This document shows positions 1 through 45,525 of a stretch of DNA of 45,525 nucleotides, piece after piece (the stretch's first letter is position 1; each line of letters begins with the position of its first letter). Where the stretch lies: contig JAKALA010000030.1 in assembly GCA_021813325.1 (NCBI GenBank), positions 1 through 45,525 on the forward strand, read 5' to 3'. Source of the DNA: a bacterium. GTDB lineage: Bacteria > Verrucomicrobiota > Verrucomicrobiia > Limisphaerales > UBA11358. The notes beneath the pieces are model-generated. The model did no database searches. It worked only from the letters and a program-made list of their open reading frames with translations, and was not told the origin of the DNA. Position numbers and translations under genes: made by a program.

Positions 1-619
1 GCGTCGCCGTGCCCACCACCAATTCCTGAGCCGGCACGTTTAGCGACTTGTCCGATGTGTTTTCAATACGAACGGTTGCGTTGACAAGGTAGTTTGAGCT
101 GAATTGGAAGTTCTTTACCAGGCGCAGGCCGTCGGCCAACGTCTTTTCCATATGCACCCCATTGGTGGTGCGCTGCAATACGAAATTCCCATCACCCACC
201 AGGCTTTCGCCGCCCAACACCGCCAGCGACGGCACCGCCGCATGCGCGTTCAACATCGCAACGCTCGCGCAATTGGTAACCTGATCTTTCCAGCGAGCGG
301 AAATCGTTTCGGGATAATCCAGCAACTCCACCTGTTTCAGCCCCCCGCCCCGCGTCGTGAAGGTGTAGCGCGCCCGGCCATTCGTCAGCACCAGCGTCTG
401 TTCCGGCAAATTGGTGCTGAAAGTCACCGGCGTGGTGGCAATGGACGAAGCCACGGCGGGTGCCGGCGGATTGGCGTTCAGATTCGTGGCGGTGGTGGCT
501 TCCGGGCGATGCGCCGCGGCATAGGCCGCCTGCTGGTGGGCAAACTCGTTTTGCTTGTAGAACCACCAGCCAAACAGCATCACACAAATCGAGACAACAA
601 TGATTCCTGTCCTGTCCAT
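1..619 (-). CDS. yidC: YidC membrane protein insertase, N-terminal part (cut by window edge)
   Basis: The reading frame starts with MDRTGIIVVSICVML, a single hydrophobic segment that fits the first transmembrane helix of Gram-negative YidC. An Ala/Pro/Thr-rich linker follows, and then sequence typical of the large periplasmic beta-sandwich domain (TNGRARYTFTTRGGGLKQVEL, around residues 80-100). The frame stays open to the left edge, so the conserved membrane-insertase core lies outside the window. YidC inserts proteins into the inner membrane, alone or with SecYEG. It is the last gene of the rpmH-rnpA-yidD-yidC series here, and that order is itself strong support. A short AT-rich heptad repeat separates it from yidD. 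Confidence 0.9.
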   Translation of the reverse strand, partial: MDRTGIIVVSICVMLFGWWFYKQNEFAHQQAAYAAAHRPEATTATNLNANPPAPAVASSIATTPVTFSTNLPEQTLVLTNGRARYTFTTRGGGLKQVELLDYPETISARWKDQVTNCASVAMLNAHAAVPSLAVLGGESLVGDGNFVLQRTTNGVHMEKTLADGLRLVKNFQFSSNYLVNATVRIENTSDKSLNVPAQELVVGTAT

Positions 620-621
620 GA

Positions 622-663
622 GAAATTAAAACCTGAAACTTGAGATTGGAAATTTTAAATGCT
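622..663. repeat. Degenerate heptanucleotide tandem repeat
   Basis: Six consecutive 7-nt units (GAAATTA, AAACCTG, AAACTTG, AGATTGG, AAATTTT, AAATGCT) cover the yidD-yidC junction and supply the last codons of yidD. The 7-nt period and A-rich units match the repeats at 39586-39655, which also end in AAATGCT. Confidence 0.55.
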
Positions 664-901
664 TTTCCGGCACCGGATCATGCCCGCAGCCACCCCACGG
701 ATGGCAGCGGCAAATGCGTTTGGCGGCAAGCCATGAGCCGGCCACCGCGCCGTGTTGGCGCACCGCCTCCGCCGCGTAAACCGAACAGGTGGGAGTAAAC
801 CGGCATCCGCCTGTGCCGCCAAAAAGGTAAACCTGCGCGGGAGAAACGACGAGGCGATAGACCCGCACGCCAAAAATTAGAATGTGCTGTGGCAGATTCA
901 C
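626..901 (-). CDS. yidD: Membrane protein insertion efficiency factor YidD
   Basis: This 91-residue protein has the family hallmarks: an N-terminal amphipathic/hydrophobic stretch, the cysteine motif CRFTPTCSVYA, and the later RCHPWGGCGHDPVP-like segment (here CRCHPWGGCGHDPVP). YidD helps YidC-dependent membrane insertion at the inner face of the cytoplasmic membrane. The start is GTG, one base after the rnpA stop, so the two are probably translationally coupled. The C-terminal tail (KHLKFPISSFRF) is encoded by a degenerate heptanucleotide repeat and is probably not a conserved part of the protein. Confidence 0.93.
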   Translation of the reverse strand: MNLPQHILIFGVRVYRLVVSPAQVYLFGGTGGCRFTPTCSVYAAEAVRQHGAVAGSWLAAKRICRCHPWGGCGHDPVPEKHLKFPISSFRF

Positions 902-902
902 C

Positions 903-1271
903 TTAATTTCTTAGCAGATTGGCCCGCCGCAAGACGGCCAAAAAATCCTTTTCAACGGCGGCATACGGTTTTCCAGCGATGGAATTCCGGGCCACGAGAA
1001 CCAGTTCGACTGGCCGAATCAGTTCGTGCTGATGCTGCCGGAAACTTTCCCGAAGCAGCCGCCGGGCCCGGCTGCGTTCCGGGGCATTGCCAATTTTTTT
1101 ACTGGTCACCACGCCCATTTTGGGCGGCGACCCCTCCGGCAATTTGTTCCAATTGGCAATGAGGCAGCCGAGGGCGAGGCGTTCACCCCGCTGCCGGATG
1201 CGCACGAAATCACGGTTTTGTGCGAGCCGCAGTGATCGGCCCAAACGCAGGCGTTTCGGCGCGGTGTTCAC
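903..1271 (-). CDS. rnpA: Ribonuclease P protein component
   Basis: This 122-residue basic protein carries the RnpA signature: RLAQNRDFVRIRQRGER near the N-terminus, then the RNR-type motif KIGNAPERSRARRLLRESFR. RnpA binds the RNase P RNA and supports 5' maturation of tRNA precursors. The start is GTG, four bases downstream of the rpmH stop, and the stop is one base before yidD, so rpmH-rnpA-yidD form a tight transcription unit. Length and position are normal for the family. Confidence 0.95.
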   Translation of the reverse strand: MNTAPKRLRLGRSLRLAQNRDFVRIRQRGERLALGCLIANWNKLPEGSPPKMGVVTSKKIGNAPERSRARRLLRESFRQHQHELIRPVELVLVARNSIAGKPYAAVEKDFLAVLRRANLLRN

Positions 1272-1275
1272 GATC

Positions 1276-1413
1276 TTATACCGGCGTCAGGCGTTTGCGG
1301 CCCACGCGGCGGCGGTTGCGCAGCGTCGCCTTGCCGTTCTTGGTGGAATTTCTTTTCAAAAACCCATGCTGGCGTTTACGGCGGATTTTTGACGGTTGAT
1401 ACTGGCGTTTCAT
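1276..1413 (-). CDS. rpmH: 50S ribosomal protein L34
   Basis: The 45-codon frame reads [20 protein letters not shown] and ends VGRKRLTPV. It has the expected composition (highly basic), the [11 protein letters not shown] motif and the usual L34 length. It starts with ATG and is followed after four bases by rnpA. L34 is a small protein of the large ribosomal subunit. In many bacteria this gene lies close to dnaA and the replication origin; dnaA is not seen in this window. Confidence 0.97.
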
Positions 1414-1457
1414 AAATTCAAATCAAAATGACCCCGGCGCGAAAACCGGAGCATGGG

Positions 1458-1485
1458 AGAATATCAATGACCGCCCTTGTGTCAA
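1458..1485 (-). promoter_or_regulatory. Probable sigma-70 promoter of rpmH-rnpA-yidD-yidC
   Basis: On the minus strand a perfect TTGACA (1485-1480) lies 16 bp from TATTCT (1463-1458), about 45 bp before the rpmH start. The -35 box is part of an inverted repeat (TGACCGC...GCGGTCA, 1468-1502, with inner CCTTG/CAAGG) that also overlaps the stop codon of the upstream sigma-54 activator gene. The hairpin could end that transcript, though no T-run follows. Confidence 0.55.
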
Positions 1486-1499
1486 GGCGGGCTTCGCGG

Positions 1500-2948
1500 T
1501 CACTTCACGTTCAATTCACGCTGGATGTGGAACTTTTCAATGCGCTTGCGCAGCGTCGCCCGGGTGATCCCGAGCATTTTGGCGGCGTGAACCTGATTGT
1601 CGCCGGTTTCTTTCAAGGCCTGGATCACCAGTTCGCGCTCCACCGCCGGGATGATCTTCAGCTTGGGATCCCGCCTGGCCCATTGGAAAAGCTGGCGTGC
1701 CAGGGCCGCCACATCATTGGGGGCCAGTTCGCCGGCCATGCCCGGCCCCGGGACGGAAACCGCCGCGTGGACATCGTTCTGGCCGTTAATCTCCGGCGGC
1801 AGATCGCTCAGGAGAATGGCATCGCTTTTGGCCATGACGTGAGCGCGACGAATGGCGTTCTCCAGTTCGCGCACATTGCCCGGCCAGTGATATTTCTCCA
1901 GAGCGCGAATCACGCTGGTGGCGATCGATTTCGGGGGCCGTTGCAGTTCGCGCGCGTTTTTCTCCAGGAAATAATTCACCAGCAGCGGGATGTCGGTGGG
2001 ACGTTCGCGCAAGGGCGGCAGTGGAATGCGGACGACATTCAAGCGGTAAAACAGGTCCTCACGGAACTGTTTGGCGGCGACCGCTGCTTCCAGCGGTTTG
2101 TTGGTGGCGGCAATCACGCGCACATCGACTTTGATGGGGGTGTTGCCACCCACCCGCTCAAAGGTTCCGGATTGCAGCACCCGCAGGATTTTGGTCTGGG
2201 TGGCCGGGGTCATGTCGCCAATTTCATCCAGAAAAATCGTGCCGTTATTGCACTGCTCAAATTTGCCGATCCGCTGGACGGTTGCCCCGGTGAATGCGCC
2301 TTTTTCGTGGCCAAACAATTCGCTTTCCAGAAGTTGCTCGGGAATCGCCGCACAGTTCACCGCCAGAAACGGTTGTTGAACGCGGTCGCTGTGATGATAA
2401 ATGGCCCGCGCGACGAGTTCTTTGCCCGTGCCGCTCTCGCCGGTAATGAGAGCGGTGGCGTCCGTGGCTGACACTTGGCCAACCAGCTTGAAAACCTGCT
2501 GCATGGCCTGGCTGCGCCCGATAATTCCCACTTCGTAATCTTCGGATTGCAGCAAAGGCTCGTAAGAAACCACTTGGCGCATGTCGCGGGCGGCTTTGAA
2601 GGCATTGCCAACCACGGTCTTCAGCCGGGCAATATCAAATGGTTTTAGAAGATAATCATAAGCGCCCAGCTTCATGGCTTCGATGGCCGTTTGCGTGGTG
2701 CCGTAGGCCGTCATCAAAATGACGAGGAGCTTGGGATTCGTGGCGCGAATTTTCCGCAGGGTTTCCAAGCCGGTCATGCCCGTCATGCGCACGTCCATCA
2801 GCACAATGTCCGGCGCAAATTTGGGGATCACCCGCAACCCCTCCTCCCCGCTGGCCGCCGTGGCAAGTTCCATGTCAGGGCTGTCAAAAATTCGCTGGAG
2901 CGAATACCTTACATCTGCTTCATCGTCGATTAACAGCAACTTGCTCAT
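1500..2948 (-). CDS. NtrC-family sigma-54-dependent response regulator
   Basis: The three-domain layout is clear in the 482 residues. A receiver domain (1-120) has acidic pair D8/D9, phosphoacceptor D52 (DIVLMD) and K103 (LLKPF). An AAA+ domain has Walker A GESGTGKE, the sigma-54 contact loop GAFTGA, Walker B-type GTIFLDEIGDM and an arginine-rich LRERPTDIP segment. A C-terminal Fis-type helix-turn-helix ends the protein (AAKMLGITRATLRKRIEKF). Such proteins activate promoters read by RNA polymerase with RpoN, upon phosphorylation by a sensor kinase. No kinase gene is adjacent, so it is an orphan; the hybrid kinase at 5173-6732 is a possible but unproved partner. All catalytic motifs look intact. 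Confidence 0.95.
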   Translation of the reverse strand: MSKLLLIDDEADVRYSLQRIFDSPDMELATAASGEEGLRVIPKFAPDIVLMDVRMTGMTGLETLRKIRATNPKLLVILMTAYGTTQTAIEAMKLGAYDYLLKPFDIARLKTVVGNAFKAARDMRQVVSYEPLLQSEDYEVGIIGRSQAMQQVFKLVGQVSATDATALITGESGTGKELVARAIYHHSDRVQQPFLAVNCAAIPEQLLESELFGHEKGAFTGATVQRIGKFEQCNNGTIFLDEIGDMTPATQTKILRVLQSGTFERVGGNTPIKVDVRVIAATNKPLEAAVAAKQFREDLFYRLNVVRIPLPPLRERPTDIPLLVNYFLEKNARELQRPPKSIATSVIRALEKYHWPGNVRELENAIRRAHVMAKSDAILLSDLPPEINGQNDVHAAVSVPGPGMAGELAPNDVAALARQLFQWARRDPKLKIIPAVERELVIQALKETGDNQVHAAKMLGITRATLRKRIEKFHIQRELNVK

Positions 2949-3103
2949 TTTTCAAAACCATAACAAATCCCTGCGGAGCAAACAATGAATTGTCGCCGAG
3001 TCCGGCCAAGATCGGCCCGGTCTGCCCCCAAAAAAGCCGCCATGAGACCTGTGTTTGCAAGCTTCCACTTTCAGAGAGAACCGTTTATGCTGGCGCGAAA
3101 GTT

Positions 3104-4213
3104 ATGACTGACTCCCGTTACGCCAAGCTGGCGAAGCTTCTCGTCAATTACTCCACCGCGCTTAAAAAGGGCGACCGCATTTTGCTGGACATGATTGATG
3201 TCCCCGATGAATTCACCGTGGAACTCATCCGCGCCGTGCGGGCCGTGGGTGCCACGCCCAGCGTGGAACTGCGGCATACCCGAGTGACCCGCGAGCTGTT
3301 GATGGGTTTGACCGCCGAGCAAATCACAGCCGTGCGCGATCTGGAAATGATCCGCATGAAGAAAATGCACGCCTATATCGCGGTTCGCGGCAGCCATAAT
3401 TCAACGGAAAACGCGGATGTGCCGGGAGCATTGATGCGGAAATATTCCAAGATCATGCGCCCGGTGCAAAATCAACGCGTCAATAAAACACGCTGGGTGG
3501 TTTTGCGCTGGCCCACGCCTTCCATGGCTCAAGCCGCCGCCATGAGCACCGAGGCGTTTGAGAACTTGTATTTCAACGTGTGCACGATGAATTACGCCAA
3601 GATGGCCAAGGCGATGATTCCGTTGCAAAAGTTGATGGCGAAAACCGATCGCGTCCACCTCAAAGGCCCCGGCACGGACCTCACTTTCAGCATCAAAGGC
3701 ATCGGCGCGAAGAAATGTGAGGGCACCCGGAATATCCCGGATGGCGAAGTGTTCTCCTGTCCGACCAAAACTTCGGCCAATGGCGTCATCCAATTCAACA
3801 CCCCGACGCTTTATTCCGGATTCAAGTTTGAAAATGTCCGGCTGGAGCTGAAGAACGGCAAGGTGGTTAACGCCACGTCCAACAACCACCAACGGCTGAA
3901 CGAAATTTTGGACACGGATGACGGCGCGCGCTTTATCGGCGAATTCGCCATTGGTTTCAATCCGCACATTTTGAATCCCATGTGCGACATCCTGTTTGAC
4001 GAAAAGATTGCCGGTTCCCTGCATTTCACCCCCGGCCAGGCTTATGAAGACTGCGGCAACGGCAACAAGAGCGCCATCCACTGGGACATGGTGCTCATTC
4101 AGCGCCCGGAATGGGGCGGCGGTGAAATCTGGTTTGACGGCAAGCTGGTCCGCAAAGACGGCCAGTTTGTGCCCAAGGAACTGCGCGGATTGAATCCGGA
4201 AAACTTGAAATAA
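3104..4213 (+). CDS. Aminopeptidase, M29 (thermophilic metalloprotease) family
   Basis: The 369-residue protein matches the M29 fold family. It starts MTDSRYAKLAKLLVNYST and has the conserved metal-site region: EGTRNIPDGEVF (glutamate ligand), GEFAIGFN (second glutamate), then LHFTPGQAY and the HWD motif at IHWDMV. These enzymes are cytoplasmic metal-dependent exopeptidases that remove N-terminal amino acids. An upstream TTG at 2990 would give 38 extra residues with no family resemblance, so I chose the ATG at 3104. It is transcribed alone, divergent from the NtrC-type gene and convergent with the LysR gene. No clear Shine-Dalgarno site is visible. Confidence 0.88.
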   Translation: MTDSRYAKLAKLLVNYSTALKKGDRILLDMIDVPDEFTVELIRAVRAVGATPSVELRHTRVTRELLMGLTAEQITAVRDLEMIRMKKMHAYIAVRGSHNSTENADVPGALMRKYSKIMRPVQNQRVNKTRWVVLRWPTPSMAQAAAMSTEAFENLYFNVCTMNYAKMAKAMIPLQKLMAKTDRVHLKGPGTDLTFSIKGIGAKKCEGTRNIPDGEVFSCPTKTSANGVIQFNTPTLYSGFKFENVRLELKNGKVVNATSNNHQRLNEILDTDDGARFIGEFAIGFNPHILNPMCDILFDEKIAGSLHFTPGQAYEDCGNGNKSAIHWDMVLIQRPEWGGGEIWFDGKLVRKDGQFVPKELRGLNPENLK

Positions 4214-4242
4214 AAAACGGGCAACGTTTTCACGCTGCCCGT
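4211..4242 (-). terminator. Rho-independent terminator of the LysR gene
   Basis: Read on the minus strand, an 11-bp stem (ACGGGCAGCGT / ACGTTGCCCGT, one G-U pair) closes on a GAAA tetraloop and is followed directly by six T residues. It lies 22 bp after the LysR stop. In the plus direction the hairpin has no T-run, but it sits just after the aminopeptidase stop and may slow that transcript too. Confidence 0.85.
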
Positions 4243-4263
4243 CGCAAATCTAAAGCTGACCGC

Positions 4264-5145
4264 TTAAATTGTGTCTTTTAGAATCGTCAGAAATTGCTTC
4301 ATGGCGGGCGAGAGCACCTTGTTCCGCTTGTAAATGGCCGCCAACGGACGGAAGAAATCACCATCTTCAATCTCAACCGCCGCGAGGGTGTTCTTGTTGA
4401 TCTCCTGCGTCACTGTGCCGAGCGGAACGATGGAGATACCGGCATCAATTTCCACCGCGCGCTTGACGGTTTCCACATTGTCAAATTCCATGACGAGCTT
4501 CACATCCACACCATGCTCGCGCAGGATTTTATCCAATGCCTTGCGGGTGGGAATGTCCGGTTCAAAGCCAATGACTTTCTGTCCCGCCAGCGCCTTCAAC
4601 TTCACCGATTTCTGTTTGGCAAAGGGATGTTGCGGGTGGCAAATGAACACCAATGGCTCCTTGCGCAACGGAATGATTTCGAGCTTGGAATCTTTTTGCG
4701 GATAAGCCACGAGACCCAGATCCACCACATTGCTCAAGACATCGTCGTAAACTTGATTGGCCCGGCGGTATTCCACATGCACATTCACCGTGGGATAGCT
4801 CTTCATGAACTTCTTGATATACGGCGGCAGGTCGTGCAGGCCGATGGAGTAAATGGTAGCCAAGCGGATGGTGCCCGAAATGATGTCTTTCAAGTCTTGC
4901 AACCGGCTGTGCAGTGATTCGTAGGTCTGAATGATTTGCTTGCTGTAATCGTAAAGCACCTGGCCTTCGCGGGTGAGGCGAAATTTCTTTTTGCTGCGTT
5001 CGATCAGCAGCGATTTGAAGGTGCGTTCCAGCGAGCTGATCTGCTGGCTGACGGCGGATTGCGTAACACTGTTGATTTGCGCGGCCTTGGTAAAACTCTC
5101 GGTTTCGGCCAAATCACAGAACACTTTTAGACTTTCGATTTGCAT
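4264..5145 (-). CDS. LysR-family transcriptional regulator
   Basis: This 293-residue protein has an N-terminal winged helix-turn-helix (residues 1-60, with ESFTKAAQINSVTQSAVSQQ) and a two-lobed LysR substrate-binding domain (about 90-290). Within it, GTIRLATIYSIGLHDLPPYIK opens lobe one and GISIVPLGTVTQEI closes lobe two. LysR proteins bind DNA as tetramers and respond to a small ligand. The sequence resembles the CysB/CynR-like branch, but the ligand cannot be deduced. Its own terminator follows. It is divergent from nothing and convergent with the aminopeptidase gene, and the upstream gene (hybrid kinase) reads the same way 27 bp away, so co-transcription is possible. Confidence 0.9.
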   Translation of the reverse strand: MQIESLKVFCDLAETESFTKAAQINSVTQSAVSQQISSLERTFKSLLIERSKKKFRLTREGQVLYDYSKQIIQTYESLHSRLQDLKDIISGTIRLATIYSIGLHDLPPYIKKFMKSYPTVNVHVEYRRANQVYDDVLSNVVDLGLVAYPQKDSKLEIIPLRKEPLVFICHPQHPFAKQKSVKLKALAGQKVIGFEPDIPTRKALDKILREHGVDVKLVMEFDNVETVKRAVEIDAGISIVPLGTVTQEINKNTLAAVEIEDGDFFRPLAAIYKRNKVLSPAMKQFLTILKDTI

Positions 5146-5172
5146 AAGAAGATTTAAACAGAATGGAAAGCA

Positions 5173-6732
5173 TTAGTCAACCATATCGCCGCCGCGAGTT
5201 AACACCGTCTTTACTTTGCGCAACAGGGTGGTGCAAGTGAACGGCTTTTGCAGATAATCCAAACCGGCTTTCTTGTCCTCCGGCATCACATAGCCGCTGG
5301 TCGGGAGAACCTTTAAACCGGGGTTCGTCTGGCGGATGCGCTCGGTTAATTCCCGGCCGCCCATGCCCGGCATGACCAGATCCGTGATGACCAAATCCAC
5401 CTTGGCTCCCGGCTGGTTCAATAAATTTAACGCCTTCTGGCCACTGTTCACGGTCAGCACATTGTATCCAAAATCAGTCAGGATCGTGTCCGCCATGGTG
5501 AGCACCAGATTTTCGTCATCAACTACCAGAATGGTGCCCGTCCCGCGCAGTTCCTGGGGCATCCCGACCGATTGATCCACCAGCAATTTTTCCGCCGGCA
5601 GGTAAACCCGCGCTGATGTGCCCGTGCCCGCCTGGCTGGAAATCGCCACGCCCCCGCCGTGGTTTGTGATGATGCCATAAACCAGCGCGAGACCGAGGCC
5701 GCGGTGCGGCGGACGCTTTGTCGTGAAAAATGGCTCGAAGATGCGCGGCATGGCATCCGCTTCGATGCCCGTGCCGGTGTCCGAAATTTCCACGCAAACA
5801 TACGTCCCCGCCGCCAGCCGCACGTTGCGATCCTGAGTCGCCTCCGTCAATTCGACATTGCGCGTTTGGACGGAAATCGTGCCGCCGGCGCCCGTGGCAA
5901 ACGCTTCCACCGCATTCTCCAGAACCTTGGTCAACGCCTGCTGCACTTTGGCCTCGTCAAAACGGGAGACAAACAGGGCGCGTTCCGGCGCGAGCTTCCA
6001 AACAATGCGGGTTCCCTGGGCATTCTGGAAAAACTCCACGCACCTTAAAACCACCGCATTCAAATTGCCTTCCGGCGCGCGCTTGGCCTCCTTTTCCCGA
6101 CGGCTGAACTGCGCCAGTTCCCCGGCAATCTCCGCCGCCCTGGCCGCGGATTTTTCCACTTCCAACAGTGATCGCCGCCACGGATGTGCCGGCTCCACTT
6201 TACCCAGCAATAATGAAGTGTGCGCCAGCACGCCGGTCAGCGCGTTGTTAAAATCCAGGGAAACCGTCCGCGCCAGTTGCAGCACGCAGTCGAGCTTTTG
6301 CTTCAAAGCCAGGTCGCCGGAAGCGCCCGCGCCGTTGGTCGCGCCCGAACGATTGGGCGGTGGATTCACCTGAATTTTTTTGGGCGCCAGAGGAATGTCC
6401 TCCGCGGTGAACAATTGCAACAGAAACGCCGGGCCGCTGCTGTCCGCGGCGGGCGTGATAATGGTGGAATATCCCTTCACCGAACCATCCGCCGTCCGAA
6501 ATTTGAGGTCCGTGTTAACCGCCGGCGAACTTTCCCAAATCATGAAAAAATCCGCGGCCGCACAGCCGTTTTCATCCGGCCAAATCGCATCCAATTGCGG
6601 CGCCTTGCCCGCCAGCGTGGTTCCGAATAGCGTTTTGGCGGCCGCGTTGCTTCCCAAAACCGCCGCGCCGGCATTGACCAGCAAAGCCGGCCAAGCCGCG
6701 TGCTCCAATCCAAATGCAGCTTCAGGTCTCAT
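5173..6732 (-). CDS. Hybrid sensor kinase-like protein lacking the H-box histidine
   Basis: The 519-residue soluble protein has an N-terminal PAS-like region (1-115), a dimerisation helix (about 140-210), a HATPase_c domain (about 255-380) and a receiver domain (398-510). ATP-binding motifs are present: N-box LENAVEAF with N273, G1 DTGTGIE (D318), F-box EPFFTT and G2 GLGLALVYG. The receiver has D451 and K496. The H-box normally reads HDFNN; here it is SLDFNN, with a leucine (codon CTG at 6256-6258) in place of the phosphoacceptor histidine. Family knowledge says this should block autophosphorylation, so it may be a pseudokinase, a phosphatase or a receiver loaded by another kinase. No transmembrane segment is seen. 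Confidence 0.85.
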   Translation of the reverse strand: MRPEAAFGLEHAAWPALLVNAGAAVLGSNAAAKTLFGTTLAGKAPQLDAIWPDENGCAAADFFMIWESSPAVNTDLKFRTADGSVKGYSTIITPAADSSGPAFLLQLFTAEDIPLAPKKIQVNPPPNRSGATNGAGASGDLALKQKLDCVLQLARTVSLDFNNALTGVLAHTSLLLGKVEPAHPWRRSLLEVEKSAARAAEIAGELAQFSRREKEAKRAPEGNLNAVVLRCVEFFQNAQGTRIVWKLAPERALFVSRFDEAKVQQALTKVLENAVEAFATGAGGTISVQTRNVELTEATQDRNVRLAAGTYVCVEISDTGTGIEADAMPRIFEPFFTTKRPPHRGLGLALVYGIITNHGGGVAISSQAGTGTSARVYLPAEKLLVDQSVGMPQELRGTGTILVVDDENLVLTMADTILTDFGYNVLTVNSGQKALNLLNQPGAKVDLVITDLVMPGMGGRELTERIRQTNPGLKVLPTSGYVMPEDKKAGLDYLQKPFTCTTLLRKVKTVLTRGGDMVD

Positions 6733-6775
6733 TAATTCGCGTGAGCGCCACAGACTACTATGGTTTGGCGATTAT

Positions 6776-7174
6776 TCAAGGAACGAGCACAAAAGCCGAT
6801 GGCAACAACGACTTCATCGTAAAGGCGCGAACCCGGTGCAGTGCCGCCGTGTCCGCGATGAATACTTTCGCCTTGGGCGCATATTCCGCCAGCAGTTGCC
6901 GGCAGGCGCCGCATGGCATCGGACCTTTGGCACAGCGCGCCACCACCGCAATGGCCATAAAATCCTTTTCTCCGCTCGTCAACGCCTTGAAAAGGGCCAC
7001 CCGCTCCGCGCAACACGTCAGGCCGTAACTGGCGCTTTCCACATTCGCGCCGCCGACAATCTGGCCCGCGCGCGTCAGTAAAGCCGCGCCAACTTTAAAC
7101 TTTGAGTAGGGCGAGACCGAACTTTCCCGCGCCGCGGCGGCCGCCGCGATCAATTGTTTAGCATCCATTTTCAT
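6776..7174 (-). CDS. cdd: Cytidine deaminase
   Basis: The 132-residue enzyme has the zinc-site motifs of the homotetrameric cytidine deaminase family: substrate loop KFKVGAAL, then NVESASYGLTCCAERVAL with the catalytic glutamate in C-A-E, and PCGACRQ with the two other cysteine ligands. It hydrolyses cytidine and deoxycytidine to uridine and deoxyuridine in pyrimidine salvage. I chose the ATG at 7174 (MKMDAKQL); the ATG at 7168 is also possible, and a longer frame back to 7261 adds 29 residues unlike the family. It lies 98 bp downstream of the purine nucleoside phosphorylase gene on the same strand, so the two may form a nucleoside salvage unit. Confidence 0.92.
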   Translation of the reverse strand: MKMDAKQLIAAAAAARESSVSPYSKFKVGAALLTRAGQIVGGANVESASYGLTCCAERVALFKALTSGEKDFMAIAVVARCAKGPMPCGACRQLLAEYAPKAKVFIADTAALHRVRAFTMKSLLPSAFVLVP

Positions 7175-7272
7175 GGTTTTTATCCGCGAATCGCCTTCGG
7201 CGATGAAAAATCGGGCGGACTTGGACCATTCCCCCAAATGTTTCAAGCCGCCAATCTTCAAACTTCACATGT

Positions 7273-8103
7273 TTATATTTGGCCGTAAAGCCCGGCAAAT
7301 TGCTCAATCAGACGAGCCCCGGATTGTTTGACCCGTTCAGCCGTTTCCAAAACTTCGGGATGCGACAATTTTTGACGACTGATTCCCGCCGCCAAATTGG
7401 TGATGCAGGAAATCGCTGCCACCTTCAACCCGCATTGCCGCGCCGCGATGACTTCCGGCACCGTGCTCATGCCCACCGCATCCGCGCCCAATCGTGCGAA
7501 CGCCCGGATCTCCGCCGGCGTCTCGTAGCTGGGACCGCTAACCGCCAAATAAACTCCGGCTCGCAACTTTAGCTTGAGGTTTTTGCCGCATTTCACCAGA
7601 AGCGCGCGCAATCCAGCATCATAGACATCGGTCAAATCCACAAACCGGTTAAGCCCGGAATCCACAAATCCGCGCAAAGGATTCGCGCCCATGAAGTTGA
7701 TGTGATCCGTCAACACCATGAAATCACCGGCGCGGAAATTTTTGTTGATGCCGCCCGCCGCGTTCGTGAGTAGCAAATCGCGGATGCCAAACGCCGCCAG
7801 CGCACGCACCGCGAAAGTGACGCGCTCCATCAAATGGCCTTCGTAAAAATGCGCCCGGCCGCTCAAGACGAGCACTGGAGTTTTGCCGAGCTGGCCGAAA
7901 TACAACTCACCCGCGTGACCACTGACGGTGGGTTTGGGGAAACCGGGAATCTCTGCGTAGGAAATCTTTTTCGTCACCTGTAGTTCGGTGAGGACGTGAT
8001 GAAATCCGCTGCCGAGCACGATGGCCAGCGTCGGGCGCAGCGGGGAAACTTTTCTGAGTTGCGCGGCGGCAGTGTGCGGATTGGCCTTGGTCGAAACATT
8101 CAC
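7273..8103 (-). CDS. Purine nucleoside phosphorylase (trimeric type)
   Basis: The motifs of the trimeric PNP family are present in order: phosphate loop AIVLGSGF, SGHAGELYFG, LSGRAHFYEGH, LLLTNAAGGI, GPSYETPAEI and DAVGMSTVPEVIAAR, in a protein of normal length (276 residues). The enzyme splits guanosine and inosine-type nucleosides with phosphate to give base plus ribose 1-phosphate. I placed the start at GTG 8103 because it leaves about 28 residues before the phosphate loop, as in relatives; the frame also opens from TTG at 8154. It is followed by cytidine deaminase, which fits a salvage pair. A palindromic repeat separates it from the aminotransferase gene. Confidence 0.92.
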   Translation of the reverse strand: MNVSTKANPHTAAAQLRKVSPLRPTLAIVLGSGFHHVLTELQVTKKISYAEIPGFPKPTVSGHAGELYFGQLGKTPVLVLSGRAHFYEGHLMERVTFAVRALAAFGIRDLLLTNAAGGINKNFRAGDFMVLTDHINFMGANPLRGFVDSGLNRFVDLTDVYDAGLRALLVKCGKNLKLKLRAGVYLAVSGPSYETPAEIRAFARLGADAVGMSTVPEVIAARQCGLKVAAISCITNLAAGISRQKLSHPEVLETAERVKQSGARLIEQFAGLYGQI

Positions 8104-8163
8104 GTCGCGATTCTGCCCGAATCGTCCGACGTGCAAAGGATAAATTCTGCACAATCAAATCGT

Positions 8164-8213
8164 GTAGCGTCGGGCCGGTGGCTCGACCGGTTGACGCATA
8201 GCGTCAACGCTAC
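8164..8213. repeat. REP-like palindromic element
   Basis: Outer arms GTAGCGT (8164-8170) and ACGCTAC (8207-8213) enclose two smaller hairpins: CCGGT...ACCGG (8175-8190) and a perfect TTGACGC-ATA-GCGTCAA (8191-8207). It fills the gap between the aminotransferase stop and the PNP start. No T-run follows, so it is more likely a dispersed palindrome or mRNA-processing hairpin than a terminator. Confidence 0.55.
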
Positions 8214-8215
8214 AA

Positions 8216-9391
8216 CTATTTCTTCGCCGCCAGATTCTGCACGTGCCGTTCGATGCGGTTGCTCGCCTCGATGAGCTGTTCGTAGCTCGTCGCGAAACAG
8301 GCGCGGCAAAAGCCTTTGCCGTTCTCGCCGAAGGCTGAGCCGGGAACGATCGCGACTTTTTCCGCCTGCAAAAGACCGATGGCAAAATCCTTTTCGTTCA
8401 TTCCCGTTTTTGAAATGTCGGGGAACGCATAAAACGAGCCGCGCGGCAGATGACATTTCAAGCCGATTTCGTTGAAACGACGCACGATGAAATCGCGGCG
8501 GCGATGATATTGCTCGCGCATTTTTTTCATGGCGTCCTCGCCGCGCACGAGCGCTTCGATGGCCGCTTCCTGCGCGATGATGGACGCGCAGAGCATCGAG
8601 TATTGATGCACCTTCATCATCGCCTCGATGAGCGTCGCCGGGCCGCACGCGTAGCCGATGCGCCAGCCGGTCATGGAAAACGCCTTGGAAAATCCGTGCA
8701 GAAAAATCGTGCGCTCTTTCATGCCGGCAATGCTCGCGATGCTCGTGTGCGAACCCTCGAACGTCAGCTCGGAATAAATTTCGTCGCTCAACACGATGAG
8801 ATCTTTTTCCACCGCGAACTTCGCGATGGCTTCGATCTGCGCGCGATCGCACGTGCCGCCGGTGGGATTCGTCGGCAGGTTGAGCATCAGAATTTTGCAG
8901 CCCGGCTGCCACGCGGCGCGCAACGCGGCGATGGTCAGCGCGAAGCCGTCCTTCGCAAACGTCGGCACGGGCACGGCGATGCCGTGGGCGAGCGTGATGC
9001 TCGGCGAATAGCTGACGTAGCAGGGCTGATGATACATCACCTTGTCGCCGGGATTGATGAGCGCGCGGCAGGCGAGGTCGAGCGCCTCGCTGACGCCGAC
9101 GGTGATGATGACTTCGTTCTCCGGCGCGTAGCTGACGGCGTAATTTTTCTCGACGTAGCGGCTGATGGCCCGGCGCAATTCAATCAACCCCAAATTTGAG
9201 GTGTAATGAGTTTTGCCTTTTTCCAAGGCGTAAATGCCCGCTTCGCGAATATGCCACGGCGTGTCAAAGTCCGGCTCGCCAACGCCAAGGGAAATCGCGT
9301 CCTTCATTTTTGCAACGATGTCAAAAAAGTCGCGGATGCCGGACTTGGGCAGCCCGGCAACATGCGTCGCAATGTAGCGAGATTGATCCAT
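8216..9391 (-). CDS. PLP-dependent aminotransferase, class I/II
   Basis: This 391-residue fold-type I enzyme has PLP-binding hallmarks: NLPTNPTG (N175), SDEIY (D203, Y206), the lysine that forms the Schiff base in HGFSKAFSMTGWRIGY (K236) and the following arginine R244. It transfers amino groups between an amino acid and a 2-oxo acid. The sequence belongs to the large aspartate/aromatic aminotransferase group; specificity cannot be read from motifs. The start is ATG (MDQSRYIATHVAG), the usual N-terminus for this subgroup. Residues 107-129 correspond to a second, isolated 67-bp copy at 11623-11689. Its 5' end borders the first restriction-modification island. Confidence 0.92.
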   Translation of the reverse strand: MDQSRYIATHVAGLPKSGIRDFFDIVAKMKDAISLGVGEPDFDTPWHIREAGIYALEKGKTHYTSNLGLIELRRAISRYVEKNYAVSYAPENEVIITVGVSEALDLACRALINPGDKVMYHQPCYVSYSPSITLAHGIAVPVPTFAKDGFALTIAALRAAWQPGCKILMLNLPTNPTGGTCDRAQIEAIAKFAVEKDLIVLSDEIYSELTFEGSHTSIASIAGMKERTIFLHGFSKAFSMTGWRIGYACGPATLIEAMMKVHQYSMLCASIIAQEAAIEALVRGEDAMKKMREQYHRRRDFIVRRFNEIGLKCHLPRGSFYAFPDISKTGMNEKDFAIGLLQAEKVAIVPGSAFGENGKGFCRACFATSYEQLIEASNRIERHVQNLAAKK

Positions 9392-9459
9392 TTAAGCTGC
9401 GGAGAATAAATAAATCATGCGTTGTTCGCAAACGAATACGCGGAACGCGGGGAAAATTC

Positions 9460-9495
9460 TTAACGCAAAGACGCCAAGGCGCGGAGAAAAAATTA
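9460..9495. repeat. Left inverted repeat of the PvuII-like cassette
   Basis: The stretch beginning TTAACGCAAAGACGCCAAGG aligns in inverted orientation with 11442-11479, with about 31 of 37 positions alike and one single-base gap. It overlaps the stop codon of the restriction endonuclease gene. Inside it the units ACGCAAAG, ACGCCAAG and GCGCGGAG repeat with an 8-nt period. Confidence 0.6.
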
Positions 9496-9981
9496 AACCG
9501 GTTTGCTAAAAATCAATTCGCCGTGTTCAACGACAAATTTCACTGGAATTTTTGGGTTGTTGATATCTTCGCCGCCAGACTCATGCCATTTCGTTTCCCA
9601 TTTCGTGAAGTAAGGATCAATGCCCGATGGCTTCATCCGATAAATCGCCTGCAATTCGATGCCTTCGTAAATCGCGAACACCCAATCAACCTGCCGATAC
9701 TTGGCAATAATGGTCGGATTCATGTGGTGATGAGTCGAAAAACTTTGTGTCAGCAACGTGTTGACTGATTTCAATTCGTATTCGTTCCCCGCTTCGTCTC
9801 TGGCATCGTTACCTTCACGACTGCCCGCACCTTTTAATCCGGTAATCAGCAGAAGTTGCAGCAGCTTGCCACCGTTGTCCTGAAAAATATCGCCGATGCC
9901 ATGCTTCGATGCGAGCGCTTGGTATTCACGGATGTAAGGAAATAACCGTTCCAGTTCTGCCGTGTCGGGGTGAGGTTTCAT
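9493..9981 (-). CDS. Type II restriction endonuclease, PvuII homologue
   Basis: This 162-residue protein is strikingly like R.PvuII (157 residues) along its whole length: [55 protein letters not shown] and INNPKIPVK all have direct counterparts. PvuII's catalytic D58, E68 and K70 correspond to D59, E69 and K71 here, and the tandem histidines used in DNA contact are present (H84-H86). R.PvuII cuts CAGCTG to blunt ends; the same target is likely but inferred. Its start overlaps the end of the controller gene (ATGA), as in other C-R operons. I compared with PvuII from memory, so the identity level is not stated. Confidence 0.92.
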
Positions 9982-10205
9982 TGCTTTTCCTTTTGCAATA
10001 ATTTTGGAAGCGGAGCGCCCACGGCGGAAGCCAGCCGTTCCATGTTGTCTATCGAGACATTCCGCTCCGACCGTTCGACAGAACCGACATAAGTGCGGTG
10101 CAGATTTGCCAACTCCGCCAAGTCCTCCTGTGAAAGTCCTTTCGCCAGTCTTGCCTTGCGCAAATTTTCGGCGAAAATTGTGCGAGCGGATGGTTTTGCT
10201 TTCAT
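9978..10205 (-). CDS. Controller (C) protein of the restriction-modification system
   Basis: The 75-residue protein is an XRE-type helix-turn-helix ([18 protein letters not shown] then [19 protein letters not shown]), the typical size and form of C proteins of PvuII-type systems. Such proteins bind operator boxes upstream of their own gene, first activating and later repressing the C-R operon, so that methylation is set up before the endonuclease appears. It overlaps the endonuclease gene by 4 bp and is divergent from the methyltransferase gene, exactly the PvuII arrangement. The 56-bp region before it is where its operator should lie. Confidence 0.88.
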
Positions 10206-10231
10206 CTGCGGCAGAATATTGAAGTTGACGC

Positions 10232-10256
10232 CTTTATATCTACAGCCTTAAAGTAG
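10232..10256. promoter_or_regulatory. Candidate controller-protein operator
   Basis: Two overlapping dyads lie between the divergent C and M genes: CTTTA (10232-10236) with TAAAG (10249-10253), and CTAC (10240-10243) with GTAG (10253-10256). The spacing is consistent with a dimeric HTH protein, but the bases do not clearly match the C-box consensus I know, so this is a location-based guess. Confidence 0.35.
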
Positions 10257-10261
10257 CTTTT

Positions 10262-11395
10262 ATGTTGTTGGAAAACATTGCGCCCGCCTACCTCACGAAC
10301 TGGGGAGCGGCGTATTGCGGCGATTCGCTCAGCCTGCTTGCCGCGCTGCCGGATGCCAGTGTCAACCTCGTTCTCACCAGCCCGCCATTTGCCCTCCAAC
10401 GCGAAAAGGAATATGGCAACAAAGCTCAAGCGGAATATGTTGCATGGCTCGCGCAGTTCGCCCGACTCGTCCACAGCAAGCTGAAGGACGATGGCAGTTT
10501 TGTCCTCGATCTCGGTGGCGCTTACGAATTCGGTTCTCCCACACGCAGCCTCTACAATTTCCGAGTTCCAATTCATTTCTGCGATGAACTCGAATTTTAT
10601 CTCGCCGAAGATTTTTACTGGTTCAATCCCTCAAAGCTGCCTAGCCCGATCGAATGGGTGAACAAACGGAAACTGCGGGCGAAAGATGCGGTCAACACCG
10701 TTTGGTGGTTTGGCAAAACCCGCTGGCCCAAAGCCAATGTTTCCAAAGTGCTCACCGAATACAGCGACCGGATGAAAAAGCTGCTTGAAGACCCGGAAGG
10801 ATTTTACACGCCAAAAAAACGTCCATCTGGCCACGACATCGGCAAAACTTTCGGGAAAAACAATGGTGGCGCAATTCCGCCAAATCTTCTGCAAGTCTCA
10901 AATTCTGAATCCAACGGCAGTTATTTGCGCGGCTGCAAAACCTTTGGTATGAAAGCTCATCCCGCTCGTTTCCCGGCGAAGCTGCCGGAATTTTTTATTC
11001 GTTTTCTCACTGAACCGGGCGATCTTGTGCTGGACATTTTTGCCGGCTCAAACACAACCGGCTTTGTGGCCGAGAGCGAAGGTCGCAAATGGCTCGCCTT
11101 TGACGAGCGCCTCGATTATCTCGCCGCGTCATCATTTCGTTTTTTCACTGACGCAGCGACCGACACCGAACTCAAATCCGCACACGATGCGATTCTTCAC
11201 GGCAAGACGTCCGATTTGCGGCGAGACGTTTTCCAAGTTTCGCCGGCGATGCCGCGAAACGGTGGCGTCCACAAGCCTGCAACCGAATCACAAGGCGTTC
11301 TGATTTTGGCAGAATCCGCTAACGCTTCAGTGGCACGAAATAAGCAATCGGTAAAACCCGTTTCCTACAAGCAGAAGGCAGTTTCAAAAAATTAA
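10262..11395 (+). CDS. DNA (cytosine-N4) methyltransferase, M.PvuII homologue
   Basis: The 377-residue protein has the amino-methyltransferase motifs in beta order: catalytic SPPF at residues 40-43 (motif IV) near the N-terminus and the AdoMet-binding motif VLDIFAGSNTTG near residue 260. SPPF rather than DPPY points to N4-cytosine methylation. Segments such as FNPSKLPSPIEWVNKRKLRAKD and FGMKAHPARFPAKLPEFFI are typical of the M.PvuII group. It should protect the endonuclease's target (CAGCTG by analogy). The C-terminal 50 residues (after about 325) look low in conservation and may be extra. It is divergent from C and R across a 56-bp control region. Confidence 0.92.
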   Translation: MLLENIAPAYLTNWGAAYCGDSLSLLAALPDASVNLVLTSPPFALQREKEYGNKAQAEYVAWLAQFARLVHSKLKDDGSFVLDLGGAYEFGSPTRSLYNFRVPIHFCDELEFYLAEDFYWFNPSKLPSPIEWVNKRKLRAKDAVNTVWWFGKTRWPKANVSKVLTEYSDRMKKLLEDPEGFYTPKKRPSGHDIGKTFGKNNGGAIPPNLLQVSNSESNGSYLRGCKTFGMKAHPARFPAKLPEFFIRFLTEPGDLVLDIFAGSNTTGFVAESEGRKWLAFDERLDYLAASSFRFFTDAATDTELKSAHDAILHGKTSDLRRDVFQVSPAMPRNGGVHKPATESQGVLILAESANASVARNKQSVKPVSYKQKAVSKN

Positions 11396-11441
11396 GCCTG
11401 CAAAATTATCGCGTTAGCAACATTCTTCGCGCGATTCGCCG

Positions 11442-11479
11442 TTAATTGTTTTCTCCACGCCTACGCGCCTTTGCGTTGA
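11442..11479. repeat. Right inverted repeat of the PvuII-like cassette
   Basis: Its reverse complement begins TCAACGCAAAGGCGCGTAGG, continues into GGAGAAAACAATTAA and aligns with the left copy at 9460-9495. It begins 46 bp after the methyltransferase stop codon. Together the two copies enclose R, C and M and nothing else. Confidence 0.6.
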
Positions 11480-11622
11480 CACGGACGGCTACATTCAACC
11501 CGTGGCGCATGATGGTGTTTGAGCGCGTGGCAGTTGTTTTTCATCGAACGCACAAGGAGCGTTGGATTGAAAATGTTGCGACCGGCCAAAAAGATGTTTC
11601 CCGAAAAACGAAAGCGTGACCA

Positions 11623-11689
11623 CGAATAGCTGACGTAGCACGGCTGGTGATACATCACCTTGTCGCCGGGATTGATGAGCGCGCGGCAG
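11623..11689 (-). pseudogene. Isolated 67-bp copy of aminotransferase gene segment
   Basis: It matches 9005-9071 inside the aminotransferase gene at 65 of 67 positions, in the same orientation. Read on the minus strand it encodes ALINPGDKVMYHQPCYVSYS-like sequence with no start, no continuation and no upstream gene. It is either a recombination scar left when the restriction-modification island arrived, or the last trace of a second aminotransferase gene. Confidence 0.75.
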
Positions 11690-11733
11690 CAATCAATCTT
11701 GCTGGCATCCGCTAAAGCGCTAACAGTTGGAAC

Positions 11734-11931
11734 ATGAGCGCAAGAGAAATCGCCGACGCAGTGATGGAACTGCCCGAATCGGAGCTGTTGGAACTGGCGC
11801 GACGCATCGTCGCCACGATTGCGGCGGAGCGGGAAATTTCAAAAAAGATTTCTGATGCCGTCCAGGGAATTGAGGATATTGTCACGGGCAAACTCACCGG
11901 GCTGAACGAAACCGAATTTGCGACGCGCTGA
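11734..11931 (+). CDS. Putative antitoxin of a RelE/ParE-type module
   Basis: This 65-residue, mostly helical, acidic protein (MSAREIADAVMELPESELLE...) ends one base before the ATG of a RelE/ParE-like toxin gene. I do not recognise the family with certainty. Small size, charge, and the coupled position directly before a toxin support an antitoxin role; no DNA-binding motif is obvious. Because the toxin frame is broken, the module may be inactive. Confidence 0.6.
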   Translation: MSAREIADAVMELPESELLELARRIVATIAAEREISKKISDAVQGIEDIVTGKLTGLNETEFATR

Positions 11932-11932
11932 A

Positions 11933-12240
11933 ATGAGGCTCGTCTATCATCCGGAATTTCCAAAAGACATCAAACGCTTTGAAGCGCAATACCAGGAAGT
12001 TTCAGGCAGGCTCGCCTTGCGGTTCCGCGCGGAAGTGGATGACGCCATCGAGCGCATAAAAGCCTCGCCAACTTCGGCTGGCCACTTTCTCAATACCGGC
12101 TCGAAAATCGTGAAGGAGGTTCGCCGCCGCAAGCTGTCCGCGTTTCCATTTTCGTCCTGTATGGCGTGCATGATGATCTATTGGTGTTTCGTTCCCTCAT
12201 AGTGCCACGAGGCGGGCAAGGCCTTTGGCGGTTCAATCTG
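11933..12240 (+). pseudogene. RelE/ParE-type toxin, frameshifted
   Basis: The first 72 residues (MRLVYHPEFPKDIKRFEAQY... ending KIVKEVRRRKLSAFPF) look like the RelE/ParE fold. After the T-run at 12149-12152 the expected C-terminal strands appear in another frame: FVLYGVHDDLLVFRSLIVP. One extra T in that run would restore a continuous toxin sequence. In the present frame translation ends at 12202 with an unrelated tail. Even in the restored frame the usual closing segment is not recognisable, so a second lesion near 12200 is possible. A sequencing error in the homopolymer is the alternative. Confidence 0.7.
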
Positions 12241-12360
12241 ATGCAGGTGAGCTTTCTTTCCATTTTGAAAACGGTTCGTAGCCGAGAAGCTATTTCAGCA
12301 CTTTATTCTTTGGCAGCTTGCATGCTATGGTTGGCGTGTCGAGTTCAATTCACTCCCACA

Positions 12361-13155
12361 CTAATGCCGGGTCCACTCGTCGATGCGGGCGCTGATTTTG
12401 CCCGGCAGTTGCACGCGCAATACTTCGCCCAGCGTGCTGACATCCACCGAGACGTCGTGCCCCAGCAGGCTTGATTCCACATGGTAAATGGGCACCGGTT
12501 CCGTGCCGATTTTGACCCGGGTGCGGTAAGCGCTCCACGGCATGGGGTCGCCAATGGTCCCCGGCAAGTCCGGCAAATCCAGCGCGTCCCGGAAAGGCTC
12601 CGCCGCATCGCCCAGCAACGTCTGAAGAATGGCGCCGGAACTATTCAATTGATCCAGCGCCAGATCGCGTTCCAACACCGCGCCATCGCTGTTGATTTTC
12701 AGGTGCAGGATACGATCGGTCGCGTCCGCGTGAAGCAGAACAACCATTTGGTGCAGGGTGATTTTCAGCTTCAACTCGCTCCAGGCGCGGGGATTTGAAA
12801 ATTTGATGTTGCCGTCAAATTTGACCCGGTTGGTGAAATCCCCGAAGGAAACATTGCCGGCAAGGTGAATCTGATAGCCGGCTTTCTTGGTGATGTTGTC
12901 GGGCGGCAGATTGTCCGCATCGATGGTGGCCATTTGCTGGCCCACGCTGGTGGAAAATTCGCAATACCCCATGCGCTCGCCGTTGTGATACACGCTCAGG
13001 GACGAGGCATCCGGCGCCGTCAAAATCTTGCGCCAAACCAGGGCGACCGGGACTTCGATGTCATTACCGTGCTGGAGAAATTCCGTCCGCCACAGCAGCC
13101 CGTTCATCGTCAGCCAAAACAGCACAATGGCGAGGAAGGACAGGCGCGCGGTCAT
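12361..13155 (-). CDS. Hypothetical membrane-anchored or exported protein
   Basis: The 264-residue protein begins with one hydrophobic segment (LSFLAIVLFWLTMNGLLW) that is either a signal anchor or a signal peptide. The remainder is beta-rich and polar, with no catalytic motif I can identify. It starts 11 bp after the stop of the LysM lipoprotein gene on the same strand, so the two are probably one transcript and the protein likely acts in the envelope. No family assignment is possible from sequence alone. Confidence 0.7.
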   Translation of the reverse strand: MTARLSFLAIVLFWLTMNGLLWRTEFLQHGNDIEVPVALVWRKILTAPDASSLSVYHNGERMGYCEFSTSVGQQMATIDADNLPPDNITKKAGYQIHLAGNVSFGDFTNRVKFDGNIKFSNPRAWSELKLKITLHQMVVLLHADATDRILHLKINSDGAVLERDLALDQLNSSGAILQTLLGDAAEPFRDALDLPDLPGTIGDPMPWSAYRTRVKIGTEPVPIYHVESSLLGHDVSVDVSTLGEVLRVQLPGKISARIDEWTRH

Positions 13156-13166
13156 GGCGGGCTGGG

Positions 13167-13976
13167 CTAGGGCAGGTTGATCGTTTGCCCCACCCGCATT
13201 TTACGCGGATTGATTCCCGGATTGGCGGCTTGCAGCGTCGCCAGGCTGACGCCGGATTTCCGCGCGATGCTGGCCAGGGTTTCACCCGCGGCGATCGTAT
13301 GGGTGCGGGGTCTGGCTGGCGGCGGATTGGCCGAACGCTGGGGTTGAGCGGGTTGCGGGGTGTAGTTCGGAGTGCCGCCGGATGCGGAAGTCGTATCGGC
13401 GGGCATTGGATTGCCGGCGGGAACCAGGCCGGTCGGGGATTGGATGCTGGCCTGGTTGTTTTTCAGTGAAGCGCAATAGGCGCTCCATTGCCGGTTTAGT
13501 TCCGTCAACTTGTCCACCTGCTCCTGCAATTGACGGTTTTTCTCGACCAAGATTTCCAGTTGCCGCTGGGCGGCGGGCGCGCTGGGCAACGAAACCACAT
13601 TGGATGCCAGTTGCACTTTGCAGGCTTCGATGCGCTGCTGGACCAGGCTCGCATTGTCCGCCTTGGGTTTCAGCCGGAGATATTCGCGGTAATGGTAAAT
13701 GGCCGCAGCCGGATCGGAGAGTTGGTCGTTTGAGGTGTCAAAGATGCAGGCCAGCCGGAAGTGCGCCGCGGCGGAACGCGGGTTGGCTTCCAGAGATTCG
13801 TTGAACGCCTCCTTGGCGCCCTCGTAGTCCAGGGCTTTCTCCCGGCTTACGCCCAGCTCGTAGTGAGGCTCTTTTTCCTCATCCATCTGGCCGGAATCCG
13901 ACGGCAGACAGCCGTTGAGCAAAATCAACGCCGCCGCCGCCAAACTGCACAAACTAAATCTGTCCCGAAAAGACAT
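13167..13976 (-). CDS. TPR/LysM lipoprotein
   Basis: The 269-residue protein has a lipoprotein signal (LILLNGC, lipidated cysteine at about residue 23) and a TPR-like helical region with EGAKEAFNESLEANPRSAAA and AIYHYREYLRLKP (about 35-115). A coiled-coil stretch follows (QLEILVEKNRQLQEQVDKLTE-like, 135-165), then a Pro/Ala-rich linker and a C-terminal LysM domain (THTIAAGETLASIARKSG to VGQTINLP, about 225-269). LysM binds peptidoglycan, so the protein probably links a membrane to the cell wall and scaffolds partners through TPRs. It heads a two-gene unit with the hypothetical protein downstream. Confidence 0.85.
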   Translation of the reverse strand: MSFRDRFSLCSLAAAALILLNGCLPSDSGQMDEEKEPHYELGVSREKALDYEGAKEAFNESLEANPRSAAAHFRLACIFDTSNDQLSDPAAAIYHYREYLRLKPKADNASLVQQRIEACKVQLASNVVSLPSAPAAQRQLEILVEKNRQLQEQVDKLTELNRQWSAYCASLKNNQASIQSPTGLVPAGNPMPADTTSASGGTPNYTPQPAQPQRSANPPPARPRTHTIAAGETLASIARKSGVSLATLQAANPGINPRKMRVGQTINLP

Positions 13977-14033
13977 GGAGCGAAGCTAAACGAACTTGCC
14001 CCCGCGTGCAATGTCTGGCTGAACCTGCGCGGC

Positions 14034-14261
14034 TCAATGGCCGTGACAATGGCCGCCGCAACAACCCCCGCCACCACCACCGCCCATTTCACAGGCGCCG
14101 CCGGAATCGCTGCTGCCGCCGGCCGCCGCAAAGGTGGAAAACTTCTTGTCCAGCTTGCTGGAACCGCAATGCGGGCATTTCGTGCCCTTCCAATCGGAAG
14201 AACGAACCAAAATTTCGCTGTCGCGCCCACACTTGTCACAATGAAACTCGTAAATTGGCAT
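14034..14261 (-). CDS. FmdB-family zinc ribbon protein
   Basis: The 75-residue protein starts MPIYEFHCDKCGRDSEILV and carries a second CxxC pair (KCPHCGSSKL), the standard FmdB zinc ribbon. The C-terminal 25 residues are an unusual Gly/Cys/His run (GGGGGGGCCGGHCHGH) that could bind metal. FmdB proteins are putative regulators; their role is not settled. It is divergent from the gmhA-like gene. Confidence 0.88.
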   Translation of the reverse strand: MPIYEFHCDKCGRDSEILVRSSDWKGTKCPHCGSSKLDKKFSTFAAAGGSSDSGGACEMGGGGGGGCCGGHCHGH

Positions 14262-14345
14262 GGCTCTAAAGTAATTAATTCCGGCGATAATTCAAGTTGC
14301 CGGATTTCGCCTTTTCTTTCAGCGGCCAGTCTTTACGCTGATGCC

Positions 14346-14912
14346 ATGAGTCATTTGCAACGCGCCATTGAAGATTCCATCGCCACGCTGCGTGGCCTTG
14401 CCGCCCTGGAAACGCCGTTGCAGCAGGCGGCGGACCTGATTTTGCGCTCGCTCACCGGCGGCCACAAATTGTTGGTCTGCGGCAATGGCGGCAGCGCCTC
14501 GGATGCCACCCATTTGACAACTGAATTTCTCTGTCGTTTTAAGGATGATCGCCGTCCGTATCCGGCCATTTCCCTCACTGCCAACGGCGAATTCATGACG
14601 GCGGTTTGCAACGACTATCAGGCGGATGAAATTTTCGCACGTCAAGTTTGGGGACTGGCTGAAAAAGGCGATGTGCTGATCGTGATCACCACGAGCGGCA
14701 AATCCAAAAACGTGGTCCGCGCGCTGGAAGAGGCCACGCGCAAGGGCGTGGACAGCATCGCCATTTTGGGACGCGACGGCGGGTTTACCAAAGGCCTGGC
14801 GACGGTGGATTTAATCGTCCCCGGCACCGTGACCGCACGAATTCAAGAAGGCCAGAAGGTGCTGTATCACGCGCTGTGTGAAATGGTGGAGGACAAGTTG
14901 CCAAAAGCTTAA
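14346..14912 (+). CDS. gmhA: Sedoheptulose 7-phosphate isomerase (SIS domain)
   Basis: The 188-residue protein fits GmhA in length and layout: N-terminal helices, then the SIS sugar-phosphate motif LLVCGNGGSASDATHLTTEF, and VLIVITTSGKSKNVVRALE for the second half of the fold. GmhA converts sedoheptulose 7-phosphate to D-glycero-D-manno-heptose 7-phosphate for LPS inner core. The start ATG at 14346 gives MSHLQRAIEDSI; the open frame extends far upstream but without homology. No other heptose genes are nearby, so another SIS-domain isomerase specificity cannot be excluded. Confidence 0.85.
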   Translation: MSHLQRAIEDSIATLRGLAALETPLQQAADLILRSLTGGHKLLVCGNGGSASDATHLTTEFLCRFKDDRRPYPAISLTANGEFMTAVCNDYQADEIFARQVWGLAEKGDVLIVITTSGKSKNVVRALEEATRKGVDSIAILGRDGGFTKGLATVDLIVPGTVTARIQEGQKVLYHALCEMVEDKLPKA

Positions 14913-14927
14913 CTGCGCACAGCGTTT

Positions 14928-15203
14928 TTACATTTCGAAAACCGCGTGGTAGATCCAGACGGTGTCCACCAGGCACCAGATCAGCGCGCCAAACGCGGCG
15001 CAGACCAGCCCGATTTGGCGGTGTGGCTTGGCGGGATTCCACAGGGTTTGTTCTCTCTTTCGCGCAGAATAAGAGGACCAAAACGCCACCAACGCAAACG
15101 GCACGCCAATAAACGGCAGCAGCGCCAGCAGGCCAAATACCAGACAAACGAGCGAATCATTCATCATCCGGATTTTGGCAATGGCCTGATTGTCGTGGTT
15201 CAT
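14928..15203 (-). CDS. Small two-helix membrane protein
   Basis: This 91-residue protein has two transmembrane segments (CLVFGLLALLPFIGVPFALV and LVCAAFGALIWCLVDTVWI) around a short basic loop. It is similar in form to small DUF4190-like proteins. It overlaps the preceding pseudopilin gene by 4 bp and is therefore the last gene of the secretion operon, but its function is unknown. Confidence 0.7.
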   Translation of the reverse strand: MNHDNQAIAKIRMMNDSLVCLVFGLLALLPFIGVPFALVAFWSSYSARKREQTLWNPAKPHRQIGLVCAAFGALIWCLVDTVWIYHAVFEM

Positions 15204-15439
15204 CGGGATTGGGAACTGGCCATGGCCACCGTATTCGTTTGGGCGATGCCCAGCCGTTTGATTTGTTGTTGTTCCATGAATTTGACTTCGTGCCGCAAAT
15301 GGAGCAGCGCCCGGCTTTCCGCCACAATCAAAACCATCATGATGGACAACAAACCAATAAATACGAGCGTGATGGAGCCGCTCTGGCCGCGCGCGCCCGG
15401 CGTCTGTCCTGTCTCGCGGAATGTTGATGGCAGCTTCAT
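15200..15439 (-). CDS. Small pseudopilin-like protein (GspK N-terminus-like)
   Basis: The 79-residue protein has a hydrophobic segment after a glycine-rich basic leader (ARGQSGSITLVFIGLLSIMM), like the processed N-terminus of GspK/PulK-type minor pseudopilins, but lacks the large globular domain of GspK. Overlaps of 4 bp on both sides show it is translated as part of the secretion operon. The assignment rests on position and N-terminal form. Confidence 0.65.
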   Translation of the reverse strand: MKLPSTFRETGQTPGARGQSGSITLVFIGLLSIMMVLIVAESRALLHLRHEVKFMEQQQIKRLGIAQTNTVAMASSQSR

Positions 15440-15939
15440 GATTTGGGTGGCACGGCGGTGAAAGTGAATTGCAGCGGCAATCGTATTTCCAGACGGCGCG
15501 GGGTGAGTTCCAGTTCCCAGCGCCAGGCGGTGACGCCGGATTCAGTGTTCGCCTGCATGTCCGATGCTTTGACTTTTGCCAGCACTACGTGGTCCATGCC
15601 GTTGGCGGTCGTCTCGCGATGCAATTCGCCGGCAGCGAGCCGATAAATAATGTCATTTCCAGTGTGAGGGATTTTTAGCGTTTCACTGGTGGCAGATTTT
15701 TCAATGGTCATCCGGCCGGTAGCAGAGCGCACGTCGGCTCGCCAGGTTTCTCCCGCCCGAAGCGCGGATTCGATCTGATCGGTCGCAAAAATGACCGCGC
15801 GCGAATGATCCCAGCAAAAGAAAAAGGCCATGGTGCCCCCGCCCAGCAGGATGGAAAACACGGCGATGTAAACGACGCATTCGATGAGCGATACGCCGGC
15901 GCGGCGGCGGGCCGAAGCCATGTTTTGGGCGGTTTTCAT
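15436..15939 (-). CDS. Prepilin-type protein, GspJ-like
   Basis: The 167-residue protein has a class III prepilin signal: a basic leader (SARRRAG) and VSLIECVVYIAVFSILLGG, with glutamate at +5 of the mature protein. The globular part resembles GspJ-type minor pseudopilins in size. Prepilin peptidase would cleave after the glycine. I chose the ATG at 15939, which overlaps the upstream stop by ATGA; a longer frame to 15996 lies within the upstream gene. Confidence 0.75.
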   Translation of the reverse strand: MKTAQNMASARRRAGVSLIECVVYIAVFSILLGGGTMAFFFCWDHSRAVIFATDQIESALRAGETWRADVRSATGRMTIEKSATSETLKIPHTGNDIIYRLAAGELHRETTANGMDHVVLAKVKASDMQANTESGVTAWRWELELTPRRLEIRLPLQFTFTAVPPKS

Positions 15940-16316
15940 TTGAGGGTGGCCTCCCGCACGACGGAACTGATGCCGCACTTTTCGAGCGGCAGCCACGTCA
16001 GGCGCAGTTGCTGGCCTTGCTTGGTCAGTTGAAATTTTCCCGCGGGCAGTCGGGCCTGGGTTTCCACAGATAGATTTTGCGTGCCGTCCGGAAGATTTTG
16101 TCCGGCGCCGGCGGCGAGGATTTCCATTTCGCCATCGACCAGTTCGTTGATGACGGAACGCTGGTATTCAATTTTCAGCGAGGCCCGCTCGCGTGAAAAC
16201 GAGTAGGCCAGCGGAATGATGGCCAGGCTCAGAATGGCCATGCCTACGAAGAGATCCACCTGCAAAATGCCGCGCTGGCGTCGCCGCGTTTGTATTCGTT
16301 GGCAATCCAATTTCAT
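15936..16316 (-). CDS. Prepilin-type protein, GspI-like
   Basis: This 126-residue protein has a basic leader and a prepilin-like segment, RRQRGILQVDLFVGMAILSL. Position +5 carries aspartate rather than the usual glutamate, which is uncommon. Length and the short C-terminal domain are like GspI. It overlaps GspF2 by 4 bp upstream and the GspJ-like gene by 4 bp downstream. Confidence 0.7.
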   Translation of the reverse strand: MKLDCQRIQTRRRQRGILQVDLFVGMAILSLAIIPLAYSFSRERASLKIEYQRSVINELVDGEMEILAAGAGQNLPDGTQNLSVETQARLPAGKFQLTKQGQQLRLTWLPLEKCGISSVVREATLK

Positions 16317-17467
16317 GATGAAGCCAGTGCTCCTTTCAAAATGGCGATCAAAATGCCGAACATGGCGGTGGCGATGAGGGCGACAATCACGCCATTGACG
16401 ACCACCAGGCCGCTGGTGAAAATGTGCGTGGCGGTTTCCTCCTGTTGAATGGCTTTGATATCGAGGGCCTCGTGCCAGCCGCGCAGGGCTTCCAGAAAAC
16501 TGCCGCGAGCATGAATGGCATTCGCCAACCGCCAGTGAAATTCGCCGGTGTCGTCAAAGGTCCGCATGGCGGCGTCCAGCTTGACGCCATTTTGCAGGGC
16601 CAGCCGGACCTGTTCCGCGCGGCGGCGGCAAACTTCGTTGGCGGTGGATTCGCCGGCCAGGCGCACGGCCTCCGCCTCCGGCACACCGCCGTCCAGCAGC
16701 ACCGCGAGCATCGCGGAAAAGGTGCGGAGCAGTTTTTTTCTATTCCAAGGCACGCGCCAGCCGATCCAATCAATCAACGGAACGCTGCGGAGTTGAAACA
16801 ATCGGATGAAGCCCGGCCCGCCAAGATAGGCCATGGCCAGCGCACACAACGCCAGAAAAAGCACCAGTTCAAACCCGATCAATTGCGGCACGATGTTGAA
16901 TACGAATTGCGTGATGGGCCAGATATGAACGCCGGAACCAGCGGCAAGTTCTTTGAACTTGGGGATTACAAAAATCGACAGCGTCGAAATCAACCAGATC
17001 GCGACGGGCGCGAAGATCAACAAAATGGTGATCATGTAATGCATCGTGGTGCGGACGGTGTCCGGAACCACGCGCACCACCTCGCGGCAGGCCGGCAAAA
17101 CTTTTTTGAGATCGCCCAGTTTGGTGCCGCTGCGCAGCATGGCATTGACTTGGGGCGGCAGGAAATTGGGTGTCCGCTCCAAGGCCACGGCAAACGAATT
17201 GCCGCGTTCAATTTGGGCGGCGAGCATGAAGAAGCGCACGCCCATGGCCCGGTCGCGAACTTCCGCTGCGGAAATGATCGCCTGCTCCAGCGGCTGGCCA
17301 CGGTCCAAGGCGGTTTCCAGCAAATCCAGAAACAGGCGGGCCCGGTCCAGTCGTTGCATCGGCAGCGACAGCAGATAATGCAGCAGCGCGACCAGTGCCA
17401 GTCCCGGCACGACAAACACCACGCCAAAGACCAGCAGCATGACCAGAGTTGAGATGAAATCATCCAT
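16313..17467 (-). CDS. Type II secretion system F family protein, second copy
   Basis: The 384-residue integral membrane protein has an N-terminal helix (residues 5-35), a cytoplasmic T2SSF domain (RARLFLDLLETALDRGQPLEQAI), two central helices, and a second T2SSF domain (LLRTFSAMLAVLLDGGVPEAEA) with a C-terminal helix. GspF is the inner-membrane platform that couples the ATPase to pseudopilus growth. It lies just after another GspF-like gene, so the operon encodes two different platform subunits. It overlaps the GspI-like gene by 4 bp. Confidence 0.85.
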   Translation of the reverse strand: MDDFISTLVMLLVFGVVFVVPGLALVALLHYLLSLPMQRLDRARLFLDLLETALDRGQPLEQAIISAAEVRDRAMGVRFFMLAAQIERGNSFAVALERTPNFLPPQVNAMLRSGTKLGDLKKVLPACREVVRVVPDTVRTTMHYMITILLIFAPVAIWLISTLSIFVIPKFKELAAGSGVHIWPITQFVFNIVPQLIGFELVLFLALCALAMAYLGGPGFIRLFQLRSVPLIDWIGWRVPWNRKKLLRTFSAMLAVLLDGGVPEAEAVRLAGESTANEVCRRRAEQVRLALQNGVKLDAAMRTFDDTGEFHWRLANAIHARGSFLEALRGWHEALDIKAIQQEETATHIFTSGLVVVNGVIVALIATAMFGILIAILKGALASS

Positions 17468-17487
17468 TCGCTTGCGACGTTAAAGGG

Positions 17488-18504
17488 TTAGTTGCCGCTG
17501 AGTCCGTTGAGCATGACGATCATCGGCATGAACATGGAAATTACCAGAAACGCTTGGGAAATGACGATTACACCAAGGAACAGCGACGCCAGCGGCATGA
17601 CGGAAAACATCGCCACCTCGGTGCGATACAAGGCGCGTGAATGGTAAATCTCCGAAGCGCGTTTGAATCCTTCCGCCAGATTTTCGCCCGCGCCAGAAAC
17701 GATCCAGACAAACAGCGGCGGCACCACCCGGTTGGCGGCGGCGACTTCGGAAAATTTCATGCTTCCCGCCGCCAGGCGCTGGCGCCATTGCTGCAAATCC
17801 GCGGCGGCCGCCGGACTGGTCTCCAGTTGCTCGGTGAGGCTTAGCGCGTCAGACAGATTCACTCCATTCTTCAACAGCAAGTTCACGGAAGCCGCGATGC
17901 GGGCGACGATGGCTTCGCGAAACGCTGGCAGCCGCCAGAGAATGCCCGCGCGGATTGCAGGCAAAAAGAGCACCGCCAGCGTGGTCAGCAGCAGCAGGCA
18001 AATGCCAGTGGGAAACACCCAAATGGACTTGAGTGTGGTGAAAGCAAAGATCGTTGCTGCTGGTAACCTTATGCCCATGCCTCCGTAAATGTCCTTGAAC
18101 GCGGGACCAAGGACACCGTTCCAGATAACCGCCAGCAGCAACGAAATTAAAAAGGCGACAAACATGGCGATGATCGGATAGGTCATCACGCTTTTCAGCC
18201 GCGTCCACACGTAGTTCTGGCGCTGAAAATAATCCGCCAGCATGGTCAGCGCGCCGGGCAAATCGTTGCCCTTGACGCCGACCACAATCATTCGCTTGTA
18301 AAGTTCCGGCAGCCGGCGCGGTGCCAGTGCCTCGGTAATTGGCGCTCCCTTCGCCAGATCCGCTTCCAACGCCTCCAGTTCGGTGCGCAATTCGCCCTGA
18401 CGCATTTCCTGGCAGAGCCGTTTGAGCGCGCCTTCCAGCGGAATTCCATCCCGCAACATTGCGGCCAACTGCTGATTGAAAAAGGCAAACTCGTCGTGTT
18501 TCAT
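17488..18504 (-). CDS. Type II secretion system F family protein, first copy
   Basis: The 338-residue protein has the standard GspF pattern: cytoplasmic domain with FFNQQLAAMLRDGIPLEGAL, a transmembrane helix near 110-130, a second cytoplasmic domain (ASVNLLLKNGVNLSDAL), and a C-terminal helix (PLASLFLGVIVISQAFLVIS). The gene overlaps the ATPase gene by 4 bp and is followed 20 bp later by the second GspF paralogue. It should be the inner-membrane platform protein of this secretion or pilus machine. Confidence 0.88.
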   Translation of the reverse strand: MKHDEFAFFNQQLAAMLRDGIPLEGALKRLCQEMRQGELRTELEALEADLAKGAPITEALAPRRLPELYKRMIVVGVKGNDLPGALTMLADYFQRQNYVWTRLKSVMTYPIIAMFVAFLISLLLAVIWNGVLGPAFKDIYGGMGIRLPAATIFAFTTLKSIWVFPTGICLLLLTTLAVLFLPAIRAGILWRLPAFREAIVARIAASVNLLLKNGVNLSDALSLTEQLETSPAAAADLQQWRQRLAAGSMKFSEVAAANRVVPPLFVWIVSGAGENLAEGFKRASEIYHSRALYRTEVAMFSVMPLASLFLGVIVISQAFLVISMFMPMIVMLNGLSGN

Positions 18505-19601
18505 AAACCAAAAATTCGTTTGAATTCCGCTTCGTTCGTCACGCCCTGGTTCACCAGTGAACGCGCCGAAGCTTCCAGGGTTTGCGCCGGGACAACCGCC
18601 GCCAACGCGCGTCGGCGGATTTGTTCGCGGACCGCTTCATTGACTCGCAACCATTCCACCAGTGGCGCGCGCCCGTCATAGCCGGTTTGCAGACAGCCTT
18701 CACACCCCGCGCCTGCGCAGGCGGAGCAAACCTTGCGCATGAGGCGCTGGTTCAAGACCAATTCCGCTGCGCTGGCCACGGCGGAATGATCTGCGCACAT
18801 CACGAGCAGGCGTTCAAAAACGCCTTGGCACGATCCGGCGTGCAGCGTGGAAATGACCAGATGCCCGGTGAGCCCGGCGCGAATGGCGAGTTGGGCTGTG
18901 GCTTCGTCGCGGATTTCGCCGATGATGAGCACCTGCGGGTCTTGCCTGAGCAAATGACGTGCGGCGCGGGCGAAATCCAGTCCGACAGCTTCGCTAATTT
19001 CAGTCTGCATGGTGCCCGGAACGATTTGTTCGACCGGGTCTTCAATGGTGATGATGTGGCGTCCGCCGGATTCAGCCAACTGCCGCAAGCAGGCGTAAAT
19101 GGTGGTGGTTTTGCCGCTGCCAGCAGGGCCGGTCAGCAGCAGCAATCCGCTGGATTGCCGCAGGAATTTTTCCAGTTCCGCCTGGGCGTTCGCCGGGAAC
19201 GCCAGTTCGTCCAACGATTTGGCGGTTTCAGAACCGAAGAGGCGGAGCACAATTTTTTCGCCGGTGACGGTGGGATAAGTCGCCACGCGGATGTCGTTTT
19301 GACATTTCAATTCCGCCCGGGAAATACGTCCGTCCTGCGGCAGCGATTCCTGATAAGTTTTGAGCCTCGCGAGAAATTTAATCCGACCAAAAACGCGTTC
19401 GGCCAGTTCGGCGGGCAGCTCGCGGACGGGCGCAATGAGACCATCGCGACGAAAGCCGACGTCGGCGGATTTGCCGCGCATTTGCAGATGAATGTCGCTG
19501 GCGCCGGTGCGCTCGGCTTGCTGCACGAGCTGTTCCAGCATGGCTGGCGCTGAATCCGTGGCGGCTTCAACCGGGGTCGGTGATGTCTGATTTGTCAGCA
19601 T
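18501..19601 (-). CDS. GspE/PilB-type secretion ATPase
   Basis: The 366-residue protein has the GspE core: Walker A GPAGSGKTTT (158-167), Asp box IITIEDPVEQI, Walker B-like VLIIGEIRD and His box GHLVISTLHAG, followed by the zinc-binding loop CSACAGAGCEGC. The long N-terminal MshEN region of PilB is absent, so it is a short GspE-like form. The enzyme powers pseudopilus or pilus assembly on the cytoplasmic side. It is the first gene of the overlapping minus-strand operon reaching to 14928. No secretin or prepilin peptidase gene is present in the window. Confidence 0.93.
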   Translation of the reverse strand: MLTNQTSPTPVEAATDSAPAMLEQLVQQAERTGASDIHLQMRGKSADVGFRRDGLIAPVRELPAELAERVFGRIKFLARLKTYQESLPQDGRISRAELKCQNDIRVATYPTVTGEKIVLRLFGSETAKSLDELAFPANAQAELEKFLRQSSGLLLLTGPAGSGKTTTIYACLRQLAESGGRHIITIEDPVEQIVPGTMQTEISEAVGLDFARAARHLLRQDPQVLIIGEIRDEATAQLAIRAGLTGHLVISTLHAGSCQGVFERLLVMCADHSAVASAAELVLNQRLMRKVCSACAGAGCEGCLQTGYDGRAPLVEWLRVNEAVREQIRRRALAAVVPAQTLEASARSLVNQGVTNEAEFKRIFGL

Positions 19602-19683
19602 GGAATCTATCGGGTTCCATGCGTATTGACCGGGCTGCTAGGAGTTCGTCACGCCCAATCTGGAACTGGCCCAGGAGTGGCGC

Positions 19684-20259
19684 TCAGAAATAGTCGGGTT
19701 CGTTGCCCGATTTCCATTTGATATTGCAGCCCATGCTGGCGGTTTGCTTTTCGGAAATTGGTTTGCCGGCGAGCAGAGCCTCCAACGCGGCGCGCAAATC
19801 GTTGCCGGTAACGGGAACCCCGTTGCCGGGTCGGCTGGCATCAAACTGACCGCGATAAACCAGCTTGCGGTCCTGATCGAAGAGGAAAATGTCCGGCGTG
19901 CAGGCGGCGCGATAAGCCTTGGCCACGGCTTGCGTTTCGTCGTAGAGATACGGGAACGTGTAACCGGCGGATTTGGCTTCGGCCTTCATCAAAGCCGGGC
20001 CGTCGGCGGGATAATTTTCCACGTCGTTGGAACTGATGCCAACCACGCCGACGCCGCGCGGCTGATAATCGCGGGCCAATTGCGCCAGACCGTGGCGAAT
20101 ATGCACCACGTAAGGGCAATGATTGCACATGAAGATGACGAGCAGCGCGCTCTTGTCCTTCAAACTGCCAAGCGAAATGATTTTTCCGTCGGTGTCCGGC
20201 AGTTGAAAATCCGGCGCAACGGTTCCGAGCGGCAGCATGGTGGATGGTGTCAATGCCAT
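19684..20259 (-). CDS. Thioredoxin-fold protein, AhpC/TSA-like
   Basis: The 191-residue protein has the peroxiredoxin/TlpA-like layout: TVAPDFQLPDTDGK near the start, then VIFMCNHCPYV with a CxxC pair (C45, C48), and a later TPDIFLFDQDRKLVYRGQFD strand. This subgroup is annotated as thioredoxin-family or redoxin-domain protein; the exact substrate is unknown. I chose the ATG at 20259 (MALTPSTMLPLGTVAP); an 11-codon extension to 20292 adds nothing recognisable. Confidence 0.85.
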   Translation of the reverse strand: MALTPSTMLPLGTVAPDFQLPDTDGKIISLGSLKDKSALLVIFMCNHCPYVVHIRHGLAQLARDYQPRGVGVVGISSNDVENYPADGPALMKAEAKSAGYTFPYLYDETQAVAKAYRAACTPDIFLFDQDRKLVYRGQFDASRPGNGVPVTGNDLRAALEALLAGKPISEKQTASMGCNIKWKSGNEPDYF

Positions 20260-20317
20260 GCCTCGAATATAATTCCAACCGCCAAACAGCAAAGCCCAAA
20301 GTCACCGGGAAAAAAGC

Positions 20318-20343
20318 TCGTAAATCGTAAATCGTAAATCGTA
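20318..20343. repeat. 7-nt tandem repeat (TCGTAAA x 3.7)
   Basis: Three perfect TCGTAAA units and a partial TCGTA lie between the thioredoxin-fold gene and the exonuclease-like gene, ending 12 bp before the latter's likely GTG start. Slippage here would change promoter or leader spacing. Confidence 0.8.
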
Positions 20344-20355
20344 GAGTTGAACGCA

Positions 20356-20889
20356 GTGAAGAACATCGTTTATTTCGATCTGGAAACGCAAAAGTCCGCC
20401 GATGAAGTGGGCGGCTGGGGCAATATTTCCAAGATGGGCATGAGCGTGGGCGTGACTTACAGCACGGCGCGCGGCGACTACATGATTTACGGCGAAAAGC
20501 AGGTGAATGATCTCATCACCGAACTGCAGCGCGCCGATCTAGTGGTGGGCTTCAATAATTTGCGCTTCGATTACGAAGTGCTGCACGGCTACACGGCCCT
20601 GGACCTGACACAAATTCCCACCCTCGACATGCTGATCGTGCTCAACGAAACGCTGGGGCATCGGCTCTCGCTGGATTCCATTGCCACGGCAACGTTTGAT
20701 GTGGAGAAAACGGCCGAAGGCTTGCAGGCCATTCGCTGGTTCAAGGAAGGCAAATTGGCGGAAATCGCGGAATATTGCTGCTACGACGTGAAAATCACCA
20801 AGCTGATTCACGAATACGGCGCCCAGCAAAAGCAGCTTCATTACATGAACCGCTTTGGGAAAAAGCTTACTGTGCCGGTGAGCTGGTGA
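20356..20889 (+). CDS. RNase H-like (DEDD) exonuclease domain protein
   Basis: The 177-residue protein has the exonuclease motifs of the DnaQ/YprB-type fold: ExoI YFDLETQ (D and E), ExoII VVGFNNLRFDYEVL (D) and a late YCCYDVKITK aspartate. Such domains digest DNA or RNA from the 3' end with two metal ions; in some relatives they are fused to helicases, here the domain stands alone. I prefer GTG 20356 as start because GTAGAG lies 9 bases before it; TTG at 20347 is in frame. The gene sits at the left border of accessory island two. Confidence 0.78.
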   Translation: MKNIVYFDLETQKSADEVGGWGNISKMGMSVGVTYSTARGDYMIYGEKQVNDLITELQRADLVVGFNNLRFDYEVLHGYTALDLTQIPTLDMLIVLNETLGHRLSLDSIATATFDVEKTAEGLQAIRWFKEGKLAEIAEYCCYDVKITKLIHEYGAQQKQLHYMNRFGKKLTVPVSW

Positions 20890-20894
20890 GTTTG

Positions 20895-20910
20895 CGGTGC
20901 GGATGCACCG
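20895..20910 (+). terminator. Weak hairpin after the exonuclease-like gene
   Basis: CGGTGC-GGAT-GCACCG forms a 6-bp stem directly after the stop codon, followed by TCTATCC rather than a T-run. It may be a weak terminator. Confidence 0.35.
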
Positions 20911-21116
20911 TCTATCCATCGAAGCCAGAAAATTCTGCCGGAATTATTTCAGGAAAAATTATTTGCCATCATGTTTTTCACTACCTAACTTCTGCCCATC
21001 CCAACTGGCAACGGATTGAAATGGATCCGGGTTATGGCAAGGCAAACGTGGATGGAATTTGGGTCTCTTGACAAATCGAGAAGGGTTGCAGGCTTTTCGC
21101 AACAGCCATTCGACAA

Positions 21117-21410
21117 GGCGGTATTTTCCCCTGACACAGCGGCCAGTCCCGCGCGCCATCTGTCTGGCACCGATGAAGGTCTGTTCTTCCCTTTCGCCAA
21201 GCTGTTATTCAGCTTTAACCGGCTGTTAAAGCCTGCTGCCAAGCCGTTTTCCCGCAGATGCAGACTGCCTTTCCCCGTTCACAACCCGTTATTTCTCGCT
21301 GACAGACTGTTTTGCGGGAATGACTGTCTGTTTTTGGCCAGTTCCAAGCCATTTTACGCCGCCCCCGCGCCGTTCTGCGGCAACACCACTCTGATAAACC
21401 GCTCATAAAC
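21117..21410 (+). repeat. Degenerate 21-bp-period array upstream of the 239-residue protein gene
   Basis: From 21159 to 21410 twelve consecutive units of exactly 21 bp can be laid out with no gaps. Unit position 2 is C in 12 of 12, position 3 is a pyrimidine in 12, position 4 is G in 11, positions 5 and 6 are T in 10 each, position 8 is T in 9, and position 19 is C in 10. This gives an 11-nt core CARNCYGTTNT spanning unit joints, separated by 10 variable nt. Weaker units extend left to 21117 or 21096. The array ends 39 bp before the ATG at 21450. The period equals two turns of B-DNA and also seven codons. A GCTTTAAC/GTTAAAGC hairpin spans 21212-21232, and a TTGACA box without a good -10 lies at 21068-21073. 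The remaining part of this 560-bp gap, 20911-21095, shows nothing I can name. Confidence 0.8.
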
Positions 21411-21449
21411 CACACTTTACGCAGTAAACCACCCAAAACACACAAAAAC

Positions 21450-22169
21450 ATGAATGACCGACTGAAAAACCGACTGAACATGATCAACACCTGCCTTGGC
21501 CTCGCCAACAGCAGCGATTACAAACCCGTCTGGACTGGCAAAGACCCCGCCGACTTTGGCACCGACCTCGCGACACTCGGCGTAAACTACAATGCCTGCA
21601 TTGCCAAAGCCGCATTGGCCGACGGCACCAAGGACGGTTCCACCGACGCCAAAGCCAGCGCCGAAAGCACCGTGGAAGACACCACCTATGTGCTCGCCCG
21701 CGCCCTGGCCGTGCACTTCAAAAAAAACGGCAACCTCACCAGCCTTGGAAAAGCCGACATCGCCAAACGCGACCTCGTCAAACTCTCCGGCCAGCCCCTC
21801 ATTGTCAAAGCCACCGAGATTCGCGACCTCGGCACCGCTGCCAGCGCCGATGCGGATGCCGCCAACCGCGGCATCACCGCCGCCCGCGTCACTGCCGTGA
21901 CTGATGCCATTGCCGCCTACGCCCCGCTGGTGAACGCCCCGCGCGGGCAGATTGTGAACCGCAGCGCCCTGCTCAAGGAGATTGAAACCGACACCGCCAC
22001 CATGCTCGACCAGTTGGCCGACCTGGACGACTTGATCCTCCTGCTCGAAAGCAGCGAAGCCAGCCAGCGCTTTCAAGCCGCGTGGAAACGCGCCCGCATC
22101 ATCGTGGACGCCGGTCACGGCCCCGCCCCGGAGCAAACACCCGCGCCCGCGCCCGCCCCAGCGCAATAA
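21450..22169 (+). CDS. Uncharacterised protein following the 21-bp array
   Basis: I do not recognise a characterised family in this 239-residue protein. It has no signal peptide and no transmembrane segment and looks mostly helical. The N-terminus is MNDRLKNRLNMINTCLGLAN, followed by YKPVWTGKDPADFGTDLATL. A conserved-looking block NAPRGQIVNRSALLKEIETD sits near residue 165, and the tail is Pro/Ala-rich (PAPEQTPAPAPAPAQ), likely disordered. The ATG follows an A-rich leader (ACACAAAAAC) without a Shine-Dalgarno site. A strong hairpin closes the gene, so it is a single-gene unit whose only companion is the 21-bp array. The helical soluble form would suit a nucleic acid-binding or structural role, which is inference. 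Confidence 0.75.
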   Translation: MNDRLKNRLNMINTCLGLANSSDYKPVWTGKDPADFGTDLATLGVNYNACIAKAALADGTKDGSTDAKASAESTVEDTTYVLARALAVHFKKNGNLTSLGKADIAKRDLVKLSGQPLIVKATEIRDLGTAASADADAANRGITAARVTAVTDAIAAYAPLVNAPRGQIVNRSALLKEIETDTATMLDQLADLDDLILLLESSEASQRFQAAWKRARIIVDAGHGPAPEQTPAPAPAPAQ

Positions 22170-22182
22170 AGCGAGGCCACAC

Positions 22183-22213
22183 AAAGCGGCGGTTGACCCG
22201 CAACCGCCGCTTT
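22183..22213 (+). terminator. Strong hairpin terminator after the array-associated gene
   Basis: AAAGCGGCGGTTG pairs perfectly with CAACCGCCGCTTT around an ACCCG loop (13-bp stem), 13 bp after the stop codon. The stem's own TTT is followed by CCTAAGG, so the T-run is short. Confidence 0.7.
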
Positions 22214-22257
22214 CCTAAGGAAAACGCCGAAGATTAACAAACCAGCTTGAGTTTCTG

Positions 22258-22404
22258 AAAATAGCCCAGCGCTTTAGCGCTGGGTAAATCGTCCAACAAA
22301 CCAGCTAAGTCCCGTCAGGGACGGCAGAAAACATCTTTCGTCCCTCCGGGACTTGCAGCGATTCATCGGATACATCACCCAGCACTAAAGTGCTGGGCTA
22401 TTTT
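22258..22404. repeat. Left REP cluster of the RAYT element
   Basis: Four hairpins lie in a mirror arrangement: CCCAGCGC-TTTA-GCGCTGGG (22265-22284), GTCCC-GTCA-GGGAC (22309-22322), GTCCC-TCC-GGGAC (22340-22352) and CCCAGCAC-TAAA-GTGCTGGG (22378-22397). The ends are perfect inverted copies, AAAATAGCCCAG and CTGGGCTATTTT. This is the form of a REP/BIME unit. Confidence 0.85.
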
Positions 22405-22431
22405 CGGCGGACAAATTATTCTGCAACGACC

Positions 22432-22884
22432 ATGCACTCCTTCAATTCCTGCCTGATGCATTGCGTGTTCTCCACCAAGGAGCGTCGTCCATGCCTCACG
22501 CCGGAAATCCGCCAACGGCTCTGGCCGTATCTCGGCGGCATTGCGCGGGAAAATGACATGAAGGCGCTCGCCATCGGCGGCATGGCGGATCATGTGCATG
22601 TGCTTTTGAGCTTGCCCGCGACGCTTTCGGTCTCCAAGGCGATGCAATTGATTAAAGGAAATTCATCAAAATGGTTGCGGGAAACGTTTCCCGAATTGCG
22701 GCCGCAAGGTTTCGCATGGCAGGAAGGTTTTGGCGCGTTCAGCATCGGCGTGTCGGGTGTTGATGACACGATCCATTACATTCAAACGCAGGAAGATCAT
22801 CATCGGAAGAAAAGTTTCCGCGAGGAGTTGGAAATTTTTTTGAAGAAGCATGGTTATGATTACAAGCCGGAGATGTTGGATTAA
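22432..22884 (+). CDS. REP-associated tyrosine transposase (Y1/IS200-like)
   Basis: The 150-residue protein has the HUH signature HVHVLLSLP (H54, H56) and the single catalytic tyrosine in IHYIQTQEDHH (Y116), in the normal order and length for Y1 transposases of the RAYT group. Such enzymes nick single-stranded DNA at hairpins and form a 5' phosphotyrosine. I chose the ATG at 22432 (MHSFNSCLMHCVFSTKERRP), since the frame further upstream runs into the REP hairpin. It is flanked on both sides by matched REP clusters. The reading frame looks intact. Confidence 0.9.
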   Translation: MHSFNSCLMHCVFSTKERRPCLTPEIRQRLWPYLGGIARENDMKALAIGGMADHVHVLLSLPATLSVSKAMQLIKGNSSKWLRETFPELRPQGFAWQEGFGAFSIGVSGVDDTIHYIQTQEDHHRKKSFREELEIFLKKHGYDYKPEMLD

Positions 22885-22888
22885 CGAC

Positions 22889-23028
22889 AATAGCCCAGAA
22901 CTTTAGTTCTGGGTTTGCGGTGCAAATGCAATTGAGTCCCGCAAGGGACGAAAGAATGTCTCTATCGTCCCTCACGGGACTATGGTGGCCGTGCGCCAGC
23001 AACCCAGCCATGAATGGCTGGGCTATTT
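22889..23028. repeat. Right REP cluster of the RAYT element
   Basis: The same layout as the left cluster: CCCAGAAC-TTTA-GTTCTGGG (22894-22913), GTCCC-GCAA-GGGAC (22936-22949), GTCCC-TCAC-GGGAC (22967-22980) and CCCAGCCA-TGAA-TGGCTGGG (23003-23022). It starts AATAGCCCAG and ends CTGGGCTATTT, with different bases in the stem tips but preserved pairing. Confidence 0.85.
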
Positions 23029-23077
23029 CCAAAAAACCCATTGCCCGAATCTTGCCGCTTTTCTAATCTCCTCGCGG

Positions 23078-23401
23078 ATGACCCAGCTCTACTACGGCGA
23101 CAACCTCAACGTGCTGCGCGAGCATATCGCCAGCGAATCCGTTGACCTTATTTACCTCGACCCGCCGTTCAATTCCAAGCGCGACTACAATCTCCTGTTC
23201 AAGTCGTCCAAGGGGCAGGCCAGCGAGGCGCAGATCGAGGCGTTTGAAGATTCGTGGCATTGGAATCCGCAGGCCGAGCGCGAGTTCGACGAACTGCTCC
23301 ACCAGCCCAACACCGACGTGGCGCAGATGATGCAGGCGCTCCGGGCCTTCCTCGGCGAGAACGACATGATGGCCTACCTCACCATGTTTAGAGTAAATTA
23401 A
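23078..23401 (+). pseudogene. Site-specific DNA methyltransferase, N-terminal fragment
   Basis: The 107-residue frame (MTQLYYGDNLNVLREHIASE...) carries the catalytic motif LIYLDPPFNSKRDYN of beta-type adenine methyltransferases and breaks off after NDMMAYLTMF, where relatives continue into the rest of the catalytic domain. Seven bases after its stop a different methyltransferase gene begins. The matching C-terminal piece is at 25428-25757. The AdoMet motif FxGxG is missing from both fragments, so neither can methylate DNA. Confidence 0.8.
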
Positions 23402-23407
23402 TTGCCC

Positions 23408-24472
23408 ATGCCCATCAATTACAAAACAAAGCTGAAGCCAAAGGCACGCCTAAAAAAACAAGTTTTGCCACCGGCAACTTGCGTGACCTCGATGAAATTG
23501 AAAGAACCAGCAGCGACCTATTTTGTTCGTAATACTGAAATCCCGGAATTCTTTGGCCAGACCACCAACAAAGGCGAGCGGTTGCCGGTTGATTTGGCGG
23601 GTGAAATGAATTCGCCGCAGTTGTTTTATTCGCATCCGCACGGAGAAATCTGGCTGGGTGATTCGATTGAATGGTTGCGCCGCTTGGAGACGGCCTCGGT
23701 GGATTTGGTTTTTGCCGATCCGCCCTACAACATCAAGAAAGCAGAATGGGACACGTTTGAGTCGCAGCAAGAATATGTTTCGTGGTCGATCCGCTGGATT
23801 GAACAAGCAGCGCGTGTCCTGAAACCGGAAGGGACACTTTACGTCTGTGGTTTTTCAGAAATCTTGGCTGATTTGCGGTTGCCAGCATCGCGCTTTTTTA
23901 AGGGTTGCCGCTGGATTGTCTGGCATTACAAAAACAAAGCGAATTTAGGTGATGATTGGGGGCGGTCACACGAAAGCATTTTGCATTTCCGTAAAAGCCA
24001 TGAGTTCACGTTCAACGTGGATGACGTGCGAATACCTTACAGCGAACACACGCTAAAATATCCAGCGCATCCGCAAGCCGAAACCAGCCAATACGGCAAG
24101 GCTGCGAACAAAGACCGCGTCTGGCATCCGCATCCGCGCGGCGCGAAGCCAAAGGACGTGCTGGAAATTCCAACAACTTGCAACGGGATGCACGAAAAGA
24201 CACCGCATCCGACCCAGAAGCCGGAGGAATTATTGCGGAAGATTGTGCTGGCCTCGTCCAGTCCCGGCGACGTGGTGATTGATCCCTTCCTTGGCTCTGG
24301 CACGACAGCAGTGGTGGCAGAACAATTGAAACGACAGTGGAGGGGCTGCGATTTGAGCGCTGAATTCTGCGGCTACGCGGCGAATCGAATCGAGTTGGTC
24401 GAGGATTGGCCGGTTGAAAAGTGGCTGCGTTACGATGAGCAAAATTCTGAAAGGAGAAAATCCATCCGATGA
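23408..24472 (+). CDS. DNA methyltransferase of a type II system (DPPY, beta class)
   Basis: The 354-residue protein has motif IV FADPPYNIKKAEWD near residue 104 and, near the C-terminus, the AdoMet motif VIDPFLGSGTTAVVAEQL, i.e. the beta order. DPPY favours N6-adenine methylation, although N4-cytosine cannot be excluded. An extra 70-residue N-terminal region precedes the catalytic domain. The ATG at 23408 is preferred over the in-frame TTG at 23402. Its stop overlaps the ATG of the next gene (ATGA), which encodes a nuclease-like protein, so the two make a restriction-modification pair. Target sequence is unknown. Confidence 0.88.
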   Translation: MPINYKTKLKPKARLKKQVLPPATCVTSMKLKEPAATYFVRNTEIPEFFGQTTNKGERLPVDLAGEMNSPQLFYSHPHGEIWLGDSIEWLRRLETASVDLVFADPPYNIKKAEWDTFESQQEYVSWSIRWIEQAARVLKPEGTLYVCGFSEILADLRLPASRFFKGCRWIVWHYKNKANLGDDWGRSHESILHFRKSHEFTFNVDDVRIPYSEHTLKYPAHPQAETSQYGKAANKDRVWHPHPRGAKPKDVLEIPTTCNGMHEKTPHPTQKPEELLRKIVLASSSPGDVVIDPFLGSGTTAVVAEQLKRQWRGCDLSAEFCGYAANRIELVEDWPVEKWLRYDEQNSERRKSIR

Positions 24473-25431
24473 GAAAAGCAACCTTGGGCGACCTGCAGGA
24501 AAGTCTGGCAGACAAGTCAGGCTTCACGCAATTGGCCGACTACGCAAAGTTTTGTTCGGCATTTCTTGCGCTTCTCGAAACGGAAAAGCCCACCCGGATC
24601 GTTTCGCCTTCACCAGCCAATGAGCACTATGTTTTTTATCAATACGGCGAAGCCAATCGAAACAAAATCACGCGCCCGCTGAATACAAAGCTCTATTTCG
24701 AGTCGAGCGCGGAATTATCCGCCGCGTTTGACCGTTTCATTGAATTCTTGGGTGATTTGAAGAAGCGCAAGCAAGCCGCCGCCGCCGGCAAGATACGGAA
24801 GCGATATTTGGCATCCAACGAAATGAATCGTGTCGTTTATACGCTGCAACAGTCGGTAGGGTGCGTGGGCGATTCGTTTGAAAACGAAAATCAATCCCGC
24901 AAGCGCATCGGGCAGCTATTTGAGTCGCTGGTTAAACTCGTGATCAAAGAAATCGGCGTCACTTGTGAACCGCGCGTTATCAACATCCCAATTCCTGGAT
25001 TCTCTGGCCGTGAAATGTCCTACGAGCTGGATGTGGTATTCTCGCGCAACAAAGCCATCATCGCGTCCGAAACGAAGCATCTCCACCCGGCGGAAGTTGT
25101 TGGTTCGGTAAAGACCACCAGCAAAGACCGGATTGATAAAGTTTTTCTCGACAAGTTTCTCCTGACAAAACTTCTGGGGCGTGATATTCCAGTCATTGCA
25201 ATTTTTCTGCACGATGTTCAGAGAGCGAAACGCGGCGAAAGTATTTTTGGAATCAATTCCACGTTTAAGACGAATCACTTCCTCGGCTACACGGTTGCCT
25301 TGAACAAACTGGACGGCGTTTATTACGTTGACCCACGCCCCGACATGGTGACCAATGAGCTGCTCCGCGAGCAGATTCGAGACTTCCAAAGTTTTCTAGT
25401 TCGTGACCTGTGGACACTTGCACGAGAATGA
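24469..25431 (+). CDS. Probable type II restriction endonuclease
   Basis: I do not recognise a named endonuclease, but the 320-residue protein carries a plausible PD-(D/E)XK active site: ELD ending at D188, then twelve residues and E201-T-K203 in IIASETKHL. The N-terminal 130 residues are helical and may recognise DNA. It is translationally coupled to the preceding methyltransferase (4-bp overlap), the usual arrangement for a type II M-R pair. Its stop overlaps the ATG-like start of the methyltransferase remnant at 25428. No transmembrane segment or helicase motif is present. Confidence 0.78.
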   Translation: MRKATLGDLQESLADKSGFTQLADYAKFCSAFLALLETEKPTRIVSPSPANEHYVFYQYGEANRNKITRPLNTKLYFESSAELSAAFDRFIEFLGDLKKRKQAAAAGKIRKRYLASNEMNRVVYTLQQSVGCVGDSFENENQSRKRIGQLFESLVKLVIKEIGVTCEPRVINIPIPGFSGREMSYELDVVFSRNKAIIASETKHLHPAEVVGSVKTTSKDRIDKVFLDKFLLTKLLGRDIPVIAIFLHDVQRAKRGESIFGINSTFKTNHFLGYTVALNKLDGVYYVDPRPDMVTNELLREQIRDFQSFLVRDLWTLARE

Positions 25432-25757
25432 ATCAGAAAAATACCATTAGCGTCAAAGGCGGCGAGAACCTCAAGGCGGACGACGTGCGTTCCATCATGG
25501 CCGTGCGCGAGCGCGAAGGCGCGGACATCGGCATTTTCATTTCCTTGGAAGAACCCACGCGCGGCATGGTGAAAGACGCCGCAAGCGCCGGCTTTTACGA
25601 AAGCCCGAACGGCAAGAAATTCCCCCGCGTGCAACTGCTGACCATCGAAGGTTTGTTAAGCCATTCCCAACGCGCCGAGCATCCCGATTATGAGCCGGAC
25701 TTGAATTTCAAGAAGGCCAAACAAGAAGCCCACGGCCAGCAGAAGGAACTGATTTGA
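25428..25757 (+). pseudogene. Site-specific DNA methyltransferase, C-terminal fragment
   Basis: The 109-residue frame contains ISVKGGENLKADDVRSIMAV, GIFISLEEPTRGMVKDAASA and a tail PDYEPDLNFKKA. From family knowledge this is the C-terminal domain of long site-specific DNA methyltransferases, which begin as the fragment at 23078 does. It fits as the other end of the same broken gene. The central part, several hundred residues with the AdoMet site, is missing. It begins within the stop of the restriction gene, so it might still be translated by coupling. Confidence 0.78.
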
Positions 25758-25765
25758 CCCCAGAC

Positions 25766-25789
25766 AGCCGCTTAAGCGGCTTTGTTTTT
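25766..25789 (+). terminator. Rho-independent terminator at the right end of accessory island two
   Basis: A perfect AGCCGC-TTAA-GCGGCT hairpin (25766-25781) is followed by TTGTTTTT, 9 bp after the methyltransferase remnant. It overlaps the last codons of the convergent acyltransferase gene (KAA-stop is encoded by the stem). Confidence 0.8.
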
Positions 25790-26512
25790 CAACTCCAAAA
25801 CCGCCTCGCGCAGTTGCGTGGCCAGTTCTTTGCGGTCATCCGTGGTGCGTTGGAATTTCTGGAAGCGCAACGTGGCGTGAACGGATTTTTTCCCGAGGAG
25901 ATTGATCAAATGCGGAAAAAAGGTATGATCGCCCCAATAGCAAACTTCCTGTTTCGCATCGCCGCCGGTCAGTTCGTAATGCAACCAGGCCGTGGCAATG
26001 TGATGTCCGCCGGCCAGCGCGGGCTCCAGCAACGATGAGCGGAACGGCAGAATCGTTTGGCCGTCGGAACTGGTGCCTTCGGGAAACACCACGACTAGCA
26101 CGCCGTCCGCCAAAGCCGATTCGATTTCGCGATTCACGTCGCCAACATGCGTGCGTCGTTCCCGTTCGATAAAGACCGTCCCCCCCATCGTTGCCAGCCG
26201 GCCAAAGAGCGGCCAACGTTTCACATCGGCCTTGGAAACAAAAACCGCCGGCGTGGTGGACGAGATAGCCAGAATATCCAAATAACTCAGATGGTTGCTG
26301 ACCAGCAATCCGGTCTTGGGCAAAGGACCGGAAACCTCGGCGGAATAGCCAAAAATGCGCAGGTGGCGCCGGCTGGCGCGATGCAGCCAGGCAGCGCGGG
26401 CGGCGCGCTTGCCGGATTTTGAGACGGGCAAAACGGTGACGCAGTAATTGGCGACAATGACTGCGACTTCAAAGGCAAACCAGCAGAGCCGACCGGCGGC
26501 ACGAAACGTCAT
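25772..26512 (-). CDS. 1-acylglycerol-3-phosphate-type acyltransferase (PlsC/OlsA-like)
   Basis: The 246-residue protein has the acyltransferase motifs of the PlsC family: SNHLSYLD (HX4D), GTVFIERERR and VVFPEGTSSDG, after an N-terminal membrane helix (WFAFEVAVIVANYCVTVLPV). It transfers an acyl chain to a lyso-lipid at the inner membrane. Because it follows an OlsB-like gene by 31 bp, it may be OlsA, which acylates lyso-ornithine lipid; general phosphatidate synthesis is the alternative. Confidence 0.85.
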   Translation of the reverse strand: MTFRAAGRLCWFAFEVAVIVANYCVTVLPVSKSGKRAARAAWLHRASRRHLRIFGYSAEVSGPLPKTGLLVSNHLSYLDILAISSTTPAVFVSKADVKRWPLFGRLATMGGTVFIERERRTHVGDVNREIESALADGVLVVVFPEGTSSDGQTILPFRSSLLEPALAGGHHIATAWLHYELTGGDAKQEVCYWGDHTFFPHLINLLGKKSVHATLRFQKFQRTTDDRKELATQLREAVLELKNKAA

Positions 26513-26543
26513 GCACGGATTTCAATCTTGAATGCGTGGCAGG

Positions 26544-27302
26544 TCAACCGAGAAAACGGGCTTTGGCCGCGGCGGGCATCGTTTGCAGGTCGAGCAGGGT
26601 CAAAAAATCAATGGTCTGAAACTGGCGGTCGAGCGCGGGCGGACCGCAGATTTTGGCACCCACTTGCAGATAGGCGCGCAGCAGTTTGGGAATTTGCACT
26701 TTTTCTTCCGTCACCGCGTCCAGCGGGCACTCATAAGCCGGCAACGGCTGGGTGCGCCAGGGCATTGCCACCAGATAATTGCGATAGAGTTCAGTGTAGG
26801 CCGAGGCGCCTTCCGCCGGATTTTGCGAGGTGAGCGAGCTGCAACCAATGAGATAGCGTCCGCCGCGTTCTTTGGCGTAGTCGGCAATGCCTTTCCACAG
26901 CAGACCTAAAACCACCAGATTGCGATGTTGGCGATGGACGCAGGCGCGTCCTAATTCCACGATTTCATCCCGCAGCGGTTCAAATACGCCAAATTCAAAT
27001 TCCTGGGCGCAATAGTAGCCAAGCTCTTTGCCGGCCACGGCGCCCATTTGCAGCCGGTAAGTGCCGACGATTTGCTTGGAAGGCAGATGCTCGACCAGCA
27101 GATGATCGCAGACCGCATCGAAGGGATCGGTGTCCAGGCCGGTGGCGTAGGACTGTGCGAGACCTTCGTTCAATTCCAAATTGAAAACCGCAAAGCGCAG
27201 CGCTTGGGCTGCTTTTTTTTCCGCTTCTGAATTTGCCAGCCGCGTGGCGTATTGTTCCGAAGAACCCACGGCTAGCCGCACGGTGTTTTTCATAGCATTC
27301 AC
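26544..27302 (-). CDS. OlsB-like N-acyltransferase (GNAT fold)
   Basis: The 252-residue protein matches the OlsB/hemolysin-like acyltransferase group: ALRFAVFNLELNEGL near residue 35, FDAVCDHLLVEH, IVGTYRLQ, EFEFGVFEPLRDEIVELGRACVH and LWKGIADYAKERGGRYLIGC. OlsB makes lyso-ornithine lipid from ornithine and 3-hydroxyacyl-ACP. With the downstream acyltransferase it forms an OlsBA-type pair for phosphorus-free membrane lipids; this function is inferred from pairing. The start may be the ATG at 27302 or the one three codons later. Confidence 0.8.
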   Translation of the reverse strand: MNAMKNTVRLAVGSSEQYATRLANSEAEKKAAQALRFAVFNLELNEGLAQSYATGLDTDPFDAVCDHLLVEHLPSKQIVGTYRLQMGAVAGKELGYYCAQEFEFGVFEPLRDEIVELGRACVHRQHRNLVVLGLLWKGIADYAKERGGRYLIGCSSLTSQNPAEGASAYTELYRNYLVAMPWRTQPLPAYECPLDAVTEEKVQIPKLLRAYLQVGAKICGPPALDRQFQTIDFLTLLDLQTMPAAAKARFLG

Positions 27303-27379
27303 AGCATCAGACTGCCTGACGAATATGGCAATTATGTGTCTGCCGTGTTAATTATTCAAGCGGCCAAAGATTCTGCTTA

Positions 27380-27988
27380 TCAAGGTTTTCTGGCGGAAAG
27401 AAACTTTTCCACGTATTTTCCAAGCAAATCCGCCTCCAAATTGACGGCATCTCCGACCTTGCGCTCACGCAGCACGGTCACTTCAAAGGTGTGGGGGATG
27501 ATCCAGATGCGGAAGCTTTTTTTCTGCACCGCCGCGACCGTCAAGCTGATGCCATCCACCGCGACCGAGCCTTTGAAGACAAGGTATTTCATCACCTCCG
27601 CCGGGGCGGCGATGTCCAGAACATGATCCTTGCCGGCGCGTTCCCAGCGGATGATTTTGCCCAAACCGTCAACGTGGCCGGTGACAAAATGGCCGCCCAG
27701 TTCGCCGTTGGCGCGGAGGGAGCGTTCCAGATTGACGAGTGAACCGGGCTGGGCGAATTGAAAATTGGTGCGTTGCCAGCTTTCCTGAAGCAAATCGAAC
27801 TGAATCAACTTGGACTTGCCACGCGAAGCAATTTTAACGGCTGTGAGGCAGCAACCATTGACGGCGACGCTGTCGCCCAGTTTGACGCCGCGGCCACAGA
27901 CCGTGGCGCGCACCGTCATCTCAATGGATTTCGCCGTCGGTCTGATTTTTTCAATGATGCCCGCTTCTTCGACAATTCCGGTAAACAT
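27380..27988 (-). CDS. ribE: Riboflavin synthase
   Basis: The 202-residue protein shows the duplicated beta-barrel of riboflavin synthase alpha chain: MFTGIVEEAGII, GDSVAVNGCCLTAV in repeat one, and GHFVTGHVDGLG with GSVAVDGISLTVA in repeat two. It makes riboflavin from two 6,7-dimethyl-8-ribityllumazine molecules. The start is the canonical MFTGIV ATG. No FMN riboswitch is visible in the short region upstream, and no other rib genes are close. Confidence 0.95.
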   Translation of the reverse strand: MFTGIVEEAGIIEKIRPTAKSIEMTVRATVCGRGVKLGDSVAVNGCCLTAVKIASRGKSKLIQFDLLQESWQRTNFQFAQPGSLVNLERSLRANGELGGHFVTGHVDGLGKIIRWERAGKDHVLDIAAPAEVMKYLVFKGSVAVDGISLTVAAVQKKSFRIWIIPHTFEVTVLRERKVGDAVNLEADLLGKYVEKFLSARKP

Positions 27989-28077
27989 AAAACGGTATGA
28001 TGCCTCTGATGACTTCTGGGTGGCAAGTATTTCGCAATGTGCCTTCCTGCAAAAGGCTGTTTTGTGGGCTTGCCGGT

Positions 28078-28833
<756 letters not shown>

Positions 28834-28882
28834 ACTCTTACAGACATCATACCGCTGATTTTGTTACAGCGAATTTTGCGGA

Positions 28883-30748
28883 TTACAATTCGATCAGTCG
28901 GAAGAACGCGTTCGTTTCCACGCCATTGTTGGTGATGGTAAAGACATTGCTGCCAGCGAGGCTAATAATGCCTTCGGTTACGGGAGACCACTGCACGGGC
29001 GGCGTCAGAGAAGTGGTTTTTTGCAGGCCAAATGTTGTTGCCGCGCTGGGCCAGGTCAGACTTGCGATGTTATTGCCATGGCCGTCATTCCCAATGGCTG
29101 AGATCAGCATGACCGGACTGCTGGCGGTATTTTGAATCGGGCCGCCGCCGATTCCGGCGGAAAGTTCCGAGGTGTTACCGTTGGCGTCCGTTGCGGTGGC
29201 AGTAAGCGGAAAATTGTTGACTTGAGGTGAGAAAGGAAACACAGCGGTGAAGCCGGCGTTTCCATTAACGTCGGTAACCACATTGGTGGTTCCCAGGAAT
29301 ACTTTGGCTTCCGGCGTGTCAGTGGCATCCCAGTCTGGGGTGGCGAAAAATTCCAAGCGATAACTGGCCGAAACCCGGCTGTTTAACGTGCCTTGAATAT
29401 TCAACAGGCCATACATGACGAAAGCATTGGTTAACACTGGAAAATTTTGCAAATTGTTTGCTCCAAGGTCGGCATCCAGCGTGTCGTTCGTAGCGCTGCC
29501 GGCGGGATAAAGATCAATGGCCAGGCCGTCATTGTCGTAGATTGAGTTGCCGGATATTTCATTTTCCACTGCCGTGGCGGAGGTCAATTCAACCCCCGCG
29601 CCGCCGTTGAAGCGGATGAGATTGGCCTGTCCAGCAGCCAGTCCGCCGATGAGGTTGGTGCTGCCGCTGATCGTCACGCCACTGCGGAGATTTCCCAGCG
29701 GCCGGGCGCCGCCGGCATCGGTGCCGATGGTGTTGCCGGACACGGTCGTGCCAGTGGAATTGGCCAGATTGATGCCATGGGCGTGGTTATTGACGATTTC
29801 ATTGTCGGTGATTTGCGAGCCGGAACTGCTGGTCACAAAAATGCCATCGGAACTATTGCCCAAATCATATTGCCCGCTCACATCCGTGCCGATCAGGTTG
29901 TTGCGGATCAAATTATTTCCACTGCCTTGAATGGTCACGCCTGTGCCGCCCGCGCCAGTGGCGCCGGCGATGATATTTCGCGCGCCTGTTTCCGCGCCGC
30001 CGATGGTGATGTTGGTAACGCCAAAGAGATAAACGCCGGTGAACAGATTGCCCCGGGGCAGGGTGCCAGCAGGATCCGTGCCGATGAGATTTCCCTGCAC
30101 TTTGCAATTAGCCGTTTTGTATCCATTGAAGAAAATACCCCGATTGTTACCGGAAATAACGTTGCCCAGGCCCGGCTCAGTGCCGCCAATGACGATGTTG
30201 TTTCCGGGGTTGAAAAAGGCAAAAATATTAATGCCGTCAAAGGTCATTCCCCGCGCTATTCCGTCCAAATCCAGGCCGATGTAATTGCCGGTGATTTGGA
30301 TGTTGGAGGCTTCACTCACCTTGATGCCATAGGCAAATCGAACCAGACAAAGCCCGGAGACAGCGCTGCCGCTGGCGCTGGTTCCAGAAAAGGTCAACCC
30401 CGCCGGCTGGCCGTTCGTAATGCCGAAGCCATCCAGCCGGACGGTTATGACGGCATTGCTGGCCAGCCACGAGCCTTGAGCACTGCCGGGTTGGGAATAG
30501 CCGTTGATGGTCAACGGATCTGTGATGTCCGGCAATGCCGATTTCAAGGCGATGGTATGCGGAGCCAAGCCGGTGAGGCCAAAAGTGATTATATCCGCGT
30601 CTGGATTGGCGTTGGCGTCCAAAATGGCCTGTCGCAACGAGCCGGAACCGCTGTCATTGCTGTTGGTCACCATCAGAGTGGCGGCTGGAGCCTGCGAATG
30701 AAGCAGGCCAACCGCGAGAATTAATGCAATGAAGTTTTTTAAGTTCAT
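28883..30748 (-). CDS. Secreted right-handed beta-helix repeat protein
   Basis: The 621-residue protein has a signal peptide (FIALILAVGLLHSQAPA), then a GSGSLRQAILDANANPDAD segment of the CSLREA type, and many turns of parallel beta-helix (NIQITGNYIGLD, VISGNNRGIFFNG, GNNLIRNNLIGTD, GTTVSGNTIGTD) over about 120-400. Ig-like or adhesion-like sequence follows to the C-terminus. Such proteins act at the cell surface or outside the cell, often on polysaccharides; no catalytic residues are clear. A perfect 11-bp hairpin sits just before the start codon. Confidence 0.85.
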   Translation of the reverse strand: MNLKNFIALILAVGLLHSQAPAATLMVTNSNDSGSGSLRQAILDANANPDADIITFGLTGLAPHTIALKSALPDITDPLTINGYSQPGSAQGSWLASNAVITVRLDGFGITNGQPAGLTFSGTSASGSAVSGLCLVRFAYGIKVSEASNIQITGNYIGLDLDGIARGMTFDGINIFAFFNPGNNIVIGGTEPGLGNVISGNNRGIFFNGYKTANCKVQGNLIGTDPAGTLPRGNLFTGVYLFGVTNITIGGAETGARNIIAGATGAGGTGVTIQGSGNNLIRNNLIGTDVSGQYDLGNSSDGIFVTSSSGSQITDNEIVNNHAHGINLANSTGTTVSGNTIGTDAGGARPLGNLRSGVTISGSTNLIGGLAAGQANLIRFNGGAGVELTSATAVENEISGNSIYDNDGLAIDLYPAGSATNDTLDADLGANNLQNFPVLTNAFVMYGLLNIQGTLNSRVSASYRLEFFATPDWDATDTPEAKVFLGTTNVVTDVNGNAGFTAVFPFSPQVNNFPLTATATDANGNTSELSAGIGGGPIQNTASSPVMLISAIGNDGHGNNIASLTWPSAATTFGLQKTTSLTPPVQWSPVTEGIISLAGSNVFTITNNGVETNAFFRLIEL

Positions 30749-30751
30749 GGC

Positions 30752-30777
30752 GTCGGGAGAATGCTGATTCTCCCGAC
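30752..30777 (-). promoter_or_regulatory. Perfect hairpin immediately before the beta-helix gene
   Basis: GTCGGGAGAAT pairs perfectly with ATTCTCCCGAC around a 4-nt loop; only three bases separate it from the ATG of the beta-helix gene at 30748. It could be a processing hairpin or terminator for the upstream prepilin gene, or could hinder ribosome entry. There is no T-run. Confidence 0.5.
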
Positions 30778-30835
30778 CTTACATCGAATGGGTTCAACCT
30801 GACAAGCGTATAGCTCGCGCAGGCTGGCAGGCGGA

Positions 30836-31525
30836 CTATTGGACGGAATCCCAGGCGGAAATGGTGTCGTAGCGGAAGGTCATTTCGTTGGTGTCGTAGT
30901 CGCGATACCACTTGGCATGGCCATCAGCGAACAGGATATTTTGCCCCTTGCTGTGCGCCTGCCATTCTTCCCAGGGAATGCCGTTGGCCGGCCCGCCCAC
31001 GCAGTTTTGGGTGTAATCATCTTTGTCAGCATCTTCCGGTTCGAAATCAAGCGTGTCGCCACAGAGCACGAACATGGACGGGAAACGAATGCGCTTTTGC
31101 TCGGTGGCGGCCATCTTGAAACCCGCCGCCACAAACGCGGCGCGGGTGCCGTTGAAATAGTTGAAGTGGGACTGCTTGGCGGAAGGCAATAATTTGTTCG
31201 CCGGACAGCGGTAAATGTTGGTGTTCAGAACAAACGGAAAAATCTGCTGCATCCAGGCATTGGTCGGCGCGTCGGGCGTGACCGTGTTCCACGGAATAAG
31301 CCCGCCCGACATGGGATAACGCCCATTGTTGTCATCCGCGAACATGGTCATGCCCAGGCTGATTTGGTGCAGGTTGGAGCAGCAGACAATCGTCCAGGCG
31401 CGTTGTTTGGCGGAAGCCAGCGCCGGCAAAAGCATGGCGGCGAGAATCGCAATGATGGCAATGACCACCAGCAGTTCAATTAACGTGAAGGCGGCCTTTC
31501 GGGAACTGCAATCTTTGGGCGGCAT
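30836..31525 (-). CDS. Prepilin-like protein with C-terminal DG motif
   Basis: The 229-residue protein starts with a short leader and [20 protein letters not shown], the class III prepilin signal, and ends with the ILFADGHAKWYRD motif typical of verrucomicrobial and planctomycete pseudopilin-like proteins (H-X9-DG type). These are probably cleaved by prepilin peptidase and assembled or displayed in the envelope. It lies 3 bp after the stop of a paralogue at 31529, so the two are one transcript. Confidence 0.88.
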   Translation of the reverse strand: MPPKDCSSRKAAFTLIELLVVIAIIAILAAMLLPALASAKQRAWTIVCCSNLHQISLGMTMFADDNNGRYPMSGGLIPWNTVTPDAPTNAWMQQIFPFVLNTNIYRCPANKLLPSAKQSHFNYFNGTRAAFVAAGFKMAATEQKRIRFPSMFVLCGDTLDFEPEDADKDDYTQNCVGGPANGIPWEEWQAHSKGQNILFADGHAKWYRDYDTNEMTFRYDTISAWDSVQ

Positions 31526-31528
31526 AAA

Positions 31529-32230
31529 TTATCGACCGTAAGGCGAGCCGGGGTAACACCATAATTCGTTGGCGGTGGTTGCCTCCAATTTGGCGAACCA
31601 GTCGTTAATCCGCATGATGCGGGCCGACCCGTCAAAAATGCCCACCGGCGTCACGGGTCCATGACGTCCGCTGGTGTTCTCGTCGGGACTGCTGGCACCG
31701 TCATTGAAGTTGTGCGTGCGATCATAGTCATCCGCGTCATTGCATTCCCAAAAGGAGACGCCGGCGGGCGAGATTTGCGATAGTTTCATGGGGCTGGCCA
31801 TTGCGCCGTAGCCGCAAATTGCGCCGTTGATGACGTAGCTGGAGATTTTTTGGCCGCGTTGCAAAAACTGCGGGCTGTTGGTGTTGTCACTGGGGCAGAA
31901 ATACATTCGCGGCGTCCGCAGCACCGGCCAGAAACTGCCGGTTTCCACGTTGAACTGGCCGGGCGTTTTAACATCGTAAGTGTAAAGCCAGCCTTGACTG
32001 GGATTGGCCCGTTCCAGCGACGCCCAATTTGAAAATGGCAGGCGATCGTTGTTATCCGACGAATAGAGATTCAATGCCACCCCGAACTCTTTGAGGTTGT
32101 TCAAATCCGTGATCTTGTAGGCACTTTGCTTGGCCTTGGCCAGCGCCGGCATGAGCATGGCGGCGAGAATTGCAATGATGGCAATGACCACCAGCAACTC
32201 AATCAAGGTGAAGGCGCCGCTCCGCTTCAT
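31529..32230 (-). CDS. Prepilin-like protein with C-terminal DG motif
   Basis: The 233-residue protein begins [20 protein letters not shown] and has the [20 protein letters not shown] stretch after the prepilin helix and [18 protein letters not shown] at the C-terminus, the H-X-DG form. It is a paralogue of the next gene (30836) and of the interrupted one at 28078. Its large number of family members per genome is typical of Verrucomicrobia and Planctomycetes. Confidence 0.88.
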
Positions 32231-32299
32231 GATGTGAACAGACGCAAAACGAGGAAATGTGTTACAACAAATTCGCCGCTGAAAAGCTCGAATCGGACT

Positions 32300-33148
32300 T
32301 CAAGGGGGAAATCCAATCGCCAATTTTACGGCCGAGTATTCCGGATGAATTTTTCCCTCGCGCGTGCGGATGACCAGCTCCGGCTCGGTCCAGGTCTGGC
32401 CGCGAAACCACTCTGGCATATCATCGGCGCGCATCAGGCCAAACAAGCCAATCAGCGCCGGATCGCCTTCCCGAAACACCACCGGACGTTTGCGCACAAT
32501 GACGAGACCGGCTTCGCGCGCGCCGGCTTCCACGCGGGCGAGTTGCGCGGATTCGTGCGGAAACACGCAGGCAAAAAATCCGCCGGACGCCAGATGTTTC
32601 GCGGCGGTCGCGCAATAATCGGCCACCGTGCCGCGCAATTCAAACCGGCAGGCCAGCTTTTGCGGATGCTCACTCTCCACCCCCGCGCCTTGCGGAAAAT
32701 ACGGCGGACTGCCGGTAATCAGATCAAACTTCTCGTCCGGGCGCACGATACCCGCTTCGCGAAAATCGCCTTCGCGAATTTCATAGCGATCTGTCAGGCC
32801 GTTGTAACGCGCGGATTTCCGGGCGAGCGCGCTGCTGTCGCTTTGGGCTTCCACGGTCACGAATTTGGCGCCGGGCAATCGCCACGCGCAAATCATACCC
32901 ACGGTGCCAATGCCGCTGCCGAGATCGAGGGCGGTCATCGCGGTCGGACACCAGCTCGTGCCATACCACGCGGTCAAAATGTCGTCCGTCGAAAAACGAT
33001 GCCCGGCGCGCAGTTGAAACAGACGAAAATGGCCGCTGATCGCATCGAGAGTTTCCGTGGCGGCGACGCCCCCGCCGCCAAGGGCCGCCAGTCCCGGTGG
33101 AATGGGGCCGGGCTTGGCCCAGCCTTTGAAGTGAGATTCGGATTTCAT
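32300..33148 (-). CDS. tRNA1(Val) A37 N6-methyltransferase-like (TrmN6)
   Basis: The 282-residue AdoMet methyltransferase has FQLRAGHRFSTDDILTAWY near residue 45, AdoMet motif ALDLGSGIGTVGMICAWR and catalytic ITGSPPYFPQGAG, the pattern of the TrmN6/YfiC family although SPPY replaces NPPY. The enzyme would methylate adenine 37 of a tRNA. It overlaps the CDF transporter gene by 4 bp. Another N6-methyltransferase substrate cannot be excluded. Confidence 0.85.
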   Translation of the reverse strand: MKSESHFKGWAKPGPIPPGLAALGGGGVAATETLDAISGHFRLFQLRAGHRFSTDDILTAWYGTSWCPTAMTALDLGSGIGTVGMICAWRLPGAKFVTVEAQSDSSALARKSARYNGLTDRYEIREGDFREAGIVRPDEKFDLITGSPPYFPQGAGVESEHPQKLACRFELRGTVADYCATAAKHLASGGFFACVFPHESAQLARVEAGAREAGLVIVRKRPVVFREGDPALIGLFGLMRADDMPEWFRGQTWTEPELVIRTREGKIHPEYSAVKLAIGFPP

Positions 33149-34041
33149 GCCCGAACTTTTGCCCGGGATTTGAGCGGCTCGATATGCACCAGCACGTCGC
33201 GCACGGTGGGGATTTCTTCCCGCAGCTTGTCCTTCACGTCATGAGCGATGCGATGCGACTGTTCCACCGTCATCTGCGGGTCCACTTCCACATGGATGTC
33301 CACAAAAAATTGGTAGCCCATCTTGCGCACATGGCACTTATCAATGTCATCCACGCCGGGAATAGTCCGGGCCATGACGCGAATTTGCTCAATCAGTTCG
33401 CGGTCAGGCGCCCGATCCATCAATTCATTGAACGCCGGTCGCAGCAGGCGCCAGCCGTTGAAGCCGATCACGCAAGCCGCCGCCAGCGCCGCCCAATTGT
33501 CGGCGGATTCATAACCTTTGCCGCCGAGCAGCGCGATGCAAATGCCGATAAACGCCGCCGCAGAGGTGATGGCGTCACTGCGATGGTGCCAGGCATCCGT
33601 TTCCACGGCGGAACTGGCGACCATTTGGGATTCGCGAAACACAAAGCGGAACAGCGTTTCTTTCAGGACAATGACGCCGATCAATAAAATCAAGGTCCAC
33701 AGCGAGGGGGCCTCGCGGGGTTGGTTGATGCCCGTGAGCGAATGAAACGCAATCATGCCCGCCGCCAGCAACAACATGGCCGACACGATGGCTGCCGCCA
33801 GCGGTTCCGCCTTGCCGTGGCCGTAGGGATGGTCTTCATCCGGCGGCGTTTCAGAAACCACCAGCCCGCGCCAGACGATGATCGAGCTGAAAATATCGGC
33901 GAGCGATTCCACGGCATCCGCGATCAAGGCCTGCGAATGGCCGAAAATGCCGGCGAGAAATTTTACGATCGTCAACGCCACGTTGACGGCAAGGCCGAGT
34001 AACGTGGCGCGGAGACTGCGTTGCAGACGGGCGGATGACAC
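33145..34041 (-). CDS. Cation diffusion facilitator transporter
   Basis: The 298-residue protein has six predicted transmembrane helices and the CDF metal sites: ALIADAVESLADIFSS in TM2 (aspartates), DEDHPYGHGKAEPLAA in the loop and DAWHHRSDAITS in TM5. A C-terminal cytoplasmic domain (MGYQFFVDIHVEVDPQMTV) follows. CDF proteins export divalent metals such as zinc or iron from the cytoplasm using the proton gradient; the metal is not clear. It overlaps the TrmN6-like gene by 4 bp. Confidence 0.92.
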   Translation of the reverse strand: MSSARLQRSLRATLLGLAVNVALTIVKFLAGIFGHSQALIADAVESLADIFSSIIVWRGLVVSETPPDEDHPYGHGKAEPLAAAIVSAMLLLAAGMIAFHSLTGINQPREAPSLWTLILLIGVIVLKETLFRFVFRESQMVASSAVETDAWHHRSDAITSAAAFIGICIALLGGKGYESADNWAALAAACVIGFNGWRLLRPAFNELMDRAPDRELIEQIRVMARTIPGVDDIDKCHVRKMGYQFFVDIHVEVDPQMTVEQSHRIAHDVKDKLREEIPTVRDVLVHIEPLKSRAKVRA

Positions 34042-34224
34042 GCGAAAAGTGTAGCGATTGATTTCTGCTGCCGCAAACTTTCACGCGGGAGCCACCAGGA
34101 CTTCCCGGTTTGCTGCGTCTTGGGAACGCTGGCGACTGGATTGACGAAGTGATTTACCCTGAGCACCGGCCATTTGTTTTTCCCTCGGCTCGACAAATTC
34201 CACTCTGCCAGCCATGCTGCGGCC

Positions 34225-34833
34225 ATGGCTTTTGCCCCAGAATCGCCGCTCGACTCTTTGTGGACGGAATACGGTCGCGTGTTTCAGTCCTGGGACGACC
34301 ATACCCTGGCGCGGTGGCTGGCGCAGACCTTGGGCCAGCTTGAAGGCCGGGCTTGGCGGCTTTCCCATCCGCTGGTCGGCACTTACCGCCTCGCCGCGCA
34401 GGTCGGGCACAGCCGCCAAATCTGGTTCAAACGCCTGGCCACACCGCCCGCCGCCTATGTGGAGGCGGCTTGTTGCCGCGCGCCCATGTTGCCGATGCTC
34501 ACGCGCGACGCCCGCACCGAAGGGCTGATTTGCCTGCATTGCAACGAAGTGCTCGTGCCGTTCGATGAAATTTCCTCCGAACTGAAGGCGCTGATCGAGC
34601 CTTGGGCCGGCAATTACGAGCCGGTTCACGCCGTGGCCCATTGGGATGACCGCCAGCGCAAACGCCCCGGCAACTACGACGCCGCGTTTGAATCGGCGGC
34701 GCGGGAAGCGGAAAAATTGCTCGCCTTCGGCGGCCAGCAGCTCGCGCCGCGATTCCTCGATGTTTATGGCGCCATCGTCTGGGAAGACCAGGACGAATGC
34801 CTGGAAGTCCGCCCTGAAGACGTCCGTTTGTGA
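34225..34833 (+). CDS. Hypothetical protein with one CxxC pair
   Basis: The 202-residue soluble protein shows GLICLHCNEVLVPFDEISSE (CxxC near residue 110) and the segment VHAVAHWDDRQRKRPGNYDAA. I do not recognise a family. The ATG at 34225 is preferred over an earlier frame opening at 34174. It is followed 3 bp later by the AsmA-like gene, so they are one transcript. Confidence 0.72.
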   Translation: MAFAPESPLDSLWTEYGRVFQSWDDHTLARWLAQTLGQLEGRAWRLSHPLVGTYRLAAQVGHSRQIWFKRLATPPAAYVEAACCRAPMLPMLTRDARTEGLICLHCNEVLVPFDEISSELKALIEPWAGNYEPVHAVAHWDDRQRKRPGNYDAAFESAAREAEKLLAFGGQQLAPRFLDVYGAIVWEDQDECLEVRPEDVRL

Positions 34834-34836
34834 GCC

Positions 34837-35508
34837 ATGAAAAAGATCTTAAAATGGTTTGCGATGCTGGTGCTGCTCCTAGTGGTGCTGGTGGTGGTGT
34901 TTTTTCTGTCGCTCGACAGCATCTTGCGCATCACGGTGGAAAACCGCATTCGCGCCCAGACGGGCATGGACGCGGAAATCGGCAAGTTCCACCTGGGCCT
35001 CTTGGAGCCGGTCATCACGATCAAGGATTTCAAAATCCATAATCCGCCCGATTTTGGCGGAACTCCTTTTCTCAGCATCCCGGAAATTCACGTGGAATAT
35101 GACCGTGAAGCGCTGCGGCACAGCCAAATTCACGTGACCCTCCTGCGTTTCAATCTCGGCGAGCTGGACATCGTGAAAAATGAAGCTGGCCAGACCAACC
35201 TGCTTTCCCTGGGGCTCGCGGTGCCAGCCAAAAGCAAAACCGTCGGCGCCCAGGGTTTGGCTGAGTTCAAACAGCGAACCGGCTTGGATTTCACGGGAAT
35301 TGACGTGCTGAATGTCTCCATCGGCTCCGCCAAATATATCGACCTCAAGAACCCCAACAACGACCGCCAGCAGAAGATCGGCATCGACAACCTGGTGGTC
35401 AAAAACATCAGAACGCCGGCGGACCTGACCGGACTGGCCGTGATGATCGGCCTGCGCAGCCGCGATTTTTTCACCTCCATTCTTGGCCTCGAGGCGTTTC
35501 TGAAATGA
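34837..35508 (+). CDS. AsmA-like membrane-anchored protein
   Basis: The 223-residue protein has an N-terminal anchor (FAMLVLLLVVLVVVFFL) and then a beta-rich domain with RIRAQTGMDAEIGKFHLGLL and VITIKDFKIHNPPDFGG, which resembles the start of AsmA/TamB-type lipid-transfer proteins. The protein is much shorter than AsmA and has only the N-terminal type of module. It likely acts in the periplasm, anchored to the inner membrane; the role is unknown. Confidence 0.75.
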   Translation: MKKILKWFAMLVLLLVVLVVVFFLSLDSILRITVENRIRAQTGMDAEIGKFHLGLLEPVITIKDFKIHNPPDFGGTPFLSIPEIHVEYDREALRHSQIHVTLLRFNLGELDIVKNEAGQTNLLSLGLAVPAKSKTVGAQGLAEFKQRTGLDFTGIDVLNVSIGSAKYIDLKNPNNDRQQKIGIDNLVVKNIRTPADLTGLAVMIGLRSRDFFTSILGLEAFLK

Positions 35509-35647
35509 CGCGATTGATACAAGTTTTCCCACAAGCCTCGCACTTTTGCGTTTTACCTTCCGGGCAGCATGTGACGTCAAAATAATCCGGCGAGTTTCCC
35601 GCTTTTGACTTCCGGGCATTTTCGTTTAACTTGGTTTCCCTGAAATC

Positions 35648-36931
35648 ATGGCTGCCATCAATTTGACGGAACAAATGACGCAACTGGCCAAGCAGGCCAA
35701 AGCCGCGTCGCGCCAGCTGGCCACGCTTACCACGGCGGAGAAAAACGCGTGTCTGCTCGCCATGGCCACCGCGCTGGAGCAAAACGCCGACGCCATCAAA
35801 AAAGCCAACGCGCTGGACATGGAATTAGGCGCCAAACTGGGCCTTTCCTCCGCCATGCTCGACCGGCTCAAGCTGGACGACAAGCGCATTGCCGGCATGG
35901 CCAAAGGTCTGCGGGACGTGGCGGCGTTGCCCGATCCGGTCGGCAAAATTTTGGACGAGCGCACGCGGCCGAACGGCCTGAAACTCCAGAAGATTTCCAC
36001 GCCCATCGGCGTTGTCGTCATCATTTACGAATCGCGTCCGAACGTGACCGCCGATGCTGCGAGCCTGTGTTTCAAATCCGGCAACACCACGATTCTGCGC
36101 GGCGGCAAGGAAGCGCTGAATTCGAATCAGATCATCGCCAAAACCATGATTGAGGCGGGTAAAATCGCGCATAAAGAGTTTCCTGAACACGCCATCCAGG
36201 TGGTGCCCACGTCCGATCGCGAGGCCATTCCGGTTTTGCTCTCGCTCACGCCATACGTGGACCTCTGCATGCCGCGCGGCGGCGAAAGCCTCATCCGCGC
36301 CGTGGCGGATTGCTCCAAGGTTCCCGTCATCAAACACTACAAAGGCGTCTGCCACGTTTTCGTGGATGCCGACGCCGACTTGAAGATGGCCGAGGCGATC
36401 GTGCTGAACGCGAAGGTTCAGCGCCCTGGAGTTTGCAACGCGGTTGAAACGCTGCTGGTGGACAAGGCTCTCGCAAACAGTTTTCTCCCGCAGATGGCGC
36501 AGATGCTCGCAGAAAAAAAGGTCAAGTTTTTCACGGATGATGCCACCCGCGAAATCTTGAAACCTTTGACCTTGAATCTCGAACCCGCATCGGAACAAAA
36601 CTGGTTCACGGAATACAACGATTACATTCTGAATGTCCGCGTGGTGGATGGCGTGAAAGCCGCCGTCGATCACATCAACCATTACGGCTCCGCTCATTCG
36701 GACAGCATCGTCACAAAGAACGAGGCGCACGCGAAACAGTTTCTCGCCGGCGTGGACTCGGCGGCGGTGTATTGGAACGCCAGCACACGCTTCACCGACG
36801 GCGGCGAATTCGGCATGGGCGCCGAAATTGGCATCAGCACCGACAAGATCGGCGCGCGCGGGCCGATGGGCTTGGATGAATTGACCAGCTACAAATGGCT
36901 GGGCATTGGGAGTGGGCAAATCCGGAATTAA
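35648..36931 (+). CDS. proA: Glutamate-5-semialdehyde dehydrogenase
   Basis: The 427-residue protein has the gamma-glutamyl phosphate reductase signature: VVIIYESRPNVTADAASLCF, GNTTILRGGKEALNSN, VPVIKHYKGVCHVFVD, the catalytic cysteine in RPGVCNAVETLLV, and GEFGMGAEIGISTDK near the end. It reduces gamma-glutamyl phosphate with NADPH in proline synthesis. proB is not adjacent. Length is normal for the family and all main motifs are present. Confidence 0.96.
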   Translation: MAAINLTEQMTQLAKQAKAASRQLATLTTAEKNACLLAMATALEQNADAIKKANALDMELGAKLGLSSAMLDRLKLDDKRIAGMAKGLRDVAALPDPVGKILDERTRPNGLKLQKISTPIGVVVIIYESRPNVTADAASLCFKSGNTTILRGGKEALNSNQIIAKTMIEAGKIAHKEFPEHAIQVVPTSDREAIPVLLSLTPYVDLCMPRGGESLIRAVADCSKVPVIKHYKGVCHVFVDADADLKMAEAIVLNAKVQRPGVCNAVETLLVDKALANSFLPQMAQMLAEKKVKFFTDDATREILKPLTLNLEPASEQNWFTEYNDYILNVRVVDGVKAAVDHINHYGSAHSDSIVTKNEAHAKQFLAGVDSAAVYWNASTRFTDGGEFGMGAEIGISTDKIGARGPMGLDELTSYKWLGIGSGQIRN

Positions 36932-36950
36932 TTCAAAAAGTTGAAAGCGT

Positions 36951-39032
36951 CTATTTGTAAATCGCCGTTTGCTTTTTGCTGAACTGCGTCGGTTCCGGCG
37001 TTGCCGCGCCGCCGGCGTTGATCAACAGATTGTCAAAGCAAGCAGTGTGGCGCGCTTTACTGTCGCCGGTGACAAGTCCGGCCATGCCGTTGGAATGGAG
37101 GTTGTTCGTGACGGATAAAACCTGCGCACCGTCCACAAAGCCGGTGATCGTGGCGCCGGCAAATTGCAGTTTCACATTGTGCCATTGATCGGCGGCAAAG
37201 TTTTTGATGTTTCCGGCGATCATTGATTTTTCGCCGCGCTTGCTGGAATTGCCGGCGGCCCGCAGCGCCGCCTGATGTTCCTTGTCTCCCAAGTCCGCTT
37301 CGCCAGCCTTGCCATTGATGGCGACCAACGCGTAAGCGCCGTCTGCCGCCAGTCGCAAATAATATCCCTTGGGCGTGCAGCCGTAGCCGTCACCAACATC
37401 GTGAACGCGACCCATAACGCCGGCCCAGCCGCCGTCGTCGAGCAGAAGGTCTGCGCTGACTTCATAGTCCTGCCAGTGTTCGTCGCCGATGATCGTGTAA
37501 GGCATCCATTCGGGCGCCCAGCTCTGCGGTTTTTGCGCGACGACTTGTCGGAGACATTTTCCGGTTTTGTCCGGGCGATCGGCAATTTCAAAAACGCCGG
37601 CAATGTCCGCCGTGTAGTGTGGCAAAAACCCGAATTGTTTTGGCGAAGCATATTCCTCGAACGTCTCGTAATATGGAAACGGGAATTTCTGCTGGGCGGG
37701 AATGTGGTCAAACGCGCCTTTTTGTTGGCCGGTTGTCGTGGAAATTGAATAAAGCGCGTTTGGCTCCAGCACGATGGTGAAGGCGCCCTGCTTGGGGTTG
37801 ATGTCAGCCTGCCGGACAAATTGTTCTTTCACGTCACTGCGCCAAACGCAAAGTTTGCCGACCGACAAACCGCCGCCGATGTTGAAGGTGACGGTCTGGA
37901 CCGACTTCGCGGCCTTGGTTTCAAAAATCACGCTGTAATCCTTGCCCGGAGATTTCAACGTAATGAACGAGCCGCCGGCGGCAAGCTTGCCACAGCCGCC
38001 GTTGAGATAGGTCCACCCGACTTTTGAAAATTGTCCGTAGTGCGCATAGCCCCACAACACTTCGCGCGGATGATAATTCCCGCTCCACGGAGAGTTGGCG
38101 ATCATTGCGGCCGGATCTTCCGCATACGGTTCCACCGGATACACCGAGCCGACGAGATACCAGTTCACAATTTTCGTCACGCCGCTGACGAGAAAATTAT
38201 CATTGAACGCTTTCACCAAACTGATCTCGCAGTCAAACCCCTTTTTATAGACGTGTTCCTCGCTGTTCCAAATTGGTTTGTCGAATTCTCCGGCCAGCTT
38301 CAACACATCCGGCGGCGTCGGTTGGTCCGCCATGGTGTGATTGCTGAATATGGCCACGGCCTTGCGGAGCGCCAGGTCGTTGGTCATGTGGCGTGTCCAG
38401 TCGAATTTGGTTTTGTCCCAGTTATCGAAACCATGAATCGGGACTTTTTCCAGCCCGTGGGCGTTGAGAGTGGCGCGAAATATTTTAGCAAAATCCTCGT
38501 TGACGCCTTTTTCATTGCGGCAGCCGATGGCGTCCAAAGACAGGCCGTAAACCGATTTCAATCCTTGAATCCATTTGACGTAATAATCGCACATGTCCTG
38601 CGACCAGAATTCGCCGTTGCCCACCCAGCCGGGACAGCCCCAAGCGCAGGCGTCGAGCGTGAGGTCGGGATTGCGTTTCTTAGCCTCGCGCATCAGCCAC
38701 CATTCGTAGCCGCGGCGGAAATTCAAATCGTCCCGTGTGTGCATGTGGCTCGGCTCGGAACCCTGCGTGGAATTGCCGTCGCCGGGAACTTCCACCAGCA
38801 GCGCGCTCATGGATGCGCCGAACTTGGGCTTGAACAACAAATCCAGAATCTGGCTGCGTTGCGGTTCGGGATAATCCTTCAACAACACCGACGTTGCACC
38901 GCCACCGCTGACCGCACCGATCCCGTCGAAACGCTTGCCGCCAGCCTCGCCATTGAGCTGCACGGTTTGGTCGGCTAAGGCCGAAACCAAAAAACCGGAC
39001 ATTAATGCAGCGGCGACAAAACGGATTTTCAT
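36951..39032 (-). CDS. GH59-type galactosylceramidase-like glycosidase, secreted
   Basis: The 693-residue protein has a signal peptide (VAAALMSGFLVSALA) and a GH59-like TIM barrel: KRFDGIGAVSGGGATSVLL at the start, acid/base region AIGCRNEKGVN and nucleophile region PIWNSEEHVYKKG. A beta-sandwich and a lectin-like C-terminal domain (YYLRLAADGAYALVAING) follow, the order found in galactocerebrosidases. Such enzymes remove beta-galactose from glycolipids or related glycans; the bacterial substrate is unknown. It is convergent with proA and divergent from the ATP-grasp-like gene. Confidence 0.88.
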   Translation of the reverse strand: MKIRFVAAALMSGFLVSALADQTVQLNGEAGGKRFDGIGAVSGGGATSVLLKDYPEPQRSQILDLLFKPKFGASMSALLVEVPGDGNSTQGSEPSHMHTRDDLNFRRGYEWWLMREAKKRNPDLTLDACAWGCPGWVGNGEFWSQDMCDYYVKWIQGLKSVYGLSLDAIGCRNEKGVNEDFAKIFRATLNAHGLEKVPIHGFDNWDKTKFDWTRHMTNDLALRKAVAIFSNHTMADQPTPPDVLKLAGEFDKPIWNSEEHVYKKGFDCEISLVKAFNDNFLVSGVTKIVNWYLVGSVYPVEPYAEDPAAMIANSPWSGNYHPREVLWGYAHYGQFSKVGWTYLNGGCGKLAAGGSFITLKSPGKDYSVIFETKAAKSVQTVTFNIGGGLSVGKLCVWRSDVKEQFVRQADINPKQGAFTIVLEPNALYSISTTTGQQKGAFDHIPAQQKFPFPYYETFEEYASPKQFGFLPHYTADIAGVFEIADRPDKTGKCLRQVVAQKPQSWAPEWMPYTIIGDEHWQDYEVSADLLLDDGGWAGVMGRVHDVGDGYGCTPKGYYLRLAADGAYALVAINGKAGEADLGDKEHQAALRAAGNSSKRGEKSMIAGNIKNFAADQWHNVKLQFAGATITGFVDGAQVLSVTNNLHSNGMAGLVTGDSKARHTACFDNLLINAGGAATPEPTQFSKKQTAIYK

Positions 39033-39185
39033 GATTCAGAAAGTATGTTTGAAGTCCCTCCGCCCGTCATGTAGTGAGAGTTCGGGACAGGAATTAGTTT
39101 CGGTTTTAAAAGATTCTGGCCGCCGCCAGCAAGCGCACTTGTCAGTCGCCGATTTAGTTGCGAACTTCTTGCCCATGGTCAACAC

Positions 39186-40547
39186 ATGAACACCGCCAAA
39201 CAAGCCAAATTCATCCGTAATTCGCTTCCGCCCGGCGGTTTATTCGCCGGCATGGAATGGAAAGTATCACCAACACCGTTTCCACTGGGCGAAAAATTGG
39301 CGAAAGACCTCGAATCGCTTGGACGCGTGCTGTTGCAGTTTTATCGCGCCACCAATTTGCTCTATCGCAAAAGCGTGGAAGGCAAGCAGCCGGAATGGGT
39401 CGCCCGCTGGCTGGACCTTGGCAAGCCTGCGGAGCTGATTGAGCTTCAACGTTCGGACGCCTTCAAGAGCGATGTGCCACGCGTCATTCGTCCGGACGTT
39501 TTGATCACGGAAGATGGCTTCAGCATTACGGAACTGGATTCCGTCCCCGGTGGCATCGGCCTGGCGGCGTGGCTGAATCAAACGTATTGCCAATTGCCAA
39601 TTGCCGATGGCCAAACTGATAAATTGGAAATTGAAAATTGGAAATTGAAAATGCTGGGCGGTGCCGATGGTATGATGCGCGGGTTCGCGTCCATTTTCGG
39701 TGACGCCAGACAAGCTCACATTGTCGTTTCGGAAGAGGCGGCGACTTACAAGCCGGAGATGGCATGGCTGGCGGAACAGTTGAATTTGCGCGGCGACGCC
39801 ACTTTCAACCTTCAATCTTCGACCTTCAACCAATTCGCCGAAGGCGACGCGGTTTACCGGTTCTTCGAGCTGTTCGACCTGCCGAATGTCGCCAATGCCA
39901 AACAGATTTTTGAGCTGGCGGCAGAGAAGAAAATCCACCTGACGCCGCCGCCCAAACCGATTTTTGAGGAAAAAATGCTGTTCGCATTGTTGTGGAACCG
40001 CAACCTGCAAAACTTCTGGCGGCAGGAACTGGGCGAAGGATTTGTCGCACGGCTCAAAAAAATCATTCCTTACACCTGGCTCGTCGATCCGAGGCCGTTG
40101 CCGCCGCACGGAGCGATCCCGGAATTGAATTTGACCGACTGGCAGCAGTTGAAATCGCTGTCACAAAAGAAGCGCGACCTGATTTTGAAGGTTTCCGGCT
40201 TCTCCGAAAATGCCTGGGGCGCGCGTGGCGTGTTCCTCGGCAGCGATTTGTCGCAGGCCGATTGGAGCGCCGCCGTGGACGCGGCGTTGCGTGATTTTGA
40301 AAAATCGCCGAACGTCCTGCAGCGCTTCCACAAGCCGGCGCAGGTGGACGCGAGCTGGTTTGACTTCGCAAAAAATGAACTGGTGCCGACGAAAGGCCGG
40401 GTCCGGCTGTGCCCGTATTATTTCGTCAGCGGCGAAGGCGATGCCGCGCGGCCCGCGCTGGGCGGCGTGCTGGCGACGATCGTGCCCGCCGATAAAAAAA
40501 TTGTGCATGGAATGAGCGACGCTATTCTAGCGCCTTGTTCCGTATGA
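39186..40547 (+). CDS. ATP-grasp-like protein, family uncertain
   Basis: The 453-residue protein has features that resemble circularly permuted ATP-grasp enzymes: VLITEDGFSITELDSVPGG, LILKVSGFSENAWGARGVFL (possible ATP-binding glycine loop) and VRLCPYYFVSGEGDAARPA. The substrate is unknown. Residues about 134-157 and 206-215 are encoded by heptanucleotide tandem repeats (39586-39655 and 39803-39830), kept in frame. The start ATG at 39186 gives MNTAKQAKFIRNSLPPGG. Its stop overlaps the ATG of the MarC gene, so the two are coupled. Confidence 0.65.
   Translation: MNTAKQAKFIRNSLPPGGLFAGMEWKVSPTPFPLGEKLAKDLESLGRVLLQFYRATNLLYRKSVEGKQPEWVARWLDLGKPAELIELQRSDAFKSDVPRVIRPDVLITEDGFSITELDSVPGGIGLAAWLNQTYCQLPIADGQTDKLEIENWKLKMLGGADGMMRGFASIFGDARQAHIVVSEEAATYKPEMAWLAEQLNLRGDATFNLQSSTFNQFAEGDAVYRFFELFDLPNVANAKQIFELAAEKKIHLTPPPKPIFEEKMLFALLWNRNLQNFWRQELGEGFVARLKKIIPYTWLVDPRPLPPHGAIPELNLTDWQQLKSLSQKKRDLILKVSGFSENAWGARGVFLGSDLSQADWSAAVDAALRDFEKSPNVLQRFHKPAQVDASWFDFAKNELVPTKGRVRLCPYYFVSGEGDAARPALGGVLATIVPADKKIVHGMSDAILAPCSV
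39586..39655. repeat. Ten-unit heptanucleotide tandem repeat inside a gene
   Basis: Units in order: ATTGCCA, ATTGCCA, ATTGCCG, ATGGCCA, AACTGAT, AAATTGG, AAATTGA, AAATTGG, AAATTGA, AAATGCT. The repeat encodes the low-complexity segment around QTDKLEIENWKLKML of the ATP-grasp-like protein. Confidence 0.85.
39803..39830. repeat. Four-unit heptanucleotide tandem repeat inside a gene
   Basis: TTTCAAC, CTTCAAT, CTTCGAC, CTTCAAC, encoding FNLQSSTFN in the ATP-grasp-like protein, 148 bp after the first intragenic repeat. The unit differs from that repeat but the 7-nt period is the same. Confidence 0.75.
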
Positions 40548-41179
40548 ATCTTTTTGAATACAGTTTGCTCGCGGCAAGCTCGTTGTTCGTCATTGTCGAT
40601 CCCTTCGCGGTCATTCCCGCCTTCATCGCCATGACGCCGAACGACACGCCGGCGGAGCGCTCGCGCATGGCCAAAATCGCGAGTTTCGTGGTGGCGGGTG
40701 TGCTGCTGGTCTTCGCTTTTGCCGGTCAATGGGTGTTCAAATTTCTGGGCATTACCATGTCGGCCTTCCAAATCGCGGCGAGCATTGTTCTGCTGCTGGT
40801 GGCGCTGGACATGTTGCGGGCGCAACGGTCGCGCGTGCAGGAAACCCAGGAGGAAACGGTGGCGGGCGCGGAAAAAACGGACATCGCCGTGACGCCGCTG
40901 GCCATTCCCATGCTCTCCGGACCGGGCGCCATTTCCACGGTCATTCTGCTGCAATCAGAAGCGAAAACCATCTGGCACAATCTGGCGCTGTGCGGCAGCA
41001 TTCTGTTCGTCGCCCTGGCCAATTACTGGATTCTGCGAATGGCCGCGCACGGCGCCAAGCGGCTGAATCCGATTGCCCTGCGCATTGGCACGCGCGTGAT
41101 GGGCTTGTTGCTGGCGGCGATTGCCGTGCAATTCATGCTGAACGGCATCAAAGCGCTCAAGCCGGGACTGCTGGATTAA
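40544..41179 (+). CDS. MarC-family integral membrane protein
   Basis: The 211-residue protein has six predicted transmembrane helices and the MarC motifs: FVIVDPFAVIPAFIAMTP near the start and AVTPLAIPMLSGPGAISTVI in the middle, as in the MarC/UPF0056 family. Despite the name, the family's transport substrate is unsettled. The ATG at 40544 overlaps the stop of the preceding gene (ATGA), so it is translated with it. Confidence 0.9.
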   Translation: MNLFEYSLLAASSLFVIVDPFAVIPAFIAMTPNDTPAERSRMAKIASFVVAGVLLVFAFAGQWVFKFLGITMSAFQIAASIVLLLVALDMLRAQRSRVQETQEETVAGAEKTDIAVTPLAIPMLSGPGAISTVILLQSEAKTIWHNLALCGSILFVALANYWILRMAAHGAKRLNPIALRIGTRVMGLLLAAIAVQFMLNGIKALKPGLLD

Positions 41180-41541
41180 GTTGCGGTGGTTTCTTGAAGT
41201 TTCCCCGTGTTATCGAGCCTTGAATGGCGAGGATTGGAGGTAAAACGAGCACGGCGGTGGTGGGTTGATTTATTTAGTAATCCTTTGGAATTGGGGATAA
41301 AACGTAAAAACTGATTGCAAAATTTCAGGCATGACGTGTAATAAATCGCTTTGCACCAAATCAGTGAAATTAACATTAGCGCCATGGCCTCAACCCCCTG
41401 TGCCGGCAACTTTGGAAGTGGCCGGGCAGCTTCCCTTCGACGGTGCAAATCCTCAAGGGCCGTTTGTGAATTCTCAAAGCACGGACGGACCGGCCTTAAA
41501 CCATAACCACAAAACACAACACAACTAGAAAGATAGTAATT
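41180..41541. other. 362-bp intergenic region before the glycan-use operon
   Basis: No gene is supported. It must carry the promoter and leader of the transporter/kinase/mannosidase operon. The last 40 bp are A/C-rich (ACCACAAAACACAACACAAC) and contain GAAAGATA about 12 bp before the ATG, possibly a weak ribosome site. I found no convincing operator dyad or riboswitch. Confidence 0.5.
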
Positions 41542-42699
41542 ATGCGAATTCAAACCCTGCCGATTTTCCTGGCCTTCCTTGTCATGGGCGTGGCCGACGC
41601 CATGGGGCCTCTGTCTGATACCGTGCAGAAGGAGTATCATCTCAGCACGGTCATGGCGACGTTGATGCCATTTTTTGTTTTTATCGCGTTTGCCATCTTC
41701 AGTGTGCCTGGCGGTTTGCTGGCGGCACGCATCGGCAAGAAAAAATTGCTCCTGCTTGGCCTTGGCATCAACGCGCTGGCCATGCTCGTGCCCAGCGTGA
41801 TGAGCCCGGGTTTCGCCGTCTTGCTAACTTGTATCTTCTTTCTTGGTGTCGGCACCACGTTTTTGCAAGTGGCCGGCAATCCGATCATGCGCGATGTAAG
41901 CGCCCAGGGAAATTACAGCCGAAATTTGGCCCTGGCCCAAGGTGTCAAGGGCATTGGCAGCTCCGGTTCCTCCTGGCTGGTGAGCACGATTACCGGCGTG
42001 GCCATGTTCGCGGCCTTGAAAGAAATGGGCTGGCGCGGTTCGTTCCCGGTGTTTTTCATCCTAATGGCCATCGCGTTCGTCACCGTCGCCATGTTGAAAA
42101 TTCAAGAAACCAAGCCCGATGTGCCGCCAAGCATTGGCTCCAGCCTGGGCCTGTTACAGGAACCGGTTTTTGCCTTGGCCGTTATGGGCATCTTTCTTTA
42201 CGTGGGCGCGGAAGTTTGCATGGGCCGCTTTTTATTGCCCGGCTTGAAGGACATGGGCATGAGCGATGAATCGGCCGCCAAATACGGCGCGCCGATGTTC
42301 TTTGCTTTGCTCACGGTGGGACGTTTGCTTGGTGGTGCGGTGCTGTCCATCATGAGCCCGCGGGCCTTTTTCCGGGTTTCGGCCTTTTTAGGTCTTGTCG
42401 GCGGCATCATTCTCATGACCGGTCAGGAACCGCTCGCGATCGCGGGTGTCATCGCGGCGGGCTTCGGCTTTGCCAACATCTGGCCGATGTTGTTCTCGAT
42501 CACGGTCGAAGAAAAACCTGAACGCTCCAGTGAACTGTCAGGTCTCATGTGTATGGCCATCTCCGGCGGCGCGATTGTTCCGCTTGTCATGGGCAAGCTC
42601 GTGGACAACGGTATGAAATCCATGGCTTTCGTGGTTCCAGCCGTGTGCTTTGCTTATCTCTTATTGCTCTCGCTCAAGGGTGGCAAAAAAACTGCGTAA
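41542..42699 (+). CDS. FucP/GluP-like major facilitator sugar transporter
   Basis: The 385-residue protein has about twelve transmembrane helices and MFS signatures: loop 2-3 GGLLAARIGKKKLLLLGL and TFLQVAGNPIMRDVSAQGN, the latter typical of the fucose/glucose/galactose:H+ symporter group. It should import a hexose or deoxyhexose. It is the first gene of a three-gene operon: the ROK kinase starts 27 bp later, then the GH125 mannosidase. This context makes mannose the most likely sugar. Confidence 0.87.
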   Translation: MRIQTLPIFLAFLVMGVADAMGPLSDTVQKEYHLSTVMATLMPFFVFIAFAIFSVPGGLLAARIGKKKLLLLGLGINALAMLVPSVMSPGFAVLLTCIFFLGVGTTFLQVAGNPIMRDVSAQGNYSRNLALAQGVKGIGSSGSSWLVSTITGVAMFAALKEMGWRGSFPVFFILMAIAFVTVAMLKIQETKPDVPPSIGSSLGLLQEPVFALAVMGIFLYVGAEVCMGRFLLPGLKDMGMSDESAAKYGAPMFFALLTVGRLLGGAVLSIMSPRAFFRVSAFLGLVGGIILMTGQEPLAIAGVIAAGFGFANIWPMLFSITVEEKPERSSELSGLMCMAISGGAIVPLVMGKLVDNGMKSMAFVVPAVCFAYLLLLSLKGGKKTA

Positions 42700-42726
42700 T
42701 CAACCTGTAACGATTTGATAAAAATC

Positions 42727-43830
42727 ATGAATGCCAATACCGACAAACGCATCGTCATGACCTTGGACGCCGGCGGAACGAACTTCCGTTTTTCCGCGAT
42801 CCGGGGCAACAAACCCGTCACTGAAACGGTTTCCATGCCGTCCAATGGCGACAATCTGGACAAGTGCCTGGCGAATATCGTGGAAGGTTTTTCCCAGGTG
42901 AAAAAGCAATGCCCCGCCGCGCCGGTGGCCATCAGCTTCGCCTTCCCTGGGCCGGCGGATTATCCCGCCGGCATCATCGGCGACCTTGGCAATTTGCCCG
43001 CTTTCCGGGGCGGCATCGCCCTCGGACCGATGCTCAAAAAGAAATTCGGCCTGCCCACGTTCATCAACAACGACGGCGACCTGTTTGTTTACGGCGAAGC
43101 CATTGCCGGCTTTTTGCCCTATATCAACGGCCTGCTCAAAAAAACGGGCAGCCCCAAACGCTTCAACAACCTTTTCGGCGTCACGATGGGAACCGGCTTC
43201 GGTGGCGGGATCGTGCGCAACGGCGAATTATTCATCGGCGACAACTCCATGGCCGGCGAAGTCTGGCTCTTGCGCAACAAGCTGAATCCAACCATGAATG
43301 CCGAGGAAGGTTCCTGCATTCGCGCCGTGCGCCGCGCGTATGCCGAAGCCACGGGCATTCCATTCGATCAAGCGCCCGATCCCAAGGACATCGAGGCCAT
43401 CGCCTTCGGCAAGGCTGAAGGCAATCGCGCTGCCGCCACAAATGCCTACCGTCGCCTCGGCGAGGTGGCCGGCGATGCGATGGGCAATGCGTTGACGCTG
43501 ATCGACGGCCTGGCCGTGATCGGCGGCGGCGTGTCCAAGGGTTACAAATTGTTCCTCCCCGCGCTGGTGGATGAATTGAACAGCAATTACACCGGTCCGA
43601 GCGGCAATCAATTTCACCGGCTCGCTTCCAAGGCCTTCAACCTGGAAGATGCCAAGCAATTGAAAAAATTCCTGAAAGGCGAAGCCAAGGAAATTCTCAT
43701 CCCGGGCACCAAGCAGAAAGTGAAATACGATCCGCTCCAGCGCGTCGGCGTCGGCATGTCCCGCTTGGGCACCAGCGAAGCGGTCGCCATTGGTGCCTAC
43801 GCGTTCGCGCTGCAAAAACTCGACAACTAA
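42727..43830 (+). CDS. ROK-family sugar kinase
   Basis: The 367-residue protein has the ROK ATP site VMTLDAGGTNFRFSAIRG, catalytic-region NNDGDLFVYGEAIAG with the general-base aspartate, VTMGTGFGGGIVRNGE, and VIGGGVSKG near the C-terminus. The zinc motif CxCGxxGCxE common in ROK kinases is not there; the region reads LRNKLNPTMNAEEGSCIRAV instead. It would phosphorylate the sugar taken up by the transporter upstream. The start ATG at 42727 gives MNANTDKRIVMTLD. It lies 21 bp before the mannosidase gene. Confidence 0.87.
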   Translation: MNANTDKRIVMTLDAGGTNFRFSAIRGNKPVTETVSMPSNGDNLDKCLANIVEGFSQVKKQCPAAPVAISFAFPGPADYPAGIIGDLGNLPAFRGGIALGPMLKKKFGLPTFINNDGDLFVYGEAIAGFLPYINGLLKKTGSPKRFNNLFGVTMGTGFGGGIVRNGELFIGDNSMAGEVWLLRNKLNPTMNAEEGSCIRAVRRAYAEATGIPFDQAPDPKDIEAIAFGKAEGNRAAATNAYRRLGEVAGDAMGNALTLIDGLAVIGGGVSKGYKLFLPALVDELNSNYTGPSGNQFHRLASKAFNLEDAKQLKKFLKGEAKEILIPGTKQKVKYDPLQRVGVGMSRLGTSEAVAIGAYAFALQKLDN

Positions 43831-43851
43831 CTTAACCCCAATCCCCCCAAT

Positions 43852-45270
43852 ATGAATCGTCGAGAATTTATCCGTAACACCGCCGTGATTGCGTCCGCTG
43901 TGGCGGTCGCTCCCAGTCTGACGGCGGCCGACATCACCTCATTCCCGGTCGTGCGGACGCCTTTGGAAAAAAGAAAATTCAAAAGCGTCGCCGTGGAAAA
44001 AATCATCGCTGAAGTTCAGTCCAAGATCGGCAATAACGAGCTGGCCTGGATGTTCGGCAATTGTTTCCCGAACACCTTGGACACGACCGTGGATTTCGAG
44101 ATGATCGACGGCAAGCCCGACACCTATGTGATCACCGGCGACATCGACGCGATGTGGCTGCGTGACAGTTCGGCGCAAGTCTATCCCTATCTCTCGTTGA
44201 TGAAGGACGATCCGGCGTTGCAGCAATTGATCGCCGGCGTCATCAACCGTCAGACGCGTTGCATTCTGCTCGATCCGTATGCGAACGCGTTTTACAAGGA
44301 CGCCACGAAAGTCAGCGAATGGAAAAGTGATTTCACGGACATGAAGCCCGGCATTCATGAGCGCAAATGGGAGGTGGATTCGCTGTGCTACCCGATCCGG
44401 CTGGCGCATGAATACTGGAAAGAAACCGGCGACACCAAGCCGTTTGATGACCAGTGGCAAAAAGCCATTGCGCTGACATTGCAGACCTTCCGCGAACAGC
44501 AGCGCAAAACCGGCAAGGGACCGTATCATTTCATGCGCCGGACGGAATGGCAGACGGACACGGTGCCAGGGCGCGGCTATGGCAATCCGATCAAGCCCGT
44601 GGGCCTGATTTGCTCGATCTTCCGGCCAAGCGATGACGCCACGATTTTTCCGTTTTTGATTCCGTCCAACTTCTTTGCCGTGGTCAGCCTGCGTCAGGCG
44701 GCCGAGATGTTGGAAACCATCCAGCACGACAAGGCGCTCGCCGACGATTGCCGTGCGTTGGCGAACGAAGTGGAACACGCCTTGAGAGAACATGCCGTGG
44801 TCATCAACCGCCAGGTCGGCCGTGTGTATGCCTACGAAGTGGATGGCTATGGCAATTACTATTGCATCGATGACGGCAACATCCCCAGCCTGATGTCCCT
44901 GCCGTATCTTGGCGCTGTGCCGGTCAATGATCCGCTGTATCAAAGCACCCGCCGGTTTTTGCGATCCGACAAAAACCCGTATTACTGCCAGGGCAAGGCG
45001 GCCAATGGTCCCGGCGGACCGCACGTCGGCATGGACATGATCTGGCCGCTGGGCTTGATCACGGAAGGTTTGACCGCCACGACGGATGCCGATATTCGCG
45101 AGTGCCTTGACACTTTGCAGCGCACCCATGCCGGCACGGGTTTCATGCACGAAGCATTCAACAAGGATGATCCCAAGAATTTCACCCGGAAATGGTTTGC
45201 CTGGGCGAATACGATCTTTGGCGAACTGGTGTTGAAAACCTACCGCGAACGCCCGCAGCTCTTAAATTGA
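43852..45270 (+). CDS. GH125 exo-alpha-mannosidase-like enzyme
   Basis: The 472-residue protein matches GH125 (formerly DUF1237): DGKPDTYVITGDIDAMWLRD, SSAQVYPYLSLM, EVDSLCYPIRLAHEYWKET, and PSNFFAVVSLRQAAEML, followed by HVGMDMIWPLGLITEG and GTGFMHEAFNKDDP. The family are metal-independent exo-alpha-1,6-mannosidases of the (alpha/alpha)6 fold. The N-terminus MNRREFIRNTAVIASAVAVA is a Tat-type signal, so it is exported. As the last gene of the operon it would release mannose outside for the transporter and kinase. A good terminator follows. Confidence 0.9.
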   Translation: MNRREFIRNTAVIASAVAVAPSLTAADITSFPVVRTPLEKRKFKSVAVEKIIAEVQSKIGNNELAWMFGNCFPNTLDTTVDFEMIDGKPDTYVITGDIDAMWLRDSSAQVYPYLSLMKDDPALQQLIAGVINRQTRCILLDPYANAFYKDATKVSEWKSDFTDMKPGIHERKWEVDSLCYPIRLAHEYWKETGDTKPFDDQWQKAIALTLQTFREQQRKTGKGPYHFMRRTEWQTDTVPGRGYGNPIKPVGLICSIFRPSDDATIFPFLIPSNFFAVVSLRQAAEMLETIQHDKALADDCRALANEVEHALREHAVVINRQVGRVYAYEVDGYGNYYCIDDGNIPSLMSLPYLGAVPVNDPLYQSTRRFLRSDKNPYYCQGKAANGPGGPHVGMDMIWPLGLITEGLTATTDADIRECLDTLQRTHAGTGFMHEAFNKDDPKNFTRKWFAWANTIFGELVLKTYRERPQLLN

Positions 45271-45296
45271 ACCTGCGAAGAAGTTAAATTCAGCAC

Positions 45297-45326
45297 AACC
45301 CGGCCCTCAAGCTGGGTTTTTTATTG
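45297..45326 (+). terminator. Rho-independent terminator of the glycan-use operon
   Basis: AACCCGGC and GCTGGGTT (8 bp, one G-U pair) form a stem around CCTCAA, followed by TTTTTTATT, 26 bp after the mannosidase stop. Confidence 0.88.
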
Positions 45327-45374
45327 GTTCGATATTTCATGGTTCGAAAAAGCCATTTGAAGTATCCTTGCGGC

Positions 45375-45525
45375 ATGAACGAACTGGAACCGCAATTGAA
45401 TCAATTTCTCCGCAAGCAACCCAAACTTGGCAAGGGCGTTTACCTTGCCAAAACCGCCGTGGTCATTGGCGATGTCACCCTCGGTGCCAATTCCAGCGTT
45501 TGGTATGGCGCCGTATTGCGCGGCG
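45375..45525 (+). CDS. Gamma-carbonic anhydrase-like protein, N-terminal part (cut by edge)
   Basis: The frame MNELEPQLNQFLRKQPKLGK continues KGVYLAKTAVVIGDVTLGAN and SSVWYGAVLRG to the right edge. IGDVTLGANSSVWYGAVLRG is the opening of the left-handed beta-helix in gamma-carbonic anhydrase/PaaY-like proteins. The histidine ligands of the metal site lie outside the window, so catalytic ability cannot be judged. Confidence 0.88.
   Translation, partial: MNELEPQLNQFLRKQPKLGKGVYLAKTAVVIGDVTLGANSSVWYGAVLRG

Follow-up and report, generated by a model that had tools for sequence, protein, structure and literature searches.

A ladder of 21-bp repeats whose sequence follows the downstream orphan protein in Verrucomicrobia

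In ParR-parC, a protein encoded by the module occupies adjacent direct repeats upstream of the gene; parC repeats are family-specific, which lets related modules coexist in one cell, and homologues bind their cognate parC, as the pertinent sections of PMC9426499 describe. Iterons, according to an excerpt of PMC4980987, are direct repeats of 17-22 bp whose cooperative binding is lost when they are separated by half a helical turn. The type III toxin-antitoxin systems (ToxIN, CptIN, and TenpIN), as portrayed in part of PMC5086642, place a tandem array of constant repeat length upstream of a gene, and the repeats are conserved within clades. The locus considered here lies in a window of 45,525 nucleotides, i.e., the whole stretch of DNA that was analysed, and consists of the following features.

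21112..21410, + strand: 21-bp array; 14 fitted ungapped units at 21112-21405, core approximately CAnnCYGTTnT, the rest variable
21411..21449, + strand: A/C-rich leader from array to ATG, with no evident Shine-Dalgarno motif; a similar leader occurs in many family members
21450..22169, + strand: orphan gene of 239 aa (21450-22166, stop to 22169), product predicted all-helical with a Pro/Ala-rich C-terminal tail
22183..22213, + strand: hairpin, likely the terminator closing the gene, AAAGCGGCGGTT-loop-AACCGCCGCTTT, dG -22.4

A preliminary description of this DNA had reported twelve units at 21159-21410. The 21-bp period exists, as the lag-21 self-match over that interval is 0.468 and exceeds every one of 2000 dinucleotide-preserving shuffles (0.259 ± 0.029; maxima 0.355 at lag 21 and 0.394 at any lag of 5-59), and the fitted unit model extends the series to 14 ungapped units ahead of the orphan gene. 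Self-match is equally high at lags 42 and 63, and across the contig the highest-scoring lag-21 windows are all found within the array, which is missing from the output of Tandem Repeats Finder. Per-position information amounts to 2.0 bits at an invariant C and 1.6 at a G, and drops to 0.04-0.2 at the most variable positions; the units are composed of a core and a spacer. The consensus initially given for this core, CARNCYGTTNT, is too strict, since only 4 of the 12 units match it in full; one mismatch has to be allowed to reach 6 units, two to reach 10, and three to reach all 12. The 39-bp gap from 21410 to the ATG, the plus-strand frame 21016-21408 running open through the array, and the hairpin 3' of the gene are as originally described. 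TTGAC is absent from the leader of the window, and a promoter scan of it came out empty.

When about 1.28 Mb (30%) of the window's genome were sampled, a 21-nt period was encountered at two further places, one non-coding and one in a coiled-coil gene, and at lags 15-30 no other lag had more than one stretch above the cut. The coding false positive lies inside an ORF of 1141 aa with heptad repeats (L186, 2450-2830). On contig C80 of the same genome (L141, ~590-950, minus strand) a solo 21-nt array with no recognisable family gene adjoins a gene for an XRE-type regulator, and its motif resembles that of the window (CAAACCTTTTTTGCC-like). Within the window itself, a Y1/IS200-type transposase (22390-22884; PF01797, E 1.1e-30), RAYT-like by context, is flanked by hairpins at 22250-22284 and 22378-22416 that match Rfam Acido-Lenti-1 at 29.6 and 28.6 bits, below the gathering cut-off of 37. 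Heptanucleotide tandem repeats (TCGTAAA, ATTGCCA, and AAATTGG) occur at 20318-20343 and 39586-39652.

The 239-aa protein belongs to no Pfam family, and 17 members of its family have no NCBIfam, Pfam, PADLOC, or PHROG family in common; a few single-member matches (best E 8e-05 in PHROGs, 0.0011 in PADLOC) were set aside, as the family does not share them. Relatives were absent from phages (window protein as query), plasmids (one member as query), and viral contigs. Within the order, a profile search of 320 genomes located the family at 52 places in 28 of them. Protein searches added 22 places in 13 of the 145 genomes from a second family of the same class; in a phylum-wide set of 288 genomes, 3 carry it, one of these being the window's own. 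The named records come from MAGs of Verrucomicrobia (subdivision 3, Limisphaerales, and others), two of them labelled as other taxa. Models built with 17 and 39 sequences reach a mean pLDDT of 86.0 and 90.3, respectively, and predict an all-helical bundle that fits no known family; in neither was a DNA-binding fold recognised or a significant fold match obtained. The top matches of the fold search, to the McpS ligand domain (E 0.032-0.033, TM 0.36-0.40), are helical-bundle noise, as are the best ones from VIA-align (Z 8.8, 2rld_C), the viral library (E 0.15), and PDB sequences (E 0.038). Family proteins are mostly acidic, with a pI below 6 in 26 of 35. Selection preserves the protein, within clades at least, as dN/dS is 0.12-0.32 in nine of ten orthologue pairs (0.62 in the tenth, window versus L061). 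A hairpin of dG -12 or lower occurs within 60 nt of the stop at 41 of 56 family loci.

Two further loci of the window's genome resemble this one in part. Contig C57 (L031, 2704-2985) carries a family gene reduced to a C-terminal fragment (69% identity to that of the window), without an array. On contig C11 (L030), a second array (2080-2280, steps of 20 and 21 nt) stands before another 239-aa orphan with a Pro-rich tail, whose gene starts at 2327; its protein matches the family profile weakly (hhalign E 0.0023, probability 12.6%), and with this gene as query only itself was found in 194 genomes.

Comparison of homologous loci demonstrates that the period recurs. Loci were picked by protein similarity, with the sole exception of L037, which came from a pattern search; duplicate places across two collections, fragments without a gene start, and pieces at contig edges do not enter the counts, and 2 of the 52 places from the order-wide profile search are not in the locus set. 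Sixty loci entered the period test, in which the best of 49 lags (12-60) was sought in 600 nt upstream and z for lags 21/42 was computed against shuffles, and one proved too short. Among the remaining 59, the window included, the best upstream period is 21 or 42 nt in 42 and another lag in 17. A z of at least 5 at these lags is likewise reached by 42 of the 59, the two sets differing by L059 (best lag 43) and L044 (z 4.9). In an independent named collection, of whose 12 loci 5 are places also in the first set, upstream DNA suffices for the test at 10 loci, and 9 of these have the period. Six fragments scanned apart (L002, L005, L043, L049, L055, and L069) have no best lag of 21 or 42. L060/L085 was scored as array-less in the test; in L085, a motif-like 21-nt array (GACAnnGnGGAAATCG) at ~720-1030 stands about 2 kb upstream of, and apart from, the family gene at 3001.

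Units could be fitted in 39 arrays, after exclusion of L059 and L101 (weak or mixed registers), L098, in which the array merges with a truncated gene, and L050, which is not long enough. These arrays comprise 542 units, 9-20 in each with a mode of 13-14 (13-16 in 27 of the 39), and 493 of 503 unit steps measure 21 nt, with five of 20 and five of 22, in a fit that allowed just 20-22. Ten extra good sites lie outside the fitted chains, 7 of them within 1 nt of register. The array ends 2-320 nt before the estimated gene start, and the gene strand has more C than G in 34 of the 39. Between array and ATG, TTGAC occurs at 15 of the 39 loci as compared with 4.3 expected from shuffles (reverse motif, 3), although 6 of these 15 loci are one clade and no clear -10 box was seen at them. 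This enrichment suggests that some family members have their promoter on the gene side of the array, an arrangement that speaks for the array acting as DNA. Fourier power is raised at 21, 10.5, and 7 in all base classes, as expected of any 21-nt repeat, so that this check for phased A-tract curvature does not decide the matter. No recurrent neighbour gene was detected among ORFs of at least 90 aa at the 39 loci (flanks of 0.2-3 kb), where the clusters obtained all represent the family gene itself in overlapping frames.

In one orthologue group, the array is conserved above both its flanks and silent sites. Across five orthologues, identity is 0.71-0.79 in the four 40-nt bins from -280 to -120, which correspond to the array, whereas it drops to 0.45-0.46 in the DNA before these bins and to 0.52-0.54 in the leader; pairwise comparison of silent sites in this same group gives an identity of 0.57-0.65 (pS 0.35-0.43). 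Units are orthologous position by position between species and length differences involve whole units, two full-unit (21 nt) differences being found between orthologues. The unit positions that are conserved between species are also those conserved between units (rho 0.71, p 0.0003). Under a neutral star model, column heterogeneity is above the mean of the simulations in all 12 arrays and above all 1000 simulations in 6 of them, the window array being among those above the mean yet not above all 1000. Some arrays are nearly uniform, with a lag-21 match above 0.9 (L038, L039, L040, L053, and L056).

The sequence of the unit follows the protein and not the host. Similarity between motifs was expressed as z against column-shuffled motifs. 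For proteins at least 60% identical from different genomes, mean motif z is 5.42, with 45 of 57 pairs above 3 and the best match on the same strand in all 57, although these close pairs are non-independent, stem from few clades, and could share motifs by common descent without recognition. Mean z declines to 1.72 at 40-60% identity (15 of 64 pairs above 3), 0.60 at 25-40%, and 0.57 below 25%, again between different genomes. The 16 pairs from the same genome have a median z of -0.26; two exceed 3, at 84% and 55% protein identity, and a third close pair (57% identity) has a z of 0. Below 40% identity, 13 same-genome pairs average -0.44 as compared with 0.58 for 604 pairs from different genomes. 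In a Mantel-type test, the observed rank correlation of 0.31 was reached in none of 2000 permutations. Orthologues in other genomes keep their unit sequence, whereas diverged paralogues within one genome differ, and the unrelated motifs of the latter imply that no single cell-wide factor reads these sequences. The motif of the window resembles those of its 46-57% identical relatives weakly (z 1.5-2.3 in those listed), and its best match (z 4.4) is an unrelated-looking member at 24% identity.

Unlike the array motif, a 3' hairpin with a GAAA loop seems to follow the host. Near-identical hairpins of this type (GCCTYC-rGAAAy-GRAGGC) occur at L061, L078, L082, L094, L096, L107, L117, L118, L120, and L121; in two genomes, paralogues share one hairpin while their orthologues in the other genome carry another. 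None was found in 1.33 Mb of the window's genome.

Array and gene move as a pair, and the earlier proposal that they form one unit is well supported by the period at the 42 loci and by joint inheritance and transfer. In a tree of 54 proteins, arrays are present in both deep halves, array-carrying and array-less labels change 8 times as compared with 12.7 when shuffled, and one array-less group comprises seven rows. L104, from a genome of the window's genus, and L071, from another family, are nearly identical in both gene and array. Between L082 and L078, the sole DNA match in 6.7 and 4.8 kb is the roughly 1 kb of array plus gene. At L098 (2050-2260), the array directly joins a family gene whose first ~50 codons are missing, as if DNA between the two had been deleted.

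We propose, at slightly less than even odds (roughly 0.47), a self-recognising unit: the encoded protein, or a partner specific to it, would bind the unit's own ladder cooperatively, with all contacts on one DNA face, and would control the gene of that unit. Array, leader with promoter, gene, and terminator would then constitute one self-contained unit of about 1 kb, in which a ladder of 9-20 direct-repeat sites, two helical turns apart, would receive a protein on every site, all on one face and touching their neighbours. Most likely the binder would be encoded by the downstream gene itself, or would be a factor that serves this gene alone, because diverged paralogous units in one cell differ in motif while orthologues keep theirs. 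Once occupied cooperatively, the ladder might act on the neighbouring promoter (autoregulation) or serve to assemble a nucleoprotein structure. The acidic character of the proteins and the lack of a known DNA-binding fold in them weigh against direct binding. Of the possibilities raised in the preliminary description, a phased operator fits best, given the two-turn period, whole-unit length differences, conserved array, and TTGAC enrichment; that a protein binds the array is what we infer. A bolder idea, held with somewhat less expectation, would be a new kind of chromosomal self-recognition module, with lineage-private ladders of about 14 sites read by their own product, mutually blind units coexisting like incompatibility groups, and movement as 1-kb cassettes.

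The chief alternative is a ladder that works as RNA, as in the type III antitoxins; it would be transcribed ahead of the gene, and monomers of repeat RNA would bind the encoded protein. The layout, the constant monomer length, and the divergent yet clade-conserved repeats are shared with type III loci as far as the consulted part of PMC5086642 describes them, and the motif strand kept in all 57 close pairs and the excess of C on the gene strand are compatible with it. However, predicted folding equals that of shuffles (mean z -0.02 on the gene strand and -0.65 on the other), a terminator-like hairpin stands between array and gene at 1 of 39 loci, TTGAC is enriched downstream of the array, the 21-nt units in 9-20 copies differ from the 34-36 nt and 2.8-5.5 copies given in that same part, and the all-helical predicted fold has no toxin match. 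Rfam gave no match at gathering score in five family loci, and in the window (20800-22900) only sub-threshold matches, none of them in the array. The RNA leader array suggested earlier is weaker than the operator, given its fold z near 0 and the single terminator in the gap, and we consider it unlikely. Less likely again is a ladder that serves as operator or enhancer for a chromosomal regulator other than the gene product. Phasing, conservation, and the place upstream of the TTGAC element require just some DNA-binding factor, and mostly acidic family proteins would suit a binder encoded elsewhere, but one sequence-reading factor cannot serve all the unrelated motifs of diverged same-genome paralogues, and no conserved neighbour gene was seen.

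Slippage that makes and remakes a functionless minisatellite near these genes would agree with the nearly uniform arrays, which look recently expanded, and with the 6 of 12 arrays that do not exceed the neutral column simulation. It leaves unexplained, however, why one period should prevail in unrelated sequences across two large protein clades, and conservation above flanks and silent sites as well as position-by-position orthology of units oppose it, so that we regard it as improbable. Most doubtful is a heptapeptide-coding repeat, in which the ladder would specify a small repeat protein or leader peptide. Twenty-one is a multiple of 3, the plus frame is open through the window array and in 24 of 41 arrays (the minus frame in 19 of 41), and coiled-coil genes do yield a 21-nt period, as one did in the control scan. 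Nevertheless, 17 of the 41 arrays have no open plus frame and 14 have stops in all six frames, steps of 20 and 22 nt exist, and conservation between orthologues by position modulo 3 (0.69, 0.69, and 0.65) has no 3-base pattern. The arrays are non-coding, and this earlier suggestion is not supported.

Constant spacing, freely diverging sequence, and a link to one protein family point to an unrecognised protein-DNA (or protein-RNA) recognition code, for which close orthologues, same-genome paralogues, and solo arrays constitute a natural experiment on the co-divergence of a protein and its repeated target. The ladder and its gene family are covered by no known family or system, and no description of such a combination was found in open-licence PubMed Central papers. 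Like type III systems, the unit has a tandem array of fixed repeat length upstream of an orphan gene and a motif conserved within a protein clade. Those systems, in the account drawn on above, combine 34-36 nt x 2.8-5.5 repeats, a terminator between array and gene, and an endoribonuclease toxin, whereas here 21 nt x 9-20 units, a terminator at 1 of 39 loci, and a predicted helical bundle are encountered; Pfam, NCBIfam, PADLOC, and PHROGs gave no family-wide match, to ToxN, CptN, or TenpN or otherwise, and the helical model no significant fold match. Iterons share the direct repeats in the 17-22 bp range and the helical phase (493 of 503 steps of 21), although they comprise 2-7 sites next to an origin and are served by a winged-helix Rep, as compared with 9-20 units here, no match to a Rep family, two modelled folds without significant match, and no plasmid match for the one member searched. 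ParMRC resembles the unit in its family-specific repeats upstream of a gene and, as proposed here, in cognate binding. In contrast, ParR is a ribbon-helix-helix protein acting with ParM, whereas the present protein is a predicted helical bundle, no recurrent neighbour gene, parM included, was detected at the 39 loci (flanks of 0.2-3 kb), and the 9-20 units follow one fixed 21-bp period on contigs of chromosomal size or unknown replicon. The lack of a parM neighbour and the terminator at 1 of 39 loci place the ladder unit in neither ParMRC nor type III. By analogy, it may work like ParR-parC or the iterons, yet would belong to neither.
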